Assembly (NCBI GenBank): GCA_018433865.1
Contig: JAHDQJ010000004.1
Location: 186,001 to 250,000 of the forward strand
Length of the DNA stretch: 64,000 bases
Direction: 5' to 3'
Origin: Spirochaetales bacterium
GTDB taxonomy: Bacteria > Spirochaetota > Spirochaetia > Sphaerochaetales > Sphaerochaetaceae
In this document: in pieces, positions 1 to 64,000 of the stretch
Position numbering within the stretch: the first letter of the stretch is position 1
How the letters are laid out: each line of letters starts with the position of its first letter
The notes under the pieces: model-generated
The model's database searches: none
The model's input: the letters and a program-made list of their open reading frames with translations, nothing else
Told to the model about the DNA's origin: nothing
Made by a program: the position numbers and the translations under genes

Positions 1-1525
1 GTTCATCGATCACGATTCCCTCGTCCGCAAGGTTTCGCAGGGCATCGCGGATCACCGCGAGCGAACGGTTCCCCAGCAGGTCGATCTTCACCAAGCCTGC
101 GGACTCGGTCCCCTCCTTCTCCCATGCCATCACGGGATATCCCTCCCGCGAACGTTCGATCGGAACGTGACGGCAGATAGGATCGGGGGTGATGACCAAA
201 CCGCCACAGTGCATCGATATGGATCGGGGGAGGCCGACGAGGCGGGACGCGAGGGAATATACACTCTTCCACAACGGATCGGTGATGACGCTGTTTCCTG
301 ATTCGAACAGTTGCCGTTCCATGCGTGTTATCTCGGTATCGGGGATGCCGTGTGCCCTCGCTGTCTCCCGGATTGCGGAGCGGGACTGGAACCGATTGTG
401 GTTTGCTACCCGAGCGCAGCGTTCCTCGCCGAAACGGTCGATGACCGCACGCAAGATACCGTCCCGCTCATCCCATGCGAAATCGACGTCGATGTCGGGC
501 GGGTCGGTCCGTGCGATGGTGAGAAACCTTTCGAAATAGAGATTGTGGGCGATAGGATCGACGTTGGTGATTCCCAAAGAGTAGGAGACGATGGAAGCGG
601 CTCCCGATCCTCGCCCGCAGGTCCTGCTTGCCATCGTCACGATATCGTCCATGACAAGGAAGTAGGGGGCAAATCCCTTGCGGCAGATGATGTCCAGTTC
701 ATAGTCGATCCTGCTGAGGATCGCATCGGAAAGTTCTCCGTAACGTCGCTCGGCGCCCGTAAGCACACGGTTGCGCAAGAGTGTGCCGGGATCCGAGCCT
801 GCAGTGGGGTAGTCGGGAAACACCAAGGACCCGAAGAGCCGGACATCCCCACATTCCCTCGCGATTTCCTCGGTATTGGCCAGGGCTTCCTGCCAGGATG
901 CGAATGCGTCGCGGTACCGGTCCATGTCGAGGATCAGGCTGGCCTGTTGCTCCTGCTCCTCCGGGGAGAGTGTCCCTACGGTCTTTCCGCATGCGATCGC
1001 ACGCAGGATCCGGTGTATCTCCCGCTCTTGCTCTTCCAAGAAGGAGGCGTCGTCGATGGCAACCAATGGGAGGGAAAGCTTCCGTGCAATGGGGATGCTT
1101 CCCATCCATCCCGGTGAGATGGCCGCAAAGAGTGAGTGTGCCGTGGGGGCGAGGAGGGAGAGCAGGGATGGAGACTTGACGGCAAGGACCAATCCTTCCG
1201 AGTCCTCGGCCAAAGCCTTCGCAACATCAAGGTCGGGGCACTCGTTGCGTCCGGTCAGCAATGTGGACAACCGGCTGTATCCGCGCCGATCCTTGACGAA
1301 GGCGAATATCGATCCTTCAGGGGTGGTCAGCTCGGATCCGATGATGGGACGGATGCCTGCTTCCGCAGCAGCCTCCCGGATGGCATGGACACCATACAGA
1401 TTGTTCCTGTCGGTGATGCCGATCGCCGTACACCCCTGTCTGCCGAGCAGGCTGATGATCTCCTTCGGTGAGGCTGTTCCCCACAAGAGGGAGAATGAGG
1501 ACCTGATGGCGATCCTGCTAGGCAT
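1..1525 (-). CDS. dnaE2: DnaE2-like error-prone DNA polymerase III alpha subunit (partial)
   Basis: About 508 codons of the N-terminal part are present; the gene runs off the left edge. Reading the minus strand from ATG at 1525 gives a PHP domain (SLLWGTASPKEI, then ITDRNNLYGV) and, near residues 308-348, the C-family polymerase core: GRGSGAAS, FERFL and the catalytic-Asp motif PDIDVDF (PDFDIDF in relatives). The usual PHP His motif at the N-terminus (HSxxS) reads RSSFS, so PHP metal binding is probably lost. The start overlaps the ImuB-like stop by 8 bases (ATGCCTAG), implying translational coupling. C-family polymerases next to ImuB are normally the SOS translesion enzyme DnaE2. DnaE2 rather than replicative DnaE1 is inferred from this context, since the C-terminal half is not visible. 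Confidence 0.85.
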   Translation of the reverse strand, partial: MPSRIAIRSSFSLLWGTASPKEIISLLGRQGCTAIGITDRNNLYGVHAIREAAAEAGIRPIIGSELTTPEGSIFAFVKDRRGYSRLSTLLTGRNECPDLDVAKALAEDSEGLVLAVKSPSLLSLLAPTAHSLFAAISPGWMGSIPIARKLSLPLVAIDDASFLEEQEREIHRILRAIACGKTVGTLSPEEQEQQASLILDMDRYRDAFASWQEALANTEEIARECGDVRLFGSLVFPDYPTAGSDPGTLLRNRVLTGAERRYGELSDAILSRIDYELDIICRKGFAPYFLVMDDIVTMASRTCGRGSGAASIVSYSLGITNVDPIAHNLYFERFLTIARTDPPDIDVDFAWDERDGILRAVIDRFGEERCARVANHNRFQSRSAIRETARAHGIPDTEITRMERQLFESGNSVITDPLWKSVYSLASRLVGLPRSISMHCGGLVITPDPICRHVPIERSREGYPVMAWEKEGTESAGLVKIDLLGNRSLAVIRDALRNLADEGIVIDE

Positions 1526-2693
1526 GGAACACCGCCGCTGCATGGGTCAGCGCCACCGATCCGAAACGGCGACGGGTGGCATCGACTGCCTGTTGCAGAC
1601 GTTCCTCGCGTGTCGGTCCCTCTGGAGTGAAAAGATCGGGTTCCCTCCGTGCGGGCGAAAGTTCCTGCAACGAGATGGTAAATGCCCTGATCCGCACCCG
1701 TCTCGACATGGCCCGTTCCATCGCACTCCAGGCTCCCCGCATGACCTCCTCGTCAAGTACCATGGGCGTACGTGCCCGGTACAGGCCCTCGCTCGTCGCG
1801 CCGTCCGCCCAGAAGAGGACGATATGGATGACCATGCAGGCCATCAGTTCCTGGCGCATCGCCAATCCTGCATCCTCCGCAACCGAGATCACCGCAGCAC
1901 GGATGGCATCGCGATCATGCGCGGGTTCGGCGAAATCGACCCGTTTGACGATCCGTCGGCAATCCATCCTCCTCGGATCGACGATCGACGCATCGATGCC
2001 CCGTGCTGCATTCCTGAGCGCGATTGCCCGCTTGCCAAGCAGCGCGAGCGCCTGTTGGTCATCCAGGTTTGCGACCTGTCCGATTTCGCTGAAGCCCGCC
2101 ACGGAGAGGAGCCTCCCGATGGCCGGGCCCACGCCAGGAAGCAATCCCACCTCCTGGCGGGCCAGGAAAGCCGCTTCCTCTCCTCCGTTCACCTGCGCGA
2201 TCCCGCTCGGCCTGATCGCCCGGGTTCCCACCTTGGCCACCAGCTTGTTCGAGGCGACCGCGACGGCAATGTCCATCCCGAGTCGCTCGTGAATCCTGTT
2301 CCGTATGCGGACCGCACAATCGACGGGAGGTCCGAAGAGCCGCGATGTTCCCTGCATGTCCAGAAAAAGATGTCCGCCGGAGTCGGATTGGATGGTGGGG
2401 CAGTAGTGCGATGCAATCTCATGAAGAGCCGCGTCGGCCTTCGCGCACGCAGACGAATCGGGATGTATGATCGTGACCGAGGGAAGCATGCGGATGGCAG
2501 TGGCAACGGGCATGCCGACATGGATTCCCTCGTCTCGGGCGTTCGGAGAGACGCTGATGACGACAGGTCGCGAGGACCCCTCCTTCGCGATGATGAACGC
2601 CTTGCGTGCCAGCATCGGTTCGGTACAGACGGCGACCGCTGCCGCGAAATCGGTCACATTGATGTGGATGATCTCGGCACGTTCACGTTCCAT
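1518..2693 (-). CDS. imuB: ImuB-like catalytically inactive Y-family DNA polymerase
   Basis: 391 residues with a DinB/ImuB fold. Motif I, IHIDMDxFYA in active enzymes, reads IIHINVTDFAAAV, so the catalytic Asp is Asn. The second motif (SIDEAYLD) reads SGGHLFLDM, so the Asp-Glu pair is gone. This loss is the mark of ImuB, a non-catalytic adaptor tying DnaE2 to the sliding clamp. A helix-hairpin-helix region is visible (LLPGVGPAIGRLL). Near the C-terminus REPDLFTPEG could be a beta-clamp-binding peptide. The start at 2693 is chosen because motif I follows directly; it overlaps the DUF72 stop by 11 bases. It is the middle gene of the operon. No ImuA/RecA-like partner is seen. Confidence 0.85.
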   Translation of the reverse strand: MERERAEIIHINVTDFAAAVAVCTEPMLARKAFIIAKEGSSRPVVISVSPNARDEGIHVGMPVATAIRMLPSVTIIHPDSSACAKADAALHEIASHYCPTIQSDSGGHLFLDMQGTSRLFGPPVDCAVRIRNRIHERLGMDIAVAVASNKLVAKVGTRAIRPSGIAQVNGGEEAAFLARQEVGLLPGVGPAIGRLLSVAGFSEIGQVANLDDQQALALLGKRAIALRNAARGIDASIVDPRRMDCRRIVKRVDFAEPAHDRDAIRAAVISVAEDAGLAMRQELMACMVIHIVLFWADGATSEGLYRARTPMVLDEEVMRGAWSAMERAMSRRVRIRAFTISLQELSPARREPDLFTPEGPTREERLQQAVDATRRRFGSVALTHAAAVFHA

Positions 2694-3480
2694 GGCAGTG
2701 CTCCCCGACCCCCAGGAGCCGTTGCAAGGCCTTGGCGTTCCTCGCCGCCTGTCCCCTCCGGTGATTGTTGAAGTAGACCAGGACCAGCTGGGCTGCGACT
2801 GCCAGGCCACGGATGCGCTCGGCAAGCGTCTCCAGTTCCCTGTCCGAATAGAGATAGTCGTACCGTGATGCAGCATCCGATCCCCACCAAGTCTCCTTGT
2901 TCCGCCCGTGGAGCCGTACATAGGCCAACGGAGAGGTCGATACGTCCATCATCGGGGGAGAACCGGGAATCTCGGGGAGATCAAGCGATACCAGGGGGAT
3001 CTTTCGTTCACGCAAGGCTTCGATCGTCCTGTTGTTGTACCACTGGCCGTTGCGGAACTCCACCGCCAGCGGCAATTCCGCGAGCGAACCGATCAGACTG
3101 TCAAGATATCGCCTCCGGTCGGGGTCATAGTGGAACGAGTAGGGGAATTGCAGCAGCACGGCACCCAAGGAACCCGCCTTTTGGAGTACCGAGGCGGCAG
3201 CGAGGAATTCCTGTGCATGGGAGCGCCAGGAACTGGGATCGACCGTATGGGTAAGCGATTCATGGGCTTTCATGGAAAAATTGACCGCTGGTGCTTGGCA
3301 CAGCATGGCGTGCATCTGCTGTACGCCGGGCATCCGGTAGTAACTGAAGTTCAGTTCGACCGTGGGAAACAGCGTCGCATAGGTACCGAGGAACATCTCC
3401 GGCTTGGTCCCCTCCGGATAGACGGGGCCGACCCATTCCGTGTAACTGTATCCCGATGTACCGATCAGTATGCGTGCCAT
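2683..3480 (-). CDS. DUF72 (YecE-like) TIM-barrel protein
   Basis: 265 residues. The N-terminus ILIGTSGYSYTEWVGPVYP and the later VEFRNGQWYN, YVRLHGRN and YFNNHRRGQAARNA are hallmarks of the DUF72/YecE family, a TIM-barrel family of unknown function; length is normal. It is the first gene of a three-gene operon with imuB and dnaE2, with overlapping junctions. No Shine-Dalgarno sequence precedes the ATG at 3480, and the predicted transcription start falls at or next to the ATG, so the message may be leaderless. Being the promoter-proximal gene of an SOS-type mutasome suggests a role in DNA damage tolerance, but this is inference only. Confidence 0.9.
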   Translation of the reverse strand: MARILIGTSGYSYTEWVGPVYPEGTKPEMFLGTYATLFPTVELNFSYYRMPGVQQMHAMLCQAPAVNFSMKAHESLTHTVDPSSWRSHAQEFLAAASVLQKAGSLGAVLLQFPYSFHYDPDRRRYLDSLIGSLAELPLAVEFRNGQWYNNRTIEALRERKIPLVSLDLPEIPGSPPMMDVSTSPLAYVRLHGRNKETWWGSDAASRYDYLYSDRELETLAERIRGLAVAAQLVLVYFNNHRRGQAARNAKALQRLLGVGEHCHGT

Positions 3481-3486
3481 ATCTCA

Positions 3487-3515
3487 TATATACTATACAA
3501 ACGTATAGTATTCAA
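3487..3515 (-). promoter_or_regulatory. SOS-type promoter with palindromic operator in the spacer
   Basis: On the minus strand a -35 TTGAAT (3515-3510), a 17-base spacer and a -10 TATATA (3492-3487) precede the DUF72 gene. The inverted repeat ATACTATAC-N4-GTATAGTAT (3490-3511) fills the spacer and touches both boxes, as a repressor operator would. LexA is the obvious candidate given the genes controlled, but no LexA gene or known spirochaete LexA consensus is available here. The predicted start site (about 3480) coincides with the start codon. Confidence 0.7.
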
Positions 3516-4792
3516 GAGAAATCGCCTCCTCCCCCATGCAGGATGTCCGAATAGATGACCGCACGGCCCCGGTCGCGCTCCTTCGCCACATAGAGCGCCA
3601 TCTCTGCCCGCTTGATCACGGTGTTGACCTCATCCCCATGCTCGGGACTGAGCGCGATGCCGATGCTTGCGGAGAGGAGGAGGGAGGATCCGGACAGTGC
3701 GAAGGGGGTCGTGAACGCAAGACATATTTTCCTGGCGACCGTGAACGCATCTTTCTTTGTATGGATGCCGTTGAGCAAGACGATGAAACGGTCCCGGTCG
3801 AGCCTGGCGACAAGGTCGCTCTTGCGCAGTTGTTCCTTGATCCTCAGGGCCGACATCTGAAGTATCTTGTCGCCTCCCTTGATCCCGAATTCTTCATTGA
3901 CCATGGCGAATCGGTCGATGTCGATGATGAGGATCGCCACCGAATCATCCGAATAGCAGGCTTGCGAAAGGGTAAGTTTCGCTTGGTCTTGGAAGAAATT
4001 CCTGTTCGGAAGCCCGGTCAGTATATCCTGTGTGGCAAGGAAGGAAAGCCGTTCCTCAAGCCGTTTCTGGACCGTGATGTCCTCCACCGATCCGTCATGC
4101 CAGAGCAAGTTCCCCTGTGCATCGTAGACAGGGCGGGCGGAGGTCCTGATCCACAGGGATTTCCCGTCGGCCCGTGAAAGCTCGCACACCATCGAGCGGA
4201 CCGCATGCTCTTTCTCCATGCTCTGCATCCATGTCTTGCGAGCGTCGGGATCGGTGAAACATGAGAGCAGGTTGCCCGACGGTACCGCAGCCTGACGGGA
4301 GATTCCGAGCATGGAGGCCATCGTCTTGTTCAACTCGATGAGCCCTCCCTCCTTGTCGATGCGGAAGAGGCCGACGGGCACGCTGTCGAACAGCGATTCC
4401 GGATGTGCGCCGGGCGAGGTTTCCTGGCCATGATCCGAGGCGAGCGGTTCTTCCCGGATCGATTCCAGCTTCCGCAGGATACGGGAGAAAGCCGATTGCC
4501 GGTCCTCCAGGCTGATTGCCCCTTCGGCAGCGCTGTCCGAACTGACCAGCAACACCGCGCGGATCGAGCCGACTTCCTTCAGGATCTTCTCCATCGTCCG
4601 GGTTGGGTAGAAATCCACCATGTCGGCGGAGAGTATCGCAGCATCGAACCGTTGCCTCTTCAGGAACGCCAGTCCGTCTACCATGGAATCGACGCGGACC
4701 AGGTGAGGAATCCTCTCTTTGAGCCTCGACGCCAGATCATCCGTCGCATCGGTGGATTCAACCATGACGATCAGCCGCAATGATGCAAGCAT
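3512..4792 (-). CDS. PAS-GGDEF protein with degenerate active site
   Basis: 426 residues. The start at 4792 is supported by GAGGAGG five bases upstream. The N-terminal ~110 residues resemble a receiver-like fold (LRLIVMVESTDATDDL). A PAS domain follows at about 135-255 (FRIDKEGGLIELNKTMASML) with a PAC motif, then a GGDEF domain (about 262-420). The metal-binding Asp region (LIIDIDRFAMVN) is kept, but the signature GGDEF reads DRDRF, so the catalytic Glu is lost. The inhibitory I-site RxxD (RKSD) five residues upstream is intact. It probably binds c-di-GMP or acts as a scaffold rather than making c-di-GMP. The gene ends inside the mutasome promoter region. Confidence 0.85.
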   Translation of the reverse strand: MLASLRLIVMVESTDATDDLASRLKERIPHLVRVDSMVDGLAFLKRQRFDAAILSADMVDFYPTRTMEKILKEVGSIRAVLLVSSDSAAEGAISLEDRQSAFSRILRKLESIREEPLASDHGQETSPGAHPESLFDSVPVGLFRIDKEGGLIELNKTMASMLGISRQAAVPSGNLLSCFTDPDARKTWMQSMEKEHAVRSMVCELSRADGKSLWIRTSARPVYDAQGNLLWHDGSVEDITVQKRLEERLSFLATQDILTGLPNRNFFQDQAKLTLSQACYSDDSVAILIIDIDRFAMVNEEFGIKGGDKILQMSALRIKEQLRKSDLVARLDRDRFIVLLNGIHTKKDAFTVARKICLAFTTPFALSGSSLLLSASIGIALSPEHGDEVNTVIKRAEMALYVAKERDRGRAVIYSDILHGGGGDFS

Positions 4793-4909
4793 GTCGGCCT
4801 CCTCGGGCGTATTATCCGACTGCCACGCATCGTCTGTCAACAAGCGTTCGCGCCATCCTCACATGGAATTTGGGTTGTGTTCGTTCCCTTGCCGGAGCAT
4901 AATGGAGCC

Positions 4910-6220
4910 ATGAGCATACATGTGATACTGTTATCGGGGGGGTCAGGCAAACGGCTCTGGCCTCTCTCCAATGAGATCAGATCGAAACAATTCCTCTCGC
5001 TCCTTCCCGATGGACAAGGTGGCAGGGAATCGATGCTGCAACGGACATTGCGCCTCCTTTCGGCCGAGTTCCCGGGGTGCCGCCCTGTCATCGCCACCGG
5101 AGAGAGCCAGTATGAACAGGTCAGGTCCCAAGCCGGGCCTTCTGTAAGGATCGTATCGGAGCCGGCCCGGCGGGATACGTTTGGGGCAATCGCCCTTGCG
5201 AGCCTTTTTCTCCGGGATCAGTGCCAAGCTGCTGACGATGATGTCGTCGCGGTGCTCCCGATAGACGCATACGCCGAACAGCACTATTACGCTGCGGTAC
5301 GACGGATGTGCGACGCAGTCGGTACCGGTGCGGCAGAGCTTCTGCTCATGGGCATCGTCCCATCGCATCCTTCCCCGAGATTCGGCTACATGATGCTTGG
5401 AAAGCCCCTCGAGGGATGTACCGAAGTCACCGGTTTCGTGGAAAAACCCTCCGTGGAGCGAGCCCGACAGCTGATCGACGAGGGAGCATCATGGAATGGC
5501 GGTGTGTTCGCGTTTCGTCTTGGACACATCCTGCAGACGGTACGCAATGTGATCGGAAAGTACGATCATGCCGGCCTGTTGCAGGCGTACCATGCGCTGG
5601 AGCGCATCAGCTTCGACTATGCAGTGGTCGAGAAGGCCTCTTCGGTCGCGATGGTTCCCTACGAGGGGACGTGGAATGACTTGGGGACTTGGGATGCCTT
5701 GGTTCCTCTCTTGGAGCAGGGGGGTGTCGGAGAGCGGTACCTTGTGGACTCGTCAGATACCGTGGTGGTGAATGAGCTGCCGATTCCCGTGGTCGCGCTC
5801 GGTACGCGGGATCTGATCGTGGCGGCGAGTGCCGACGGAGTCCTGGTGACCACCGCCGAGGCCAGCACGGCTTTGAAAGCGGTTGCCGACAAGCTCACCG
5901 ACTTGCCACGGTCCGAGCAGTTCCATTGGGGGGGAAGGGTGGTGCTGGACCGCACATTCTGTGGATCCTCGGTAATCCAGCAGACCAGCAGGCTCGACGT
6001 GGGTTCCGACAGCCAGCTCACCCTTTCCTACAGGAATTCCTGTACGGTGAAGCTGATCTGCATCACTGGTTCGGGAGATCTGGGAATCGACGGTACGACG
6101 CGCCAGTTCAACAGGGGAGAGCACGTTTCCGTCGAAGGACGGAAGTTGGTCACCATCCGTAGCAGGCAGGGGATGCAATTGATGGAAACCGTGATCGAAA
6201 CCACCAATATTTTCCCCTGA
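4910..6220 (+). CDS. manC: Mannose-1-phosphate guanylyltransferase (GDP-mannose synthesis)
   Basis: 436 residues. The nucleotidyltransferase signature LSGGSGKRLWPLS is at residues 8-20 and KQFLSLL follows. FVEKPS, WNGGVFAFRLG and GTWNDLGTWDAL are family motifs. The last ~100 residues (VVLDRTFCGSS onward) look like the short cupin-like/beta-helix tail of ManC-type enzymes; full mannose-6-phosphate isomerase motifs are not evident. The enzyme forms GDP-mannose from mannose-1-phosphate and GTP for surface polysaccharide. ATG 4910 is preferred because the family begins just before the glycine-rich loop; a GTG at 4877 in frame would add 11 residues. No manA/manB neighbour is present. Confidence 0.88.
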   Translation: MSIHVILLSGGSGKRLWPLSNEIRSKQFLSLLPDGQGGRESMLQRTLRLLSAEFPGCRPVIATGESQYEQVRSQAGPSVRIVSEPARRDTFGAIALASLFLRDQCQAADDDVVAVLPIDAYAEQHYYAAVRRMCDAVGTGAAELLLMGIVPSHPSPRFGYMMLGKPLEGCTEVTGFVEKPSVERARQLIDEGASWNGGVFAFRLGHILQTVRNVIGKYDHAGLLQAYHALERISFDYAVVEKASSVAMVPYEGTWNDLGTWDALVPLLEQGGVGERYLVDSSDTVVVNELPIPVVALGTRDLIVAASADGVLVTTAEASTALKAVADKLTDLPRSEQFHWGGRVVLDRTFCGSSVIQQTSRLDVGSDSQLTLSYRNSCTVKLICITGSGDLGIDGTTRQFNRGEHVSVEGRKLVTIRSRQGMQLMETVIETTNIFP

Positions 6221-6226
6221 TCTTCC

Positions 6227-6263
6227 TTGCTTTTTTCCCTGCATGTCAGTATTATCCGGATAA
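6227..6263 (+). promoter_or_regulatory. RND efflux operon promoter with palindrome at -10
   Basis: -35 TTGCTT (6227-6232), 17-base spacer, -10 TATTAT (6250-6255). The perfect 12-base palindrome TTATCCGGATAA (6252-6263) overlaps the -10 and the expected start site, followed by an AT-rich near-palindrome up to about 6280. The placement suggests repressor control; no regulator gene is adjacent. Confidence 0.6.
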
Positions 6264-6310
6264 ATTTTAAATTTAATCCAAATTCTGATGCGATCATTCC
6301 CGGAGGGAGT

Positions 6311-7417
6311 ATGAAAGCTTACCGAACCATCCCGGTCGTGGCACTGGTTTTGATCCTGCTCATGACGATGGTCTCTTGTACGAAGGCCGAGGAAGCGGCC
6401 GTTGCGGTCGATGCAGTCTCCGCTTCCACCGACTATACACAGCTGGTCAGTTCAGCGGTGGTTGTCCGTCTCGGATCCTTGCGACCGACGATCGAGGCCA
6501 GCGGAATCATCCAGAGCCAGTACGAGGTGGCTCTCCGCTCACGAGTCGCCGGTACGATACGTTCGGTCGACTTTGAGCTCGGAGATCGGGTGGAGGAGGG
6601 CGGGATCCTGTTGCGCATCGATGATACGGTAGCCTCACTTTCCCTTTCGCAAGTCGAAAAACAGGCCGACAATTCCCGTAAGGAAGTCGCTTCGAACGAG
6701 AAACTCTACGAACGGGGAGCAATCTCACTGAACCAGCTGAATCTCTCGAAAGCGACACTCGCGGGACTCGAGGCGCAGCTGGCACGGGCAAAGGATTCGG
6801 TGCGTGACACGAACATCGTCTCCCCCCTGACCGGAAGCGTGGCGGAAAAGAGTCCTTCCCTCGTCGTCGGGGATGCAGTCACCGTGGGCCAGTCGATCGC
6901 GAAGATCGTGGATTTGCAACGGTTGCGCATCGCACTCTCCATCGGGCAGTCACAGATCGCCTCGGTCAGGGAGGGGGCAGAAGCCACCATCTCGATAGGA
7001 GTGGGCAGCGGATCCGTCGTCACGGAGGGGACTGTCAGGGCGATCAGTGCTTCGAGCGATGCCCGTACGGGAAGTTGGACCGTTCTCGTCGATTTCGAGA
7101 ATCCCGACCCCACCGCAATCCGGGCGGGTCTTTCCTCGAAAGTCTCCATCGCCAACGCCGCCTCTCCGTTGCATCCGCTTGTTCCCAACACAGCCATCGT
7201 GAACCGACAAGGGAAGACGTACGTCTATCGGTTCGAAGCTCCCTCGGCGTTGTTGACCGAAGTCACGGTGCTCGATCGGTATGGCAACTACAGCGCAATC
7301 GAAGCTGTGGATAGGGCGGTGGATCTCATCGGTGCCCAGGTGCTGACCACAGGACTCTCCCGTATCACCGAAGGTTCGACGGTAGTCACGCAGTACCAAT
7401 CGGACAAAACGGAGTAA
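6311..7417 (+). CDS. RND efflux periplasmic adaptor lipoprotein (MFP)
   Basis: 368 residues. It starts at ATG 6311 behind GGAGGGAG. The N-terminus is a lipoprotein signal with lipobox MVSC at about residue 21. The lipoyl/hairpin region has IQSQYEVALRSRVAGTIRS and a FELGDRVEEGGILLRIDD turn; a short coiled coil follows (VEKQADNSRKEVASNEKLYERG), then the second lipoyl half (TNIVSPLTGSVAEK) and beta-barrel and membrane-proximal domains. The protein bridges the inner-membrane pump to the outer-membrane channel. It is the first gene of a three-gene operon, ending 3 bases before the pump gene. The substrate cannot be told from sequence. Confidence 0.92.
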   Translation: MKAYRTIPVVALVLILLMTMVSCTKAEEAAVAVDAVSASTDYTQLVSSAVVVRLGSLRPTIEASGIIQSQYEVALRSRVAGTIRSVDFELGDRVEEGGILLRIDDTVASLSLSQVEKQADNSRKEVASNEKLYERGAISLNQLNLSKATLAGLEAQLARAKDSVRDTNIVSPLTGSVAEKSPSLVVGDAVTVGQSIAKIVDLQRLRIALSIGQSQIASVREGAEATISIGVGSGSVVTEGTVRAISASSDARTGSWTVLVDFENPDPTAIRAGLSSKVSIANAASPLHPLVPNTAIVNRQGKTYVYRFEAPSALLTEVTVLDRYGNYSAIEAVDRAVDLIGAQVLTTGLSRITEGSTVVTQYQSDKTE

Positions 7418-7420
7418 CCT

Positions 7421-10400
7421 ATGAGTGAAACACGTGCAGGTACAGGTTTCAGTGTAGGACGATTCAGCGTGACCAAGCCCGTATTGATCAATATCCTCAT
7501 GATCACGATCCTCGCCTTGGGGGCTTTCAGCCTGGTCAGGTTGCCTCAGGAACAATTCGCCGAGGTTCCGTTCTACTGGGTGAACATCATTGTCCCGTAC
7601 CCGGGAGTCGGAGCTGCGGACATGGAGACTTCCGTCACCGTTCCGGTGGAAAATGCGTTCCAGGGGATCAATAAGCTCAAGGGGATCACCTCGACCACCA
7701 GCGAAGGCCTGTCGGTGGTCCGCGTGGAGTTCGATGACGGCATTTCGAACGAGGAATTCCAGACACTTTTCCAGGATGCCCAGACGAGGTTCGGAAGGGT
7801 TTCGTTGCCCGATGGTACGTTGGATCCGCTGATCGATGATTTCTCCTCTGCCGACTTTCTTCCCGTTGTCGAGGTTGTGGTAAGCGGGAACCTTCCCTAT
7901 GCACAGCTGCGCAAGGAGGCGTTCGACCTGCGTGACAAGATCCTTCGCGTCAAGGATGTGTCCGATGTGGAGGTGATCGGGCTTCCGGAGCGCCAGATCC
8001 AGATCAAGCTCGATCCGGTGAAGCTCGCTTCCATCGGACTTTCGGTGAACGAGGTGGTCCGTGCCGTGCAAGACCAGAACCGGGTCGTGCCGGGAGGGAC
8101 GTTGACCGGGGAATCCCGCGATTATCTTTTGCGGACCTTGGGAAAGATAGAGTCTGCGGATGATTTCGCAGAGGTCATCGTACGGCGTGCTGCCTCAGGA
8201 TCGGCGATGGTGCGTGTCGGGGATATCGCGTCCGTCGTGGATGGCTTCGATCCCGACGCTTCCATAGCCCGGTTCAACGGCGATACCGCCGTTTCCCTCA
8301 GGGTCACGAAGGTTCCCCGCGGAAGCTCGGTATCGGTCGTGAACGGAACACGGGCCATCGTGGATGAGGCTAGTCAGCGGATCGGCACAGGTGCGAAACT
8401 CACCCTGTTCAACGATTCGACCGTGCAGATCGCCTCAAGTCTCTCCGTGCTTGCCAGCAATGCCTTGATGGGATTGGTCATCCTTGTGGTGATCCTCTGG
8501 CTCTTCATCGGGTTCCGCAACGCGTTCATCACCGCGATGGGCATCCCCGTGACGTTCGCGATCACCTTCGTCGTGCTGGAACTCCTTGGGGAGACCATCA
8601 ATACCAACACGTTGTTCGGACTCGTGCTTGTCTTAGGCTTGATTGTCGACCATGCGATCGTGATCATCGAGAACTCATATACCTTGCAGCAACAGGGCCT
8701 CGGTCGCCATGAAGCCGCGATCATCGGAACCAACCAGGTGGTCTGGCCGGTCATCGCCGCGACCGGCACGACCGTTGCCGCGTTCCTTCCGCTCATGATC
8801 ATCCCCGGTACCATCGGCAAGTTCCTCCGCGTCATCCCGCTCACGGTCACCATTGCCTTGATCGCAAGTACGGGAGAGGCTCTCTTCATCCTCCCGAGCC
8901 ACTTCGCAGACTGGGGCAAGGAGAAAAGGAACCGGAAGCGGAAGGATCCGGGCTGGTGGTTCGATGCAGTCCAGCGTGTGTATGCGCGGATGCTCGATTT
9001 CTTCTACCGTTTCAAGAAGCTGTTCCTCGTGCTTTTCGTCCTCATCATGATCGGATCATTCTCACTCGTCTCTTTTCTCTCGATCGATCTCTTTTCCGCT
9101 GAGGACTACAGCTATTTCACCATCGACATCGTGACGCCGAAGGGGACCAGCATCCTGGCAACCGATGCCCTTGTCCGGGAATATGAGAGGATCCTGCTTC
9201 CCAAGGTGGGAAACGGAGAGATCCTCTCGATAAGCTCGAGCGTCGGGAGTTCGGCTGGGTCATCCGGATCGGGTACCACGGGCAACGAGGCAAGCATCAC
9301 CGTCGACCTGGCTGAGAAGGATGACGGCAGGACCCGCAGCATCGATGCGATTATCAGCGAGCTCGAGCGTGAGACCTACTACATCGCGGGAACGGAACAG
9401 GTCTTCTACCGGAAGGCCCAGAACGGACCGCCTACATCGGCTCCTCTGACCTACCGGGTCACGGGTGACGATTATGATGCGTTGCTCGCGGCCTCGAGGG
9501 AGCTCATCTCGCATCTCAACGGAATCGCGGGAGTCAACTCCATCGAGAGCGACTACACCGAAGGAAGCCCGGAGCTGAAGATCCGGCTCAACCAAGAGCG
9601 TGCAAGTGCCCTGGGTATCACCGTCGGTACGTTGGGAACCTTCGTCCGGGCAAGATTCGAAGGATTGCCGATCGGTACATTCTTCGCGGACAATGAACAG
9701 ATCGGCGTGGTGGCACGGTTCGATTATCAGGGGGAGGCGAGCTTCGCCGATCTTGAGCAATCGATGATTCCGACCGATGACGGTCGGCTTGTCCCGTTCT
9801 CCAGCGTCGCAACGGTAGAGAGCAGCGCCTCTGTCGGTTCCATCAGGCGCGTCGACGGAAAACGTGAGATCACCATCACCGCGCAAGTGGAAGACGGGGT
9901 CGACCTGCAGGCTGTGGACAATGCGGTCAGCGAACATTGGAACAACGTGATGCGTGCGCAATATGGGGATGTGGAGTTCGGGACCGGTGGCGAGTTCAGC
10001 GAGTTCTCGACACTGCTACTCGATATCCTCCGCGTCTTCCTCATCGGAATCTTCCTCATCTACCTGATCCTCGGGGCACAGTTCAACAGCTACAGCCAAC
10101 CGTTGCTGATCCTCATCTCGATTCCCTTTGCATTCGTGGGGGTGATCCTCTATCTCTTCTTCTCCGGGACGCCATTCTCCACGACAGTCATCTATGCTGG
10201 CGTCGCCCTTGCGGGAATCGCCGTCAATGATGCGATCGTCCTGATCAGTTTCATCAACGATCTGCGTGCCCAGGGCAAGAAAGTCTCCGAAGCGGTTTCC
10301 CTCGCAGCCCAGAGCCGCATCAGGCCGATCCTGCTGACCTCCCTTACGACGATCGGGGGATTGTTGCCGACGGCCATTGGTCTGGGAGGCACTTCCGTGG

Positions 10401-10537
10401 TGTGGGGACCGATGGCCAGTACCATCATGTTCGGTCTCATGTTCTCAACGATGAGCGCACTGTTCATCATTCCGTTGCTCTACGGTACGCTCTACGGGCG
10501 AACCGACAGACGCGTGAAGGAGGGTCCCGATGCGTAA
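7421..10537 (+). CDS. RND family efflux pump, inner-membrane permease
   Basis: 1038 residues, full length for HAE1/AcrB-type pumps. Two repeats each have a large periplasmic loop, with TM1 near residues 20-40 and TM bundles near residues 345-500 and 860-1030. The TM4 proton-relay region reads GLIVDHAIVIIEN; AcrB has two adjacent Asp here, so the second is His. TM10 reads AGIAVNDAIVLISF instead of the AcrB Lys-Asn. Such departures occur in divergent RND clades, so a substrate class is not assigned. The pump exports small molecules using proton or sodium motive force. The start at 7421 lies 3 bases after the adaptor stop, and the end overlaps the outer-membrane factor start by 8 bases. Confidence 0.93.
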   Translation: MSETRAGTGFSVGRFSVTKPVLINILMITILALGAFSLVRLPQEQFAEVPFYWVNIIVPYPGVGAADMETSVTVPVENAFQGINKLKGITSTTSEGLSVVRVEFDDGISNEEFQTLFQDAQTRFGRVSLPDGTLDPLIDDFSSADFLPVVEVVVSGNLPYAQLRKEAFDLRDKILRVKDVSDVEVIGLPERQIQIKLDPVKLASIGLSVNEVVRAVQDQNRVVPGGTLTGESRDYLLRTLGKIESADDFAEVIVRRAASGSAMVRVGDIASVVDGFDPDASIARFNGDTAVSLRVTKVPRGSSVSVVNGTRAIVDEASQRIGTGAKLTLFNDSTVQIASSLSVLASNALMGLVILVVILWLFIGFRNAFITAMGIPVTFAITFVVLELLGETINTNTLFGLVLVLGLIVDHAIVIIENSYTLQQQGLGRHEAAIIGTNQVVWPVIAATGTTVAAFLPLMIIPGTIGKFLRVIPLTVTIALIASTGEALFILPSHFADWGKEKRNRKRKDPGWWFDAVQRVYARMLDFFYRFKKLFLVLFVLIMIGSFSLVSFLSIDLFSAEDYSYFTIDIVTPKGTSILATDALVREYERILLPKVGNGEILSISSSVGSSAGSSGSGTTGNEASITVDLAEKDDGRTRSIDAIISELERETYYIAGTEQVFYRKAQNGPPTSAPLTYRVTGDDYDALLAASRELISHLNGIAGVNSIESDYTEGSPELKIRLNQERASALGITVGTLGTFVRARFEGLPIGTFFADNEQIGVVARFDYQGEASFADLEQSMIPTDDGRLVPFSSVATVESSASVGSIRRVDGKREITITAQVEDGVDLQAVDNAVSEHWNNVMRAQYGDVEFGTGGEFSEFSTLLLDILRVFLIGIFLIYLILGAQFNSYSQPLLILISIPFAFVGVILYLFFSGTPFSTTVIYAGVALAGIAVNDAIVLISFINDLRAQGKKVSEAVSLAAQSRIRPILLTSLTTIGGLLPTAIGLGGTSVVWGPMASTIMFGLMFSTMSALFIIPLLYGTLYGRTDRRVKEGPDA

Positions 10538-12140
10538 GCTTCTGAGTATCTTGTGGTTGATCATCCCCCTCTCGTTTGCCGCAGCCTCCACCGTTCAGCC
10601 GTTCCTCTATCCCGACCTGGCCGCAGAGCATCAGTTCCGCAACGGTTCGTTCTCGACCTACGATGCAAGCGAACTGTCCCTGTTCATCGGACAGTGGGTC
10701 CGGTCTGACGATGTGCAATCGGTGCTCCCGGAGGACAACAATACGATTTCCCGTCTGGAATCGATCCTGAGGATACAGACGATCCAGCTTGAACAGTTGC
10801 GACGACAAAAGCGGCCCGTGTTCTCGTTATCGGCGGATCCCTCGAATCCTCTCTATGGGTTCAGCATGGTGAGTGCACCCTCATTCGATTTCACTCTGCC
10901 CGGGATGGTCGACAAGCAGACGCTGACACACCGGTTCGGCCTTGCATTGGGAATTTCCCAGCTTCTGCCCACGGCCGGTTCGGTCGATCTCACGACCCGC
11001 TACGGTGCTTCGGTCGCCTCCCTGGATGGAGGAGCTTGGACATGGAAGCAACAGCCATCCGTATCGCTCTCGCTGAGACAACCGCTCGCGTTGGGTGATT
11101 CCTTTCTCGATACCTCGTACGGGAACAAGAAGGAAGAACGGCAGCTGCTGGTCCAATCTGGGGCCGCAGAGGCTGTCAGGCATACCTCGGAGCAATTATC
11201 CTTTCAGGCATTGCAGCTGCGTGGGACGTTGCAGGCTTTGTTGGAGAGCCGTTGGCTGGCAACAAACCAGGCGGCGATCGCCGATGATGCCCTCGATGAT
11301 GCTCGCGAGGACCTGCTGCTCGGCCTGATCAGTCGGAATCAGTTGACGGCGCAGGAGCAGGCACTTGCGCAGCAATTGCTGCAGATCGATGCGCTGGATC
11401 GGGAAATCGTGTCGATCAGGCATGCGCTGGAGAACCTCTTGGAACAGGAGGTCGACTTGACCACGGTCAGCTCTTCCTTGGTCTCCCTGGATTCGGTGCG
11501 CATGCTCGAAGGGTATCGTGATGGTGCACTGCTCGCCCAAGAGGAACTCATCCAACAGGCATTGGCTTCTGATGCAGAGTATCGGAAGGCAGAACGTGAG
11601 TTGCGGATCGCACAGCTGGACCGTGCGCTGGGCAATCCGGCGGATGCTCCCACGTTCAGCCTCTCCATGCAATTGTCGCCGTACTATACACCCACCGCTG
11701 GAAACGGATTGTGGGGATCGTTCGACGAGATGTGGACCTCCTCCGATCCGAATTTCAGCGTGACCGTCGGATTCCAGTTCAGCGACCTCTCGCGCAATCT
11801 CGGCAAGAGCACACGAAAGCTTACCGAAGAGCAGATGGTCCAATCCTCGCTCGCGAAGGAATCGGCCGAATCGCAAGTGCTGCAAAAGGCACGGGATCTG
11901 CAGCTCCGGATCGACCAGGGTTTCCTGACCTTGGGATTGCGGCTCTCAGAGTATCGCCAAGCGGTGAATGCGATCGAAATCGAGAAGATCCTTGCGGAAT
12001 CCTATCAAGGGAACGCATTGTCGATGCGCAGGCGAGAGCTCGCGATGTACGGGTCCGCTTTCGCCCTGTTGCAGCACTTGCGGCTCATGCACCTCCTCTC
12101 CCAGGAAGTGCAACTCTTCGTGGATGCTAGTGACTCTTGA
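10530..12140 (+). CDS. TolC-like outer-membrane efflux protein
   Basis: 536 residues. It begins with a Sec signal peptide (MRKLLSILWLIIPLSFAAAS) and has the repeated long helical segments of outer-membrane factors, rich in Gln, Leu and Ala around residues 210-300 and 430-520. It completes the tripartite efflux system. Its ATG overlaps the pump stop codon, and its own stop overlaps the convergent hydA stop by 14 bases. Sequence similarity to E. coli TolC is not obvious, so the call rests on operon position and overall architecture. Confidence 0.85.
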   Translation: MRKLLSILWLIIPLSFAAASTVQPFLYPDLAAEHQFRNGSFSTYDASELSLFIGQWVRSDDVQSVLPEDNNTISRLESILRIQTIQLEQLRRQKRPVFSLSADPSNPLYGFSMVSAPSFDFTLPGMVDKQTLTHRFGLALGISQLLPTAGSVDLTTRYGASVASLDGGAWTWKQQPSVSLSLRQPLALGDSFLDTSYGNKKEERQLLVQSGAAEAVRHTSEQLSFQALQLRGTLQALLESRWLATNQAAIADDALDDAREDLLLGLISRNQLTAQEQALAQQLLQIDALDREIVSIRHALENLLEQEVDLTTVSSSLVSLDSVRMLEGYRDGALLAQEELIQQALASDAEYRKAERELRIAQLDRALGNPADAPTFSLSMQLSPYYTPTAGNGLWGSFDEMWTSSDPNFSVTVGFQFSDLSRNLGKSTRKLTEEQMVQSSLAKESAESQVLQKARDLQLRIDQGFLTLGLRLSEYRQAVNAIEIEKILAESYQGNALSMRRRELAMYGSAFALLQHLRLMHLLSQEVQLFVDASDS

Positions 12141-13908
12141 CCCGTTCGTGCTGTTCGTAGGTGGTATGGAGCAGGTGGTGTGACTTCTCTCCCAGCGGTG
12201 AGCCGAGGAACTCGGCATACAGCTGTTGTACCGCCGGGTTCTCGTGCGATTGCCGCAGCTGCTTGCCCTCATCCTCCCTGTAGATCGCGGCAATCCGAGC
12301 CCTCCTGACCTCGTCGGTGGTGAACCGCGGTTGACCGCCCCCTCCGATGCATCCTCCGGGACAGGTCATGATCTCGACAAACTGGAATTCATCGGGATTG
12401 TCCCGGATATGGCCGATCAACGCAGCGGCGTTGCCGAGTCCGTGGGCCACGGCGACCTTGACCTCCTTTCCCTCGAGGAACTTCCAGACACCAATCGTTC
12501 CGGAGAGTGTCACTGACGCGGTCTTGATCCCTTCGAGTCCTGCCAAGACAGCGATGTGGAGATCCTCCATCCCGATCGGACGACCTGTAGTGACTGCATG
12601 GACCGTCCGCAGCGCAGCCTCCATGACTCCGCCCGTGTTGGCGAAGATGTCGGCCGCCCCTGTGGAGATTCCCAACGGAGCATCCATCGGGCTGTCTTCC
12701 AGTGCAGTGAAGTCTATGCCGCTCATCTTGATGAGATCCCCGAGCTCCCTCGTGGTCAGCACATAATCGACATCCTGGAATCCGCTGGATCGCATCTCCG
12801 GCCTTGCCGCTTCGTATTTCTTTGCAGTGCAAGGCATGATCGATACCACTACCATCTTCGCGGGATCGATTCCGACCTTCTGCGCATAATAGGTTTTCGC
12901 CAATGCACCGAACATCTGCTGCGGGGATTTGCATGTCGAGATCTTGTCCAATGTATCGGGGAAGTAGTGCTCGGCGTAGTTGATCCATCCCGGGGAACAA
13001 CTGGTGAATTGCGGGAGCTTGCTCCTGTCTCCCGTCTGGTGGGCAGCCATGAGTCGTGTGAGCAACTCCGTGCCTTCTTCCATGATGGTGAGATCAGCCG
13101 CGAAATCGGTGTCGAATACCGCATCGAATCCGAGAAGTTTCAGTGCGGTGGTCATCTTGCCTGTCACCAGGGTCCCCGGCGCCAGCCCGAAGCACTCTCC
13201 CAGTGCCGCCCTGATCGCCGGTGCCGTTTGCACGACCACATGCTTGTGCGGGTTTTCCAAGGCCGACAGGACCTCGTCTATGTGGCTGTGTTCCACGATT
13301 GCCCCCACGGGACACACCGCTGCACACTGTCCGCATTGCACGCACGCGACGCTTGACAGCGGATCGGAGAAAGCGGGTCCGATGGTGGTCCTGTATCCCC
13401 TGAATTGCGGGGCGAGTACTCCCACATGCTGGATTTGTGCACAGACTTGTACGCAACGACGGCACTTGATGCATTTCGCGTTGTCCCGCACCAGAGCGAC
13501 ACTCGAAGTGTCGGTAGCCGAGGACGGCTTCTCCCCCTCATAGCGGTTCTTGCGGATACCCAGCTCGTCCGCGAGTTTCCTGAGCTCGCAATCTTCGCTT
13601 CGCTCGCAGAGCCTGCAATCGCCCTCATGTTCGCTGAGCAGCAATTCCACCACCGTCTTGCGGGCCTCACGGACCCGCTTGGAGTTCGTGTGGATCACCA
13701 TGCCTTCACGCACCGGTGTCGAGCATGAAGCCGGGAGGGTCGCGGAACCTTCCACCTCCACGATACAGACGCGGCATGCACCCATCGGTTGCAAGCCCTC
13801 AAGATAGCAGAGGGTAGGGATTCTCATGTTCGCCATCGCCGCCGCTTCCAGGATGGTCGCATTGTCCTGCACCGAAAGCGGATTTCCGTTGATCGTTATC
13901 TTACACAT
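12127..13908 (-). CDS. hydA: [FeFe] hydrogenase catalytic subunit HydA (trimeric type)
   Basis: 593 residues. The start is ATG 13908 behind AGGAGG. Domains in order: [2Fe-2S] ferredoxin (MGACRVCIVEV), His-ligated [4Fe-4S] segment (HEGDCRLC), two [4Fe-4S] clusters (CIKCRRCVQVC; CVQCGQCAAVCPVGAI), then the H-cluster domain with TSCSPGW, MPCTAKKYE and EIMTCPGGCIGGGGQP. L2 and L3 are canonical; L1 has Ser where TSCCPxW has its second Cys. It carries out reversible H2 oxidation/proton reduction as the catalytic subunit of HydABC. Its start overlaps the hydB-gltD stop by 8 bases. No maturases (HydEFG) lie in this window. Confidence 0.95.
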   Translation of the reverse strand: MCKITINGNPLSVQDNATILEAAAMANMRIPTLCYLEGLQPMGACRVCIVEVEGSATLPASCSTPVREGMVIHTNSKRVREARKTVVELLLSEHEGDCRLCERSEDCELRKLADELGIRKNRYEGEKPSSATDTSSVALVRDNAKCIKCRRCVQVCAQIQHVGVLAPQFRGYRTTIGPAFSDPLSSVACVQCGQCAAVCPVGAIVEHSHIDEVLSALENPHKHVVVQTAPAIRAALGECFGLAPGTLVTGKMTTALKLLGFDAVFDTDFAADLTIMEEGTELLTRLMAAHQTGDRSKLPQFTSCSPGWINYAEHYFPDTLDKISTCKSPQQMFGALAKTYYAQKVGIDPAKMVVVSIMPCTAKKYEAARPEMRSSGFQDVDYVLTTRELGDLIKMSGIDFTALEDSPMDAPLGISTGAADIFANTGGVMEAALRTVHAVTTGRPIGMEDLHIAVLAGLEGIKTASVTLSGTIGVWKFLEGKEVKVAVAHGLGNAAALIGHIRDNPDEFQFVEIMTCPGGCIGGGGQPRFTTDEVRRARIAAIYREDEGKQLRQSHENPAVQQLYAEFLGSPLGEKSHHLLHTTYEQHERVKSH

Positions 13909-16900
13909 GTGAGGCCTCCTGTCTCTTGCCGGGATCCTCGTTGATATGCTTTCCATAGTCGCATCGCAAGCACCGGTGTGCTTGTGCCATTGCCACCTCT
14001 TCGTTCCACGGGAGCTCGACCTCTTCGAAATTGTTGCGCCTGCGTTGTACGGGTATCTGCCGTACGGCAGCACGCTCGTCGGAGGATATCTCCGCTTCCG
14101 GATCAAAAGCGGTGTGCACGACCTGTTCGAAACGCCAGAATGCGTGATTGGAACCTGTCAGAAAGAGGTCGATGCCAACCGCGGCGCGCTCACCGGCTGC
14201 GATGGCTTCGACGACGGAGGAGGGTCCTTCCGTACAGTCTCCACCTGCATATACCCTCTCGATGCTTGTCGCTCCCGTGACCGGGTCCACGGAGATGAAA
14301 CGCCGATCATTCAGCATCAGCGGCATATCTCCGGTAAGGCCCGCAAGGTCCAGCCGCTGTCCGATCGCCATGATCACCTGGTCGACCTCGATGGTGAGGG
14401 GGTCCTGGCTCTGTGCCATCGGACGCCTGCGTCCCGAAGCGTCGAACGTTCCCAGTCCCATCCTGAGGCAACTTACCGCCTTCACATGGTTCTTCTTGTC
14501 TTTGATGATCTGGACGGGTTGGGTGAGGCAGTGGATGGTCACGCCCTCCTGGAGAGCTTCCGCGACCTCCTCCTCATACGCCGGCATCTCCTCCTGGCTT
14601 CGGCGGTACATGATCTGCACCGTTTGTGCTCCGAGGCGCAATGCCGTACGCGCGGCATCGATCGCCGCGTTTCCACCACCTATGACCACCACGTTCCTGC
14701 CGACTTCCACCGATCCGCGGATATTGTAGCGCTGCAGGAACGGGACGGCCTGCACGACCCCATCGGCGTCCTCGCCGGGCAATCCCATGGAGAGCGAATC
14801 GGGGGCTCCGAGTGCGAGGAAGATGGCATCCTGTCCTTCTTCCAAGAGGCTCCTGAGCGTAAAATCGGTTCCCATCCGCTTCTCGGTGACGATCTCGACA
14901 CCCATGCGTTCGATCATCCGGATCTCGCGTGCCATCGTCTCGCGCGGGAGTCGATAGGCAGGTATGGTCTGCACCAGCATTCCCCCCGGCCGGACCGAGG
15001 CTTCGAGTATTGTCGGCTTGTACCCGATCCGAGCGAGGAAGTAGGCGCATGAAAGCCCTGCCGGACCGGCTCCCACGATCGTGATCTTCCGCTTCGCATT
15101 GACATCATTCGCCCTGACCGATGGGATCTGTATGGTCACCTCCTGGTCCACCAGATAGCGCTTGATGCTCCGTACGCTGACCGATTCATCCAGAGCGGCT
15201 CTCCGACACTTGTCCTCACAGGTGTGGAAACAGACTCTCGAGCAGATTGCGGCGAGCGGGTTCCGTTCGCGGTGAAGCAACAATGCCTCTGCATATCTGC
15301 CTTCTCCTGTCAATGCGATGAAACCGGGGATATCCACATGCGCAGGACATGCGCTTTGGCAGGGAGCACGCACGAGTGACGGACAGACTCCCGCTTCGCA
15401 ATGCTTGTCCCGGATGTGCGCCTCATACTCCGCCCTGAAGTGCCTGATCGTGGAGAGGACGGGGTTTGGAGCGGTCTGTCCGAGACCGCACAGCGCGGTC
15501 TGCTTGATCCAATTACCCAGTTCGACCAACCGGTCGATGTCCTCCTCCTCTCCCGTTCCGTTGCAGATCCTTTGCAGTATCTCGAGCATCCGCTTCGTGC
15601 CGACACGGCAAGGAACGCATTTCCCACACGACTCTTCCTGCACGAACTCGAGGAAGTAACGGGCCACATCGACCATGCAGGAGTTGTCATCGAGCACGAT
15701 CAATCCTCCCGACCCCATGATTGCCCCGAGCTCTTTCAGCGTATCGTAGTCGAGAGGAACTCCGAGGTGTTCCTTCGGGATGCAGCCTCCCGAAGGTCCG
15801 CCGATCTGCGCCGCCTTGAACGCGCGGCCTTGCTTGATTCCCCCTCCAATCGAGAAGATCAAGTCTCCGAGCGCCGTACCGATGGGTACTTCGACCAAGC
15901 CGGTAGTGCGCACCGCACCCGCGAGGGCGAATACCTTCGTTCCCTTGCTCGCATCGGTTCCGACCTGTCGGTACCATGCTGCAGAACGGTCGATGATCGC
16001 ACCCACGTTCGCATACGTCTCCACGTTGTTCAGCAATGTCGGCGAATCCCACAATCCTTTCTGTGCAGGGAACGGCGGTCTTGGCCGCGGTTCACCCCGC
16101 TTGCCCTCGATGGAGTTGATGAGTGCAGTCTCCTCACCGCACACGAAGGCTCCCGATCCCATCCTGATATCCAGATCGAAGGAGAAGCCTGTTCCCAGGA
16201 TGTCGGTGCCGAGCAATCCGTAGGCACGCGCCTGTTCGATCGCTTGGCGCAATCGTGCGACTGCAAGCGGATACTCCGCCCTGACATACACGTATCCCTG
16301 CGTTGCTCCGACGGTATAGGCAGCGATGGCCATGCCTTCGACGATGCTGTGGGGATCTCCCTCAAGGACCGAGCGATCCATGAATGCACCCGGGTCTCCC
16401 TCGTCGGCATTGCACAACACATATTTTTCGGTTCCCTTGCTCTCTCTGGTGAGTTGCCACTTCATCCATGTGGGGAATCCTGCGCCTCCCCGGCCCTTCA
16501 GGTTGGACTCCTTCATCTCGGCGATGATCTGATCTGCACTCATCTTGCCCAAGGCCTTGGCCAGTCCGCGATAGCCACGTACCGCGATGTAGGATTCGAT
16601 GTCGAGCGGGTCGATCGTTCCGCAGTTGCGCAGCACGATCTTCTCCTGCGGTCCGAGGAAGGAGGATCCTTCGGCCTTCCCCACGACCTTGTGGGGGTGA
16701 TCGTCGGTGAGCAGCAAATCCTCTACTTGTTTTCCTGCTCCGAGATGGGAATCGACGATGCGCTGTACATCCTGTACACTGACATGCTCATAGATGATCT
16801 TCTCGGGAAGGATACAGACGAGGGGACCTTTGGAGCACGGACCCATGCACCCGGTACCCACGACCTGCACGTCCGATTTCGCATGTCCAAGGGATTCCCG

Positions 16901-17050
16901 GAAAGCCTTCAAGATGTCCAGCGAACCGCTTGCGATGCATCCGCCTCCGGTGCATACGAGTACTTTCCGCTGTGATTCCCGGGCAGCCGATCGTGCGATG
17001 ATCTCGTTGGATGTCTTGATGAACAGTTCGATGGACTCAATTCGTCTCAT
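13901..17050 (-). CDS. hydB: HydB-GltD fusion: NADH/FMN subunit joined to NAD(P)H:FAD oxidoreductase
   Basis: 1049 residues, nearly twice a normal HydB. Residues ~28-110 form a thioredoxin-like [2Fe-2S] domain (CTGGGCIASGS; GTGCMGPC). Residues ~130-540 are the NuoF-like core: GRGGAGFPTWMKW, NADEGDPGAFMDRS and the [4Fe-4S] motif ESCGKCVPCR. Where HydB normally carries a C-terminal two-[4Fe-4S] ferredoxin, this protein continues into the GltD/NfnB N-terminal cysteine domain (CQSACPAHVDIPGFI; CSRVCFHTCEDKCRR). A FAD site (VGAGPAGLSCAYF) and a second nucleotide site (VIGGGNAAIDAARTALRLGA) follow. ATG 17050 has AGGAGG upstream and overlaps hydC by 14 bases. The added domain suggests a second pyridine-nucleotide site, by analogy probably NADPH. 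Confidence 0.93.
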   Translation of the reverse strand: MRRIESIELFIKTSNEIIARSAARESQRKVLVCTGGGCIASGSLDILKAFRESLGHAKSDVQVVGTGCMGPCSKGPLVCILPEKIIYEHVSVQDVQRIVDSHLGAGKQVEDLLLTDDHPHKVVGKAEGSSFLGPQEKIVLRNCGTIDPLDIESYIAVRGYRGLAKALGKMSADQIIAEMKESNLKGRGGAGFPTWMKWQLTRESKGTEKYVLCNADEGDPGAFMDRSVLEGDPHSIVEGMAIAAYTVGATQGYVYVRAEYPLAVARLRQAIEQARAYGLLGTDILGTGFSFDLDIRMGSGAFVCGEETALINSIEGKRGEPRPRPPFPAQKGLWDSPTLLNNVETYANVGAIIDRSAAWYRQVGTDASKGTKVFALAGAVRTTGLVEVPIGTALGDLIFSIGGGIKQGRAFKAAQIGGPSGGCIPKEHLGVPLDYDTLKELGAIMGSGGLIVLDDNSCMVDVARYFLEFVQEESCGKCVPCRVGTKRMLEILQRICNGTGEEEDIDRLVELGNWIKQTALCGLGQTAPNPVLSTIRHFRAEYEAHIRDKHCEAGVCPSLVRAPCQSACPAHVDIPGFIALTGEGRYAEALLLHRERNPLAAICSRVCFHTCEDKCRRAALDESVSVRSIKRYLVDQEVTIQIPSVRANDVNAKRKITIVGAGPAGLSCAYFLARIGYKPTILEASVRPGGMLVQTIPAYRLPRETMAREIRMIERMGVEIVTEKRMGTDFTLRSLLEEGQDAIFLALGAPDSLSMGLPGEDADGVVQAVPFLQRYNIRGSVEVGRNVVVIGGGNAAIDAARTALRLGAQTVQIMYRRSQEEMPAYEEEVAEALQEGVTIHCLTQPVQIIKDKKNHVKAVSCLRMGLGTFDASGRRRPMAQSQDPLTIEVDQVIMAIGQRLDLAGLTGDMPLMLNDRRFISVDPVTGATSIERVYAGGDCTEGPSSVVEAIAAGERAAVGIDLFLTGSNHAFWRFEQVVHTAFDPEAEISSDERAAVRQIPVQRRRNNFEEVELPWNEEVAMAQAHRCLRCDYGKHINEDPGKRQEASHV

Positions 17051-17591
17051 GGTCTGCCTCCTGGTCCGGCCCGATCCGGTATGGGTCGAGCAACGCGCGG
17101 ATGCGACTCGGCTTGACCCGCTGGAATACCGTCTCGTCGATCATCACCACGGGAGCGAGCCCGCACGCGCCGAAACATCGTCCGATCTCGAGCGAGAAGA
17201 GCCTGTCTTCGGTCGTTTGTTCGACTTCGATGCGCAATTCCTTGCTGATCGCATCGAGTACCTCCTTCCCGCCACGTACATAACAGGCGGTACCGAGGCA
17301 GACGCGGACGGTGTGTTTCCCGCGGGGAACGGTCGTGAAGAATGAGTAGAAGGTGACGACTCCCGCCACCTCGCTATACGGGATGTCAAGTTGATCGCTG
17401 ATATGGATGAGTACCTCTTTCGGCAGGTAGCCCAAGAGGTTCTGGGCCGATTGCAAGACTGGAATGAGCGCACCTCGCGTCCCACGGTACCGTCCGATGA
17501 TGTCATCGATGATGGGGATGACATCCTGCACGCCTGTTTCGTGGCAAGACCCCGCGGAATTTTTATGTTCCGCATGTGCGTATTGAGTCAT
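17037..17591 (-). CDS. hydC: HydC, NuoE-like [2Fe-2S] subunit of the hydrogenase
   Basis: 184 residues, matching the 24 kDa NuoE/HydC family. The four [2Fe-2S] cysteines are visible in VRVCLGTACY and GRCFGACG. The helical N-terminal part contains LIPVLQSAQNLLGYLP, typical of the family. The ATG at 17591 has GAGGAG six bases upstream, preferred over an in-frame GTG two codons earlier. It is the first gene of hydCBA and the first translated from the promoter at 17655-17683. The subunit relays electrons from the flavin site of HydB in the bifurcating trimer. Confidence 0.93.
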   Translation of the reverse strand: MTQYAHAEHKNSAGSCHETGVQDVIPIIDDIIGRYRGTRGALIPVLQSAQNLLGYLPKEVLIHISDQLDIPYSEVAGVVTFYSFFTTVPRGKHTVRVCLGTACYVRGGKEVLDAISKELRIEVEQTTEDRLFSLEIGRCFGACGLAPVVMIDETVFQRVKPSRIRALLDPYRIGPDQEADHETN

Positions 17592-17647
17592 AAACACTCC
17601 TCATTCTTTGCTTGTATTACATCGCTGCTCCACGTTTAATATTCTTT

Positions 17648-17683
17648 TGGTAACATGTTACCACCGAAATTTGAATTTATCAA
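17648..17683 (-). promoter_or_regulatory. hydCBA promoter with Rex-like palindrome
   Basis: On the minus strand -35 TTGATA (17683-17678), 17-base spacer, -10 TAACAT (17660-17655). The perfect 16-base palindrome TGGTAACATGTTACCA (17648-17663) covers the -10. Written as TTGGTAA-N4-TTACCAC it resembles the Rex operator form TTGTTAA-N4-TTAACAA. Rex senses NADH/NAD and represses fermentative and hydrogenase genes in several anaerobes, so Rex control is a reasonable inference. Confidence 0.65.
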
Positions 17684-17706
17684 ATGAAATAATTGATCTG
17701 GGGCGC

Positions 17707-17736
17707 AAAAAAAAGAGCGATGCATCGCACCGCTCT
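17707..17736 (-). terminator. Rho-independent terminator of the lipoprotein gene
   Basis: On the minus strand AGAGCG pairs with CGCTCT (17736-17731 with 17719-17714) and is followed by eight T residues. It lies 22 bases beyond the stop at 17758. Confidence 0.85.
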
Positions 17737-17757
17737 TCACTGAGCCGCCGGTTGTGT

Positions 17758-18405
17758 TCAATACGCAGATTCCGGATTCATCGCATTCCAGGGAGCCCAA
17801 GCGGCATTCGTGATGCCCTTGACGGCCTTGAGCATGTTGCGATCGGTCGGATTCGCGATGATCCTGACCGATTCGGGAGCGACCTTCCAGCGATCATCCG
17901 TGGTTCCAGCAGCCCCTCCTACCCACTTCGATGTGATTTCGAACTTGCCGAACGAGGCCATTTCCCCGGGTTTCAGCTGTATGACCACCGGGTTGTCGAG
18001 AAGAAACTCCTGTCTCTTGTGATAGGGATGCTCGACATACGGATCGTAGTCAGGCAATACTCCTACAGGCAACAGGCCATAATCGGTGTACACATGCCTG
18101 AATCCTTTCAGCACATAGGTACCTGCCATGAGATTGGGAGAAAAATAGAACGTGTCAGCCTCGGCCAGCGCGTTCACCATCCTGAATGGGATGACATTGC
18201 CCTGCTTGTCCTCCACCAACGGAGCCCATCCGCTGTAATTCACATTGGTCAGGTAGGAACCCGCGCCATCCGCAGCCTCGAGCACCAACATCGAAGCATC
18301 CTCCGATACGGGAGGTTCGACCGTGAGTGCTGTGAACAACGACATGCAACCGGTGAATGCCATGATCACCACCGCCATCGAACTGAACAAGATCAACTTT
18401 TTCAT
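17758..18405 (-). CDS. Lipoprotein of unknown function
   Basis: 215 residues. The start at 18405 has GAGGAG upstream and begins a lipoprotein signal peptide (MKKLILFSSMAVVIMAF) ending in lipobox FTGC at about residue 20. The mature part has no motif I recognise. It contains AGTYVLKGFRHVYTDYGLLP, followed by a proline- and tyrosine-rich stretch and VVIQLKPGEMASFGKFEI, which suggests a beta-sandwich. It is a single-gene unit with its own terminator, divergent from the universal stress protein gene. Anchoring in an envelope membrane is supported; function is not. Confidence 0.8.
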   Translation of the reverse strand: MKKLILFSSMAVVIMAFTGCMSLFTALTVEPPVSEDASMLVLEAADGAGSYLTNVNYSGWAPLVEDKQGNVIPFRMVNALAEADTFYFSPNLMAGTYVLKGFRHVYTDYGLLPVGVLPDYDPYVEHPYHKRQEFLLDNPVVIQLKPGEMASFGKFEITSKWVGGAAGTTDDRWKVAPESVRIIANPTDRNMLKAVKGITNAAWAPWNAMNPESAY

Positions 18406-18432
18406 AAGCTTCTCCTCATGTTTGATGACAAT

Positions 18433-18462
18433 ATCGTAGGGTATCATGATCAGAGATATCAA
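18433..18462 (-). promoter_or_regulatory. Possible promoter of the lipoprotein gene
   Basis: -35 TTGATA (18462-18457), 18-base spacer, -10 TACGAT (18438-18433) on the minus strand, about 30 bases ahead of the start codon. The call rests only on match to sigma-70 boxes. Confidence 0.4.
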
Positions 18463-18577
18463 ACTCATTATGAAAGGAATTATGTTGAAAGTCTGTGTTC
18501 TCATGGAATATTTTTGGATCAATCGGTACGAACGGATTCACTGTCTCCTTTGCGTACCGGCGATTGATATTTCTGTT

Positions 18578-18606
18578 TTGACTTGGACCTCTGATGACAG
18601 TATACT
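18578..18606 (+). promoter_or_regulatory. Strong sigma-70-like promoter for the universal stress protein
   Basis: -35 TTGACT (18578-18583), 17-base spacer, -10 TATACT (18601-18606). The expected start near 18613 leaves an unusually long leader of about 118 bases before ATG 18732. Confidence 0.7.
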
Positions 18607-18612
18607 TTTCAT

Positions 18613-18731
18613 GTAGCGGCAGTTGCGGTACGGCTTCGGGCGTGTCATCCACCGTTACCGATCGGGGGACACCCCTGGCGGCTCTCCAGTATCTTGCCGG
18701 GCCGAAGCCTCCTTCGCCGCAGGAGGTGCGT
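18613..18731 (+). other. Long, GC-rich 5' leader of the usp gene
   Basis: About 118 untranslated bases with several self-complementary GC segments (GGCGG, CCGCC, CGGGCCGAAGCC and GGCTTCGG type pairs) ending at AGGAGG (18721-18726). I could not match it to a riboswitch class I know; structure and function are open. Confidence 0.35.
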
Positions 18732-19619
18732 ATGATGGAACGAGCGATTATCGCGACCGATCTTTCCGAAGCATCCGACATCATGGTACGGCGGTTGGGA
18801 TTCCTTGCCGAGTTCGGCATCAAGAGTCTGCTCTTGTTGCAGTGCCCCGATTACCAGGAGGTAGCCTCGGAAGTGTTTCCCTATGTGGCTACGATCCAGA
18901 CCGAAGCAATCGAAAAGCAGAAATCCCAATTGGAGGAGTTGGGATTCTCTGTCGAATCGAGGATATCCCCGGGAAATGCGAAGCGTGAGATCAACCGCAT
19001 CGCGGAGGAGGAGGGCTATCCCCTTGTAGTGGTCGGCTCGCAAGGACGGTCATTGATCGGCGGTGCCTTCCTCGGTGGAGTTGCGCACGAGGTCATGCTC
19101 GGTACCCGCAAGCCATTGCTGATCATCCGGTTGACCGTGGATGAGCAACGTCACCTTTCGGTGACCGGGATATCGCCCGACGGGGTCTCGGCTCATATCC
19201 TTTTCGCTACCGATTTCTCTTCCGGAGCGGAAGGTGCATACGCCTATCTGGAACAGTTGATCGCTACCGGGAATGTCCGGAAGGTCACGCTCCTGCACGT
19301 GCAGGACCGGACCCATATCGAACCGCATCTCGTGCAACGTCTCGAAGAGTTCAATACAGTCGATGAGAAGAGGCTCGAGGAGATGAAGGCGCGACTCGCT
19401 TCGGGGGCTCCGGTGGAGATACTGACCAAGCTGATCTATGGGGATCCTCATATCGAGATCATGCGTGAACTGGAGGAGAGCAAAGCCTCCATGATCATGA
19501 TGGGAACGCAGGGCAGGGGATTTTTCCGGGAGCTCTTCGTGGGAAGCGTGAGCCAGTACATAGCCAGGCGTTCGGTGGTCCCGGTCCTCCTGATTCCCAT
19601 CAAGGGCGAGCAAGGTTGA
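18732..19619 (+). CDS. Tandem universal stress protein (two UspA domains)
   Basis: 295 residues. ATG 18732 lies five bases after AGGAGG. Domain 1 (residues 1-~140) starts MMERAIIATDLSEAS and ends in the ATP-binding loop VVGSQGRSLIGGAFLGGVA; domain 2 (~150-290) contains ILFATDFSSGAE and MGTQGRGFFRELFVGSVS. The GxxG(x9)G(S/T) loop is near-intact in both, so ATP binding is likely. Usp proteins help cells survive stress and growth arrest; no enzyme activity is implied. It has its own strong promoter and a long leader and lies 81 bases upstream of the sucrose synthesis gene, with which it might be co-transcribed. Confidence 0.92.
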   Translation: MMERAIIATDLSEASDIMVRRLGFLAEFGIKSLLLLQCPDYQEVASEVFPYVATIQTEAIEKQKSQLEELGFSVESRISPGNAKREINRIAEEEGYPLVVVGSQGRSLIGGAFLGGVAHEVMLGTRKPLLIIRLTVDEQRHLSVTGISPDGVSAHILFATDFSSGAEGAYAYLEQLIATGNVRKVTLLHVQDRTHIEPHLVQRLEEFNTVDEKRLEEMKARLASGAPVEILTKLIYGDPHIEIMRELEESKASMIMMGTQGRGFFRELFVGSVSQYIARRSVVPVLLIPIKGEQG

Positions 19620-19700
19620 CACGTGTTTCCCGATGGACCGATTTGACTATCTTTATCCTTCGTATGATCTTTGTATGAAAGACCATCGGAAAGGAGCAGT

Positions 19701-21866
19701 ATGTACATAGCCATCATCAACATTCACGGACTGGTACGTGGCAACGATATCGAAATGGGGCGGGATGCCGACACCGGAGGACAGACCCGCTATGTCGTGG
19801 ATCTCATCAAGGAGCTTTCGGCCAGGGAACATGTGGAGGTGGATCTCTTCACCCGCAAGATTGCCGACAAACGATTGGCGAAGGAATACCGACAATCGAG
19901 TGAACAGGTCGGAAAGCGGGGCAGGATCGTCCGGCTTCACTGCGGAGGTGCCAAATACATCAGGAAGGAGAAAATCTGGCCGTATCTTGATGAATATGTC
20001 GACAACCTGATCGAATTCTTCCGTTCTGAGAAGAGAGTCCCCGATATCATCCACGGGCACTATGCCGATGGAGGATACGTGGCGACGGAGATTGCCTCCT
20101 ATTTCGGAACTCCCTTGGTGTTCACCGGGCATTCGTTGGGTCGGAACAAGCTGGATTATCTGAAGGCGTCTGGTGTCTCAGATGAGCGGATCGAAGAATA
20201 CTATGCGATGTCGCAGCGCATCGCCAACGAGGAACGGACGATACGGAAAGCCGACATGGTCATCACCAGTACCAACTACGAACGTGATGAACTCTACGCT
20301 CCCTACGAGAACCGGGATCTGGCAAAGTACCAGGTGGTTCCGCCGGGGTTGGATCTGGACAAGTTTTTTCCCTACTACCACTATGAGATCCAGGATCCAT
20401 CGATCACGGAGGAACAGAAGCTGGCCCAATTCTCCATGTTGCGGGAGTTGCAGCGATTTTTCGCCACGCCGGACAAGCCGCTGATCATGGCACTTTGCAG
20501 GCCCGAGGCACGGAAGAACATCGACCTCCTCATCGAGATCTACGGGAAGCACAAGGATCTTCAGGCCATGGCCAATCTGGCGATCATCGCGGGCATCAGG
20601 GATGACATCAACAGCATGGAGGAGGGTGAGAAACAGGTGCTTACCGACATGCTCCTGCTCATGGATCGGTATGATCTGTATGGTAAGATGGCGATTCCGA
20701 AACATCACAACCCGGAACGGGATGTCCCCGAGTTGTACAGGATCGCCGCCATGAAACGTGGCGTGTTCGTAAGCGCCGCGGCCTTGGAGAATTTCGGACT
20801 GACCTTCATCGAGGCTTCCGCAGTCGGGTTGCCGTTCGTGGGCACCGACCGGGGAGGTGTCCAGGATATCCGGAAGAATTGTGAAAGCGGTCTGCTTGTC
20901 GACATCGGAGACCACAAGTCGATCCACGAGGCCATCCGCAGGATATTGACCGAACCGGAGTTATGGGATGCCCTTTCCCGACATGGAGTGGAACGCATAC
21001 GTCAGGTCTACAACTGGAAAACCCACTGTGATACCTATCTTGGTCATCTCCGTGACCTCTTGGAGGCACACGGGGAGCGGAAGGGATCCCATGCACGATA
21101 CGAACGGAGCCTCGCAAAGCGATTGGATTCGGTTTCCCACCTCGTGATCAGCGATATCGACCACACGCTCACCGGGGATGACGACGCACTGCAGGAGTTG
21201 AAGGCGTTGTTGGAAGCGCATCACGATACGGTAGGATTCGGCATCGCAACGGGACGCAGCATCGAATCGGCGAAGGAACTCCTCGACCGTCACGGATTGA
21301 AACCGGATATCCTGATCACCTCGGTCGGTTCAGAGATCCACTATGGCGACGACCTGATAGCAGACAAGGGATGGTCAGGCCACATCCGTCGCCGATGGTA
21401 CCCGGATCGGATCAGAAAGGTCCTGGACGGTTACCCTGAACTTTCCCTGCAAGCGGAAGCAGGTTCGCAACGCCCCGGCAAGATCAGTTACGATCTTGCG
21501 GATGGGGTCGATGGGAAGCAGCTATTGGAACGCATCGCGACGGATCTTGAAGATGCTCGGTGCGCATATCATGCGGTTCTCTCGCACGACAACCTCTTGG
21601 ATATCCTGCCGTACCGGGCTTCAAAGGGAACCGCTGTGAAATACCTCGCTTGGAAATGGCATATCGATCCTTCCTCGGTGATCGTCGCAGGCGATTCGGG
21701 AAACGATGCCGACATGTTCGTGAAGCCGATGAAAGGCGTGATCGTGGCGAACCATGAACCTGCCCTTGATACCCTGCGCCGGTCGCGACACCTTCATTTC
21801 TCTCGGGAACCCCATGCACGCGGTGTCATCGAAGGCTTGCGACACTATGGGGTGCTCCCTTCATGA
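19701..21866 (+). CDS. Bifunctional sucrose-phosphate synthase / sucrose-phosphatase
   Basis: 721 residues. The start is ATG 19701 behind AAGGAG. Residues 1-~460 are a GT4 glycosyltransferase of the sucrose-phosphate synthase type: IINIHGLVRG, RDADTGGQTRYVVDL, DIIHGHYADGGYVA, GHSLGRNK and the UDP-sugar site ENFGLTFIEA. Residues ~480-720 are a HAD-IIB phosphatase: SDIDHTLTGD (motif I with both Asp), GIATGRS, a Lys in the KGTAVKYL segment, and GDSGNDADMF (motif IV). The product would be sucrose from UDP-glucose and fructose-6-phosphate via sucrose-6-phosphate, probably as an osmolyte. Related activities such as glucosylglycerate synthesis cannot be ruled out by motif alone. Confidence 0.85.
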   Translation: MYIAIINIHGLVRGNDIEMGRDADTGGQTRYVVDLIKELSAREHVEVDLFTRKIADKRLAKEYRQSSEQVGKRGRIVRLHCGGAKYIRKEKIWPYLDEYVDNLIEFFRSEKRVPDIIHGHYADGGYVATEIASYFGTPLVFTGHSLGRNKLDYLKASGVSDERIEEYYAMSQRIANEERTIRKADMVITSTNYERDELYAPYENRDLAKYQVVPPGLDLDKFFPYYHYEIQDPSITEEQKLAQFSMLRELQRFFATPDKPLIMALCRPEARKNIDLLIEIYGKHKDLQAMANLAIIAGIRDDINSMEEGEKQVLTDMLLLMDRYDLYGKMAIPKHHNPERDVPELYRIAAMKRGVFVSAAALENFGLTFIEASAVGLPFVGTDRGGVQDIRKNCESGLLVDIGDHKSIHEAIRRILTEPELWDALSRHGVERIRQVYNWKTHCDTYLGHLRDLLEAHGERKGSHARYERSLAKRLDSVSHLVISDIDHTLTGDDDALQELKALLEAHHDTVGFGIATGRSIESAKELLDRHGLKPDILITSVGSEIHYGDDLIADKGWSGHIRRRWYPDRIRKVLDGYPELSLQAEAGSQRPGKISYDLADGVDGKQLLERIATDLEDARCAYHAVLSHDNLLDILPYRASKGTAVKYLAWKWHIDPSSVIVAGDSGNDADMFVKPMKGVIVANHEPALDTLRRSRHLHFSREPHARGVIEGLRHYGVLPS

Positions 21867-22748
21867 AAGCGATGAAACCAGCTTCCCGGTCCTCCGGATC
21901 ATGTAGAGCGGGATGTTGAGCAAATCATCATCGAGCTTCAGGTTGAGCAATGAGTACCTGAGGGCGATAGGCGGGTGGTAGGAACGGCGGTAGAGTGCGA
22001 GGGATCGTGATTTCACATTCCTCGCAGTCTTCACCTCCACGGGAATCAACTGCTGGCCGAGCCTGATGATGAAATCGACCTCGGCTTGGTTCCCCGATTT
22101 CCAGTACCATATGGATTCGGGGGAGAATCGCCTCAGGTGTTGCAGGACATAGCTTTCGGTCAGGATGCCCCTGAACCTGCTGAGATCAGGTTTCTCCTCG
22201 TCCACCGTCGCCGCCGCGAGCCCCGCGAGACGCCTGAAGACTCCGGTATCGGCGAAGTAATACTTGTATTGGCTTTGGTACTCATAGGATTGGGCAGGTT
22301 CATCCGGGCGATCGAGTCGCCTGATGCGATGCACGTGTGACGATTCCACGAGGTGCAGCAGCAACGGTTCGAGAAAGATTCCCGCCGTCTCCTCCCTTGG
22401 CCGGCCCTGTCGGAACCGGGCATTCTCCCTGGCCATCTGCCGGGGAAGGTTCCGCCATAATCCGGCGCACCGGGTCTCTTCAAGATGAAGGTCGTGTGCA
22501 CTGCTGAGGATCATGTACCCGATATGTTCGTCGAGGGCACGGTCGACCTGTGCAAAATCATGCGTGTCGACCCACCTGTGCACGACGGCGGGAACACTTC
22601 CGATGGCCATGTGTATCCGCACGAGGTGCGCAAGACGCATGGCCACGTGCGTGGGAAGCGGACCGATTCCATCCATCCCATCGAGTGCGGCAAGGAGATC
22701 CCCGTTGCCCGTCAACCCGAGAAATGTCTCGAAATCGATCCGTTCCAC
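21861..22748 (-). pseudogene. Truncated AAA-family ATPase, DUF4143 C-terminal half only
   Basis: About 295 codons matching the C-terminal part of the ATP-binding AAA_14/DUF4143 family: the conserved YYFADTGVFRRLAG, then FRGILTESYVLQHL, IWYWKSGNQAEVDFII and PVEVKTARNVKSRSL. The N-terminal ATPase with Walker A/B, about 130-150 residues in the family, is missing; the frame meets the aconitase gene 13 bases upstream. The best start is a GTG at 22748. It could be translated by coupling to aconitase, but without the ATPase it is most likely a remnant. Its 3' end overlaps the convergent sucrose-synthase gene by 6 bases. Confidence 0.75.
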
Positions 22749-22761
22749 GTTCTTTCCCTGC

Positions 22762-25398
22762 TCAGACGGAGTAGAGCATTCCCCTCAGGACATAGTGGAG
22801 TATTCCTCCGTTCTCGAAGTAGGCTACCTCGATCGGCGAATCGAGCCTGCACCGTAGCTCGATGCTCCTCCGTTGTCCTCCCTGGTCGGTGACCTCGAGA
22901 GCAAGGGGCATGTTCGGTTCGATCTTCCTCGGCAACTCCAGGGAGAACGTCTCCGTGCCCGTCAATCCCAACGATGCAACCGAATCCCCTTCCCTGAAGG
23001 TCAGCGGCAGGATTCCCATGCCGACAAGATTGCTTCGGTGTATCCGCTCGAAGGATTCGGTGATCACCGCCCTGATGCCGAGCAATCCGGGACCCTTGGC
23101 CGCCCAGTCGCGGGAGGATCCGGTTCCGTACTCCTTGCCCGCAAGGACGATGAGAGCCGTTTTCTCATCACGATAGGCCATTGCGGCATCGAACACGTGC
23201 ATCATTGTCCCTTCGGGCAGTTTCCTGGTGAACCCACCCTCCTTAGGTGCCGAGAGCTTCTGTTTGATCCGGGTGTTTGCGAACGTTCCGCGTATCATCA
23301 CTTCATGGTTGCCCCTCCTGCTTCCGTAGGAGTTGAAATCCTCATCCGACACACCGAGAGACTTGAGGTAGGTACCTGCGGGGTAGGTCGGATCGATGGA
23401 TCCGGCAGGGCTGATATGGTCGGTCGTCACCGAGTCTCCCATGACGAGCAACGCCCGGGCGTCTTTGATCATGCCGATCACCGGCGGTTTCTCGGGGAAG
23501 TTGTCGAAGAAAGGAGCTTTGGCGATATAGGTCGATTGGGGATCCCACCGGTAGGTATCACCTTCTGGGGCGAAAAGACTTGCCCATCGCTCATCACCGG
23601 CAAACACGTCACGATACTTGTCCACGAAGGATCGCCGGGTCACATGAGCCTTCACCAATGCGACCGTCTCGTCCGGATCGGGCCAGAGGTCTTTCAGGTA
23701 GACCGGATTGCCATCCTTGTCAGTCCCGAGGGCCTCCTTTGTGAGATCGATGTCGATCCTTCCTGCCAATGCATAGGCGACCACGAGCGGAGGACTCATG
23801 AGGAATGAGGCCTTCACGTTCTTGTGGATCCGGCCCTCGAAGTTCCGGTTTCCCGAAAGTACCGAGGCCAGCGTCAGGTCGTGTGTGCGCTGGGCTTCCT
23901 CGATCGCCGGGTGCAACGGACCGGAGTTGCCGATGCAGGTGGTGCATCCGTACGCTGCGATATGGAAACCGAGGGATTCCAAGGATGGGAGCAATCCCGA
24001 ATGTTCCAGATAATCGGATACGACCTGCGACCCGGGAGCCAGCGAGGTCTTGACCCATGGAGCGACCTGCAACCCTCTCTTGACCGCTTCGCGCGCGAGC
24101 TGGCCAGCAGCGATCATCACCGAGGGATTGCTCGTATTCGTACAGCTGGTGATCGCGGCGATCGCCACCGCGCCATCGGGAAGCTGTACCTCCGTTGTGT
24201 CGAGTTGCAGCGCGACATGCGTGCTTTTCTTGATCTTCGTGGAACTCGCGACGGTCTTGACCACATCGGAAAGGTTCATGCGGTCCTGGGGTCTCGAGGG
24301 ACCCGAGATGCTCGGCACCACGGTACCGAGGTCGAGCTCGAGGATATCATCGTATGTGGAGGCGACCATCGGATCGTGGAAGAGTGCGTTTGCCTTGCAA
24401 TAGGCTTCGGTCCGCCGAGCTTGTGCATCGCGGCCGGTGAGCTCGAGATACTCGATCGTCCGCTCGTCTACCGGGAAGAATCCCATGGTGGCCCCATATT
24501 CGGGACTCATGTTCGCGATGGTGGCACGATCGGGCAGTTCGAGGGATGCGAGACCTGGGCCGAAATACTCCACGAAGCAACCGACCACGCCAAGCTTGCG
24601 AAGCTTCTGGGTAAGCGTGAGCACCAAGTCGGTCGCGGTGCAGGTCCGGTGCATCGTTCCCGAGAGCCGGACACCGATCACCCGGGGAATGGGCATGAAA
24701 TAGGGTTGGCCGAGCATCACCGCCTCGGCTTCAATCCCTCCGACTCCCCATCCCATGACGCCCAAGCCGTTGATCATGGTGGTATGGCTGTCGGTACCTA
24801 CCAGCGAGTCCGGAAAGAGCATTCCGTCCTCGTCCCGTACGCAATCCGCGAGATGTTCGAGGTTCACCTGATGGCAGATGCCTGAATTGGGAGGAACGAT
24901 CCTCAGGTTCGAGAATGCTTTCTGTGCCCACTTGAAGAGGCTGTACCGTTCGTGGTTGCGCTGATACTCCAGCTCCACATTCACTGCTCTCGATTCATCC
25001 GATCCGTACCTGTCGATCTGTACCGAGTGATCGATGACCACATCGACGGGAACACGGGGATTGATCCGGCGCGGATCCTGACCTGCTTCGCGAACCGCGT
25101 CACGCAATGCCGCGAGATCGACGATCGCAGGGACTCCGGTGAAATCCTGCATCAGCACGCGTGCGGGGTGGAACGGTATCTCGGAGGGACGGGAAACCCT
25201 TCCGGTCCTATCCATGACCGCTTCGAGGACTGTATCGTCCAACTGCAGTGATTCTTGGTGACGCATCAGGTTTTCAAGCAAGACACGCAGGGAGTAGGGG
25301 ACCTGCGAGATGCGATTCATCCCGAATCGCGTGATGTCATGGTACGTACAGGTCTTTCCGTCGACCGTCAAGGTTTGTGTATGTGCATTGCCCATCAT
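22762..25398 (-). CDS. acnA: Aconitate hydratase A
   Basis: 878 residues, typical of AcnA/IRP-type aconitases. Cluster cysteines are in AAYGCTTCIGNSGPL and in AITSCTNTSNPSVMI. VGTDSHTTMINGLGV and the swivel-domain GKEYGTGSSRDWAAKG are also present. The start at 25398 has GGAGG upstream; upstream in-frame ATGs lie inside the preceding intergenic sequence. The enzyme converts citrate to isocitrate. With the NADP-dependent Icd at 53270 it would form an oxidative citrate to 2-oxoglutarate branch for glutamate synthesis, as no other cycle genes are in the window. The next gene downstream is the ATPase remnant. Confidence 0.97.
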   Translation of the reverse strand: MMGNAHTQTLTVDGKTCTYHDITRFGMNRISQVPYSLRVLLENLMRHQESLQLDDTVLEAVMDRTGRVSRPSEIPFHPARVLMQDFTGVPAIVDLAALRDAVREAGQDPRRINPRVPVDVVIDHSVQIDRYGSDESRAVNVELEYQRNHERYSLFKWAQKAFSNLRIVPPNSGICHQVNLEHLADCVRDEDGMLFPDSLVGTDSHTTMINGLGVMGWGVGGIEAEAVMLGQPYFMPIPRVIGVRLSGTMHRTCTATDLVLTLTQKLRKLGVVGCFVEYFGPGLASLELPDRATIANMSPEYGATMGFFPVDERTIEYLELTGRDAQARRTEAYCKANALFHDPMVASTYDDILELDLGTVVPSISGPSRPQDRMNLSDVVKTVASSTKIKKSTHVALQLDTTEVQLPDGAVAIAAITSCTNTSNPSVMIAAGQLAREAVKRGLQVAPWVKTSLAPGSQVVSDYLEHSGLLPSLESLGFHIAAYGCTTCIGNSGPLHPAIEEAQRTHDLTLASVLSGNRNFEGRIHKNVKASFLMSPPLVVAYALAGRIDIDLTKEALGTDKDGNPVYLKDLWPDPDETVALVKAHVTRRSFVDKYRDVFAGDERWASLFAPEGDTYRWDPQSTYIAKAPFFDNFPEKPPVIGMIKDARALLVMGDSVTTDHISPAGSIDPTYPAGTYLKSLGVSDEDFNSYGSRRGNHEVMIRGTFANTRIKQKLSAPKEGGFTRKLPEGTMMHVFDAAMAYRDEKTALIVLAGKEYGTGSSRDWAAKGPGLLGIRAVITESFERIHRSNLVGMGILPLTFREGDSVASLGLTGTETFSLELPRKIEPNMPLALEVTDQGGQRRSIELRCRLDSPIEVAYFENGGILHYVLRGMLYSV

Positions 25399-25421
25399 GT
25401 TTCCTCCAACACGCAAAGCAT

Positions 25422-25441
25422 ACAGGTCGCGTGCGACCTGT
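25422..25441. repeat. Inverted repeat between protease gene and aconitase
   Basis: ACAGGTCGC-GT-GCGACCTGT, arms of nine bases. It lies between the protease stop (25448) and the aconitase start (25398). There is no T-run, so it is either a weak terminator or attenuator, a processing hairpin, or an operator for acnA. Confidence 0.55.
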
Positions 25442-25447
25442 GCAAGG

Positions 25448-28156
25448 TCAATCGTGCAACACAGGGACATGCATGAGGTCCCCTCTTCCCGTGAACAGGG
25501 TATCGATGCCCATGCCGAGGAAGATCTTGCATTGATTCGTGGTCACGCTGTACTCGACGGAGAGTTGCGGGCGGAGGGTGAACGCCGCACCGAGTGCCAC
25601 ATCAGCCAAGATCGTCGCGCCAAGGTATACATCCTCCTCCCAGTCGAGGATACCCGCGTCGAGATACACGGCACTCTGTGCATGGAAAGAGAGCGCGAGG
25701 CCGACCAATCCTCCGTGGGGTATGGGCACATCGAGCAAGCCGAGCGGAATATGCCAGCGCAGGGTTGCCAGGCTCTTCGCATCACCGACCTTCTGTTGGA
25801 GATCGAGGAGCGATGGGGTGAGTATCTTTCCGCGATGCCACGCCGTGTCGAGCTGCAGGACGAGCGCCTGGTGGGTCTTCCCCAGCGGGACCTGGCCGGC
25901 AAGGCTGATGATCGGAATCGTCCTCCGTGCCCCGCTGTAAAAATCGCGATCATACTGGAAACTGCCCGTTGCCGAGTATCTGAAGCGACCGAACTGATCC
26001 TTCGGTGCCGACGGTGAGGCATACCCGTAGGCAAGGTAGCCGAACGCAGTCCCGGTGATGGCCTCCGGTTCGAAGGTGGCCCCGAGGACCGCTCCGATGG
26101 CGAGCATCCTGTTTCCGGCGAGCGTGGAGGAGGTCCACAGAGGGACCGCGGCATCGGAGAACAGGGAATACTCGCGCAATCCGAAGTCGGCTGAAGCCCG
26201 GGTCTCGAGCGAGAGCGGACCGTGTGCATATGCATGGACCAACGCTGCCTGCACAGCTTGCCGCTCGATCACCCACGCACCGGAGAGTGCCAGGGCGTGG
26301 CGCCCGAGATTGCTGCTCATGATCACCGATGCCCCCGGAGCGATCATCGTGCTGGTTTCGAGCGGGAGGGGAAGCCACAGATTGAACCGTGGAAGGTCAT
26401 GATACGGTCTCGTCGGAAGCGTCCCCTGCGGTACAGGTCGGTCAGGATCCTCCTTCTCCGTCTTGCCGAAGGGAACCGGAATCCCGGTCAAGGAGGAACG
26501 TGGGACTGATCGCAGGGCATGACCGAGTGAGGTATAGGTGCTGTAGATGACACGATCGTCGTGTACTGTCGCGCCTAGGATGCCGATCGGATCGGTCAAC
26601 AGACGACTGATGCCCTGGCTTTCCATGTCGTACCCGTAAAGCGCGAGCCGGCCGTCCCTGTCGCTTGCAAACCATATCTCCCGATCGGATATGAAACGGG
26701 GATTGTGCAATTCATAGGCATCATGCGGCCACAGGCGTCTGGGTTCCTTGCCCTCCTCGATCAGTACGAGAGTCGATTTTCCCGCGACGACCTCGATCGC
26801 GACGATCCGCCCGCCGTCAGTGGAGAATTGCGGTTCGTACAACGATCCTCCGGGAACGTCGAGCAGGATGCGTTGCGTGTTCGTCTTCTGGTCGATCTCG
26901 ACCAGCCGATACCGGGTATCCACCGGTTCGATCGCCACCAGGCGATTGCCGTCCGGGCTTGCCGCCGGATGTGTCAGCCGTGCCTTTTGCGTCAGCCTGA
27001 CCACGCTCTCATTTTCCAAGTCGACCCGATAAAGATCCGAATACCCGACCGGTGCAAGCTCGGTCGAGGACCGGTGATAGGGATCGACCCACAGGTGAGC
27101 GAGATAGGCTTTCCTGCCATCTTCGGTGAAGGATGCCGGATGGGATGCGCTCAGGGGAAGCCGGGATACCACGGCATGCGCGTTCCCTTCTGCATCGAAG
27201 CGCACCAGGGAACTGCCCTCGTCGAGAGTGCGTACCGAACCGAACAGCCCGCGTGCTGTCGGAAAAGGAAGCTGGTAATCGGCGATTCGGGGTTCACTGA
27301 AGAGCGGATGCGCAGGCACCTCATCCGATCGGGCAGCGGCGATCCGGCCCACAGCCTCTGCATAGACCTCCTTCGCACTCTTGCCGATCGTCTTCTTGAA
27401 CGGTCGGTCCATTCCGAAGAACGGCCATGCGGCAAACCTTCGGTTGATCTCGGCGAAAGAGTCCTCCCCGTACGTATCGATCAAGTGGTCGACCATGAGA
27501 TATCCGGTGGTGTAGATGCGGCCGGAAGGAGGGAACGCCGAACCGTAGGCCCCCTTTGCCAGCGACCACATGGTCCGCTCGCCGATGGGAGCCTCGTAGG
27601 TGAGGGCGAAACGTGGCGAATCTCCCCGTCCCCCCTCCGCATAGGTCGATTCTGCATAGGTGGTGATTCCCTCGATCCACCAGCCGGGGACCAACAGGCT
27701 GTTCATCGCCGGTACTTCGGGACCGAAGATCGGCGTAAGTACCTTGGCAGGTCCTATGGGGGCGGTCAGATGGATGTAATGGGTCAGTTCATGGGTGAAC
27801 AATGACCTGAGCCAATCGGCGGTACGCGAGCCCAGAAAACGGTTCTCGCTGCTGGTGATGAACAGGACTATCTTGGGTGGAAGCGGACTGTAATAGCCGT
27901 TCGCATGGGCCGGCCTGCTGGTGATGATCACCGGTATCCTTCCCTTCGGTGTATGCGACAGCAATCGGCTGAGCTTTCCAAGCACCTCGTCGGCGTATCC
28001 GGCGATCTCCTGCGCAGCCCACTCGTCACGCGCTTCATGGATGAACGTGAAGTGATCGGTGACCAGCTGGCGGTGCCCATCATAATCGGGGGTCTCTCCG
28101 GCTGCCGGTCCCGCAAGGAAAAGCAGCAGGACCGTGAACATCATGATCCGTCTCAT
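25448..28156 (-). CDS. Secreted zinc-metalloprotease / beta-propeller / beta-barrel protein
   Basis: 902 residues. The signal peptide is MRRIMMFTVLLLFLAGPAAGE. Residues ~30-300 form a gluzincin-type peptidase domain with the zinc motif HELTHYIHL and a downstream WWIEGITTYAES that supplies the third Glu. Residues ~310-620 have repeated TolB/PD40-like blades (HPAASPDGNRLVA; EPQFSTDGGRIVA; EIWFASDRDGRLALYGYD). The last ~280 residues alternate aromatic and small residues and end SVEYSVTTNQCKIFLGMG, resembling an outer-membrane beta-barrel. The start at 28156 was chosen because the signal peptide begins there, though no clear ribosome site is visible. Substrate unknown. Divergent from the ZIP transporter. 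Confidence 0.8.
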   Translation of the reverse strand: MRRIMMFTVLLLFLAGPAAGETPDYDGHRQLVTDHFTFIHEARDEWAAQEIAGYADEVLGKLSRLLSHTPKGRIPVIITSRPAHANGYYSPLPPKIVLFITSSENRFLGSRTADWLRSLFTHELTHYIHLTAPIGPAKVLTPIFGPEVPAMNSLLVPGWWIEGITTYAESTYAEGGRGDSPRFALTYEAPIGERTMWSLAKGAYGSAFPPSGRIYTTGYLMVDHLIDTYGEDSFAEINRRFAAWPFFGMDRPFKKTIGKSAKEVYAEAVGRIAAARSDEVPAHPLFSEPRIADYQLPFPTARGLFGSVRTLDEGSSLVRFDAEGNAHAVVSRLPLSASHPASFTEDGRKAYLAHLWVDPYHRSSTELAPVGYSDLYRVDLENESVVRLTQKARLTHPAASPDGNRLVAIEPVDTRYRLVEIDQKTNTQRILLDVPGGSLYEPQFSTDGGRIVAIEVVAGKSTLVLIEEGKEPRRLWPHDAYELHNPRFISDREIWFASDRDGRLALYGYDMESQGISRLLTDPIGILGATVHDDRVIYSTYTSLGHALRSVPRSSLTGIPVPFGKTEKEDPDRPVPQGTLPTRPYHDLPRFNLWLPLPLETSTMIAPGASVIMSSNLGRHALALSGAWVIERQAVQAALVHAYAHGPLSLETRASADFGLREYSLFSDAAVPLWTSSTLAGNRMLAIGAVLGATFEPEAITGTAFGYLAYGYASPSAPKDQFGRFRYSATGSFQYDRDFYSGARRTIPIISLAGQVPLGKTHQALVLQLDTAWHRGKILTPSLLDLQQKVGDAKSLATLRWHIPLGLLDVPIPHGGLVGLALSFHAQSAVYLDAGILDWEEDVYLGATILADVALGAAFTLRPQLSVEYSVTTNQCKIFLGMGIDTLFTGRGDLMHVPVLHD

Positions 28157-28239
28157 ACTGGTACGATATGCGTAATCACGGTACATTTCAAGAAGTACTG
28201 CTCGTTGATTTCCTTTGGTTCCTGTGGTAGGTTTGGTCC

Positions 28240-29052
28240 ATGGATACTTCGACGATACTCTTTGCATTCGGGCTTACGGTATTCGCGGGATTGGCTACCG
28301 GTGTCGGTTCCGTCATGTCCTTCTTTTCGAAGAAGTTCAACCCGAAGGTCCTTGCAGGAGCGCTGGGCTTCTCAGCGGGAGTCATGATCTACGTCGCCTT
28401 GATCGAGATATTCTTCAAGGCAAAAGATTCATTGACCGGTGCGCTCGGACCGAAAAGCGGGTACTGGGTTACCGTAGCCGCTTTCTTCGGCGGGGTAGCG
28501 CTGATCGCGCTCATAGACAAACTGATCCCCTCATACGAGAACCCGCACGAGATGCATGTGAAGCCGGAGGATGAGCTCACGGTGGATTCGACAACCGACC
28601 CGAAGTTGCTCCGCATGGGATTCTTCAGTGCCCTTGCCATCGCGATCCACAACTTCCCCGAAGGGCTCGCGACCTTCATGGCAGCACTGAACGATCCGGG
28701 ACTCGGCGTGAGCATCGCGATCGCGATAGCCATCCACAACATTCCTGAGGGAGTCGCCGTTTCCGCTCCCCTGTATTATGCGACGAAGAGCAGGGCCAAG
28801 GCATTCTGGTTCTCCCTGCTCTCGGGATTGTCAGAACCGGTCGGGGCGCTGATCGGATACTTCCTTTTGCGGCGATGGTTCAACGATATCACGTTCGGCA
28901 TCGTATTCGCAGCGGTAGCAGGCATCATGGTCTACATCTCGCTCGATGAGCTGTTGCCGACCGCAGAGGAGTATGGAGAGCACCACGTCGCGATCGGAGG
29001 GGTGATCGGGGGGATGATCGTGATGGCAGTAAGCCTGGTGATGCTCGCCTAG
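28240..29052 (+). CDS. zupT: ZIP family metal transporter (ZupT-like)
   Basis: 270 residues with eight predicted TM segments. The two metal-binding helices read [10 protein letters not shown] and [12 protein letters not shown], the ZIP signature. A His/Asp/Glu-rich cytoplasmic loop lies between TM3 and TM4 ([12 protein letters not shown]). It imports divalent cations such as zinc, iron or manganese. The start ATG 28240 is 83 bases from the divergent protease gene, and the stop overlaps the convergent DUF3052-like gene by 4 bases. The zinc-dependent neighbour may be coincidental. Confidence 0.93.
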
Positions 29053-29507
29053 CGTTCTCGCAACCGCGTTTTCGCCTCATCGCTCAGCGCCATCGACTCT
29101 TTTCTCGACAGCTTTCGGATCGTCTGTACGTGCTTGAACCGCAATGCCGACCAGTTTTCATCCAAGGCTACCTGCCTGACCGGCTCGAAACCGAGCACGC
29201 CTAGGGGTTCCCACCCCCTGTCCCGCGTGAGGTCGCTTCGGTACGTTCTGGATGAGAGCTTGGGATAGGCGAACCAGAGTATTGTCTCTTGGGAACAGCG
29301 TGACATCACCTGCGGTACCAGCGCTTGCAACTCCTGTTGGCTTCCGAGGAAGGTCAAGATGAGCGCGGGTGCCGTATCTCCCGCCAAGCTGCGGATCACC
29401 GTCGTTTCCTTGCTCAGCTCTGCACCGAACAGGTCGAACTCCTGTGGTGGATTCACCACAAAGATGGTGATGCCGCCCTTTCCTTGCAATTTTCCCAATA
29501 GTCCCAT
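29049..29507 (-). CDS. DUF3052-like small protein
   Basis: 152 residues. The start at 29507 follows [17 protein letters not shown] near the N-terminus, [21 protein letters not shown] in the middle and [10 protein letters not shown] with [12 protein letters not shown] fit the DUF3052 pattern, a family of unknown function. A single domain with no signal or membrane segment, so cytoplasmic. It is 25 bases downstream of the MFS gene and likely in a different translation unit or a small operon with it. Confidence 0.7.
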
Positions 29508-29532
29508 GATCAGTTCCTCCTTGAAAAGGATT

Positions 29533-30861
29533 TCATGGTGCAACAGTCGGTGCGGTCCTGAGATCGTCACCGAATCGCAGCGGAATCATCGCCATGATGA
29601 GGATGACGGATACCACAAGAGTCACCCCTCCCATGCTCCGATAGCTGCCGCTCAGGGCTTGGACATAACTGAAGAGCCATGGCCCGATCGCGCTGCCGGC
29701 GACGATCACCGCAGTGGAAAGCGCACTGATCTCCCCGAGGTTCCTTCTGCCATACAGTTTCGGCCACGTGATCACGCTGATGATGTTGAACAGACCGCTG
29801 GCGATTCCATAACAAAGCATCAACAGCACATGGCCTGCACGGGTGTGCAGGATGATGAGTGCGCCTCCGCTGCCGGACAGCATCACGAGGAAGATGATGA
29901 ACAGTGTCTTCAACGACAACCGATCGGCAAGGTAACTGCCGATCAACTGCGCGGCGACCGAGATGAGCGACATCGGGAAGAACATCCGCAACGCAGCAGT
30001 AGCTCCTGTTCCCGCCTCGGCGTTGATGGAGATGACGTGGAATGCGTATGCGGTGCTGAAGAGGGCCCAGGATCCGAGTATCGCCATCATCAACCGGAAA
30101 CGATATTCCGATCGGGCTTCCCGCACCGTCTTGTCCGGCCCAGTGTCGATCCGCAGGGATAGCGCTCCTTTGGCGGGAGGAGGAAGGCCCTCCTCGACAC
30201 CCAAGCCGCAGGATTCCGGATCGGATCGGTAGAATATGGCGACGATCGGGATGCACAGCAGGATCAGGACCAGGCTTTGCATCCTGAGCGTCTGTTGCCA
30301 CCCGAAACGCTCGATGGAAAGTTGCAGGGGTTGAGGGGCCCAGGAGAATCCGAACACGGTGACGATCCCCATCAATCCCACCGCGAATGCCCTGCGCGGT
30401 CCGAACCAACGGCTGACCATCGTACGGGGTGCGACCGTCACCACCCCTTGGCCGAAGAACCTGATTCCGAGGAACAACAGCGTGATGAGCAGGAATGTGG
30501 CGGTGTGCCCTCCCGATCCGATCAGGGTGAGTACCTGTGGTGCCACGGAGAGAAGCGAGAGGAACAGGGCGAGCAGGAGCATGGCAGAAATCGTAGTGAC
30601 CCTCACGCCGCGGCGATCAAGGAACCTCCCTGCGAAAGGGATCGCGAGGCTGCTGGCCAACGTTCCTATCATGTATGCAGTGGAGAGGCGGACCCTGGAA
30701 ATCCCTAGGGCACCGATGAGGTGGTCCGTGAGGACCGATATCCCCATCGTTTGCCCGGGTATGCTCGCAAGCACCCCAAGAGAGCCGACGACAAGGATGA
30801 TCCATCCGTAATAGAAGGGAAAGCGGAATGGGGGAGCGGGTTCGGTGCTCTGGTGTGCCAT
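29533..30861 (-). CDS. MFS transporter, OxlT/monocarboxylate-like
   Basis: 442 residues, about 12 TM helices. The start at 30861 has GAGGAG upstream; the sequence YYGWIILVVGSLGVLASIPGQTMGIS is the usual N-terminus of oxalate:formate/monocarboxylate-type MFS. The loop 2-3 motif shows as FAGRFLDRRGVRVT. The substrate is probably an organic anion but is not defined. Divergent from the ygbA-like gene. Confidence 0.88.
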   Translation of the reverse strand: MAHQSTEPAPPFRFPFYYGWIILVVGSLGVLASIPGQTMGISVLTDHLIGALGISRVRLSTAYMIGTLASSLAIPFAGRFLDRRGVRVTTISAMLLLALFLSLLSVAPQVLTLIGSGGHTATFLLITLLFLGIRFFGQGVVTVAPRTMVSRWFGPRRAFAVGLMGIVTVFGFSWAPQPLQLSIERFGWQQTLRMQSLVLILLCIPIVAIFYRSDPESCGLGVEEGLPPPAKGALSLRIDTGPDKTVREARSEYRFRLMMAILGSWALFSTAYAFHVISINAEAGTGATAALRMFFPMSLISVAAQLIGSYLADRLSLKTLFIIFLVMLSGSGGALIILHTRAGHVLLMLCYGIASGLFNIISVITWPKLYGRRNLGEISALSTAVIVAGSAIGPWLFSYVQALSGSYRSMGGVTLVVSVILIMAMIPLRFGDDLRTAPTVAP

Positions 30862-30919
30862 GAAGACTCCTCGTGTTGTCGGATGCCATTCTGCAGCATT
30901 ATTCCCCCTTGCGCAAGAA

Positions 30920-31252
30920 ATGAGCGGTACGGTACGATGGGTAATGCGCAAAAGTCGTGCAAGGATGGAGACCGAGGTGGTGGGGACGATGATCCGGTTG
31001 TACTGCAACAAGCAACACGGACAGTCCTCACTGTGCGAATCCTGTGCGGCGCTTCTCGCGTATGCCACACAACGAATCGCAGATTGCCCGGATGGCGAGG
31101 GAAAGTCCTTCTGCTCCGTCTGTACGATCCACTGCTACCGGCCGGACATGCGTGCGCAGATTCGCCGTGTCATGCGGTTCTCAGGGCCCCGGATGTTGCT
31201 CTGCCACCCGGTGGTCGCCATCCGTCACCTCCTGTGTTCCCTCGGCTCGTGA
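30920..31252 (+). CDS. ygbA: YgbA-like protein (nitrous oxide-stimulated promoter family)
   Basis: 110 residues. It matches the PF11756-type family: MIRLYCNKQHG, CESCAALLAYATQRI, CSVCTIHCYRPDMR and GPRMLLCHPV are conserved, with eight cysteines in pairs suggestive of a metal or Fe-S site. In enteric bacteria ygbA is in the NO-responsive NsrR regulon. Function is not known. Starts at 30920 or 30944 are both plausible; neither has a strong ribosome site. It stands alone, divergent from the MFS transporter. Confidence 0.8.
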   Translation: MSGTVRWVMRKSRARMETEVVGTMIRLYCNKQHGQSSLCESCAALLAYATQRIADCPDGEGKSFCSVCTIHCYRPDMRAQIRRVMRFSGPRMLLCHPVVAIRHLLCSLGS

Positions 31253-31326
31253 ATTCCGGTTGCCTTTCATCCTTGCAGGTTATACAATTGCATCATAAAC
31301 CTGAGCATGCAGGAAGGGAGGTTCTC

Positions 31327-31866
31327 ATGCGTACGAAGATCATGATCATCGCAGCATTCATACTGGTGCTGAGTGTCGGTGTCGTATCGGCGGAGGTTCC
31401 GAGTGTATTCGAGGTGAATGTCCTGAACTACTATACGATCCAGGACCTGGCGGACACCGACTTCGCCACCTATACTCCGGGTGTGCGGATGGCTCTCTTC
31501 ATCACCGAGTGGTTCGGGCTCTCCGGCGAGGCCCTTTTGTTGGAACCATTCAGCGGAGTATTGCCGAATTATTCCCTGTTGGTCACCACGGACTTGGTGT
31601 TCCGTTGGCCGTTGGGCTTCTTCGAGATGTTCGGGGCACTCGGACCGGCCTATGACCTGACGGTGAACTCAGGAGGGATCACGCTTCCGGCGAAGGTGAA
31701 ATACAGCGGAAGGATAGGATTCGATTTCAACATCACGCCGCTCTTCTGTGTTGGCATCGAGGCCAAGCACCTGTTGCCCGATCTCTCGGGCTTGGTCGCG
31801 GGGATGCAGGGGTTCGATCTCCTTGGTGATACCTTCGTCGGCCTGGGTCTCAAGCTGAAGCTGTAG
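31327..31866 (+). CDS. Small outer-membrane beta-barrel-like protein
   Basis: 179 residues. The signal peptide is MRTKIMIIAAFILVLSVGVVSAE, followed by repeats of short amphipathic strands (VFRWPLGFFEMFGALGPAYDL; SGRIGFDFNITPLF) and an ending VGLGLKLKL with alternating hydrophobic residues as in a barrel C-terminus. The start ATG 31327 follows GGGAGG. No known family was identified. Location in the outer membrane is inferred. Confidence 0.7.
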   Translation: MRTKIMIIAAFILVLSVGVVSAEVPSVFEVNVLNYYTIQDLADTDFATYTPGVRMALFITEWFGLSGEALLLEPFSGVLPNYSLLVTTDLVFRWPLGFFEMFGALGPAYDLTVNSGGITLPAKVKYSGRIGFDFNITPLFCVGIEAKHLLPDLSGLVAGMQGFDLLGDTFVGLGLKLKL

Positions 31867-31886
31867 GGACCCAAGCGCGGCAGCTT

Positions 31887-32138
31887 TCATGCGTCCGCTT
31901 CGTTTTTCTTGCGTACCGGGGGATTGTCCCTCAGGTACGCATGATCCTGACTCACATCCTTGATCAGCTCGTCCAGCTGCATCCCCAACGAATGGGGGGT
32001 TGTCATCGCGAACGCGATATCCGCTTCGGTTCCGAGCTCACGCTTGACGGCACGCATCAGTGCGAATATCTGGTCCTTGGTGAATCCATGCAGGATCACC
32101 ACCTTCTGTGTTTCTGCTTGAGGCTGTTTCGTATCCAT
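31887..32138 (-). CDS. DUF3783 small protein
   Basis: 83 residues, MDTKQPQAETQ at the start, then VVILHGFTKDQIFALMRAVK, FAMTTPHSLGMQLDELI and a basic tail. These are DUF3783 hallmarks (conserved in anaerobes, unknown function). The start at 32138 is the only sensible one; the ribosome site is weak. Divergent from the DUF89 gene. Confidence 0.75.
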   Translation of the reverse strand: MDTKQPQAETQKVVILHGFTKDQIFALMRAVKRELGTEADIAFAMTTPHSLGMQLDELIKDVSQDHAYLRDNPPVRKKNEADA

Positions 32139-32223
32139 GGACCGATGATACTCAGTGCCGCAAGAAGCGGCAAGCGCTGTGGCTCCGATGGCAAAAAGTT
32201 CCGGATTCTGGTACGGTGGGGAC

Positions 32224-33099
32224 ATGCGAACCCATCCTGAATGTATCTCCTGTTTCCACCGCCAGGTCAAGGAAACCTCCTCGCTGCTCGGTATCCCGAA
32301 AGAGTCGACCGCCGTGATGACGAAAGCACTCGACGTGTACCTGGAGCAGTATCCCATGGATTCATGCCCCCCGCTGATGGCAGCGTTCATCCAACGGCAG
32401 CTGGTGCTGCACAGTGACAAGGCAGATCCCTACGGAGAAATCAAGCGTGACAGCAATGCACATGCCATGGCGGTATTCGATGAGATGCTCTCCATGGTCG
32501 CCACGTCGGCAGATCCCCTGCGCAGCGCGGTGGTGCTCTCCTGTGCCGGGAACATCATTGACTTCGGGGTCTCCCCGAACGGCGTGCACGTGCAAGCCGA
32601 GATCACCGCGATCATGGAGGACCTTGCCTCGCACGTTGCCGAATCTGCTGGGGATCTCTTCAGGATCGAATCCCTGCAGCGATCGCTTGCACAGGCAAGG
32701 CGGTTGCTCTATATCGGGGACAATGCAGGGGAGATCGTGTTCGATCGGGTCCTCATCCAGACCATCAGGCAGCGGTATCCTGACATCGAGATATGGTTTG
32801 CCACGCGAGGCATGCCGATTCTCAACGATGTCCTCATCGAGGATGCGTCGGCATGCGGCATCGATACGGTGGCGCAGGTGATCTCCAGCGGCGTCCCTAC
32901 CGCAGGCTTGGTCCTCTCCGAAGCTTCCCCCCGATTCTTGGAACTCTATGACAGTTGCGACTTGATCATCAGCAAAGGGCAGGGCAACTTCGAAGCGCTC
33001 AATGAGACCGACGGCCCGATTTTCTTCCTCTTCATCACCAAGTGCCAGGTGATCAGGAGGGAGGTGGGAAGCGCCATGCGTCAGATCGTGCTCATCTGA
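32224..33099 (+). CDS. DUF89 (ARMT1-like) damage-control phosphatase
   Basis: 291 residues. The N-terminal CISC cysteine pair and the LLYIGDNAGEIVFDR motif identify the prokaryotic DUF89 subfamily, metal-dependent phosphatases that clear damaged phosphometabolites. LIISKGQGNFEAL and the metal-site Asp/Asn residues support it. The start ATG 32224 follows GGGG. Convergent with the HAD phosphatase, overlapping by 8 bases. The real substrate is not known. Confidence 0.85.
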   Translation: MRTHPECISCFHRQVKETSSLLGIPKESTAVMTKALDVYLEQYPMDSCPPLMAAFIQRQLVLHSDKADPYGEIKRDSNAHAMAVFDEMLSMVATSADPLRSAVVLSCAGNIIDFGVSPNGVHVQAEITAIMEDLASHVAESAGDLFRIESLQRSLAQARRLLYIGDNAGEIVFDRVLIQTIRQRYPDIEIWFATRGMPILNDVLIEDASACGIDTVAQVISSGVPTAGLVLSEASPRFLELYDSCDLIISKGQGNFEALNETDGPIFFLFITKCQVIRREVGSAMRQIVLI

Positions 33100-33910
33100 A
33101 CTCAGCAAGATCGAAGACTTCGATCAGCTTCTTTGCAACGCCGTCTGCGTCGTTATGTCCCGCGACGCCATAGGCATACGATTTCACTTGATCAGAGGCA
33201 TTCTCCATCGCGTAGCCCCGTCCGGCCCACGAGAGCATCTCGATGTCGTTGTCGGCGTCCCCGAAGGCCATCACTTCCTCCCTTCGGATGCCATGGTTGC
33301 CCATCAAGGTCTGCAGTGCGGTGCCCTTGGTCGCACCTCCGGTCATGATCTCGAAATAATCATGGTGAGAATAGACAAGATGCAATACCGTACCATGGCG
33401 CTCGACCAAGAGCTGGCGCAATCGTTCGGTCTCGTCTGCTTCTCCGATGAACATCGCCTTGGTGAAATGCAGGTCCGGTAGTTTTTCGAATTCGACTGCC
33501 TTGCCGATCACTGCGCTGAGCGGTTCCAGATGGTCCGCGTGGCGACCGCTTTCGGTGAACAGCAGGTCATGGTCCATGAACGCATGCAAGTGCGTATGGG
33601 TCTCCCTGCTGATGGTGACGATATCCGTGCATATCTCATGGCTGAGCCTGATATGCATCAGATCATTTCCGGTGACGGGATCCCAGATGCAGGAGCCATT
33701 GTAACAGATCATCGGGAACGTGGTCCCGACCTGGTCTGTGAACCTGATCGAAGTGGCGAGACTCCTTCCGGTCGCGATGGCGACATGGACCCCACGGTCC
33801 ATGACCGCTTGCAATACCGCGAGAGTCAGCGGTGTGATCTTCTTGTCTGTAGTAAGCAACGTGCCATCGAGATCGATGGCAACGGCCTTGATGGGGGATT
33901 CAGGTTTCAT
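33092..33910 (-). CDS. HAD-IIB (Cof-type) phosphatase
   Basis: 272 residues. Motif I is AIDLDGTLL, motif II AIATGRS, and motif IV FGDADNDIEML; C2B cap between. The family acts on sugar phosphates and related metabolites. The start at 33910 is immediately before motif I. The nearest gene on the other strand (malate/lactate dehydrogenase) is divergent. Confidence 0.9.
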   Translation of the reverse strand: MKPESPIKAVAIDLDGTLLTTDKKITPLTLAVLQAVMDRGVHVAIATGRSLATSIRFTDQVGTTFPMICYNGSCIWDPVTGNDLMHIRLSHEICTDIVTISRETHTHLHAFMDHDLLFTESGRHADHLEPLSAVIGKAVEFEKLPDLHFTKAMFIGEADETERLRQLLVERHGTVLHLVYSHHDYFEIMTGGATKGTALQTLMGNHGIRREEVMAFGDADNDIEMLSWAGRGYAMENASDQVKSYAYGVAGHNDADGVAKKLIEVFDLAEFR

Positions 33911-34061
33911 GTGTTGAGTATGCCCAAGACATCGGATAAAGGCAATATGGGGGCAGTCCTCCCGCCACCTCCTGTCATGCCGCTCGAAAGGTGGTGGGAT
34001 CGATGAGGAAGACACGCATGGAGGTAATTTGGTAGGATTGCTCTGCAAGGGAGGAGAAGTC

Positions 34062-35153
34062 ATGGCATCCATGGTCCGGATCGACAGGAACGCGTTGGAA
34101 AATTTCTGCACCGAGGTATTCGAGAACCTGGGGCTTCCCCGGGAAGAGGCTGTCGATTCAGCCTCCATCCTCGTTGCGGCCGATGCACGAGGGATCGGAA
34201 GTCACGGGGTCGGACGGCTGTGGCGTTATGTGAACGGCATCAAAAAGCAGATCATGCTGGGAAGCGCCGAGCCGCTGGTGCTTACCGATACGCCGATCTC
34301 CTTGGTCCTCGACGCCCAAGGCGCGATGGGAATGGGACTCAGCAAGAGGACCATGGGACAGGTGATCGAGAGGGCCGGACTCTTGGGGGCTTCCTTCGCA
34401 TCCATTCGGAATTCGAACCATTTCGGGATCGCAGGCTATTACACTGAGATGGCTGCACGCAAGGACATGATCGGTATCTGCATGACAAATACGGCGGCCT
34501 TGGGGGTTCCCACGTTCGCAAGGGAGGCGATGTTCGGGACGAACCCCATCGCGGTATCCGTTCCCGCCACCGACGGACGGATGTTCACCTTGGACATGGC
34601 GACCACGTGCGTGACCCGGGGAAAGATCGAGGTGCATGAACGTGAGGGCAAAAGCATCCCGCACGGGTGGGCTGTCGATACCACGGGGCGGGGAACGTCG
34701 GATGCCCGGCAGTTGCTCGAGGACATGCTCTACCAACGGGGAGGTGGAATCCTGCCGCTCGGAGGTGAGGGCGAGCTGCTCGGCGGTCACAAGGGTTATG
34801 GGTTGGCGGTCCTCGTGGACATCCTGTGCGCAATCACCAGCGGCGGTGAGTTCGGCAAATCCGTGAAGGACAGCGAGGCTACCAGCGCGAGGGTCTGCCA
34901 CTTTTTCGGAGCCATCCGGCTCGATCTGTTCAGGGATCCCGGACAATTCAAGCAAGACATGGGACGTCTGTTGGATGAGTTGACCGCATCCGAAGTCGCA
35001 CAAGGAAGTGAGCGGGTTTATTATGCGGGGTTGAAGGAACATGAGGCGGAAGCACAGAGCAATCGGCTGGGAGTTGCGCTCTCCGTGCAGGTGGCAGGGA
35101 GCCTGAGGAAGATCGGAGAGGAGATGCAGGTTCCATTTCCTGCAATTTCTTGA
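34062..35153 (+). CDS. Malate/L-lactate dehydrogenase family (Ldh2) oxidoreductase
   Basis: 363 residues. ATG 34062 is preceded by GGAGGAG. Motifs of the Ldh_2/MDH2 family are visible: GIGSHGVGRLWRYV, RNSNHFGIAGYYTEMAA, TNTAALGVPTF, GTNPIAVSVP and GHKGYGLAVLVDIL. The family uses NAD(P)H with 2-oxoacids (malate, sulfolactate, ureidoglycolate, 2,3-diketogulonate), so the substrate is not fixed. It is a single gene, divergent from the HAD phosphatase. Confidence 0.92.
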   Translation: MASMVRIDRNALENFCTEVFENLGLPREEAVDSASILVAADARGIGSHGVGRLWRYVNGIKKQIMLGSAEPLVLTDTPISLVLDAQGAMGMGLSKRTMGQVIERAGLLGASFASIRNSNHFGIAGYYTEMAARKDMIGICMTNTAALGVPTFAREAMFGTNPIAVSVPATDGRMFTLDMATTCVTRGKIEVHEREGKSIPHGWAVDTTGRGTSDARQLLEDMLYQRGGGILPLGGEGELLGGHKGYGLAVLVDILCAITSGGEFGKSVKDSEATSARVCHFFGAIRLDLFRDPGQFKQDMGRLLDELTASEVAQGSERVYYAGLKEHEAEAQSNRLGVALSVQVAGSLRKIGEEMQVPFPAIS

Positions 35154-35185
35154 GGACGTTTTCGGTATGGCATGTCACATTTTTC

Positions 35186-35214
35186 TTGTTGCCTCTCTGC
35201 TTTCAAGCTACAAT
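35186..35214 (+). promoter_or_regulatory. Promoter abutting the DISM-GGDEF start codon
   Basis: -35 TTGTTG (35186-35191), 17-base spacer, -10 TACAAT (35209-35214). The ATG at 35220 is six bases beyond the -10, so transcription would start on the ATG and give a leaderless message. Confidence 0.5.
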
Positions 35215-35219
35215 GGGTC

Positions 35220-37040
35220 ATGCGTAACGCTGTTGTCGGCTTGGGAATCCTGTTGTTGGTCATCGGAGCCTATGTGGTGCTCACCAACATGGGGTTGTCC
35301 CACGCCGAAGTAGCCGATCCCGTGGGATCGGTTTCCGAGCTGGATATCCGGGGATACGAAGGCCGGCCCATGATCCTCGACGGTCCATGGAATTTCTTTC
35401 CGGATACCTTCATCGATCCCGCCGACGTGCCTACATCGGGATACGAGACGCTTTCGGTTCCCGGGTCCTGGGATGGCGGAATATCCCATGGCTCCTACCA
35501 TGTGCGCCTGAAGGGAGTCGAGCAAGGCAGGCACGCACTGTGGATCGATACCGTCTATACGGCTTATGAGCTCTATGTGGACGGCCGTTTCCTTGCAGGA
35601 TCGGGACGCATCTCTGCCGATGGGGTCGGTTCTGTCGCCCAGTTCTCCGACAACCTATGCCAATTCGATGTCACCGGGGAAGATGCGGTCGACATCGTGC
35701 TGTTGGTGAGCAACCATTATCATCCGCGAGGCGGAATCGGGATCGCTCCGATCTTCGGTGCCGCACCTTCGGTAAGCAGGCTCTACTGGATATCGACATC
35801 CACCTCCGTCGCCTTGGTCGTGCTCTTCCTCGTCTGTGCGGTGATCATCCTGTTCTTCCATGGAAGGTTGAACCCGGATCGTTCGATCATCATGTTTTCC
35901 ATCTTCTGCATCGCACTTGCCGTGAAGGTCGCCTCGTCGAATACGCTGTTCACCCTCTATTTTCCCCATATCCCGATAGGGTTGGTCTCGAAGTTTGAAT
36001 ACATCACCATCCCCATCGCTGCGATGGCATACCTCAAGTATGCGCAGGATGTCTATGCGTTGCGCATAAGCACATGGGTCAATCTCATCTTCCAATCGCT
36101 TTCCTATGGGTATGTCCTGCTCATCCTCGTTGCTCCGATCTCCTTCTACAATCCTCTGCTCACTCCCTACACGATCATGATGGTGCTGATGATGGCATTG
36201 CTTCTGGTCCTGCTGCTTCTTGGCAAATTCCTCTGGAACAAGGTCTCGGGAATGATCGTGCTCTCTGCGGTGGTGATGCTCCTTTCGCTCGCCCTGCAGA
36301 CGTACTTCTACGATCACGGGACAGTAAACATCTACCTGAACCAAGTCGCCGCACTCGGAACCGCGTTCTTCGTACTGGCGAATTTCGAGGCCTTCTCCTA
36401 CCGGTTCCTCCTGGCCAATCAGGCAGCGCAGAACGCAGCCGACGTCCTGGAGGAGAAAGTCTCCCAACGCACGAAAGAGCTGCACGAGGCTAACGACCGA
36501 CTCATCTGGAGCGCTTCCCACGATGCGTTGACATCGTTGCTGAACCGCAACGAGTTGATCAGGACCTATATGGGGCGCGCTTACGGACCTCCGTTCGCAA
36601 CCGCCTACATGGACCTGGACAATTTCAAGATGATCAACGACCACTTCACCCACAACGCCGGCGATATCGTGCTCCGCTTGTTCGGAGAACATTTGCAGGG
36701 GCATGTCCGGGCAACCGATACCATCTTCCGGGTAGGAGGTGATGAATTCGTGATCCTCCTTCCCGATACCGACCTGTCCGGTGCACACGCTTTCGCTGAG
36801 CGCATGTTCGTGAGCTTGGAGGATTTCTGCATCAAGACGTTGCAGCAGCTGGCAAAAGAGATGGAATTCATCCAAGAGGCGGATGCCCCATGCACTTTGA
36901 CCGTCTCGATGGGCGTGGCTGTCCAGGAAAGTGGACGGATCAACCTCGATACGCTGATCCAGCGATCCGACGAGCTGTTGCTCCGATCGAAGTCCGATGG
37001 CAAGGACCGATACCTGATCGACATGATCCCACCGTCGTAG
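35220..37040 (+). CDS. 7TMR-DISM diguanylate cyclase
   Basis: 606 residues. An N-terminal membrane segment (residues 3-22) and an extracellular DISMED2-type jelly-roll (about 35-190, containing GPWNFFPDTF and LWIDTVYTAYELYVDG) precede about seven TM helices (195-400), a short coiled coil, and a GGDEF domain (about 430-600). The active site FRVGGDEFVILLPD is intact and the I-site RATD is present, so c-di-GMP synthesis with product inhibition is expected. The extracellular module likely senses a carbohydrate-like ligand. The start at 35220 gives a clean signal anchor; no ribosome site precedes it. Confidence 0.92.
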   Translation: MRNAVVGLGILLLVIGAYVVLTNMGLSHAEVADPVGSVSELDIRGYEGRPMILDGPWNFFPDTFIDPADVPTSGYETLSVPGSWDGGISHGSYHVRLKGVEQGRHALWIDTVYTAYELYVDGRFLAGSGRISADGVGSVAQFSDNLCQFDVTGEDAVDIVLLVSNHYHPRGGIGIAPIFGAAPSVSRLYWISTSTSVALVVLFLVCAVIILFFHGRLNPDRSIIMFSIFCIALAVKVASSNTLFTLYFPHIPIGLVSKFEYITIPIAAMAYLKYAQDVYALRISTWVNLIFQSLSYGYVLLILVAPISFYNPLLTPYTIMMVLMMALLLVLLLLGKFLWNKVSGMIVLSAVVMLLSLALQTYFYDHGTVNIYLNQVAALGTAFFVLANFEAFSYRFLLANQAAQNAADVLEEKVSQRTKELHEANDRLIWSASHDALTSLLNRNELIRTYMGRAYGPPFATAYMDLDNFKMINDHFTHNAGDIVLRLFGEHLQGHVRATDTIFRVGGDEFVILLPDTDLSGAHAFAERMFVSLEDFCIKTLQQLAKEMEFIQEADAPCTLTVSMGVAVQESGRINLDTLIQRSDELLLRSKSDGKDRYLIDMIPPS

Positions 37041-37109
37041 AAGGTCGCGGGAACGATTTGCCGATAGCACCTGACTTGCGTATGTTTTGGAAAGACAGCA
37101 GGAGTGAAT

Positions 37110-37937
37110 ATGGACAGATTGACCAGTCGGGAGACAAAAGTGCAATTGGATGCGCTGTTGGAGAATCCCCAGACCCTTTACCAGGGAAACATCGTGAACA
37201 AAAGGGGCAGGAGCCGTACCAACGAGATTCCCTACAGCGAAATCGTTGCCAAGCGGCTGTTGCATACCCATGATTTCCCGCAGGTGCTCAGGCAATTGCC
37301 GAAGGTCCCGAACGGACAATTGACACGTCCCGCGGATCATGATGGAACGACACTCGATCCCACGATCCTCGGCATCGAACAGGAAGATCGCGTGGCAGTG
37401 GCCCTCTACAACCACAAGAGTCTCGGCTCGCTCGGGACGGTCATCGATTATCTGGTGCCGATCGCGATGGACGGGAGGACGATCGGTACGATCGACTTGG
37501 TTGCGTTCGATCCGTCGCATGCGACGCTCACGATCATCGGGTATGTGTTTCACGAGACACGACGCGATACATTGCTCAGGTGTGTGTTGGAGATAGCCAC
37601 GCTGCAGCATTCGATAGACCCCTTCCGGTTCGCCCGATTGTATGAGGACCTGTTGAAAGATGGGCAAGGCAACGTGGTGCGTCCCCAGGATGTGACCGTA
37701 CGCAGTGCCGTGCTCGTGCTCGAGGGGTCCTATCAGGACAAGTCGATCGCTGCGCTCAGGCGCATGCCACATGTGGCCGACCTCATCCAGGAGTTGCAGG
37801 TCGGACTCTACGCAGTGGGCATCAAGCTTGAGCTGAACGACAAGCCGCGATTCACGCGCAAGCATGCCGCATACCCCTATCGTCCCGTGTTGCACTTTCT
37901 TCCGGTCCTGAAGGAACGCTCCCTTCCTGTGATCTGA
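37110..37937 (+). CDS. PD-(D/E)XK-like protein with degenerate catalytic motif
   Basis: 275 residues with RBS AGGAG six bases before ATG 37110. The segment GTIDLVAFDPSHATLTIIG followed by TRRDTLLRCVLEIATL resembles hypothetical nuclease-like proteins that read IDLVA...IIELK...ETLLRCVLEI. Here the expected Glu-x-Lys reads Gly-Tyr-Val, so the active site looks lost. No signal or TM segment. It follows the DISM-GGDEF gene by 69 bases and could be in the same transcript. The family match is from memory of the pattern and is moderate. Confidence 0.6.
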   Translation: MDRLTSRETKVQLDALLENPQTLYQGNIVNKRGRSRTNEIPYSEIVAKRLLHTHDFPQVLRQLPKVPNGQLTRPADHDGTTLDPTILGIEQEDRVAVALYNHKSLGSLGTVIDYLVPIAMDGRTIGTIDLVAFDPSHATLTIIGYVFHETRRDTLLRCVLEIATLQHSIDPFRFARLYEDLLKDGQGNVVRPQDVTVRSAVLVLEGSYQDKSIAALRRMPHVADLIQELQVGLYAVGIKLELNDKPRFTRKHAAYPYRPVLHFLPVLKERSLPVI

Positions 37938-37962
37938 CCCGGTTGCCGACTGTGAAACCTTT

Positions 37963-37986
37963 CATTATATTTTTAAATATATAATG
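37963..37986 (+). promoter_or_regulatory. Palindromic operator/promoter of fprA-sod
   Basis: CATTATAT (37963-37970) and ATATAATG (37979-37986) form 8-base arms around TTTTAAAT. A perfect -10 TATAAT (37980-37985) lies in the right arm, and the -35 region is poor, so regulation by a bound factor is likely. The shape resembles a Fur/PerR-type box (TTATAT...ATATAA), which would suit oxygen-defence genes. Confidence 0.5.
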
Positions 37987-38005
37987 GAAGGACGGAGGCA
38001 ATCAG

Positions 38006-39217
38006 GTGCACGCGGTTCACGAGATAGCTGACGGTGTGTTTTGGGTCGGGATGAATGACCGGCGCATTGAGCGGTTTGAGAACATGTTCCCGTTATCAGA
38101 CGGGGTCGCGTACAACGCCTATCTCATCAAGGATGAGAAGACAGCGTTGCTCGATACCGTCGAATCCTCGGTACGGGACCGATTCTTGCAGCAGGTCGAA
38201 AACGTACTCGACGGACGGGCGCTCGATTATCTGGTCATCCACCACATGGAGCCCGACCACTGCGGGAACATCGAGGAAATCGTCAGGCGCTATCCCGAGG
38301 TCAAGGTCGTAGGAAACAGGAAGACCTTCGAATTCTTCAAGCACTATTATCGGGCGGACCTCAGCGCGAACGCACAGGTCGTGAAGGAGGGTGACATCCT
38401 CTCCTTGGGTACCAGGTCGTTGCGGTTTTACCTTGCACCGATGGTCCACTGGCCTGAGGTGATGTTCTCGATGGATCTGTCGGACGGCATGCTCTACAGC
38501 GCCGACGCGTTCGGTTCCTTCGGGGCGCTTCCCGGGACCCTGTTCGCCGATGAACTCGATTTCAATCGGTATTTCCTCGGCGAGACACGCCGGTACCATG
38601 CGAACATCGTGGGCAGGTACGGGAATCAGATCCAAACGGTGCTGAAGCGGCTCCCCGTGGACAGCATTTCCATGATCTGCCCCTTGCATGGTCCCATCTG
38701 GAGAAAGGATCTCTCCGTCATATGGGACAAGATCGACACATGGAGCGCATACCGCCCCGAAAGGACCGGAGTCGTCTTCATCTATGCGTCGATGTACGGC
38801 AACACCGCCGAAGTTGCCGAAACCTTGGCATTCAAGCTGGGCGATCGGGGTGTCGGAGACATTCGCCTCCACGATGTCTCGAAGACCCATCCGTCCCACA
38901 TCATCGCCGACCTCTGGGAGTACAGCCACATGGTGGTCGCCTCGCCGACGTACAACATGCAACTGTATCCTCCGATGGATGCGTTGCTCAGGGAGCTGGC
39001 GATGCTGAACTTGCAGGACAGGGATGTCGCGATCATCGGCAACCATACCTGGTCATCTGCCGCGGTACGGCAGATGATCGGACTGTTCGGTACGATGAAG
39101 GACATCCGGCTCCTGGGAGAACCGTTGGATATCCACTCTTCCTTGAAAGCGGAGGAGGAGCCTACATTGGATTCGCTTGCGGATGTGATATTCGAGTCGG
39201 TTCTGAACCGTTCTTGA
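38006..39217 (+). CDS. fprA: Flavodiiron protein (FprA, oxygen/NO reductase)
   Basis: 403 residues, GTG start at 38006 with GGAGG upstream. The N-terminal metallo-beta-lactamase-like domain has the diiron ligands in HHMEPDHCGN, APMVHWPEVMF, YSADAFGSFG and CPLHGPIW. The C-terminal flavodoxin domain begins near residue 255 (FIYASMYGNTAEVAE). These enzymes reduce O2 to water and/or NO to N2O in anaerobes. Superoxide dismutase follows 46 bases downstream without an evident separate promoter, so an oxygen-defence operon is likely. Confidence 0.95.
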   Translation: MHAVHEIADGVFWVGMNDRRIERFENMFPLSDGVAYNAYLIKDEKTALLDTVESSVRDRFLQQVENVLDGRALDYLVIHHMEPDHCGNIEEIVRRYPEVKVVGNRKTFEFFKHYYRADLSANAQVVKEGDILSLGTRSLRFYLAPMVHWPEVMFSMDLSDGMLYSADAFGSFGALPGTLFADELDFNRYFLGETRRYHANIVGRYGNQIQTVLKRLPVDSISMICPLHGPIWRKDLSVIWDKIDTWSAYRPERTGVVFIYASMYGNTAEVAETLAFKLGDRGVGDIRLHDVSKTHPSHIIADLWEYSHMVVASPTYNMQLYPPMDALLRELAMLNLQDRDVAIIGNHTWSSAAVRQMIGLFGTMKDIRLLGEPLDIHSSLKAEEEPTLDSLADVIFESVLNRS

Positions 39218-39263
39218 GTGATCGGCACCGCACGATCATGCTACGGCATGCAGGAGGTACGCT

Positions 39264-39881
39264 ATGTTCACACAATATGAGTTGCCCTACGGGTTCGCTT
39301 CGCTCGAACCACATATCGACGAGCTCACCATGGTGACCCACTATACGAAGCACCACGCTGGATACACCAGCAATCTCAATGCGACCTTGGAGAAGCATCC
39401 CGATCTGGCAAAACCGACGATCGAAGAACTCCTGGGATCGCTGGACTCGATCGCAGATGAGGCGGTACGCACGACGATTCGCAACAATGGAGGAGGGTAT
39501 TGGAACCACAACCTCTATTTTTCCACGATATCGCCCGAGGCTTCCACGAAACCGGCCGGAGCTTTGTTGCGAAGGATCGAGACCGACTTCGGTTCTTTCG
39601 ACGAGCTCAAGGAGCGGTTGGGGGCATTGGCGCTCTCACGTTTCGGATCCGGATGGGCATGGCTTTCGGTGGATCGATCGGGAACGCTGAAGGCCACCTC
39701 CACGGCCAACCAGGACAATCCCCTGATGGATGGCAGTTCCCTGCGTCCGATCCTCGGTATCGATGTGTGGGAGCACGCATACTACTTGAAGTACCGCAAC
39801 CTCAGGGCAGACTATATCAAGGCGTTCTGGAATATCCTGGACTGGAATGCGGTCGCCAGGCTGTACGAAGCCGCAACATGA
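39264..39881 (+). CDS. sod: Fe/Mn superoxide dismutase
   Basis: 205 residues, ATG 39264 with AGGAGG upstream. Metal ligands: His in HYTKHHAGY, His in GGYWNHNLYF, and Asp/His in GIDVWEHAYYLKYRNLR. Iron versus manganese cannot be safely told. Detoxifies superoxide. Downstream of fprA. Confidence 0.96.
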   Translation: MFTQYELPYGFASLEPHIDELTMVTHYTKHHAGYTSNLNATLEKHPDLAKPTIEELLGSLDSIADEAVRTTIRNNGGGYWNHNLYFSTISPEASTKPAGALLRRIETDFGSFDELKERLGALALSRFGSGWAWLSVDRSGTLKATSTANQDNPLMDGSSLRPILGIDVWEHAYYLKYRNLRADYIKAFWNILDWNAVARLYEAAT

Positions 39882-39889
39882 TACGGGCC

Positions 39890-39917
39890 ACTCTTCCCGG
39901 CTTCGGCCGGGAAGAGT
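39890..39917. terminator. Perfect 12-bp hairpin after sod / corA
   Basis: ACTCTTCCCGGC and GCCGGGAAGAGT with a TTCG loop, between convergent sod (ends 39881) and corA (ends 39922). On the plus strand it is followed by CCTTTC, a weak U-tract; it may act in both directions. Confidence 0.75.
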
Positions 39918-39921
39918 CCTT

Positions 39922-40986
39922 TCACAGCCACTTCTTGCGCTTGAAAATCCATACCATGCACCCGGCGACCACGATCAGGACCCCCCAGAAGATGGGGTAG
40001 GCGTAGCGGAACTGGAGTTCCGGCATGTGGGTGAAGTTCGTGCCATAGATGCCCGCCAACAGTGAGAGCGGTATGAACACTACGGAGAAAACGGTGAGGA
40101 ACTTCATCGTCTCGTTCAAACGGTTGGCAGAGCTCGCCCCATGGCTCTCGAGCTGGTCCTTCAGCATCTCACGGTAGGTATCCATCGCCTCCACCGCCTG
40201 CGTGGCAAGGTCATTCAGATCCCTCAGGAAGAATGAGACGGAACTGCCGATCAGGTCCGTCTGCAATCGGGAGAGCTCACGCAGCGCATCCCTCCCGGGA
40301 CGGACCGATGTGCGCAGGAAGTGCAGTTCCCTCCGATTCTCATTGATCGTGTTGAGCAACTCAGGGCCCGGACTGTCTATGATCTGCGGTTCCATCGCCT
40401 CGATCTGTTCTCCGAGACGTTCGATGAGGATCATGTAGTTGTCCACGATCGTATCAAGCAACGTATAGGCAAGATAGTCGGTCCCCGATTTCCTATGCCG
40501 TCCCTTCACCGAACGCAACCGCTCACGCACCGGTTCGAATACATCGCCAGGTTTCTCCTGGAAGGTGATGAGGAAATCGGAACCTTGGATGATCGATAGC
40601 TGTTCGCTGTGTATTCTTCCATCCTTGTGTTCCAGACGCATCATCTTGATCATGATGCTGATGTAGTGCTCGAATTCCTCAGCCTTCGGACGTTGCCCTG
40701 TGTTGACGATATCCTCAAGGGTGAGCGGATGGATGTCGAATGCTTCTCCTACCTGTGCAATCAGCTCGGTATCGTGCAATCCGTTGATGTCGATCCATCC
40801 GACGGTCCCTTCCCGTCTCCTTTCACGCAACTCCTTGACCGAGGAGACCCGGATGTCTTCGAAGAACTGCTCATGGTATTGGATGAGACGGATGGAAACG
40901 GCATCGGTCTTCTGCTTGCCGATGAACACCAAGGATCCGGGGGACTTGCCCTGTGCCGCGCTGCGGTTCTTCAAGAAACGTGCCAC
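39922..40986 (-). CDS. corA: CorA-type Mg2+/Co2+ transporter with GTN instead of GMN
   Basis: 354 residues, GTG start at 40986 behind GGAGG. The N-terminal alpha/beta domain and long stalk helix precede two TM helices at the C-terminus. The signature YGMNF in the selectivity filter reads YGTNF, followed by the conserved MPEL and a basic C-terminal KKWL. In CorA the GMN motif is essential for ion selectivity, so this variant may change selectivity or the clade. Single gene. Confidence 0.9.
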   Translation of the reverse strand: MARFLKNRSAAQGKSPGSLVFIGKQKTDAVSIRLIQYHEQFFEDIRVSSVKELRERRREGTVGWIDINGLHDTELIAQVGEAFDIHPLTLEDIVNTGQRPKAEEFEHYISIMIKMMRLEHKDGRIHSEQLSIIQGSDFLITFQEKPGDVFEPVRERLRSVKGRHRKSGTDYLAYTLLDTIVDNYMILIERLGEQIEAMEPQIIDSPGPELLNTINENRRELHFLRTSVRPGRDALRELSRLQTDLIGSSVSFFLRDLNDLATQAVEAMDTYREMLKDQLESHGASSANRLNETMKFLTVFSVVFIPLSLLAGIYGTNFTHMPELQFRYAYPIFWGVLIVVAGCMVWIFKRKKWL

Positions 40987-41041
40987 TTTGACACCTCCGT
41001 ATGTTCCAAAGTATCCATGTCGCGCACATACGACAAGTTTC

Positions 41042-42988
41042 TCAATAGATGTCCTGCAAGAGTGCCAAGCCTCCCGCTCCTTGGGGTGACCACCCGTGAA
41101 GCGTGCGGATCACACCCGCTTCAGGCAATTCCTGGAGGAAGTAGGGTTCCCCTACCGCCGGGGAGTGTTTCACCCAAAAGGCATTGCGGTTGAACGATGA
41201 GCGGGTGATGAACAGTTCATCTTTCGCTCGTGTGCACGCCACATAGAGTACCCTCCGCTCCTCTTCCTCGGCCTCTGCATCGCCGAGGCTCCTGAAGTGG
41301 GGATAATTCGATTGGGTAGCGGAGGCGACGATGCAGATCGATGCCTCGGTCCCCTTCGCGCTGTGGACCGTGATGAGCGTGAGTGCATCATCGTTGTGTG
41401 CATTGCTGATCTGGGTATCATTCATGGGTTCCAAGGTGAAATCATCGATGAACTGGGAGGTCGACTGCCAGTTGCGAGCCACTTTTTCCAAGAGGTCGAG
41501 ATCCTTCATCCGTTGTTCCCAATGGTCGTACCGTTGCGAAAGCACTTGCTTCAGTACCGTGTTTACTGCCTTGACGCACGCAGAGGGCTTGGCAAAGTTC
41601 TTCACCGCTTCCTCGTATGCCATGGCAGCCAGATGGTCGGTACCCATCTCTTCCCGGAGAGTACTCAGGACGGCATCGGGCGTCACTGTTCCGAGGGCTC
41701 CGAGGATCCGTTGTGCCGTACGTTCTCCGATACGTGGCCAAATCTGGAGGAATCGCATCCACGCGAGGTCGTCACGCGGATCCCTGGCCAGGCGGAGCAG
41801 TGACAGGATATCCCGTACATGTGCCGACTTGGTGAGTACCAGGCCTCCGATGAAGCGGTAGGCAATGCCTCTTCGGATCAGCTCGGCCTCCATGGGGCGC
41901 GCCTCATACGCACTCCGGTAGAGTACCATCACATCAGAGAGCGGCATCTTGCGTTCCTGGCAGGAGACGATCAGGTCGGCGATCCATGTACATTCGTCGC
42001 TCTGATGCTCGAAGTCCTCGACCCGCACGGGCAGACTTCCCCGTCCACGTACCGCTTCGAGATTCGTCGGATACGCGAGGGATGATCGGTGGAGCAGCCA
42101 ATTGGAGAAATCCAAGATCTCCTGGTAACTGCGGTAGTTCAATGAGAGGGGGAACGTGATGCTGTCGCCGAACACGGACTCGAAGTGGAGCATGTGCTTG
42201 AACTCGGCTCCCCGGAAGCGATAGATCGATTGGGCGGGGTCGCCCACGCAGAAAAGCCTGACCCGCTCGTCGCCGAAGTGCCTGAGGATCTTGAATTGGA
42301 TCGGATTGGTGTCCTGCATCTCATCGACGAGCACCTCGTCGAAGAGCGTGCAAACTGCCTGGCGAAGCTTCGGTTTCTCCTCCAGCGTGACGGCAAACCG
42401 TTCGAGCAGGTCATCGTAGTCGAGGTAGCCCCGGTCAATCTTCTCCTTCTGGTAAGCGGCGAACATCTCGAGACACAGAGGAATCTCCTCCTCTTGCAAC
42501 TCAGTCTGCCGTTTCAGGTATTCCCTGGGATCCAGAAGGACATTTCGACTGTATGAGTGGTATGAGAGGAGCTGCTGGGTGGAGGGAAATCCCCGCTTGG
42601 GTCCGGAAAGACGCTTGATGAGGGCTTTCCTGACCACTCCCATGAGGCTCTCCTGGTCATCGGCATCGATGACATGCAACCCGTGCATGCCGAAGCTGTT
42701 GGGAATCTGCGTCATCACCTTCAAACAGAATGCGTGGAACGTTCCCGCTTGGATGGATTCGCACGTTTCTCCGACCTCTCCCTTCAGCCGCACACGCAAT
42801 TCACGTGCAGCCCTGTTGGTGAAGGTCATGACGAGGATGCGTGAGGCATCGGTTCCTTTCCTGACCAGATGTGCGGCACGTGCGATGATCGTACGGGTCT
42901 TCCCGCACCCGGCACCCGCCACGACCATGACATTGCGCTTCGGTCCGTCGTAAGTGACCGCGGCGAGTTGTTGCTGATTCAGTTCCAT
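41042..42988 (-). CDS. UvrD/Rep family DNA helicase (superfamily 1A)
   Basis: 648 residues, shorter than typical UvrD/PcrA (about 720). The Q-motif LNQQQLAAV, Walker A VVAGAGCGKT, motif II DEMQDTNPIQF, motif IV region FPLSLNYRSY, motif V TVHSAKGTEAS and motif VI YVACTRAKDELFI are all visible. The start at 42988 has AGGAG upstream. Roles in repair or replication restart are likely; the particular subfamily (Rep/PcrA/UvrD) is not settled. Downstream of the DUF1801 gene on the same strand. Confidence 0.93.
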   Translation of the reverse strand: MELNQQQLAAVTYDGPKRNVMVVAGAGCGKTRTIIARAAHLVRKGTDASRILVMTFTNRAARELRVRLKGEVGETCESIQAGTFHAFCLKVMTQIPNSFGMHGLHVIDADDQESLMGVVRKALIKRLSGPKRGFPSTQQLLSYHSYSRNVLLDPREYLKRQTELQEEEIPLCLEMFAAYQKEKIDRGYLDYDDLLERFAVTLEEKPKLRQAVCTLFDEVLVDEMQDTNPIQFKILRHFGDERVRLFCVGDPAQSIYRFRGAEFKHMLHFESVFGDSITFPLSLNYRSYQEILDFSNWLLHRSSLAYPTNLEAVRGRGSLPVRVEDFEHQSDECTWIADLIVSCQERKMPLSDVMVLYRSAYEARPMEAELIRRGIAYRFIGGLVLTKSAHVRDILSLLRLARDPRDDLAWMRFLQIWPRIGERTAQRILGALGTVTPDAVLSTLREEMGTDHLAAMAYEEAVKNFAKPSACVKAVNTVLKQVLSQRYDHWEQRMKDLDLLEKVARNWQSTSQFIDDFTLEPMNDTQISNAHNDDALTLITVHSAKGTEASICIVASATQSNYPHFRSLGDAEAEEEERRVLYVACTRAKDELFITRSSFNRNAFWVKHSPAVGEPYFLQELPEAGVIRTLHGWSPQGAGGLALLQDIY

Positions 42989-43054
42989 GACTTCTCTCGT
43001 TCTCCTGAAAGACAGTCACAGGATAGCATCCCGACGGGCCGTTGGAAAGACTCC

Positions 43055-43414
43055 TCAGCGTTTCAAGTTTTCCTGTACCCTGAAGCGCACGATGTTCCTG
43101 ACGAGATCCAGCGGGAGCGGCTGCTCGAGAGGAAACCGGATCGTTCCCTTCGAACATGCATAGCCTTCCAGTTCCCGAGCGAATGCCATGATGCCGCTCG
43201 GATCGGGATAGAACCCGATATGGTGCTTCGTCGCGGCGAAGTGGACGAGATTCTTCTTCAGGAAGAAGGTAGGCATCCCATAGCTCATCTTCTCGATAGC
43301 CTCGGGAGCAGCTTCGCGAATCGCCGTCCTCATCTGTTCCAACAACTGTCGCACCGGAGCGGGAAAAGATGCGATGTACGCGTCCACCTGTCGGCTCGTT
43401 CCAGGGTGTTCCAT
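43055..43414 (-). CDS. DUF1801 protein (YdhG-like)
   Basis: 119 residues. Motifs PAPVRQLLEQMRTAIREAAP, EKMSYGMPTFFLKKNLVHFA, KHHIGFYPDPSGI and GTIRFPLEQPLPLDLVRNIV are characteristic of DUF1801. Some members are described as iron-chaperone-like; function otherwise unknown. GAGGAGGG precedes ATG 43414. Possibly co-transcribed with the helicase 66 bases downstream. Confidence 0.88.
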   Translation of the reverse strand: MEHPGTSRQVDAYIASFPAPVRQLLEQMRTAIREAAPEAIEKMSYGMPTFFLKKNLVHFAATKHHIGFYPDPSGIMAFARELEGYACSKGTIRFPLEQPLPLDLVRNIVRFRVQENLKR

Positions 43415-43487
43415 GCGAAACCCTCCTCATGTACAGAATATAGCACGGGAGGAAGGGAACGGACATGACATGGTGTTGATGAAACCA

Positions 43488-43516
43488 TTCCAAATTCAAA
43501 CGCTCTGTGGTATCAT
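43488..43516 (+). promoter_or_regulatory. Possible promoter of the Cache-GGDEF gene
   Basis: -35 TTCCAA (43488-43493), 17-base spacer, -10 TATCAT (43511-43516), 38 bases ahead of the ATG. Confidence 0.4.
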
Positions 43517-43554
43517 CGGCATGACGTTCAAGAAGCACCACGGGGAGGATTGTG

Positions 43555-45093
43555 ATGAAAACCATGTTCAGGGCTTCTTCCTTGGTGTTGATACTCGTCT
43601 CCTGCCTGGTCGTCGGTGTGTTCTATGTACTCACCACCCGGGCGATCGAAGACATCTATCTTACCGATACCCGACAAGCCATCCGCCAGATAAAGCAAGA
43701 CTTCATCCGCGATACCGTGAACAATCTGGTCACCCGTATCGAGACCCGGCGAAAAGCTGAGCTCTCGCGATACGATAGGGCAGCTGATGAATTCCAGCAA
43801 CTGTTGGTCAACATCAGTCCGTTGCTGCCGGAGCAGGAGTTTGCCTCCGTGTTCACCATCCATTTTTCCCAGCGTGTTGCGATCGGCGTATGGGACGCCT
43901 ATCTATGGAACACCGAAACGGGAGAGTTGCTTTTCGATCCCAATCATGAGTTCACATCCGCCTCCGATGCGGAGACCCGGCTCCCATCACGGTTGTCCGA
44001 CTATGCGGTGTACAAGCATGTCAATTTCTACGGGTTGCGCGGGTTCTTCGGTGTCAGGCAATCGGTGATCGATGACATCGTGAAACAAGCGGTCGCGAAG
44101 GAAATACACGCCTCCAAGTTCGCCGTGGATTCCTACATCTGGGTGAATGAGGTCGTCAATTATGACGGAGGTGACAATTATGCCATCAGGCGCATCCACC
44201 CGAACCTCGTGAACACCGAGGGGATCTTCCTCTCCACCAGCATGACCGACATCGTGGGGAATTTTCCCTACCTGACTGAGCTTGAGGGAGTGAAGATGTA
44301 TGGGGAGCTCTATTTCACCTACAACTTCAAGAAGAAGAACAGCGATGTCATCTCTGAGAAATTGAGCTATGCGAAACTATACAAGCCTTACGATTGGATC
44401 ATCGCGATGGGGATCCACCTCGATGACATGGAAGCGCTCAGTGTCCGGACGAATGAGAAGAGCCAATCGGTAACCGCGAGGATCCTTCCATGGTTCGTCG
44501 TGATCCTGGTCCTGGTTGTCGCTAGCGGGTACGGAATCCTCATCTTGATGCAGAGATGGAAAGTGAAGCGGTCCCAGCGAGCATTGGAGGAGGCGGCAAA
44601 CTACGATGCGCTGACCCGTGTATTCAACAGGCGGTCAGGCATGAATGATCTCGCGGCCTCGTATATGGGTTTTCACAAGAAGCGCCATCCGAGCCCCGCG
44701 ATCATGATCTTCGATATCGACGACTTCAAGCGCATCAACGATACCCATGGACACACGATCGGGGACAAGGCGCTGCAGGTGATCGCACGGACGGTCTCCG
44801 AAGAAATACGGAGCACGGACAGGATCTATCGTTGGGGCGGAGATGAGTTCGTCCTGGTGTGCAAAGGCATTGCATTGGAACATCTCGATGCATTCTGTAC
44901 CAAGTTGCTCGCTCGGATCAGGACGTTGCATGCAGATTGCCAAGATTGCAATTTGGATCCCATCACGATCTCTCTCGGTGCCACCTTCTTCCATGAAGAG
45001 GATCTTTCCCACCTTGAAGCGATGGAACGAGCAGACCAAGCCTTGTACAAGGCGAAGCGGTCCGGGAAGGACCGCTTCGAGGTACAGCTGTGA
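43555..45093 (+). CDS. Cache-domain diguanylate cyclase
   Basis: 512 residues. TM1 (7-29), extracellular double-Cache region (about 30-305, ending YKPYDWIIAMGIHLDD), TM2 (about 307-330) and GGDEF (about 345-512). The active site WGGDEFVLVC is intact; I-site RSTD is present, and IFDIDDFKRINDTHGH carries the metal Asp. The ATG at 43555 follows GGGGAGG; an in-frame GTG lies one codon earlier. The ligand is likely a small organic molecule. Convergent with the repeat protein gene, 9 bases apart. Confidence 0.93.
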   Translation: MKTMFRASSLVLILVSCLVVGVFYVLTTRAIEDIYLTDTRQAIRQIKQDFIRDTVNNLVTRIETRRKAELSRYDRAADEFQQLLVNISPLLPEQEFASVFTIHFSQRVAIGVWDAYLWNTETGELLFDPNHEFTSASDAETRLPSRLSDYAVYKHVNFYGLRGFFGVRQSVIDDIVKQAVAKEIHASKFAVDSYIWVNEVVNYDGGDNYAIRRIHPNLVNTEGIFLSTSMTDIVGNFPYLTELEGVKMYGELYFTYNFKKKNSDVISEKLSYAKLYKPYDWIIAMGIHLDDMEALSVRTNEKSQSVTARILPWFVVILVLVVASGYGILILMQRWKVKRSQRALEEAANYDALTRVFNRRSGMNDLAASYMGFHKKRHPSPAIMIFDIDDFKRINDTHGHTIGDKALQVIARTVSEEIRSTDRIYRWGGDEFVLVCKGIALEHLDAFCTKLLARIRTLHADCQDCNLDPITISLGATFFHEEDLSHLEAMERADQALYKAKRSGKDRFEVQL

Positions 45094-45102
45094 GAAATTC
45101 GA

Positions 45103-46332
45103 TCATCGTACCGTGAACGTTACCTGTGATGTCCAGCTCTCCCCGTCGGTATCGCGCAGGGTGAGGATGAAGGGTATCTGTGTCTGGCTCGGAGCCGATT
45201 CGTCGATGATGAAGCGGAACGTATTGCTCTCGCCAGCTATGGTGCCTTGGGTCCTCGTCGCATACCTGCTGTTGTTCGTCCGGTAGCTGCCTGCAGGCAA
45301 GTCCCTTACAGGAAGGGAATCCTGCAAGAAGGTGACGTAGGGGCTTTCAGTGGAAAGCGTGGCAGTGAGACCGGTGAGGTTGGTGTTTCCTTTGTTCGCG
45401 ATGCTGAATCCGACTCCGACCTGTGTCTTCACCGGCAAGCGGTCGAATCCATAGTACACCGTGTTGATCGCCTCGACAGACAGGTGTTTCCACAATCCTT
45501 CGAATACCGCGCCCTTGCCCGCAACCACATACTGCTCTCCCGGGTTCACAAGGGTCCTGGAATTGCGATCGTACCATCCGAGGAAACGATGGCTGGAGTC
45601 GGGTGCGCTTACCGTCGGGGCAGTCGTTTCCGCTATTGACGGATCGACCTCCACCGAGACCTCCGTATTGGTCACGTCGTCGGTGAACCGTACGGCGTTC
45701 TTGTAGATCGCATAGAGCGTCTGGTCCGTGAGCGGCATGGTGATCGTCTCCCCCGCCTGGTAACTCACCGATTCGGGAGTGAGCCCCCATCCCGCGAGGA
45801 TTCCGGTCCGACTGCTGTCGGTACGGATCTGCCGTTCATCGGGCAATACGATCTGCGTGCCCGGCTTCTGTTGCAACCGCTGGGTATAGCTGTAACGATA
45901 TCCCTCTCCTTCGAGGGAGAAGTCTATGTTCAGTGTCGGGCGGTAGTACCCCGAAGATTCGTACAGCCACATCGCGTATTCGGCTCGCTTGTCCTCCGGT
46001 TCCGCAAGAATCCTGGCCAGCAACCGGTCGGTCTCTTCCTTCCCCATCACGAAGTTCCCGAGCGAAGCATACCGCTGATACGCAGCCACGTAGGCGTCCC
46101 GGTCTCCTTTCTTGCGTGCCTCCGTCATCTCCTTGCGGGCATTCTCGGCTATCTTGGTCACTTGGCCATGCAGTTTCCCATACTCCTGCATGATCTTCTC
46201 CATGCTGACGGTCGTGACATCCATCTCCTGGATTTTCCGATACGTATCCTCGGCGATAGGAGCACCGATCAGCACTGCCGTTGTGGTGCACAGCAAGAAC
46301 ATGGTGATGAATAGAGTGTTTCGCAATCTCAT
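45103..46332 (-). CDS. Secreted protein with an InlB-type (Listeria-Bacteroides) repeat
   Basis: 409 residues; ATG 46332 behind AGGAGG starts a signal peptide (MRLRNTLFITMFLLCTTTAV). Residues 25-100 are helical, lysine/glutamate-rich. The middle contains two short beta-grasp segments of the InlB B-repeat type (LTPESVSYQAGETITMPL; FLGWYDRNSRTLVNPGEQYV). The C-terminus (about 290-409) looks like an Ig-like/CARDB module (GVGFSIANKGNTNLTGL; PFILTLRDTDGESW). Surface or periplasmic location is expected; function unknown. Confidence 0.75.
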   Translation of the reverse strand: MRLRNTLFITMFLLCTTTAVLIGAPIAEDTYRKIQEMDVTTVSMEKIMQEYGKLHGQVTKIAENARKEMTEARKKGDRDAYVAAYQRYASLGNFVMGKEETDRLLARILAEPEDKRAEYAMWLYESSGYYRPTLNIDFSLEGEGYRYSYTQRLQQKPGTQIVLPDERQIRTDSSRTGILAGWGLTPESVSYQAGETITMPLTDQTLYAIYKNAVRFTDDVTNTEVSVEVDPSIAETTAPTVSAPDSSHRFLGWYDRNSRTLVNPGEQYVVAGKGAVFEGLWKHLSVEAINTVYYGFDRLPVKTQVGVGFSIANKGNTNLTGLTATLSTESPYVTFLQDSLPVRDLPAGSYRTNNSRYATRTQGTIAGESNTFRFIIDESAPSQTQIPFILTLRDTDGESWTSQVTFTVR

Positions 46333-46368
46333 GTCTTTGTCCTCCTGATGCCATGTATGTTCATCCAC

Positions 46369-46398
46369 AAGATACCGCATCGGGAGTACATCAGGCAA
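46369..46398 (-). promoter_or_regulatory. Possible promoter of the secreted repeat protein gene
   Basis: -35 TTGCCT (46398-46393), 18-base spacer, -10 TATCTT (46374-46369) on the minus strand. Confidence 0.4.
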
Positions 46399-46472
46399 CC
46401 GACTTCACATAAAATACACATTAACATCATTTCAGGGAGTAAGATACGTGGAAGTGCAGACATGCATGGGCT

Positions 46473-48194
46473 TTATATCAGCAAATACCCTGCGAGTACG
46501 GCAGTACCGAGGGCGAAGGAGATGAACAGGCCATGGAAATCCCTCGGGCGCTCTCGCACGATCCGCAACACGACCGAACCGGGTCTTGAGGTCGCCGCGA
46601 AGAAGAGAAGTGTACCGGAAGCGACAGTCCATGCCGTCTTGACCAGACTATCGGTCGAGAACAGGTTCGCATTGGCAATCGCAATGACGTTCGCGGGTGC
46701 GAGAAGATCGCTCACCACCGGTATGATCAGGTGGGAGGCAACTCCGCCGGCGATACAAAGGAGGCTCAGAAGTACCTCTGCAACCAAGCGCGGCCAATAG
46801 GGAGTGGTCTCTGTCGAAAGACTTGCTTGGGCCGCAACCTTTGTGCCGCGCCAGTAGATCCTGGAGAGCTTGATGAAGGAGGCAACCGTTCCGACCGAGG
46901 CGATCGAGAGCAGTACGTAGTGTACCGTCCCTTTCAGTGAGTACGTGATCAGATCCTTGCTCACATATCCGTTCAACGGAGGGATGGCGCTGATGGCCAG
47001 CGCCCCCGTCACAAACGCGATGAACGTGATGGGAATCCGTTCCCCTCTCCCCTTGAGGCTGGCAATGGAGGATCTCAACAGGTAGACATTCCGTTCTCCC
47101 GTGACATCCACCGTGGTGCCGACACTGAGGAAGAGCAGCCCCTTGAACAGTGCGTGATAGAACGCATGGAGGAATGCACCTACCATGCAGGCCAAACCTT
47201 CGGGGGTATCGATTCCCCAGCGCAAGGCCATGCCCCAGGCGGCAACGATATAGCCGATCTGACTGATGGAGTGGTAGGCAAGCAGTCGTTTCGCATCCCG
47301 TTGCGAGAGTGCGATCACCACTGCGACCACCGCGGTCAACGCCCCCGCGATACTCATCAGCTCACCGATTTTCGTACCCTCCGGGAGCAGATGGAGGATG
47401 CGCGCGAGTGCAAACAGAGGAGTCTTGATCAGCACTCCGCTGAGGACCGCGGAGACTGCGTGCGGTGAGAGTGCATGTGCATCGGGCAACCATCCGTACA
47501 GCGGCATGATCGCCACCCGGATGGCGACCGCGGAGACCAGCAGCGTGAGGCAAGCCAGGGAGAGGATCCGTTGGGTGGAACCGAGCAGTGCCAAGCCCGC
47601 TTCTATCCCTTGGAATGAAAGTGATCCGGTGAGACGATACAATCCGTAGGTCCCAAGGAGGAAGAAGACCATGGCGGAGGCACTGACCATGAGGTAGGAG
47701 AAAGAGGCGAGGCTCGCACCTGCCTTTCGGCTGGTCGGGATCAACACGTAGCTGGTCATGCCCATGATCTCCAGGCACACGAACAGGTTGAACAGATCAT
47801 TCGTCATGATGGTCGCAGAGAGGGCTGCACATTGGATGAGGAAGATCCCGGTGAATGCAGGACCCCTGGGACCGCCGCCCAGCGAGTAGATCCAAGCGGC
47901 GATGCCGACCGTATAACCAAGGATATTGATCAGCAGGGCCAATCCGTCGAAGCTGAAGGTGATTCCGATACCCTCATGCCACGAACCGATTACCCCTTCG
48001 ATCGCATTGCCGCCGGTCACCAAGGGAAATACATTCGCCAGGACGATCAGGGGAAGCAGCAATCCGATTCCCGCTCCGATGAACTCTACCGTGTCCGCGC
48101 CCTTTCCCTTCGGGAACATGTTCGCACAGAGCGCGAATGCTGCGCCAAGAAGCGGCAGCATGACGGTAGCGAAAACCAGATCCTCAGGCCTCAT
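46473..48194 (-). CDS. mrpD: Mrp/Mbh antiporter large subunit MrpD-like
   Basis: 573 residues, about 14 TM helices, in the NuoL/M/N proton-translocating family. Motifs include ALSATIMTNDLFNLFVCLEIM, VAIMPLYGWLPDAHALSPHAVSAVLSG and RLLAYHSISQIGY; the Lys and Glu typical of the antiporter channel are seen there. It overlaps MrpC by 11 bases at its start. It is the only large antiporter subunit in the operon; there is no NuoL-like MrpA half. Its C-terminal ~140 residues carry extra TMs. Confidence 0.93.
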   Translation of the reverse strand: MRPEDLVFATVMLPLLGAAFALCANMFPKGKGADTVEFIGAGIGLLLPLIVLANVFPLVTGGNAIEGVIGSWHEGIGITFSFDGLALLINILGYTVGIAAWIYSLGGGPRGPAFTGIFLIQCAALSATIMTNDLFNLFVCLEIMGMTSYVLIPTSRKAGASLASFSYLMVSASAMVFFLLGTYGLYRLTGSLSFQGIEAGLALLGSTQRILSLACLTLLVSAVAIRVAIMPLYGWLPDAHALSPHAVSAVLSGVLIKTPLFALARILHLLPEGTKIGELMSIAGALTAVVAVVIALSQRDAKRLLAYHSISQIGYIVAAWGMALRWGIDTPEGLACMVGAFLHAFYHALFKGLLFLSVGTTVDVTGERNVYLLRSSIASLKGRGERIPITFIAFVTGALAISAIPPLNGYVSKDLITYSLKGTVHYVLLSIASVGTVASFIKLSRIYWRGTKVAAQASLSTETTPYWPRLVAEVLLSLLCIAGGVASHLIIPVVSDLLAPANVIAIANANLFSTDSLVKTAWTVASGTLLFFAATSRPGSVVLRIVRERPRDFHGLFISFALGTAVLAGYLLI

Positions 48195-48525
48195 CCTGGA
48201 TACGCCTTTTGATCACGTCGATATCAAACGATCCGCTAGTCCGGTAGAGATGGACCGCGAGTGCGAGGGAGAGGGCAGTGACACAGACTCCGATCACGAT
48301 GGCGGTCAGCATGAGCGCCTGCGGGATCGGATCGGCCGTCGGCCCGATGCCTCCGTACATGATCGGAACCTCGTTTCCTATCCTGCTTCCTTCGAGTATG
48401 AAAAGGATCACCACGGAAGCGTTGATGATGTTCAGCCCGAAAATTTTCTTGATGATGTTCCGGTGAGCCATGATTGCCCAAAAGCCGATCATGAAGAGGA
48501 CCAGAAGCAGTATCCGCTCAATCAT
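48184..48525 (-). CDS. mrpC: MrpC (NuoK-like) antiporter subunit
   Basis: 113 residues, three TM helices. FWAIMAHRNIIKKIFGLNIINASV and DPIPQALMLTAIVIGVCVTALSLALAV are conserved NuoK/MrpC segments. It overlaps the MbhE-MrpB fusion by 8 bases, and MrpD by 11. Confidence 0.93.
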   Translation of the reverse strand: MIERILLLVLFMIGFWAIMAHRNIIKKIFGLNIINASVVILFILEGSRIGNEVPIMYGGIGPTADPIPQALMLTAIVIGVCVTALSLALAVHLYRTSGSFDIDVIKRRIQDEA

Positions 48526-49285
48526 GGTTTGCTCCTCCCATCATGACGATGCACATGAACGCAAGGCTGGAGCCGACTTTCATGCCGATGATGCAGTTCA
48601 TGAGGATGATGAACCCCTCAGGAGTCCCGCTGACTGCGAGCGGATTCCCGAAGAAACCTTCCTCGAGGAACACGCCGCTCATCGCACTCAGGATGAACAG
48701 GAGGAATGCGATATTCTCCATTCCCCCGAGAATCGCGGGACGTACGAGGACCGACTTGTCCTCGTAGGGATTGCCCAGTGCGAGGAAGACGATGCCGCTG
48801 GCGATGATCACTCCGCCTTGGAATCCTCCCCCCGGAGAGAGATGTCCATAGAGCATCACATAGAATCCGAACAGGAGCACGATCGGACCGACTTTACCGG
48901 TCACCTCCTCCAGGAGGTTCGTTCTCAATGCATGAGAAACCCGTTTCTCCAGGGAGAGGGAGAAGCCCTTGGCGTTCGGGGAAGATGTATCCTCGGGTCC
49001 TGGCGATACCAAGGACTCCACCCGTGCCAAGAGCGAGAGCGTCCCGGTGACGGCAATCAGGAGCACGATGGTCTCGCCCAGGGTATCGAACGCACGGTAG
49101 CCGAGATATATGGCGCTTACAAGGTTGACTGCACCGCTTTCGGCCTGGCCTTGTGCCATCAGGTAGTCACGTGCCGTGACCGGCCAAGACGCGTCGCTCA
49201 GGAAAATGGGTGCCATGACTGCCCCGATGAGCACGAGGGAAGCGAAGATCCTAATGTTCCTCCAGGCGGTTTTGCCATCATTCAT
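48518..49285 (-). CDS. mrpB: MbhE-MrpB fusion subunit
   Basis: 255 residues. The first ~95 residues, containing NLVSAIYLGYRAFDTLGETIVLL, match the MbhE/C-terminal MrpA segment. The rest is MrpB: GFYVMLYGHLSPGGGFQGGVIIASG, then VLVRPAILGGMEN. The start ATG 49285 overlaps the DUF4040 gene by 8 bases. In Pyrococcus Mbh these are separate MbhE and MbhF, and in Bacillus the first piece is the MrpA tail. Confidence 0.9.
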   Translation of the reverse strand: MNDGKTAWRNIRIFASLVLIGAVMAPIFLSDASWPVTARDYLMAQGQAESGAVNLVSAIYLGYRAFDTLGETIVLLIAVTGTLSLLARVESLVSPGPEDTSSPNAKGFSLSLEKRVSHALRTNLLEEVTGKVGPIVLLFGFYVMLYGHLSPGGGFQGGVIIASGIVFLALGNPYEDKSVLVRPAILGGMENIAFLLFILSAMSGVFLEEGFFGNPLAVSGTPEGFIILMNCIIGMKVGSSLAFMCIVMMGGANHD

Positions 49286-49517
49286 GGCGATCTTCCTTCC
49301 TCTGGGAGTGCCGAAGTGCCCATACGAAGATGACTGTGGACACCCCTGCGCCAACCGCGGCTTCGGTGATCGCGACATCAGGAGCTTCGAGGATATAGAA
49401 GAGGATCGCACAGGAGAGGCTGATCGCACTCATCGCGACGACACCGTGCAGCAAGTCGCTCGAGAACAGTGCGAATACCGCCAGCAGGATGATCAGCGTA
49501 AGCAAAAGTATGGTCAC
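49278..49517 (-). CDS. MbhD-like (DUF4040) antiporter subunit
   Basis: 79 residues, GTG start at 49517 after AGCAGGAAAA. Two to three TM helices; SDLLHGVVAMSAISLSCAIL and EAPDVAITEAAVGAGVSTVI are the DUF4040/MbhD pattern found as part of MrpA in Bacillus. Easily missed because it is short and begins with GTG. It overlaps MrpG by 4 bases. Confidence 0.88.
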   Translation of the reverse strand: MTILLLTLIILLAVFALFSSDLLHGVVAMSAISLSCAILFYILEAPDVAITEAAVGAGVSTVIFVWALRHSQRKEDRHE

Positions 49518-49852
49518 TTTTCCTGCTCCTTGTCCGTGATGTTGCGCCGCTTTTTCGGTTTCCAAACCGGAAGTCCGGTTTCCCACGTGAATCTCCCGAC
49601 GATATAGGATCCTGTAGGGGCGCTGATGAGAAAGAAGATCATGATGATCACGATCCGTGCCGCCGTCGCACGGTCGGGAGCCAACAACAACGATCCGATG
49701 AAAACGGAGAACGTCGCTGTGGTCCCCAACAATCCTCCGGCATGCATCCTTGCATAGGGATCGGGGAACCTGAACATGCCGATCATGCCTGCGGTACCGA
49801 AGATGATCGCACTTGCGAAGGCCACCAAGGCCAGCCACTCCCGTACTGCCAT
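49514..49852 (-). CDS. mrpG: MrpG antiporter subunit
   Basis: 112 residues from ATG 49852 (GGGGAGG upstream; an ATG 6 codons earlier is in frame but would lie on that ribosome site). AGMIGMFRFPDPYARMHAGG is the MrpG signature. Three TM helices; ends in a basic tail. Confidence 0.92.
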   Translation of the reverse strand: MAVREWLALVAFASAIIFGTAGMIGMFRFPDPYARMHAGGLLGTTATFSVFIGSLLLAPDRATAARIVIIMIFFLISAPTGSYIVGRFTWETGLPVWKPKKRRNITDKEQEK

Positions 49853-49853
49853 C

Positions 49854-50132
49854 CTATTGTTCCTCCCCATCGGACATCCTGTCCTTCAGGAACCGGGCGA
49901 TCGCCAGGAACCCCAAGAACCCGAAGATGTCGTAGACGAGTGCGACATCAAGGTAGAGTACCCGTTTTTCCCATACCCCGCGTACCACGAGGAAGGCGAG
50001 GGTGACACCGGAGAGGATGTTGAGTGCGACCAGACGATCGGCGGAAGTCGGTCCGAGCAACAGCCTGATGACGCATATGCCTGCGCTGACCAGGAGGAAC
50101 CACTGCATCGTATGAAGAAGGATCATGCTCAT
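49854..50132 (-). CDS. mrpF: MrpF antiporter subunit
   Basis: 92 residues, three TM helices. CVIRLLLGPTSADRLVALNIL and ALVYDIFGFLGFLAIARFL are conserved in MrpF. The start at 50132 overlaps the mrpE stop by 4 bases. Confidence 0.92.
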   Translation of the reverse strand: MSMILLHTMQWFLLVSAGICVIRLLLGPTSADRLVALNILSGVTLAFLVVRGVWEKRVLYLDVALVYDIFGFLGFLAIARFLKDRMSDGEEQ

Positions 50133-50641
50133 GGCCAGATGTTTCCTATGAAACGTTCCATCCGGCCCTTGACCCGTTCCCCTGCCGCCTTCGCGTGGTT
50201 CGTGTCGCAAAAGAGCCAGTGTACCGTCAGATGGTCGTCGTTCAGGTCCAGCGTGATGGTCCCTGGCGTGATGGTGATGGAGTTGGCCAGGATCATCCTC
50301 GCGACATCACTTCTCAGTCGTGTCCGGAAATGTACGATCCGAGGCGAGACTTCTCCCGTGAACACCGCCCGGAGCATCATGACGCTCGATTGGTAGAGAA
50401 ATGCGATGATGATGAACAGGTAGAGGACCAGATGCAGCGGATTGGGCACGATGTACCGCAGGTTTGCCTGGTGTTCCGCAATGAACACCGTGTGGGTCAA
50501 AGCTCCGATGCCGACCGATCCGATCGCACCGAAAATGAGTGAGTAGGGTTCAAGACTTGCGGTGAACACAAGCCATACGAGATAGAGGAAGAAAGAAGTA
50601 AGGAGAAACCGAACCACATGCCACCGGCGTTCCACGTTCAT
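50129..50641 (-). CDS. mrpE: MrpE antiporter subunit
   Basis: 170 residues. Two N-terminal TM helices (VRFLLTSFFLYLVWLVFT), the FRTRLRSDVARMILANSITITPGT motif and TLDLNDDHLTVHWL are characteristic of MrpE/MnhE. First membrane subunit in the operon, 4-base overlap with the EIIA-like gene. Confidence 0.92.
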   Translation of the reverse strand: MNVERRWHVVRFLLTSFFLYLVWLVFTASLEPYSLIFGAIGSVGIGALTHTVFIAEHQANLRYIVPNPLHLVLYLFIIIAFLYQSSVMMLRAVFTGEVSPRIVHFRTRLRSDVARMILANSITITPGTITLDLNDDHLTVHWLFCDTNHAKAAGERVKGRMERFIGNIWP

Positions 50642-51102
50642 CCGTTCATCTCCCCCTTGCAGATGGCCCCGAGGAACTCATCCGCCGACGTAGCCGCGCG
50701 CAAGCTTTTGCGACTCTCCTCATCATGCAGGATGCGGGCAAGCTTCGAGAGCAGCTTGAGGTGTGCCATCGCCCTTCGTGCCGGTCCGACCAGGAGGAAG
50801 ACCAGGGAAACCGGCAGGCCGTCCGGTGTATCCAAAGTCACCGCAGTGGCCAACCGTGCGGCTACGATGAGGCTTGTGTGTACGGTATCGGAGTGAGCGT
50901 GGGGGATGGCACATCCGTTGCCGATGCAGGTGGAAGATAATTGTTCCCGCGCCATGACTTCCCGTACCAGACGGTCAGGATCCGATACCGGTACCTCGGC
51001 GGTGAGAGCGGTCACCATGGTCCTGATGATCTGCTTGAGGTCCTGTTCCTGCACATCAAGGAGGACACATCTTGGCGCAAGCCGATTGCAAATTCCTTCC
51101 AC
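50638..51102 (-). CDS. PTS EIIA (fructose/nitrogen-type) domain protein
   Basis: 154 residues, GTG start at 51102 with GAGG seven bases upstream. The active-site region STCIGNGCAIPHAHSDTVHTS retains the phosphorylatable His of the EIIA-Fru/EIIA-Ntr fold, and VSLVFLLVGPARRAMAHLKLLSKLARIL fits the family. Without EIIB/EIIC near it, it is likely regulatory. The gene follows the P-II-like gene by one base (stop at 51104) and overlaps mrpE by 4 bases, so it probably controls the antiporter, by analogy with EIIA-Ntr and potassium systems. That is inference. Confidence 0.85.
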   Translation of the reverse strand: MEGICNRLAPRCVLLDVQEQDLKQIIRTMVTALTAEVPVSDPDRLVREVMAREQLSSTCIGNGCAIPHAHSDTVHTSLIVAARLATAVTLDTPDGLPVSLVFLLVGPARRAMAHLKLLSKLARILHDEESRKSLRAATSADEFLGAICKGEMNG

Positions 51103-51103
51103 G

Positions 51104-51451
51104 CTACACCTCTTCCTCTTCCGGGACCAATCCGGAAACCCAATCCACCGGTACGGTGAACATGATTCCCGTGCCCCCATTGTCCAGGCCTCCGATCAAC
51201 GGGTCGACCAGTTTTCTTACCCTATCCACCGTCTGCATGTCCTTCACGACGGAGAGGATGGTCTTGTTGTAGGGCTTGTTACCCTTCATGAACTCCTTGA
51301 ACGCAGCGAACAGCGGTACCTCATACGCCAAGAAGCGACCCATCCCCTCGGAATCGAGGATCGTCGCTCCCGTGACTCCGGCTTCGACATACGCTTCGAG
51401 GACCTCCTCGAGGAACTCTTCGTTGTTCAGGACAAAGACCAACAGTTTCAT
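51104..51451 (-). CDS. P-II-like signalling protein
   Basis: 115 residues. The ferredoxin-like P-II pattern is visible: MKLLVFVLNNEEFLEEVLEAY at the start, GVTGATILDSEGMGR, and a C-terminal DNGGTGIMFTVPVDW in the place of the P-II C-loop strand. The uridylylation Tyr of the canonical T-loop is not seen. It is the promoter-proximal gene of the Mrp operon. Such proteins usually bind adenine nucleotides or c-di-AMP and regulate transport; the ligand here is unknown. Confidence 0.8.
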   Translation of the reverse strand: MKLLVFVLNNEEFLEEVLEAYVEAGVTGATILDSEGMGRFLAYEVPLFAAFKEFMKGNKPYNKTILSVVKDMQTVDRVRKLVDPLIGGLDNGGTGIMFTVPVDWVSGLVPEEEEV

Positions 51452-51464
51452 CGTACTGCACACC

Positions 51465-51526
51465 CCGGTTTTTCGGATGGTAGGATGGTAGCACGGTTGT
51501 TTCCGTATCGACAAGGGAAAAACCGG
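51465..51526. repeat. Long-spaced inverted repeat flanking the Mrp promoter
   Basis: CCGGTTTTTC (51465-51474) and GAAAAACCGG (51517-51526), perfect 10-base arms 42 bases apart. They bracket the predicted -35/-10 region. They could be paired operator half-sites or part of a DNA loop. Confidence 0.6.
51485..51514 (-). promoter_or_regulatory. Likely promoter of the P-II/EIIA/Mrp operon
   Basis: -35 TTGTCG (51514-51509), 18-base spacer, -10 TACCAT (51490-51485) on the minus strand, about 34 bases ahead of the ATG. Confidence 0.45.
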
Positions 51527-51552
51527 ACTGTTTCCAATATGGCTGCAGCGGC

Positions 51553-51581
51553 TTTCAAGATGACGGATTGCGCAGTATAAT
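51553..51581 (+). promoter_or_regulatory. Promoter of the flavodoxin gene
   Basis: -35 TTTCAA (51553-51558), 17-base spacer, -10 TATAAT (51576-51581). A GGGAGG ribosome site precedes ATG 51608. Confidence 0.5.
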
Positions 51582-51607
51582 CCATTGCTTGGGAGGAAAA
51601 AATCATT

Positions 51608-52093
51608 ATGAGGACATTGATTGTCTATGCATCGAAGAGCGGCTATGCGAAGGAGTGCGCCCAACGTATCGCACAGGGATTGGAAGGAGATGTCGAGATC
51701 GCCGATATCAAGAAAGATACCGCCAGGAAGAACCTTGCCGACTATGGCATGATCTTGGCCGGAGGGAGTGTGCGTGCGGGTCACGTCAGCGGCTCCCTGC
51801 GCAAGTTCCTTGAAGCCAACAAGGAGGTATTGCTGCAAAAGCGGTTGGGACTCTTCCTCTGCGGTACCGATCCCGACAACTTGGAGACTCAGTTCGAAAC
51901 CCACTACCCGAAGGAGTTGCTCGACAGTGCCATAGCGAAGGAATGGTTCGGAGGAAAGATCGTATTCGCCGAGCAGAATGCGATCATGCGTTTCATGCTC
52001 AAGCGCATCCTCAAGGGAGAACAAGACGTGCATGTCGAGAAGCCCGAGGCCGTGCAGGCTTTCATCACCGCATGCTCGACGGTATCAGAATAG
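51608..52093 (+). CDS. Flavodoxin-domain protein (HemG-like)
   Basis: 161 residues. The FMN-binding loop IVYASKSGYAKECAQ at the N-terminus, ILAGGSVRAGHVSGSLRKFLE and LFLCGTDPD identify the flavodoxin_5 group that includes the menaquinone-linked protoporphyrinogen oxidase HemG. No other haem genes are near, so an electron-transfer role is as likely. Convergent with the LysE gene, overlapping by 9 bases. Confidence 0.85.
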   Translation: MRTLIVYASKSGYAKECAQRIAQGLEGDVEIADIKKDTARKNLADYGMILAGGSVRAGHVSGSLRKFLEANKEVLLQKRLGLFLCGTDPDNLETQFETHYPKELLDSAIAKEWFGGKIVFAEQNAIMRFMLKRILKGEQDVHVEKPEAVQAFITACSTVSE

Positions 52094-52690
52094 GGAACGC
52101 ACTCCTGAGAGATCTATCGCGATCAACACGAGAAGCAGGGCGCACGTTGCGTTCAAGATCCGCATCGTCGCCCGAGTCCGCATGAATCGTGCGATGCTTG
52201 TGCCCGCGAGAGCCCACGTCGTCGTGGAGGCGAGACTCAAAAGGGCGAAGAGCATCGGGACGAGAACGAACGTGAGCGGTTGTTTCGGGATGTCGGAGAG
52301 AAAAGTTGAAAAGAGGGTAAGGCCATAGATGATCACCTTCGGGTTCATCAGTTGCAGCAGCATGCCGTTGACGAATCCCGGCGGGGATGAAAGCTGCGAA
52401 GGCAACTCATGACTCGCGCGATACGTATGATAGGCCAACCAGAGGATATAGAGTGCGCCGACGATCGAGAGGACGTGTCCGAACCGGTCGATCACGCGCT
52501 GCAATGAAAACGCAATCGCCATGCAGAGGACGAAGATCCCGAAGAATCCGCAACAGATTCCGAACAACAGCGGCATCGTCCTGCGGTAGCCGAACCGCAT
52601 GCTCGTCGCCGCCGCCATGACGTTGTTGGGCCCGGGACTGAACGTGGTGATGAAGGCAAACGGTATCAATGCGGCGAAGTCGATGTCCAT
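52085..52690 (-). CDS. LysE/RhtB family amino-acid exporter
   Basis: 201 residues, about six TM helices. The N-terminus (MDIDFAALIPFAFITTFSPGP, with NNVMAAA after it) is the LysE signature FSPGPNN. Then PPGFVNGMLLQLMNPKVIIYG. Exports amino acids or related small molecules; substrate not defined. Confidence 0.9.
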   Translation of the reverse strand: MDIDFAALIPFAFITTFSPGPNNVMAAATSMRFGYRRTMPLLFGICCGFFGIFVLCMAIAFSLQRVIDRFGHVLSIVGALYILWLAYHTYRASHELPSQLSSPPGFVNGMLLQLMNPKVIIYGLTLFSTFLSDIPKQPLTFVLVPMLFALLSLASTTTWALAGTSIARFMRTRATMRILNATCALLLVLIAIDLSGVRSLF

Positions 52691-53185
52691 GATGTATCCT
52701 GGAACGTATCTGCCCGATAATCAAGGGAATCTCCATGGAATCTGCACAGGGTGCCCCCCGCTTCACCCGATGTGCCGCTCCGGTGCAGTCATCGCTTCGC
52801 GAACCGAACAGTCCGGACCGACATGTCAGATGTTGCAAACGCTGCTCCTGGGAATCCAGGAAAAATAGCACATGTTCAAAAAATTGCAGTAATCAGGCAA
52901 ATAATTTCTAAACGCCTTTGAAATCCTCTTACGGGGTGCGTTCATTGCACCGGAAGATGGCACGCAAGGAGAATCACTGGTCATGTCAGATGCTTCAAGT
53001 TTGTACGAAACGCACCTGCCCGGTTTTGTCGCATATCAGATTTACTGTAAATGCATCAATAAATTATGTGCCCGTTGCTCCTTGCATGCACTTGTCATGA
53101 CCGTCATTTCTCCTGGCCTGAACAAAAAGTCAAATGACATGTGTAACCCAAAATTTCACTTCGTACGTGGGAATTTTCCGGGGGA
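52691..53185 (+). other. Non-coding stretch upstream of icd
   Basis: No supported gene. The half nearest icd is AT-richer than its surroundings. The 11-mer CATGTCAGATG occurs twice (52822-52832 and 52982-52992). Short open frames here lack ribosome sites and protein-like composition. Confidence 0.5.
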
Positions 53186-53214
53186 TTAACAATCCCATCC
53201 CTTTCTGTTACACT
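53186..53214 (+). promoter_or_regulatory. Promoter of icd
   Basis: -35 TTAACA (53186-53191), 17-base spacer, -10 TACACT (53209-53214), about 50 bases ahead of the ATG at 53270. Confidence 0.5.
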
Positions 53215-53269
53215 GACGCAGGTCAGGGAAATGCTCTTGACGCAACCAATTGAAACGCGAGGAGAACCT

Positions 53270-54478
53270 ATGGAACACAAGATTACCATGCAGGGATCGC
53301 ATCTGATCGTACCCGACAACCCGACCATACCATACATCGAAGGCGACGGCATCGGACCTGACATCTGGGCAGCTTCGGTCAGGGTATTCGATGCGGCGGT
53401 GAAGAAAGCCTACGGTGATGCTCGGAAGATTGCGTGGAAAGAGGTGCTTGCCGGAGAGAAGGCGTTCAAGAGAACTGGCCAGTGGCTTCCCCAGGAGACC
53501 GAGCAGATGCTCAAGGAGTATCTCGTCGGCATCAAGGGGCCGCTCACGACGCCCGTCGGGGGAGGTTTCAGGAGCTTGAATGTGACGATCCGGCAGAAGC
53601 TCGATCTCTTCGTCTGCCTCCGGCCCGTCAAATACTATCCGGGGATTCCCTCGCCGGTAAAGCATCCCGAATTGATTGACATGGTGGTCTTCCGTGAGAA
53701 TACGGAGGATGTGTATGCCGGTCTCGAGCTGAAGGAGGGCAGTACAGAGGCTCTCGAGCTCATTGCACACCTGAAGGAGCGTTACGGCTGGAATATCCGC
53801 AAGGACAGCGGTATCGGTATCAAGCCGGCAAGCGTGACCGGTTCCAAGCGTCTGATCAGGGCAGCCATCAAGTACGCCATAGAGCATAACCGTCCCTCGG
53901 TGACCCTCGTGCACAAAGGGAACATCATGAAATACACCGAAGGAGCCTTCAGGGAGTGGGGCTACGAGTTGGCGAAACAGGAATTCGGCGAACACACCGT
54001 AACCTGGGATGATATTCCCGATGGCAAGATTCCTGAGGGAAAGGTCCTGATCAAGGATGTGATCGCAGACGCTTTCTTGCAGCAGATCCTTACCAGACCG
54101 GAAGACTATGGGGTCATAGCCACCATGAACCTCAATGGGGATTACATGTCGGATGCCCTTGCAGCCCAGGTGGGTGGCATCGGTATCGCGCCGGGCGCGA
54201 ACATCAACTATGAGACAGGCAACGCCGTGTTCGAGGCAACACATGGGACCGCACCGAAGTATGCGGGACTCGACAAGGTCAATCCCAGTTCGGTGATTCT
54301 CTCGGGAGCCTTGATGCTCGACTACATGGGTTGGGGCGAAGCCGCACAACTGATCGACAAGGGCATCACCGGAGCGTTGGCAGCCAAGAAGGTCACCTAC
54401 GATTTCGCGAGACTGATGGAAGGAGCCACCGAGGTTTCCTGCAGCAAGTTCGGGGACTGCATCATCAGCCACATGTAA
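53270..54478 (+). CDS. icd: NADP-dependent isocitrate dehydrogenase
   Basis: 402 residues, ATG 53270 behind [20 protein letters not shown], the substrate-binding [13 protein letters not shown] with its Ser, and [12 protein letters not shown] match E. coli Icd, as does [17 protein letters not shown], whose Lys-Tyr pair indicates NADP preference. Converts isocitrate to 2-oxoglutarate, giving NADPH. With the fused HydB-GltD it is one of two likely entry points for NADPH metabolism in this window. It has its own promoter and terminator. Confidence 0.96.
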
Positions 54479-54500
54479 CGTCCTGCCCGACTGCATCATC

Positions 54501-54531
54501 GCCCCTCCCCGAAACCGAGGAGGGGCTTTTT
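54501..54531 (+). terminator. Rho-independent terminator of icd
   Basis: GCCCCTCC (54501-54508) pairs with GGAGGGGC (54519-54526), then TTTTT, 22 bases beyond the icd stop. Confidence 0.9.
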
Positions 54532-55014
54532 CCTTGCATTCCTCTCTGTGATGTTGATATCTTCTTTCTTAAAAACAATATATATCGCACTAGAGGGTTC
54601 CAGGCCCATGTATAAAATGAATACATTCCAATTGTAAAGAGAAAAAAGGCATAAGATCACAATATTTACTGCAATGAGTCAAATTATTACTATATCAGTC
54701 CGTAATTTTATGTCATAAGTAGAGATATCCATTCCACATCCTCCACCCTGTCATGTGAGAAGCCAAGCCCATGAAAGAAAGCCGTGCAAATCCGAGCAAT
54801 CGGGTGACCATTGATAAGCCATTGTATCATAACATATTGTATGATAATCGTATGAAATCGCTCTTCACTGACTTCTTCCATGGCTCCTCTCCCACATGTC
54901 ACGTGTTCGCTTCCTTCCTACCTGTGACATTCTTTCAAACATCCTACATGCGCCATCCTTGGCCAACATGTGGTACAGTAGGAAAGAGACACTGGGAAAG
55001 GCAGGTACCCATTC
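54532..55014 (+). other. AT-rich non-coding stretch between icd and ybaK
   Basis: Clearly lower GC than its surroundings, particularly 54540-54860. No gene with ribosome site or recognisable product. It contains an imperfect inverted repeat TATCATA-N8-TATGATA (54824-54845). It could be old transferred DNA or a regulatory region for ybaK. Confidence 0.5.
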
Positions 55015-55491
55015 ATGTCATCCATCGTTCGTGTCCGGGAGTTCCTGAGACCATTCGGCCTGGAATCCCGGATCATAGAGTTTTCCGTATCGAGTGCGAC
55101 CGTTCCCCTCGCCGCCGAGGCTCTTGGGGTGGAAGGCGCGAGGATTGCCAAGACGCTCACCTTTGCCGCACCGACAGGGTGCATCCTTGTGGTAGCGGCA
55201 GGCGATGCACGGATCGATAATCGTAAGTTCCGTGCGCAATTCGGCATGAAGCCGAGGATGTTGGATGCCCCTTCGGTGGCAGCATCGACCGGACATGAGG
55301 TCGGAGGAGTCTGTCCATTCGCACTGCCCGAAGGCTGTACGGTACATGCAGACATCTCATTGCAACGATTCGATACGGTCTTTCCTGCATGCGGATCGGC
55401 GAACTCGGCGATTCCTATGACGTGTGATGAGCTGTTCCATATCGCAGGGTGTGCCGGATGGGTCGATGTCTGCAGCAATTGGGAAGTATGA
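55015..55491 (+). CDS. ybaK: YbaK/EbsC-type aminoacyl-tRNA deacylase
   Basis: 158 residues. The YbaK fold motifs are KTLTFAAPTGCILVVAAGDARID, MKPRMLDAPSV...TGHEVGGVCPFALP, and the C-terminal VFPACGSANSAIPMTCDELF. Substrates in the family are mischarged Cys-tRNA(Pro) or Ala-tRNA(Pro). ATG 55015; the ribosome site is AAAGGCAGG, weak. Convergent with the RRM gene. Confidence 0.85.
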   Translation: MSSIVRVREFLRPFGLESRIIEFSVSSATVPLAAEALGVEGARIAKTLTFAAPTGCILVVAAGDARIDNRKFRAQFGMKPRMLDAPSVAASTGHEVGGVCPFALPEGCTVHADISLQRFDTVFPACGSANSAIPMTCDELFHIAGCAGWVDVCSNWEV

Positions 55492-55496
55492 GCGGA

Positions 55497-55525
55497 TAAA
55501 AAAACGAGGAGCATGAAGCTCCTCG
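55497..55525 (-). terminator. Rho-independent terminator of the RRM gene
   Basis: On the minus strand CGAGGAGC (55525-55518) pairs with GCTCCTCG (55512-55505) and is followed by a T-run (55504-55497). The hairpin may also serve ybaK in the other direction. Confidence 0.9.
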
Positions 55526-55547
55526 TTGTAGTCGGATCCCGTTAGGA

Positions 55548-55826
55548 TTAGTAGCGGTAATCGTTCCTTGCCGGACGGGGCTTTGCAATCGCCTCGTTGA
55601 CACGAAGATTACGACCATCAAGATCCTGGCCATCAAGCTGGCTGATCGCTGCGACTGCTGCCGCATCGTCTTCCATCTCGACGAAACCGAAGCCCTTCGG
55701 GCGGCGGGTCTCACGATCGATGATGATGTTCGCGCTCACTACGGTTCCGTACTGGGCGAACAAGTCCCAAAGCTGCTCTTCGGTGGTGTTGTAACTCATG
55801 TTACCAACATAAATTTTCTTTGCCAT
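55548..55826 (-). CDS. RRM-type RNA-binding protein
   Basis: 92 residues. One RRM: RNP2 KIYVGNMSY at the N-terminus and RNP1 KGFGFVEM. A short tail (AIAKPRPARNDYRY) follows. These glycine-poor bacterial RRM proteins are often cold-induced RNA chaperones. The ATG at 55826 has AAGGA with a long leader, a hairpin and a good promoter upstream. Confidence 0.93.
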   Translation of the reverse strand: MAKKIYVGNMSYNTTEEQLWDLFAQYGTVVSANIIIDRETRRPKGFGFVEMEDDAAAVAAISQLDGQDLDGRNLRVNEAIAKPRPARNDYRY

Positions 55827-55840
55827 GCTCGGCGTCCTTC

Positions 55841-55856
55841 ACAGGCAACTGCCTGT
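55841..55856 (-). promoter_or_regulatory. Leader hairpin next to the RRM ribosome site
   Basis: ACAGGCA-AC-TGCCTGT, 7-base arms, ends two bases before GAAGGA on the minus strand. A hairpin at this place could limit translation. Confidence 0.5.
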
Positions 55857-55984
55857 TTACATAGAATTTGCTTCATTTTGGCAGTCTGGATCGTGTAACC
55901 TGTCCGTGAAGTGACTCCGTGAAGTACGCATCGAACTAAGAAAGGATAACGCAGGATCTGTAACGCAAAATTGTCAGCACGTAT

Positions 55985-56013
55985 ACCCTAGCACTTCCGC
56001 CAATATTAGTCAA
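55985..56013 (-). promoter_or_regulatory. Promoter of the RRM gene
   Basis: -35 TTGACT (56013-56008), 17-base spacer, -10 TAGGGT (55990-55985). The leader to ATG 55826 would be about 150 bases, typical of cold-shock genes. Confidence 0.55.
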
Positions 56014-56032
56014 TCGTATCGGAGAGGCCCGT

Positions 56033-57397
56033 TCAACGCAGAAAGAACTTCACCAGTTTTTCCTTTCTTTTCCCGTAGGGATGATACCGGAATGGCAAGT
56101 CGAACAGGTTGGATTTCTTCACGATGCTCTTGAAATGGGTGAACGTATCGAAACTTGCTTTGCCGTGGTATGCCCCCATGCCGCTTTCGCCGACTCCCCC
56201 GAACGGCATCCGGGATGTGGCCAGGTGGATGACCGTGTCATTGATGCATCCGCCTCCGAATGAAATCTCGGACAGGCATCGCCGTTCCGTCCCGATCGAG
56301 GTGGTGAAGAGATAGCACGCCAGCGGTTTTGCCCGTGAACGGACAAGTGCGATTGCCTCGTCAAGGGTTCCGTAGGACAGCACCGGGAGGATCGGACCGA
56401 ATATCTCCTGTTGCATCACCGGGGCATCGGGCTGGACGTGCTGCAGTATCGTGGGAACGATCTGCAAGGTTTCCCGATCACCGATACCTCCACGACGGAT
56501 GTCCTGATCCTCCAGCAATCCCATGAGCCGATCATAGTGACGGGCATTGATGATGGACGGGAAACCGGTGAGGTCGCCACCGGGGAAGAACGACTCGATT
56601 TCCCTCTCCAATGCATCAAGAAAACGGGTTTCCACCGATTTCTCCACCAGCACGTAATCGGGAGCGACGCACGTCTGCCCGGCGTTCAGGAACTTGCCGA
56701 ACGCGATCCTCCGGGCGGCAAGCGTGATGTCTGCGCTCGCATCCACGATCGCCGGGCTCTTGCCTCCCAGCTCCAACGTGACGGGGGTGGGATGTCGTGA
56801 GGCTTTCTCCATCACGAGTTTTCCTACCTGGACGCTGCCAGTGAAGAAGATATGGTCGAAACGCTGCTCGAGGAGCTCTTCGTTCTCGGCCCTTCCCCCG
56901 AGGACCACCGAGACATCCTCGGGCTCAAACGTTTCCCCGATGAGGGTTGCGATGATTCTACTGGTCGCAGGAGCATAGGCTGAAGGCTTGAGGACGACGC
57001 TGTTTCCCGCTGCGATCGCACCGACGAGAGGATTGAGGCAAAGTTGGAACGGATAGTTCCACGGAGACATGATGAGCACGACCCCATAAGGCTCGGCTAT
57101 GATGAAGGACCTGGCAGGGAACTGTGCGAGAGGCGTCCTGACCCGTCGTCTCCTGCTCCAGGAGCCGAGGTGGGAAAGCGCATGGGATAACTCTTCGCGC
57201 ACCATGCCGACTTCGGTCATGTATCCTTCGAACCCGCTTTTGTGCAAATCCGTGTACAGTGCATTCAGGATATCCTTTTCCCTGGCGATGATCTGTGACT
57301 TCAGGCGACTCAGGAGCACTCTCCTTCGCCCGATATCGCCTGTCTTTCCACTGAGCACATGCTCACGTTGCTTCGCGATGAGATTCGGTATGTCCAT
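56033..57397 (-). CDS. Aldehyde dehydrogenase (ALDH3-like)
   Basis: 454 residues. IMSPWNYPFQLCLNPLVGAI, GNSVVLKPS, FTGSVQVGKLV, VTLELGGKSP, the catalytic Cys in NAGQTCVAPDYVLV and EIFGPILPVL are all present. The short length and C-terminal hydrophobic, basic end fit class-3 ALDH. Broad fatty/aromatic aldehyde oxidation using NAD(P). The start at 57397 is preferred because the family begins near it. It follows the membrane protein gene by 13 bases. Confidence 0.95.
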   Translation of the reverse strand: MDIPNLIAKQREHVLSGKTGDIGRRRVLLSRLKSQIIAREKDILNALYTDLHKSGFEGYMTEVGMVREELSHALSHLGSWSRRRRVRTPLAQFPARSFIIAEPYGVVLIMSPWNYPFQLCLNPLVGAIAAGNSVVLKPSAYAPATSRIIATLIGETFEPEDVSVVLGGRAENEELLEQRFDHIFFTGSVQVGKLVMEKASRHPTPVTLELGGKSPAIVDASADITLAARRIAFGKFLNAGQTCVAPDYVLVEKSVETRFLDALEREIESFFPGGDLTGFPSIINARHYDRLMGLLEDQDIRRGGIGDRETLQIVPTILQHVQPDAPVMQQEIFGPILPVLSYGTLDEAIALVRSRAKPLACYLFTTSIGTERRCLSEISFGGGCINDTVIHLATSRMPFGGVGESGMGAYHGKASFDTFTHFKSIVKKSNLFDLPFRYHPYGKRKEKLVKFFLR

Positions 57398-57410
57398 GAT
57401 GCCGTTCCGA

Positions 57411-57842
57411 CTACTTTTGGATCTGCATGATGCTGGCAAGCACGATCAGGTGCAGGACGACCTGCTCGATCCATGCGAACCACCCCGAACCGTCGAATCG
57501 TCCGAAATCGATGGTCAGCACATCGAGGATCACGATCAATGCGACCCAGAATATCCAGATGAACGTAAGCGCGATCGTAACGAACTTGTCGGGGATTCCC
57601 GTGACGAAGAGCTGAGCACCGAGAAAGATTCCGCAGAGCAGCTCAAGCGTGGAAAGGACATAGAGGAACAACTCCCTGTCTCCGCCGAACATGTTGGAGA
57701 GCTCGCGTGAGAGCGCTCCGCCGGTTCCGCGTCCCGATGAGAATCCGATGATTCCCATCGCGATGAAGAGCAACGAGATCAACAGTTGCAGGATCTTCGG
57801 CGAAGCAAGCACTTGCAGCGATTTCTTCGGATTTTGTGCCAT
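57411..57842 (-). CDS. Small membrane protein of unknown function
   Basis: 143 residues, ATG 57842 behind AAGGAG. Four TM helices (about 15-35, 55-75, 82-105, 118-140). A glycine-rich GRGTGGALSREL segment lies after TM1. No family recognised. It sits directly upstream of the aldehyde dehydrogenase in a likely operon. Confidence 0.75.
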   Translation of the reverse strand: MAQNPKKSLQVLASPKILQLLISLLFIAMGIIGFSSGRGTGGALSRELSNMFGGDRELFLYVLSTLELLCGIFLGAQLFVTGIPDKFVTIALTFIWIFWVALIVILDVLTIDFGRFDGSGWFAWIEQVVLHLIVLASIMQIQK

Positions 57843-57894
57843 GACAGATTCTCCTTGGTGTGAGATGCATGAAAGCCGAGCGGCATGTGCGCAC

Positions 57895-58383
57895 TCAGTT
57901 CTTGTTCCGTTTCCTTTTCGATACCATCGCCAGCAGATTGTCTGTCGAACGCAGTCTCCTGCTGATGTCACGTGCGAGATTCATGATGATCATCGTGTAG
58001 ATCATCAGGTGGGTTTTCGAGAGTAGGTAGAGATTGCGATTCGTCAGGCTGATCACATCGACATCGGTCAGACAGACCGCCGATGCGGCGCAGCTTTGGA
58101 TGTCGATAAGCTCCATCTCTCCGAACGAGTCCCCTCCGTGGAGGATGGTGATCTCACGGTCGGATGAGGCATGCAGTTCTTCAGGATGTTTCTGTATGGA
58201 GACATCACCCTCGACGATGAAGAATACCGTGTTGTTCGGCTCACCTTGGCGAAGGATGACCGTTCCCTTTGGGTAGGTCACCTCATCAAGGAGGGGGCGG
58301 ATCACATTCAGTTCGGCTTCGCCCAGCCCTCCGAACATGCTGTGCTTGCACAAGAATTCGTTGCTTACCCTGCATTCTGACAT
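57895..58383 (-). CDS. Cyclic-nucleotide-binding domain protein without DNA-binding domain
   Basis: 162 residues. A single cNMP-binding (Crp-like) domain: YPKGTVILRQGEPNNTVFFIVEGDVSI and the phosphate-binding cassette GGDSFGEMELIDIQSCAASAVC. The normal Arg in the cassette (GELALLxxxPRxAT) reads Cys, so binding of cAMP is doubtful. No HTH is present; a coiled C-terminal helix ends KRKRNKN. Possibly a sensor subunit. Upstream of the membrane protein. Confidence 0.88.
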   Translation of the reverse strand: MSECRVSNEFLCKHSMFGGLGEAELNVIRPLLDEVTYPKGTVILRQGEPNNTVFFIVEGDVSIQKHPEELHASSDREITILHGGDSFGEMELIDIQSCAASAVCLTDVDVISLTNRNLYLLSKTHLMIYTMIIMNLARDISRRLRSTDNLLAMVSKRKRNKN

Positions 58384-58472
58384 ACCTCATGATACTTCGG
58401 CTCATGCATGGGTGCAAGAGCTGTGTGCAGACGCAAGCAAGCAATTCGGAACTTAATCCATTTTGCTTGTCG

Positions 58473-58500
58473 ATTCATATTCGTCTTTGTATCTTATAAT
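58473..58500 (+). promoter_or_regulatory. Promoter of the FMN reductase gene
   Basis: -10 TATAAT (58495-58500) with -35 ATTCAT (58473-58478), 16-base spacer. A weaker alternative is TTGTCG with TATCTT. Confidence 0.4.
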
Positions 58501-58534
58501 CATTACAAAATAGCATATCCCAAGGAGAAATTTC

Positions 58535-59113
58535 ATGAGTGTACCAAAGATTGGAATCATCATAAGCAGCACCCGGGCATCACGGGTAGGGGAACAGGCG
58601 GCACGATTTGTCGAGTCCGTTGCATCGAAGCGCACCGATCTCTCGTTCGAGATCGTCGATCTCAGAGATTACCCGATGCCGTTCTTCGATGAAGTCGCAT
58701 CGAACGCTTACGTTCCCTCGACCAACGAAGTGGCCCAAAGGTGGCAGAAGAAGGTGGCAAGCTTCGATGGCTACATCTTCGTGACCGCTGAGTACAACAA
58801 CAGCATCACCGGTGTGCTCAAGAACGCACTCGATTATGCCTACCCGGAGTGGAACCGCAAGGCAGCGGCCTACTTCTCCTACGGTTCGGCAGGCGGAGCG
58901 CGTGCCGTACAGCACCTGCGCGACATCTGCGTGGAACTGCAGATGGCTCCGGTCAGACACTCCGTGCTCATCCAAGGGAATGATTTCTTCCCGATCATGA
59001 ACGGACAGAAGCAAGTCAAGGAACTGACCTACCTCGAGCCGCTGGTGACCCAGATGCTCGATCAGCTCTCTTGGTGGACCGTGGCATTAAAGGACGCACG
59101 CGAGAAATCCTGA
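58535..59113 (+). CDS. NADPH-dependent FMN reductase family protein
   Basis: 192 residues. IGIIISSTRASRVGEQAARF (FMN phosphate loop), VTAEYNNSITGVLKNALDYAY and SYGSAGGARAVQHLR match the FMN_red (ChrR/YieF-like) family. Reduces FMN or quinones/azo compounds using NAD(P)H. A GGAG ribosome site precedes ATG 58535. Confidence 0.93.
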   Translation: MSVPKIGIIISSTRASRVGEQAARFVESVASKRTDLSFEIVDLRDYPMPFFDEVASNAYVPSTNEVAQRWQKKVASFDGYIFVTAEYNNSITGVLKNALDYAYPEWNRKAAAYFSYGSAGGARAVQHLRDICVELQMAPVRHSVLIQGNDFFPIMNGQKQVKELTYLEPLVTQMLDQLSWWTVALKDAREKS

Positions 59114-59236
59114 TCACACGGGATCCGGCATGCTAGGAGGGAGAAGGCACACGCTTTCTCCCTTTTCCTTTTGTGCAAGCTGACCAAGATCCTTTTCCCA
59201 GCATCCGCTCGGAAACATATCGTCTCCTTCACCCCC

Positions 59237-59273
59237 TTGACGGATTGCAGCATTTTAAAATAACATGTGTTAT
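59237..59273 (+). promoter_or_regulatory. Promoter and palindrome of the TetR gene
   Basis: -35 TTGACG (59237-59242), 17-base spacer, -10 region overlapped by the palindrome ATAACA-TG-TGTTAT (59260-59273). This is a likely site for autoregulation. Confidence 0.5.
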
Positions 59274-59301
59274 ATCATGAGTGTCATGGAGGAAAGGAGC
59301 C

Positions 59302-59880
59302 ATGCCGAAGCGTGTGCATGTCACGAGCGACAAGATCTTGGAAGCTGCATTCGCCCTGACGCGGGAACTTGGCAGCGAAGCCCTGAACGCACGAAGCCTT
59401 GCGAAGAGGATCGGCTGTTCGACACAACCGATCTTCAGTCGATTCAGCTCCATGGAGGAATTGAAGCGAACATTGCATACATACCTCGGCGAGTATTTCA
59501 ACGCTTACGTGGCAAAGCGGATGAGAGGGGACAATACCTTCGGCCAAGTTGGTACGGCCTACATCAGTTTCGCCAAGGAGGAACCGAACCTCTTCAGGAT
59601 CCTCTTCATGTCGGATATCCGCAAGCTTGACGGATTCGTCGGTTTTTTCAGTGATGAGGACAACAAGGAACTGGCGGAGAACCTCTGTGAACGCATGGGG
59701 ATATCCTTGGAGGCCGCGAGAATGCTCTACATGAAGTCCTGGATATTCTCACATGGCATCGCATCGATGATCGCTACGGACAGCATCCGGCTCTCTGATC
59801 AGGAGATCAGTGAAATGCTCGGGGAATCATATCGCGCGTTTTTACATCAGGCATCAGAGCCTAAAGGGGAAGCTGAATGA
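59302..59880 (+). CDS. TetR family transcriptional regulator
   Basis: 192 residues. The N-terminal HTH is ILEAAFALTRELGSEALNAR, then SLAKRIGCSTQPIFSRFSSM; the C-terminal ligand-binding part resembles the TetR/WHG group. The start ATG 59302 has AAGGAG upstream. Its stop overlaps the ATG of the hydrolase by 4 bases (ATGA), so it likely regulates it. Confidence 0.9.
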   Translation: MPKRVHVTSDKILEAAFALTRELGSEALNARSLAKRIGCSTQPIFSRFSSMEELKRTLHTYLGEYFNAYVAKRMRGDNTFGQVGTAYISFAKEEPNLFRILFMSDIRKLDGFVGFFSDEDNKELAENLCERMGISLEAARMLYMKSWIFSHGIASMIATDSIRLSDQEISEMLGESYRAFLHQASEPKGEAE

Positions 59881-61178
59881 TCGGATTTTCGGTGGTCTTC
59901 GTATTGGTCGCACTCGAGGTGACCCTCTTTTTCCTGCAAGGCAAGGAAAGTAACGTGGCACGGAGCATGCACATGTTCTCACGGATTGTCCTCGGGGCTG
60001 TGATGCTCCTGTTGTTCGGTACGACCGTGCTCCATTGGAACCTTGCATGGTTCGGAGTCATGCTCTATCTCGTGGTGACAGGCACGTGGCCATTGATCAC
60101 GATATGGCGCGGTCGTCAACCCAAGAACCGTCGCGCCGGTGCCTTGGTGGGGAAAATCGTTCTCATCGGCTTCATCTCGATACCGTTGGCGCTGTTCCCC
60201 CAGCCGAAGGACGTGGAGCCGACGGGGAGTTACCCGGTGGCAAGCGAAGCGTATACGTGGACCGACGTGACACGGGATGAACCCTTTACCGACGCACCCG
60301 ACTCGCGTCGCGTCACCGTCCAGTTCTGGTATCCCGATATCGCACAAGGAGAGTTTCCCCTTGTGGTGTTCTCCCACGGAGCATTCGGCTACCGCAAGAG
60401 CAATCTCTCCACCTTCATCGATCTTGCGAGCAACGGGTATGTGGTATGCAGCATCGACCACCCCTATCATGCGTTCGTCACCAGACAGGCCGACGGACGC
60501 TCCATCCCCGTCGATATCGGGTTCTTGCAGAGTGCCATCGCGGCGCAGAACGGAACGGTGACCGGCAGGCAACTGCATGATCTTGAGCAATCATGGATGC
60601 AGCTGCGAACCTCCGACATGCAGTTCGTGTTGGACACGATCATGACATACACGGCTTCGCCGGGGAGTCCGGCAGTGTTCTCCCATATCCTGAAGGATGC
60701 AGTCGGTGTGTTCGGACACTCCATGGGCGGAGCGACCGCAGCGGCGATCGGACGGGACCGAACGGATGTCGATGCCGTCATCGTCCTCGACGGGACGATG
60801 ATGGGGGAGCAATCCCATATGCGAAAGGAAGGGGATTCCTCGGATGCAGCATATCCCAAACCGATACTGAATCTGTTCAATGAAGAGCATGGCAGAGACT
60901 CTGGTGCACTCGGAGATGCCTATCCGAATGCATACATGCATGCCAGGAGTACGAATTCCTCCCAGGTTACCGTGTACGGTTCGGGGCACTTGAACTTCAC
61001 GGATCTTCCGCTTGTGTCGCCGATCCTTGCGCGGCTGCTCGGCACGGGAACCGTCGATGCGGTCGAATGCATCCGGACGACGAACCATCTGGTGCGTGCG
61101 TTCTTCGATCGCCATCTGAAGGGAGCTCAGGTGGAAATCTCACGAGAGCGATTCGTCCACGCAGGAGAGGCCCTGTGA
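59877..61178 (+). CDS. Membrane-anchored alpha/beta hydrolase
   Basis: 433 residues. Four N-terminal TM helices (about 3-20, 37-53, 56-74, 92-108) precede a soluble domain of the PAF-acetylhydrolase/dienelactone type, with an oxyanion-type VVFSHGAFGYRKSN and nucleophile elbow GHSMGG (about residues 279-284); the acid and His are towards the end (GSGHLNFTD). It is translationally coupled to tetR. Convergent with the ABC permease gene. Lipid or ester hydrolysis at the membrane is likely; the substrate is unknown. Confidence 0.87.
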   Translation: MIGFSVVFVLVALEVTLFFLQGKESNVARSMHMFSRIVLGAVMLLLFGTTVLHWNLAWFGVMLYLVVTGTWPLITIWRGRQPKNRRAGALVGKIVLIGFISIPLALFPQPKDVEPTGSYPVASEAYTWTDVTRDEPFTDAPDSRRVTVQFWYPDIAQGEFPLVVFSHGAFGYRKSNLSTFIDLASNGYVVCSIDHPYHAFVTRQADGRSIPVDIGFLQSAIAAQNGTVTGRQLHDLEQSWMQLRTSDMQFVLDTIMTYTASPGSPAVFSHILKDAVGVFGHSMGGATAAAIGRDRTDVDAVIVLDGTMMGEQSHMRKEGDSSDAAYPKPILNLFNEEHGRDSGALGDAYPNAYMHARSTNSSQVTVYGSGHLNFTDLPLVSPILARLLGTGTVDAVECIRTTNHLVRAFFDRHLKGAQVEISRERFVHAGEAL

Positions 61179-61179
61179 T

Positions 61180-61908
61180 TCAGCGTGCGGCATCCGGGAT
61201 TGCAAGGCGTTCACAGAAGTCGATCAACGCATAGAGACCGAGTCCGAGCAGGCTGAGCAGGACGATGCCGCTGTACATACCGACGTACTGCGCCATGACC
61301 CAGTTGTTCATGATGTAGTATCCCAAGCCGAATCGCGCTGCGTAGTTCTCGCTGATGAAGAGGACCGAGAGGGAGATGCCGACGGTGATGCGAAGCGAGG
61401 AGAAGATCCTCGGAAGGACCGCAGGCCAGAGGATCTCCCGTATCACCTCTGCTGGTTTCAGGTGGAACGCGCGGGCCAGTTCGAGGTATTGGGTGGGAAT
61501 CTCCCGGATGCCGTCGCGGATGGTGATGGCCGCGGGGAAGAAGATGATCACCGCGATGAGTATGATCTTCGACAGGTCCCCGATCCCGAAGAGGACCATG
61601 AACACGGGAAGGAATGCGATCTTCGGAAGCGGGTAGAGCAGATACAGTACCGGTGAGACCATGTGGTCAAGCTTCTTGAACCGTCCCGCGAGCATGCCTG
61701 TCGGGATGGCAAACGTGAGGGCGAATGCCATCCCCGTCAGGATCCGATAGAGCGAATGGAACAGGTGCATGAAGGTGGTTCCCGCGATCAGGCTCTCCGC
61801 GAGATGGGAGAACACCAGATGGGGATAGGGAACGATCGGAGATTGCAGTGCCAACGCCAGCACATACCAGGAAAGCACCACGATAAGGACCGGATGTACG
61901 TATCTCAT
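61180..61908 (-). CDS. ABC transporter permease (SsuC/TauC/ThiX-like)
   Basis: 242 residues, six TM helices. The EAA loop is visible around ARAFHLKPAEVIREILWPAVLPRIFSSLRI, preceded by PKIAFLPVFMVLFGIG. Overlaps the ATPase gene by 4 bases. One permease, presumably a homodimer. Confidence 0.93.
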   Translation of the reverse strand: MRYVHPVLIVVLSWYVLALALQSPIVPYPHLVFSHLAESLIAGTTFMHLFHSLYRILTGMAFALTFAIPTGMLAGRFKKLDHMVSPVLYLLYPLPKIAFLPVFMVLFGIGDLSKIILIAVIIFFPAAITIRDGIREIPTQYLELARAFHLKPAEVIREILWPAVLPRIFSSLRITVGISLSVLFISENYAARFGLGYYIMNNWVMAQYVGMYSGIVLLSLLGLGLYALIDFCERLAIPDAAR

Positions 61909-62600
61909 GCAGTGCCTCCCAATCGTGACCTCAATTCTCGCTCCAACGCGAAGAATTCATCTGTGGTACGAAATTCAGGCAATCGGTGGTAGGGATTCTT
62001 TCGTTCGAAGGTGATGCCTTCGTCCGTCATGAGCAGGATGCGTGATCCCATGAAGATAGCCTCTTGGATATTATGCGTTACCAGGATGAGCGTGATCCCG
62101 TGGTCCTCCACCACCGATGCGATCACCTCCTGCATCCGTTCCCTGTTTTGCTCATCCAGGGATGCCAGCGGTTCGTCGAGGAGCAAGAGTCGCGGCTTGC
62201 GCACCAAGCTCCTCGCGAGTGCGACCCGCTGGCGTTCCCCACCGCTGAGTTGTTTCGGATAATCGTGTGCCTTGTGTCCGAGACCCATCTCCCCAAGCAG
62301 CTCCATCGCGTGCGTTTCGTGACCCGGCTTCATGCCGAGCAGGACATTGTCGATCACCTTTCTCCACGGCAAGAGCCGGTCCTGCTGGAACATGATGGAA
62401 CAGCTCTCCGATCCTTCGGCCAATGCGACGGTTCCCTTGCTGAGCGGAATCAATCCGGCAATCGCGTAAAGCAGGCTTGTCTTTCCGCAACCACTCCTGC
62501 CGATGATGCTTACCGACTCATGTTTCTTCACTTCGAGGGAAAATCCTGAGAAGGCAATATGATCGGCATAGGAGACCTGTGCATCGATCAGGCGTACCAT
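61905..62600 (-). CDS. ABC transporter ATP-binding protein (SsuB/TauB/ThiZ-like)
   Basis: 231 residues. Walker A GRSGCGKTSLLYAIAG, Q-loop FQQDRLLPWRKV (as in SsuB/TauB), signature LSGGERQRVALARSL, Walker B LLLLDEPLASLDEQ, switch His in LVTHNIQEA. Overlaps the binding-protein gene start/stop by 1 base. Confidence 0.96.
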   Translation of the reverse strand: MVRLIDAQVSYADHIAFSGFSLEVKKHESVSIIGRSGCGKTSLLYAIAGLIPLSKGTVALAEGSESCSIMFQQDRLLPWRKVIDNVLLGMKPGHETHAMELLGEMGLGHKAHDYPKQLSGGERQRVALARSLVRKPRLLLLDEPLASLDEQNRERMQEVIASVVEDHGITLILVTHNIQEAIFMGSRILLMTDEGITFERKNPYHRLPEFRTTDEFFALERELRSRLGGTA

Positions 62601-63535
62601 CAGCGACTCCCGATGAACTGCCCATCAAGCAGGTCCGCACGGGAAAGGTCATGCTTCTTGCCGGTGACGTCCGTGGTGAAGGAGATGATCTGTGCGACGA
62701 AATCCTCGCTCGGAATCCTTGGTTCCTGATACTCAGGAAGGTGAATCACATCGCGAATCTGGTCAGGGAGCCCGGGGATGTATTCCATCATGACCTCCCG
62801 TGCGAGGTCGGCATCGGCTCGGATGTCCCTGACCGCTCTTCCATAGGCATCATGGAATACCTGCAATGCTTTGCGCTTCTCGTTGATCGCATCGTCGGTG
62901 AACGCAATGATGTTCAGACTTTCCTCCGGTATGCCGTCGAAGACAATCTTCTGCAAACCACGCTGCGCTCCGATCGAGGCGAAAGGTTCGGGGAATATCC
63001 CAGCATCGAGCTGTCCGGAGACCACCGCCTCCAATCGTGCGGGAATTTCGTTGATGAACACCTTCCGGAGTGCATGATCTTGGGCAAGATACCGGTCGAC
63101 CAAGTAGTTGGTGACACTGATCTCCATCGTTCCGACCGAGATCTGATCCTTGCCCTCTAGGGTTCCGTTCGCCAACAGGGGGAAATCACCATCGGTGGAG
63201 AGCGTTCCCATCAAGTGGAAATCACTTGCACTCTGCGTGATGAGTGCAACCAGGTCGGTCATCGCGCCATCGACCTGACCGGTCTGCAGTGCCGTCTGGC
63301 GATGTTGTCCATTGGTGAAGAGGATCAGCTCCACTTCCACTCCCTCAACGGCATAGTACCCTCGCTTCAATGCCAGATAGAAGGGTGCCGAATCGACTGC
63401 GCTCATCATCCCGACGATGAGTTTCTGGGGTGTCTGCTGTTCCATGGCATCAGTCTGTCCCGGTTTCCTGCAACCGAGAAACAACGCACTCATCATGAGA
63501 ACCAGCATGAGTAGGGTACGGGGTCTTGCTCGCAT
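62600..63535 (-). CDS. ABC transporter substrate-binding lipoprotein (NMT1/SsuA-like)
   Basis: 311 residues. The lipoprotein signal is MRARPRTLLMLVLMMSALF with lipobox LGC at about residue 22. LIVGMMSAVDSAPFYLALKRG and the DGAMTDLVALI segment fit the NMT1/THI5-like and SsuA family. The substrate may be a sulfonate, nitrate or thiamine precursor. First gene of the operon. Confidence 0.9.
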   Translation of the reverse strand: MRARPRTLLMLVLMMSALFLGCRKPGQTDAMEQQTPQKLIVGMMSAVDSAPFYLALKRGYYAVEGVEVELILFTNGQHRQTALQTGQVDGAMTDLVALITQSASDFHLMGTLSTDGDFPLLANGTLEGKDQISVGTMEISVTNYLVDRYLAQDHALRKVFINEIPARLEAVVSGQLDAGIFPEPFASIGAQRGLQKIVFDGIPEESLNIIAFTDDAINEKRKALQVFHDAYGRAVRDIRADADLAREVMMEYIPGLPDQIRDVIHLPEYQEPRIPSEDFVAQIISFTTDVTGKKHDLSRADLLDGQFIGSR

Positions 63536-63563
63536 ACGTTTTCCTGCCTCTTTCGTGTCGAGT

Positions 63564-63593
63564 ACTCTACCACACCGCTTGGCTCAGGTTCAA
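63564..63593 (-). promoter_or_regulatory. Possible promoter of the ABC operon
   Basis: -35 TTGAAC (63593-63588), 18-base spacer, -10 TAGAGT (63569-63564) on the minus strand. Confidence 0.45.
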
Positions 63594-63609
63594 TCTGCGA
63601 AGAAGCACC

Positions 63610-63640
63610 CTCCGGAGTGACTAAGTCACGCTTGTACAAG
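63610..63640. repeat. Cluster of palindromes between ABC operon and MFS gene
   Basis: CTCCGGAG (63610-63617), GTGACTAAGTCAC (63617-63629) and CTTGTACAAG (63631-63640), all perfect, next to each other in a divergent intergenic region. They are candidate operators. Confidence 0.55.
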
Positions 63641-63650
63641 CCCTTTCCGT

Positions 63651-63679
63651 TTGTCATCAAGCTGCATGATGGGTATCAT
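63651..63679 (+). promoter_or_regulatory. Promoter of the MFS gene
   Basis: -35 TTGTCA (63651-63656), 17-base spacer, -10 TATCAT (63674-63679). Confidence 0.6.
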
Positions 63680-63703
63680 GGGAACAAGGAGGATGCTGCC
63701 ACC

Positions 63704-64000
63704 ATGGACACAGGCCCATTGCAGAGGCGGAATTTCGTCGCGTTTCTCATCCATGCACTGTTTCTTGCCCTGACACTCAATTTCATCGATATCAACACCG
63801 TGGTGCCGAACATGTTGGCCCAAGCGGGAGGAACTGCCCTCCACATGGGAATCCTGTCGGCAATCATGATCGGGGGAACTCGATTCATGCAACTTCTTTT
63901 CGCAGGGATGATCGTTCCCCTCCGAAGAAAGAAGCCGGCTTTGCTCGCAGGGATCTACATACGTGTCGCCGCCCTGGTCGTCCTCGGCTTCTTCATCAAG
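63704..64000 (+). CDS. MFS transporter, N-terminal part (runs off the edge)
   Basis: 99 codons visible from ATG 63704, behind AAGGAGG. The first TM helix is FVAFLIHALFLALTLNFI, followed by IDINTVVPNMLAQAGGTALH, a second TM and the basic loop PLRRKKPALLAG, the usual MFS loop 2-3 pattern. Substrate unknown. Confidence 0.75.
   Translation, partial: MDTGPLQRRNFVAFLIHALFLALTLNFIDINTVVPNMLAQAGGTALHMGILSAIMIGGTRFMQLLFAGMIVPLRRKKPALLAGIYIRVAALVVLGFFIK

Follow-up and report, generated by a model that had tools for sequence, protein, structure and literature searches.

The locus analysed here raises the question of what a DUF72 protein does at the head of a spirochaetal operon for error-prone DNA synthesis. 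A preliminary description of the window (the whole 64,000-nucleotide stretch of Spirochaetales DNA analysed) had reported three overlapping genes at one end, and profile matches found all three in place on the minus strand, preceded by a dyad:

2683..3480, minus strand: DUF72 protein (YecE/Tm1631-type TIM barrel), 265 aa, gene 1 of the operon (PF01904, E = 2.7e-58)
1518..2696, minus strand: ImuB-like iPolY, a catalytically dead Y-family protein, 392 aa (PF00817 IMS, E = 5.1e-27)
1..1543, minus strand: DnaE2, error-prone C-family polymerase (PF07733, E = 2.8e-62; PF17657, HHH_6 and PHP domains)
3492..3509, minus strand: 18-bp dyad operator ACTATAC-N4-GTATAGT, shortly before the start codon of DUF72

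The overlaps are 14 bp (DUF72/PolY) and 26 bp (PolY/DnaE). The window holds the N-terminal 514 aa of DnaE2, and the full gene (982-983 aa) continues past base 1 to L003:8595. The DnaE2 active-site motifs PDIDVD and KIDLLG are present in the source gene; of 44 loci, 41 show PD[IL]D[VI]D and 39 show K[IL]DLLG, some genes being cut by contig ends. A longer second DnaE (DnaE1, a 1191-aa frame) is encoded elsewhere in the source genome. The DUF72-iPolY-DnaE2 operon is genuine.

The idea in the preliminary description would have been refuted had DUF72 lain only rarely beside imuB in relatives. The linkage is instead kept in all 12 operons of the family, and in a phylum sample of 393 genomes DUF72 lies directly upstream of every inactive-PolY locus scoring at least 251 bits (26/26), and of none of the next four PolY matches below that score. 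Read from the other side, PolY is directly downstream in 51 of the 54 operon-type (closest) DUF72 loci with room for it, and DnaE2 comes next after 44 of the 47 PolYs with room. These counts rule out chance adjacency of DUF72 and PolY. Background synteny is likewise ruled out, since the loci do not share their flanking genes (the largest cluster comprises 5/44 upstream and 5/33 downstream), while gene order and overlap persist across DUF72 identities from 76% to ~32%. In the DUF72 tree, a branch with 100/100 support has the operon-linked proteins on one side (52/55 rows). In spirochaetes, DUF72 thus nearly always heads an operon for DNA-damage mutagenesis, and this near-constant linkage suggests that it probably acts together with the error-prone polymerase on damaged DNA.

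The perfect dyad at 3492-3509, absent from the preliminary description, is the sole perfect copy in the genome. It lies between a -35-like TTGA(AT) and a -10-like TATA(TA), ~17 nt apart and assigned by eye; a generic sigma-70 scan of the intergenic region before DUF72 found no promoter. The dyad precedes DUF72 in 12/12 operons of the family, and a dyad score of at least 10/14 was obtained for 48 of 50 operon-linked DUF72 loci (5% expected), mostly at position -29, that is, about 29 bp before DUF72; only 3 of 25 unlinked DUF72s reach that score. LexA is present in all 25 operon genomes searched, and lexA heads a homologous plasmid operon in Desulfosarcina. A copy of the dyad upstream of lexA is absent in most operon genomes checked: in these spirochaetes lexA and recA sit within other transcription units, without a dyad of their own, and only two lexA genes, those of genomes G031 and G086, match it at 12/14 near the start. 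No SOS genes were found beside the two other dyad-like sites read in G031. The presence of LexA and the plasmid gene order speak for LexA as the candidate binder of this LexA-type dyad, and the sites at lexA and in G031 speak against it; the operon is probably DNA-damage-inducible.

The Y-family protein had been described as lacking its catalytic carboxylates, and this holds across 50 homologues: D8 is replaced by Asn in 49 and by Ser in one, D103 by Gly in all, and E104 by His, Asn or Ser. PolY carries a clamp-motif-like PDLF (xDLF) and a RecA-NT-like C-terminal tail, where the structure model has helices. The tail pattern was matched in 48/50 PolYs, and its hhalign score against the RecA N-terminus (18.6, compared with a maximum of 17.6 in 100 column shuffles) is statistically modest. 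The window PolY ends 24 residues after the RecA-NT-like motif begins; most tails are short, a few extend 30-50 residues past the motif, and no ImuB-C-sized domain follows it in the tails of the 50 homologues.

An operon without ImuA had also been proposed, in agreement with a search of 25 genomes in which no gene exceeded the ImuA family cut-off (NF033429); the best sub-threshold match in the source genome is recA itself. As the tail of PolY is similar to the N-terminal oligomerisation motif of RecA, RecA would be the natural ImuA substitute. Given the lack of ImuA and the RecA-binding-like and clamp-binding-like motifs in the PolY tail, the operon is, by its sequence features, of the published ImuA-less iPolY-DnaE2-RecA mutasome type with DUF72 added. 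Such ImuA-less mutasomes using RecA, and lacking DUF72, appear in the matched passages of Timinskas and Venclovas 2019 (PMC6511836) and Timinskas et al. 2026 (PMC12926913), where the DnaE2B-iPolY-RecA systems (scDinB2-like, gbDinB2-like) are putative mutasomes. As described there, these share with our operon an inactive PolY, a RecA-NT-like tail, a clamp-like motif, an adjoining dnaE2 and the absence of imuA and ImuB-C; the difference lies in DUF72, which those passages do not mention and which here occupies the first position almost without exception, behind an operator of its own. The canonical ImuA-ImuB-DnaE2 system likewise combines a dead Y-family protein and DnaE2 in one probable damage-inducible operon, whereas here ImuA and an ImuB-C-sized extension are absent and DUF72 is added.

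The first gene is a clear DUF72, scoring 198 bits against PF01904 (curated cut-off 25.3) and matching 1VPQ (TM1631) by profile with E = 3.7e-62. Its AlphaFold2 model (pLDDT 82.9, pTM 0.85) has DUF72s as nearest solved structures (Z 26-27): 1vpy (Z 27.4, rmsd 2.3, 238 aligned) and 1vpq (Z 26.3, rmsd 2.9, 251 aligned). The fold of the AP endonuclease 2 superfamily also lies near this barrel, as seen with endonuclease IV (5zhz; Z 14.5, rmsd 3.6, 223 aligned) and SacUVDE (3tc3; Z 14.0, rmsd 3.8, 219 aligned), but sugar epimerases score equally high (Z 14.8), so that nucleases are not singled out and the fold search does not discriminate between functions. Linked DUF72s share an invariant pocket (N44, Y47, Y48, K71, E141, R143, D167, R189, H191, R193, N238, N239), with H78 also invariant and Q111 at 92%. 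Tm1631 (1VPQ) and EF0366 (1VPY/1ZTV) have the same family and fold; unlike the operon DUF72, they have no described mutasome link, and their function is a prediction (PMC3828134). The pocket predicted to contact DNA in Tm1631 (Asn44, Tyr47, Tyr48, Lys72, His79, Gln114, Arg145, Arg191) is conserved in the window DUF72, and of the 12 DNA/phosphate contacts predicted for Tm1631 (PMC3828134), 9 have an identical residue in it. No bound metal is reported for DUF72 crystal structures (PMC3828134). The pocket is equally conserved in 25 unlinked DUF72s, and its chemistry may therefore be general and not specific to the mutasome pathway; E15, T40, D127, L130, D179 and Y236 are conserved mainly in the linked proteins.

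DUF72 accompanies DnaE2 mutasomes in other phyla too. It adjoins imuA-imuB-dnaE2 on four Burkholderiales plasmids, and the Desulfosarcina plasmid has the order lexA-DUF72-iPolY-dnaE2. Among the plasmid records examined from the DUF72 search, 3/11 had a mutasome beside DUF72; phage DUF72s and most plasmid DUF72s are situated away from mutasomes. DUF72 has been reported as enriched 'to some degree' near PolB2 mutasomes (PMC11791011). That PolB2-iRadA-PPB2 system, with DUF72 and SRAP neighbours, also places DUF72 beside a damage-inducible mutasome operon, but its polymerase is of family B, not C/Y, DnaE2 is absent and DUF72 is less constant. Our literature search found no paper linking DUF72 to ImuB or DnaE2 (PMC5720831 was a false match concerning DUF721). 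The proximity of DUF72 to the PolB2 mutasome is already known.

We hypothesize, with a probability of roughly 0.6, that the locus is a damage-inducible, ImuA-less iPolY-DnaE2-RecA mutasome operon in which DUF72 is a dedicated extra component on damaged DNA. Within the promoter spacer, a LexA-type repressor would occupy the dyad until DNA damage leads to its release. The dead Y-family platform would then dock the beta clamp through xDLF and RecA through the RecA-NT-like tail, and DnaE2, whose active-site residues are present, would carry out error-prone synthesis. DUF72, whose barrel mouth holds an invariant pocket suited to phosphate, would bind or process damaged or gapped DNA without replacing ImuA, and is thus probably a dedicated damage-response partner.

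The preliminary description had interpreted the linkage as DUF72 either taking the ImuA role or processing a related substrate. The linkage has proved conserved and meaningful, and the second alternative, a mutasome-related substrate, is favoured. The first is strongly disfavoured: DUF72 does precede imuB at the usual place of an absent imuA, but it is a TIM barrel without a RecA fold, it is the PolY tail that resembles the RecA N-terminus, the Burkholderiales plasmids hold imuA and DUF72 together, and the matched passages of PMC6511836 and PMC12926913 describe ImuA-less mutasomes that do without DUF72. A non-catalytic subunit or adaptor, for example for lesion recognition or clamp handover, would fit the constant 1:1:1 gene linkage, with the residues conserved mainly in linked DUF72s as a possible interface; it is rather improbable, as invariance of the entire barrel-mouth pocket indicates ligand binding or catalysis.

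DUF72 might also be a damage-response enzyme that acts away from the mutasome, with damaged nucleotides, RNA or small molecules as conceivable substrates, and is co-transcribed for co-regulation only. Co-induction alone could hold the genes together, the fold is common to sugar-phosphate isomerases and epimerases, and the equally invariant pocket of stand-alone DUF72s implies a chemistry that needs no mutasome. We nevertheless consider this unlikely, if a more serious possibility than an adaptor, because order and overlap outlast DUF72 divergence while the flanks change, DUF72 recurs in differently arranged DnaE2 operons of other phyla, and other SOS genes (recA, lexA) stay outside the operon in spirochaetes.

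The DUF72 family, which has no proven function, is widespread: of the 14 well-known genomes used as controls, 9 encode a member, among them E. coli, B. subtilis, Caulobacter and archaea. Caulobacter vibrioides NA1000 also has a known imuAB-dnaE2 operon. The all-but-obligate position of DUF72 in a mutagenesis operon throughout a phylum, together with its recurrence in DnaE2 operons of other phyla, links the family to translesion synthesis and opens its function to direct testing. The same pattern suggests a DNA-acting partner in mutasomes besides polymerase, platform and RecA/ImuA. More tentatively, and at somewhat less than even odds, DUF72 may be a recurrent fourth mutasome component (with DnaE2, with or without ImuA, and with PolB2), an enzyme processing lesions or gaps so as to make DNA ready for translesion synthesis or to finish it afterwards. 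If true, this would be the first pathway assignment for the family.

The window opens within a three-gene minus-strand operon (contig 47) of a 2.91-Mb genome, relatives of which are recorded as Sphaerochaeta, Treponema and Spirochaetales, among others. Adjacent genes of this operon overlap by 14 and 26 bp:

3492-3509, dyad ACTATAC-N4-GTATAGT, the sole perfect copy in the genome
2683-3480, minus strand, DUF72 protein
1518-2696, minus strand, Y-family protein (PolY)
1543 to beyond base 1, minus strand, C-family polymerase (DnaE2), 982 aa at full length

The polymerase is identified by sequence as DnaE2, since it is the shorter of the two DnaE proteins in the genome (frames of 983 versus 1191 aa) and retains the active-site motifs PDIDVD and KIDLLG. 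An rnf/nqr-like run of membrane redox genes (translations, by eye) lies 3′ of dnaE2, outside the window (L003:4648-8518, minus strand), and is absent beside most relatives' operons.

Alignment of 50 homologues indicates that the Y-family protein is catalytically dead: Asn stands in place of the first catalytic Asp in 49 of them (Ser in the other), Gly in place of the second in all 50, and His, Asn or Ser in place of the Glu that follows. The PolY tail carries xDLF, like a clamp-binding motif, and a segment LQxAVDxxRxRFGxxxLT (48/50 homologues) resembling the RecA N-terminal oligomerisation motif. The profile-profile score between the two was 18.6, higher than in any of 100 column-shuffled controls (mean 8.2, maximum 17.6), which makes the likeness suggestive, though not overwhelming. 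Timinskas and Venclovas describe such a RecA-N-terminal-like motif as well as mutasomes that lack ImuA and consist of inactive PolY and DnaE2, with RecA proposed as ImuA's replacement (PMC6511836; PMC12926913).

In contrast to the canonical ImuA-ImuB-DnaE2 mutasome, the operon lacks ImuA. The ImuA family model NF033429 gave no match above cut-off among the 25 genomes searched; its best sub-cut-off match in the window genome was recA, and RecA searches recovered one full-length RecA there, leaving no separate imuA that could suffice. The preliminary description had raised the possibility that DUF72 takes the ImuA role. This is disfavoured, because imuA itself is present beside DUF72 in another phylum, in Burkholderiales: imuA-imuB-dnaE2-DUF72 occurs on plasmids of Paraburkholderia acidisoli, Paraburkholderia sp. 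D15 and Caballeronia grimmiae, and in Caballeronia sp. SBC2 DUF72 is divergent from imuA-imuB-dnaE2. Since these DUF72s are distant (~30% identity), the pairings look like separate associations. A published survey found DUF72 enriched next to PolB2 mutasomes (PMC11791011). In the jumbo phage Rhizobium phage RHph_TM61 (MN988561.1, L283:4001-5258), the DUF72 gene overlaps one whose annotation is DNA recombination-mediator protein, a further DUF72 adjoining a DNA-metabolism gene.

The linkage was examined in both directions, from PolY to DUF72 and the reverse. Among 61 relatives, DUF72 lies directly upstream of inactive PolY in 12/12 genomes having that PolY, and was not found in family members without the operon. 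In 393 genomes spread evenly across the phylum, it is directly upstream in 26/26 inactive-PolY loci scoring at least 251 bits and in 0/4 of the next matches (196-214 bits); the one of these with readable catalytic motifs keeps them, as in active PolY. From the DUF72 side, the 80 closest loci include 54 of operon type with room downstream; PolY follows within 400 bp in 51, and DnaE2 follows PolY in 44 of 47 with room. The described DUF72-ImuB-like-DnaE2 arrangement is thus confirmed, and its linkage, far from rare, is stronger than foreseen. Background synteny was rejected as the cause, the largest shared neighbour cluster around operon loci being 5/44 upstream and 5/33 downstream.

In a maximum-likelihood tree of 81 DUF72s, a branch with 100/100 support has on one side a clade with 52 of 55 rows operon-linked, while the other side holds 25 rows without the link and a single Chitinivibrionales locus in which DUF72 is paired with inactive PolY. 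Many loci are metagenome-assembled (MAGs), and for a few the organism label is questionable (e.g. L114, 'Burkholderiaceae'). Three DUF72s of the operon clade, all from Treponema MAGs, have no adjacent PolY: in L137 PolY lies 1.1 kb away, after an insertion, and in L119 and L138 it was not found on DUF72's contig. Two DUF72-inactive PolY pairs have no DnaE2 within 6.9 kb (L142, Treponema sp. MAG) or 2.6 kb (L159, Chitinivibrionales MAG) downstream; their polymerase may have been lost or may be encoded elsewhere. Two genomes (G294, G380) each have two inactive-PolY loci, suggesting duplicated operons.

The dyad sits between TTGA -35-like and TATA -10-like elements ~17 nt apart (read by eye; a generic promoter scan detected nothing at this control region), a position from which a repressor, once bound, would block the promoter. 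A PAS-GGDEF gene (3512-4843, minus strand) ends directly upstream, its stop codon overlapping the -35-like element. The dyad is identical or nearly so in the 12 family operons, and scores at least 10/14 in 48/50 operon loci, mostly at -29. Because the consensus was taken from the window's own site, the controls matter: 5% is expected from shuffles, and only 3/25 unlinked DUF72s reach that score. Many LexA boxes have the same AC-N4-GT geometry. LexA is likely the repressor, given this geometry, its presence in 25/25 operon genomes searched, and, from another phylum, the Desulfosarcina ovata plasmid NZ_AP021877, where lexA is the first gene of a lexA-DUF72-inactive PolY-DnaE2 operon. As the dyad is present at lexA itself in no more than two genomes, the LexA-binding step is one that we infer.

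The AlphaFold2 model of the window DUF72 (pLDDT 82.9, pTM 0.85) matched solved DUF72s best (Z 26-27), followed by a broad TIM-barrel group including endonuclease IV (Z 14.5), UVDE (Z 14.0) and sugar epimerases (up to Z 14.8). As endonucleases and epimerases match alike, the fold alone does not give the function. Linked DUF72s share thirteen invariant barrel-mouth residues (N44, Y47, Y48, K71, H78, E141, R143, D167, R189, H191, R193, N238 and N239), which, mapped by alignment, cover most DNA/phosphate contacts predicted by Konc et al. for the solved DUF72 Tm1631 (PMC3828134). On this basis, our best guess is that DUF72 binds or processes damaged DNA. The pocket is shared with unlinked DUF72s, so its chemistry may be general rather than mutasome-specific. 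A second, divergent DUF72 in the window genome (G000:C4:78240-79106, 27% identity) lies apart from mutasome genes.

The operon shares the dead PolY, the RecA-N-terminal-like tail and the lack of ImuA with the published ImuA-less inactive PolY-DnaE2 mutasomes. It is a variant of that type, to which a near-obligate partner from the uncharacterised DUF72 family is added as the new element.

Follow-up and report, generated by a model that had tools for sequence, protein, structure and literature searches.

An operon for an Mrp-type antiporter in the window, the whole 64,000-nucleotide stretch of Spirochaetales bacterium DNA analysed here, is led by two genes that encode a P-II-like regulator and a PTS EIIA protein. 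The association of this pair with Mrp is conserved in many spirochaetes and also in a few bacteria of other groups; fusions of the same two domains lie beside CPA-type Na+/H+ exchangers, an arrangement that is new in this analysis. We think it rather probable that a ligand-sensing P-II protein and a phosphorylatable EIIA constitute a two-input post-translational switch for monovalent-cation/proton antiporters, which probably ties ion exchange to the energy or carbon state. This proposal is built on the gene order, its conservation, the fusions, the kept phospho-acceptor His, the predicted P-II fold and the presence of EI, HPr and HprK genes.

Organization of the operon

The P-II-like gene, preceded by a GGGGTG-like ribosome-binding site, begins with ATG at 51451 and stops with TAG at 51106-51104. 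The EIIA gene begins with GTG at 51102, one base past this stop, and its TGA ends at 50638, while the mrpE ATG at 50641 lies within an ATGA, giving a 4-base overlap. The initial annotation had reported the two regulatory genes at 50638-51451 with a 1-base gap between them and a 4-base overlap with mrpE, and this description is exact. Overlaps are also found at the E/F, F/G, G/MbhD, MbhD/B, B/C and C/D junctions, so that the genes from the P-II-like gene to mrpD can be taken as one operon, spanning 51451-46473 (Table 1).

Table 1 Genes of the regulator-led Mrp operon and its flanks in the window
Feature	Coordinates	Strand	Evidence and remarks
Flavodoxin-like gene	51608	+	Named by reading; upstream of the P-II-like gene and divergent
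P-II-like regulator, 115 aa	51104..51451	-	PF00543 24.8 bits (cut-off 25), E 2.9e-5; AF2 P-II fold
PTS EIIA (PTS_EIIA_2, PtsN/Fru type)	50638..51102	-	PF00359 112 bits (cut-off 27); GTG start
mrpE (MbhA-like)	50129..50641	-	PF01899 112.5 bits
mrpF	49854..50132	-	PF04066 57.9 bits; start inferred, ATGA overlap
mrpG	49514..49870	-	PF03334 65.3 bits
MbhD-like subunit (= C-terminal part of classical MrpA)	49278..49517	-	PF13244 77.6 bits; GTG start inferred
MbhE + MnhB fusion (mrpB)	48518..49285	-	PF20501 and PF04039; start inferred
mrpC	48184..48525	-	PF00420 81.5 bits
mrpD	46473..48194	-	PF00361 157.7 bits; sole antiporter-like subunit seen in operon
Uncharacterised protein, 431 aa	45103..46398	-	3' of mrpD

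MrpE, F, G, MbhD, MbhE+MnhB, C and D all score above their Pfam cut-offs, and this set of subunits, in this order, is of the Mrp/MBH antiporter type. No NuoL-like MrpA part was recognised within the Mrp operon (window 46473-50641). The anatomy of this region is MBH-like, with MbhD standing alone, MbhE fused to MnhB, and MrpD as the single antiporter-like subunit. The place of the 431-aa protein after mrpD is kept in two contigs of the same genus (L137 and L138, 60 and 62% identity).

The P-II-like protein

The P-II-like protein falls narrowly under the Pfam cut-off (Table 1), and each of its 48 alignment members matches PF00543 with E ≤ 0.01. Its AlphaFold2 model (pLDDT 75.4, pTM 0.70) has the P-II order of elements, strand-helix-strand, T-loop, strand-helix-strand, with a poorly predicted T-loop (pLDDT about 54). 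A Foldseek search with this model ranked P-II proteins first (best E 8e-5). VIA-align placed SbtB on top (Z 10.3, rmsd 2.1 over 83 residues), with a Z of 10.1 to PotN and 9.5 to CPII and overall values of 9-10 over 75-98 residues; as SbtB, PotN, CPII and GlnB/GlnK all lie within about 1 Z, the best structural matches are tied. The model predicts a P-II superfamily fold with a T-loop, the motif of which is DSEGMGRFLxYEVPLFxxFxxFMKGNxPYNKTI.

Judged by its sequence, the protein is not a classical GlnB. Scores against the NCBIfam GlnB/GlnK equivalogs were 15.9 bits for a cut-off of 202 and 12.9 bits for a cut-off of 181, and because these lie far under the cut-offs we rejected the reading of the protein as a nitrogen P-II. 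Lys90, Arg101 and Arg103, which we take to be the ATP contacts of classical P-II proteins, have no equivalents in the aligned C-terminal part, the C-terminal strand contains no Arg, the B-loop is GxG-Ile, and there is no Cys in the 115 residues. The nitrogen link suggested by the initial annotation is not supported.

A weak P-II match elsewhere in the host's own genome (C38) was treated as spurious, as neither the window P-II nor any other seed confirmed it. Two leads from the literature were also set aside: in the excerpts available, the P-II-like lead from Borrelia is an unrelated DUF2179 membrane protein (PMC6516651), and the Heliorestis paper merely cites a P-II-like nitrogen sensor (PMC7143216).

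EIIA and the host phosphorelay

The EIIA protein aligns with solved PtsN structures (E 6.7e-17), and His68, in the motif IPHAH, falls on the His of the PtsN motif IPHGR. Its score against the PtsN equivalog TIGR01419 is 76.9 bits, below the cut-off of 138.7. The phospho-acceptor is present in 79 of 80 aligned EIIA rows (the window and 79 other loci, including the L162 domain, which does not adjoin P-II), the exception being L176, with Gln. There are four EIIA_2 matches in the 2.9-Mb host genome, and beside a second host EIIA is a gene that weakly matches the exchanger seeds (L239).

The host genome has an EI-like gene and one HPr gene, which adjoins the gene for HPr kinase (HprK), and it gave no match to PTS_EIIC (PF02378, the sole EIIC family searched). 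Among 20 genomes of the named loci (defined below), HPr was not found in five (L158, L171, L177, L181, L194), all of which have EIIA and several of which are small MAGs; the HPr match in the L167 genome lies under the cut-off.

Conservation of the gene order

We read gene contexts from stop-to-stop frames and BLAST in three samples, at family level, at phylum level and among named loci (the best 80 of 130 confirmed stretches); since some genomes are common to these samples, the counts are not independent. In the family sample the P-II query matched 29 of 139 genomes (E ≤ 0.001). Among the 23 strong matches (E ≤ 1.1e-20), 21 read P-II-EIIA-mrpE; contig ends interrupt the remaining two (L012, L027). 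The gene for MrpE occurs in 21 of the 139 genomes, and the same 21 carry the window-type P-II. Four of these (L075-L078) have a second Mrp operon, with no P-II or EIIA in its 1.5-kb flanks. An RCK/TrkA-type-like gene, recognised by eye, precedes the second, P-II-free Mrp operon in two contigs of the same genus (L077, L078:541-1242).

In the phylum sample, the P-II profile matched 40 of 392 Spirochaetota genomes (E ≤ 1e-4), 25 of them strongly (E ≤ 8.4e-31). Each of these 25 has EIIA next to P-II, and 23 keep the full P-II-EIIA-mrpE order; in the two exceptions (G201, G447) mrpE sits in another operon, of the P-II-free type. The initial annotation had named loss of the pair's conservation with Mrp in relatives as the outcome that would refute its idea; instead, mrpE is carried by 25/25 of the P-II genomes, compared with 68 of the 392 overall. 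The remaining 43 of these 68 have no window-type P-II, from which it follows that Mrp also works without it.

The named loci belong mostly to Spirochaetia, among them Sphaerochaeta halotolerans, Breznakiella homolactica, Alkalispirochaeta alkalica and Gracilinema caldarium, and the other record titles include Aerophobetes, Aegiribacteria, Fermentibacteria, Deltaproteobacteria and Bacterium UASB270. Among these best 80 of 130, EIIA follows P-II at a distance of at most 300 nt in 78 and mrpE is present in 71; in four (L142, L153, L159, L176) the contig breaks off too early to show mrpE. With at least 900 bases of room, which 75 of the 80 have, 68 read P-II-EIIA-mrpE, five have P-II-EIIA without mrpE downstream (L157, L163, L191, L197, L207) and two read P-II-mrpE with no EIIA in between. 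The names of L163/L173 and L172/L197 point to the same two assemblies, so that these look like duplicates of a Mrp-linked pair. In L167, P-II directly precedes mrpE and EIIA is absent. P-II also directly precedes mrpE at the operon head in L162 (UASB270), where the EIIA domain is C-terminal in a 611-aa transporter-like protein encoded right after mrpD (L162:12757-14592). Conservation of the pair with Mrp extends well outside the host genome. Chance neighbourhood was rejected, as a genome with four EIIA_2 genes per 2.9 Mb would hardly place one near P-II in 78 of the best 80 of 130 loci.

In a tree of 119 MrpE sequences, a single branch (support 98) separates 90 sequences with P-II from 29 without. 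The distribution of P-II on this tree needs one gain or loss, compared with at least 21 changes in 500 label shuffles; duplicate and short sequences were removed before these counts, and one of the loci scored as P-II-free (L209) is nearly without upstream flank. The one-branch split implies that the P-II/EIIA regulators belong to one Mrp lineage.

The mean pairwise identity among the named loci (best 80 of 130) is 0.68 for P-II, the highest in the operon, and 0.37 for EIIA, with 0.52 for MbhD, 0.51 for C, 0.49 for E, 0.47 for F, 0.43 for B, 0.42 for G and 0.39 for D. Together with the nearly invariant His, this level of identity indicates purifying selection on P-II and on His68 of EIIA. Mirror-tree correlations, calculated without rows L162 and L167, were 0.60 for P-II/EIIA, 0.73 for P-II/MrpE and 0.80 for EIIA/MrpE; such values are expected from co-inheritance and do not demonstrate contact.

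EIIA-P-II fusions and exchanger-linked loci

In addition, we identified in Spirochaetota proteins of about 270-280 aa in which a P-II domain follows an EIIA domain. Ten such fusions were aligned, and in the eight whose neighbours were scanned with Pfam (all but L036 and L073) the neighbour is a PF00999 exchanger. The fused P-II domain matches the Mrp-type P-II with an hhalign probability of 99.7 (E 2e-25, 38% identity), and by sequence the two are of the same subfamily. EIIA, exchanger and P-II are found as separate genes in L037, where the exchanger was identified by Pfam, and in L038 and L042, where it was identified by eye. In L110 and L111 an exchanger lies beside P-II and EIIA was not found nearby, and in the more distant loci L117 and L118 EIIA and P-II occur, but no exchanger was recognised close by. 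The T-loop motif is common to the Mrp-linked and exchanger-linked P-II proteins.

That the two domains are fused argues strongly for joint action of EIIA and P-II, and the occurrence of the same module beside CPA-type exchangers makes their association wider than Mrp. Antiporters from two unrelated families recur as neighbours, which suggests that these are the joint target of EIIA and P-II.

Several other genes accompany these regulators. An HTH_17-EIIA fusion heads operons with the EIIA-P-II fusion and a Na+/H+ exchanger in L035 (756-1457, by Pfam) and L036 (7808-8512, by similarity), followed in L036 by a GGDEF gene, and a gene for a protein with two CBS domains lies between the Na+/H+ exchanger and the fusion in L115 (5058-5528). 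P-II proteins beside DUF1538, the pair in the host included, have a shorter T-loop; in the host genome two DUF1538 genes flank a tandem P-II-like gene (L125, G000:C33), with no EIIA in the stretch read there.

Proposed mechanism and alternatives

In the mechanism that we favour, the P-II-like protein would probably form a trimer, bind an adenyl nucleotide or some other small ligand, and dock through its conserved T-loop. EIIA would receive a phosphate on His68 from EI and HPr, which belong to a PTS for which the PF02378 search found no sugar permease, so that the state of EIIA would follow PEP/pyruvate and the status of the HPr kinase. The two proteins, presumably in contact with each other, would act jointly at the cytoplasmic face of the antiporter, Mrp in the window and CPA-type exchangers in the sister systems, and ion exchange would be switched on and off by energy and carbon state. 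By analogy with PtsN-YcgO, our guess for the sign of the control is that unphosphorylated EIIA inhibits the antiporter. The regulatory link to the antiporter put forward in the initial annotation, shorn of its nitrogen part, gains weight from the conservation with Mrp, His68, the phosphorelay genes and the fusions. Our confidence in the switch is restrained by the orphan pairs, the five genomes with EIIA in which HPr was not found and the many Mrp operons that are free of the pair. The incomplete set of known P-II ATP contacts, the poorly predicted T-loop and L167, with P-II and Mrp and no EIIA, also count against it.

We put at somewhat less than even chances the broader reading of a general bacterial module, in which this P-II subfamily and EIIA, as separate or fused proteins, would gate the unrelated Mrp and CPA antiporters. 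Such a module would bring together a nucleotide signal and His phosphorylation that depends on PEP, and would be an output of the spirochaete phosphotransfer systems that have no sugar permeases.

The five pairs without mrpE, together with the exchanger-less L117 and L118, mean that the P-II-EIIA pair may have other targets. They speak for an unlikely alternative, that P-II and EIIA signal as a pair mainly to a target other than Mrp and are co-transcribed with Mrp only to keep their dose in step with it; P-II would then mainly read or control the phosphorylation of EIIA, and EIIA would act elsewhere in the cell. The domain fusion, suggesting that the two need each other, agrees with this, as does the T-loop motif common to Mrp-linked and exchanger-linked P-II, which fits a shared partner such as EIIA. 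However, cation antiporters of unrelated families recur as neighbours, with mrpE in 71 of the best 80 of 130 loci and PF00999 beside 8/8 of the fusions checked, and in L110 and L111 it is P-II that accompanies the exchanger, with EIIA not nearby.

A slightly poorer prospect is that control of the antiporter falls to EIIA alone, on the model of PtsN and YcgO, with P-II serving EIIA as a ligand-dependent antagonist or chaperone and never touching Mrp. The PtsN precedent and the fusions would suit such a division of labour, and so would L162, where a transporter-like protein carries the fused EIIA domain and P-II is still at the operon head. Against it, conservation is much stronger in P-II than in EIIA (mean identity 0.68 and 0.37), P-II directly precedes mrpE in L167 where there is no EIIA, and its structural relatives SbtB and GlnK themselves bind transporters, as seen in structures of the complexes. 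That an ordinary nitrogen P-II and an unrelated PtsN happen to precede Mrp, with no functional link, is very improbable: the near-miss at the Pfam cut-off and the likeness of EIIA to PtsN would allow it, but the conservation data already contradict it, with adjacency in 78 of the best 80 of 130 loci across Spirochaetia, Aerophobetes, Fermentibacteria and other titles, the fusions, and a P-II clade that tracks the MrpE clade.

If the switch is real, a single device setting ion gradients and pH would couple P-II and the PTS, and the permease-less PTS of spirochaetes would acquire a testable role. It would also offer a handle on post-translational control in Mrp/MBH-type antiporters. Control of transporters by P-II and by EIIA is known for each, and, as far as we could see, the joint module is apparently undescribed. 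Among the papers that our searches of open-licence PMC literature listed, no title or abstract described P-II and EIIA with Mrp or another antiporter, or a link of either one to Mrp; given this scope, the negative is weak evidence of absence.

Comparison with known systems

The window subunits E, F, G, MbhD, MbhE+MnhB, C and D resemble the Mrp/MBH module in standing in what we take to be the Mbh order. In contrast to that module, the operon is led by two regulatory genes and has a single antiporter-like subunit, and no hydrogenase genes were recognised, by eye, downstream of it.

As in SbtB-SbtA and GlnK-AmtB, a P-II-fold protein is paired with a membrane transporter, which is bound in those systems and a candidate target here; the VIA matches include SbtA-SbtB complexes (7egk and 8zor, Z 9.8 each). 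The candidate target in the window is the multi-subunit Mrp, with an EIIA partner present, whereas SbtB binds a bicarbonate transporter, and sbtA does not neighbour the window-type P-II, which adjoins EIIA and mrp genes instead. A C-terminal Cys redox loop is a feature of SbtB; the window P-II has no C-terminal Cys loop, and identity is just 15-20%. CPII and PotN are alike in their P-II-like fold, as judged from the predicted model, and we know of no link of either to EIIA or to an antiporter.

A PTS without permeases is reportedly present in Treponema denticola, the subject, by its title, of a 2005 paper by Gonzalez that PMC2937029 cites. As far as that title goes, the host relay is alike in being a spirochaete PTS with no sugar permease found by the PF02378 search, and the window supplies a concrete candidate output of such a relay.

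The closest precedent for EIIA is the unphosphorylated PtsN (EIIA-Ntr) of E. coli, which binds and inhibits the CPA1 K+/H+ antiporter YcgO, according to the part of the source available (PMC11808508). In both cases a PTS_EIIA_2-type EIIA acts, or is predicted to act, on a cation/proton antiporter according to His phosphorylation. The PtsN-YcgO system differs in that no P-II partner is described for it in that part of the source (PMC11808508), whereas the window EIIA is encoded together with both its candidate antiporter and P-II. If our reading holds, EIIA-antiporter control of the PtsN-YcgO type would extend to regulators that are encoded, or even fused, within the antiporter locus.
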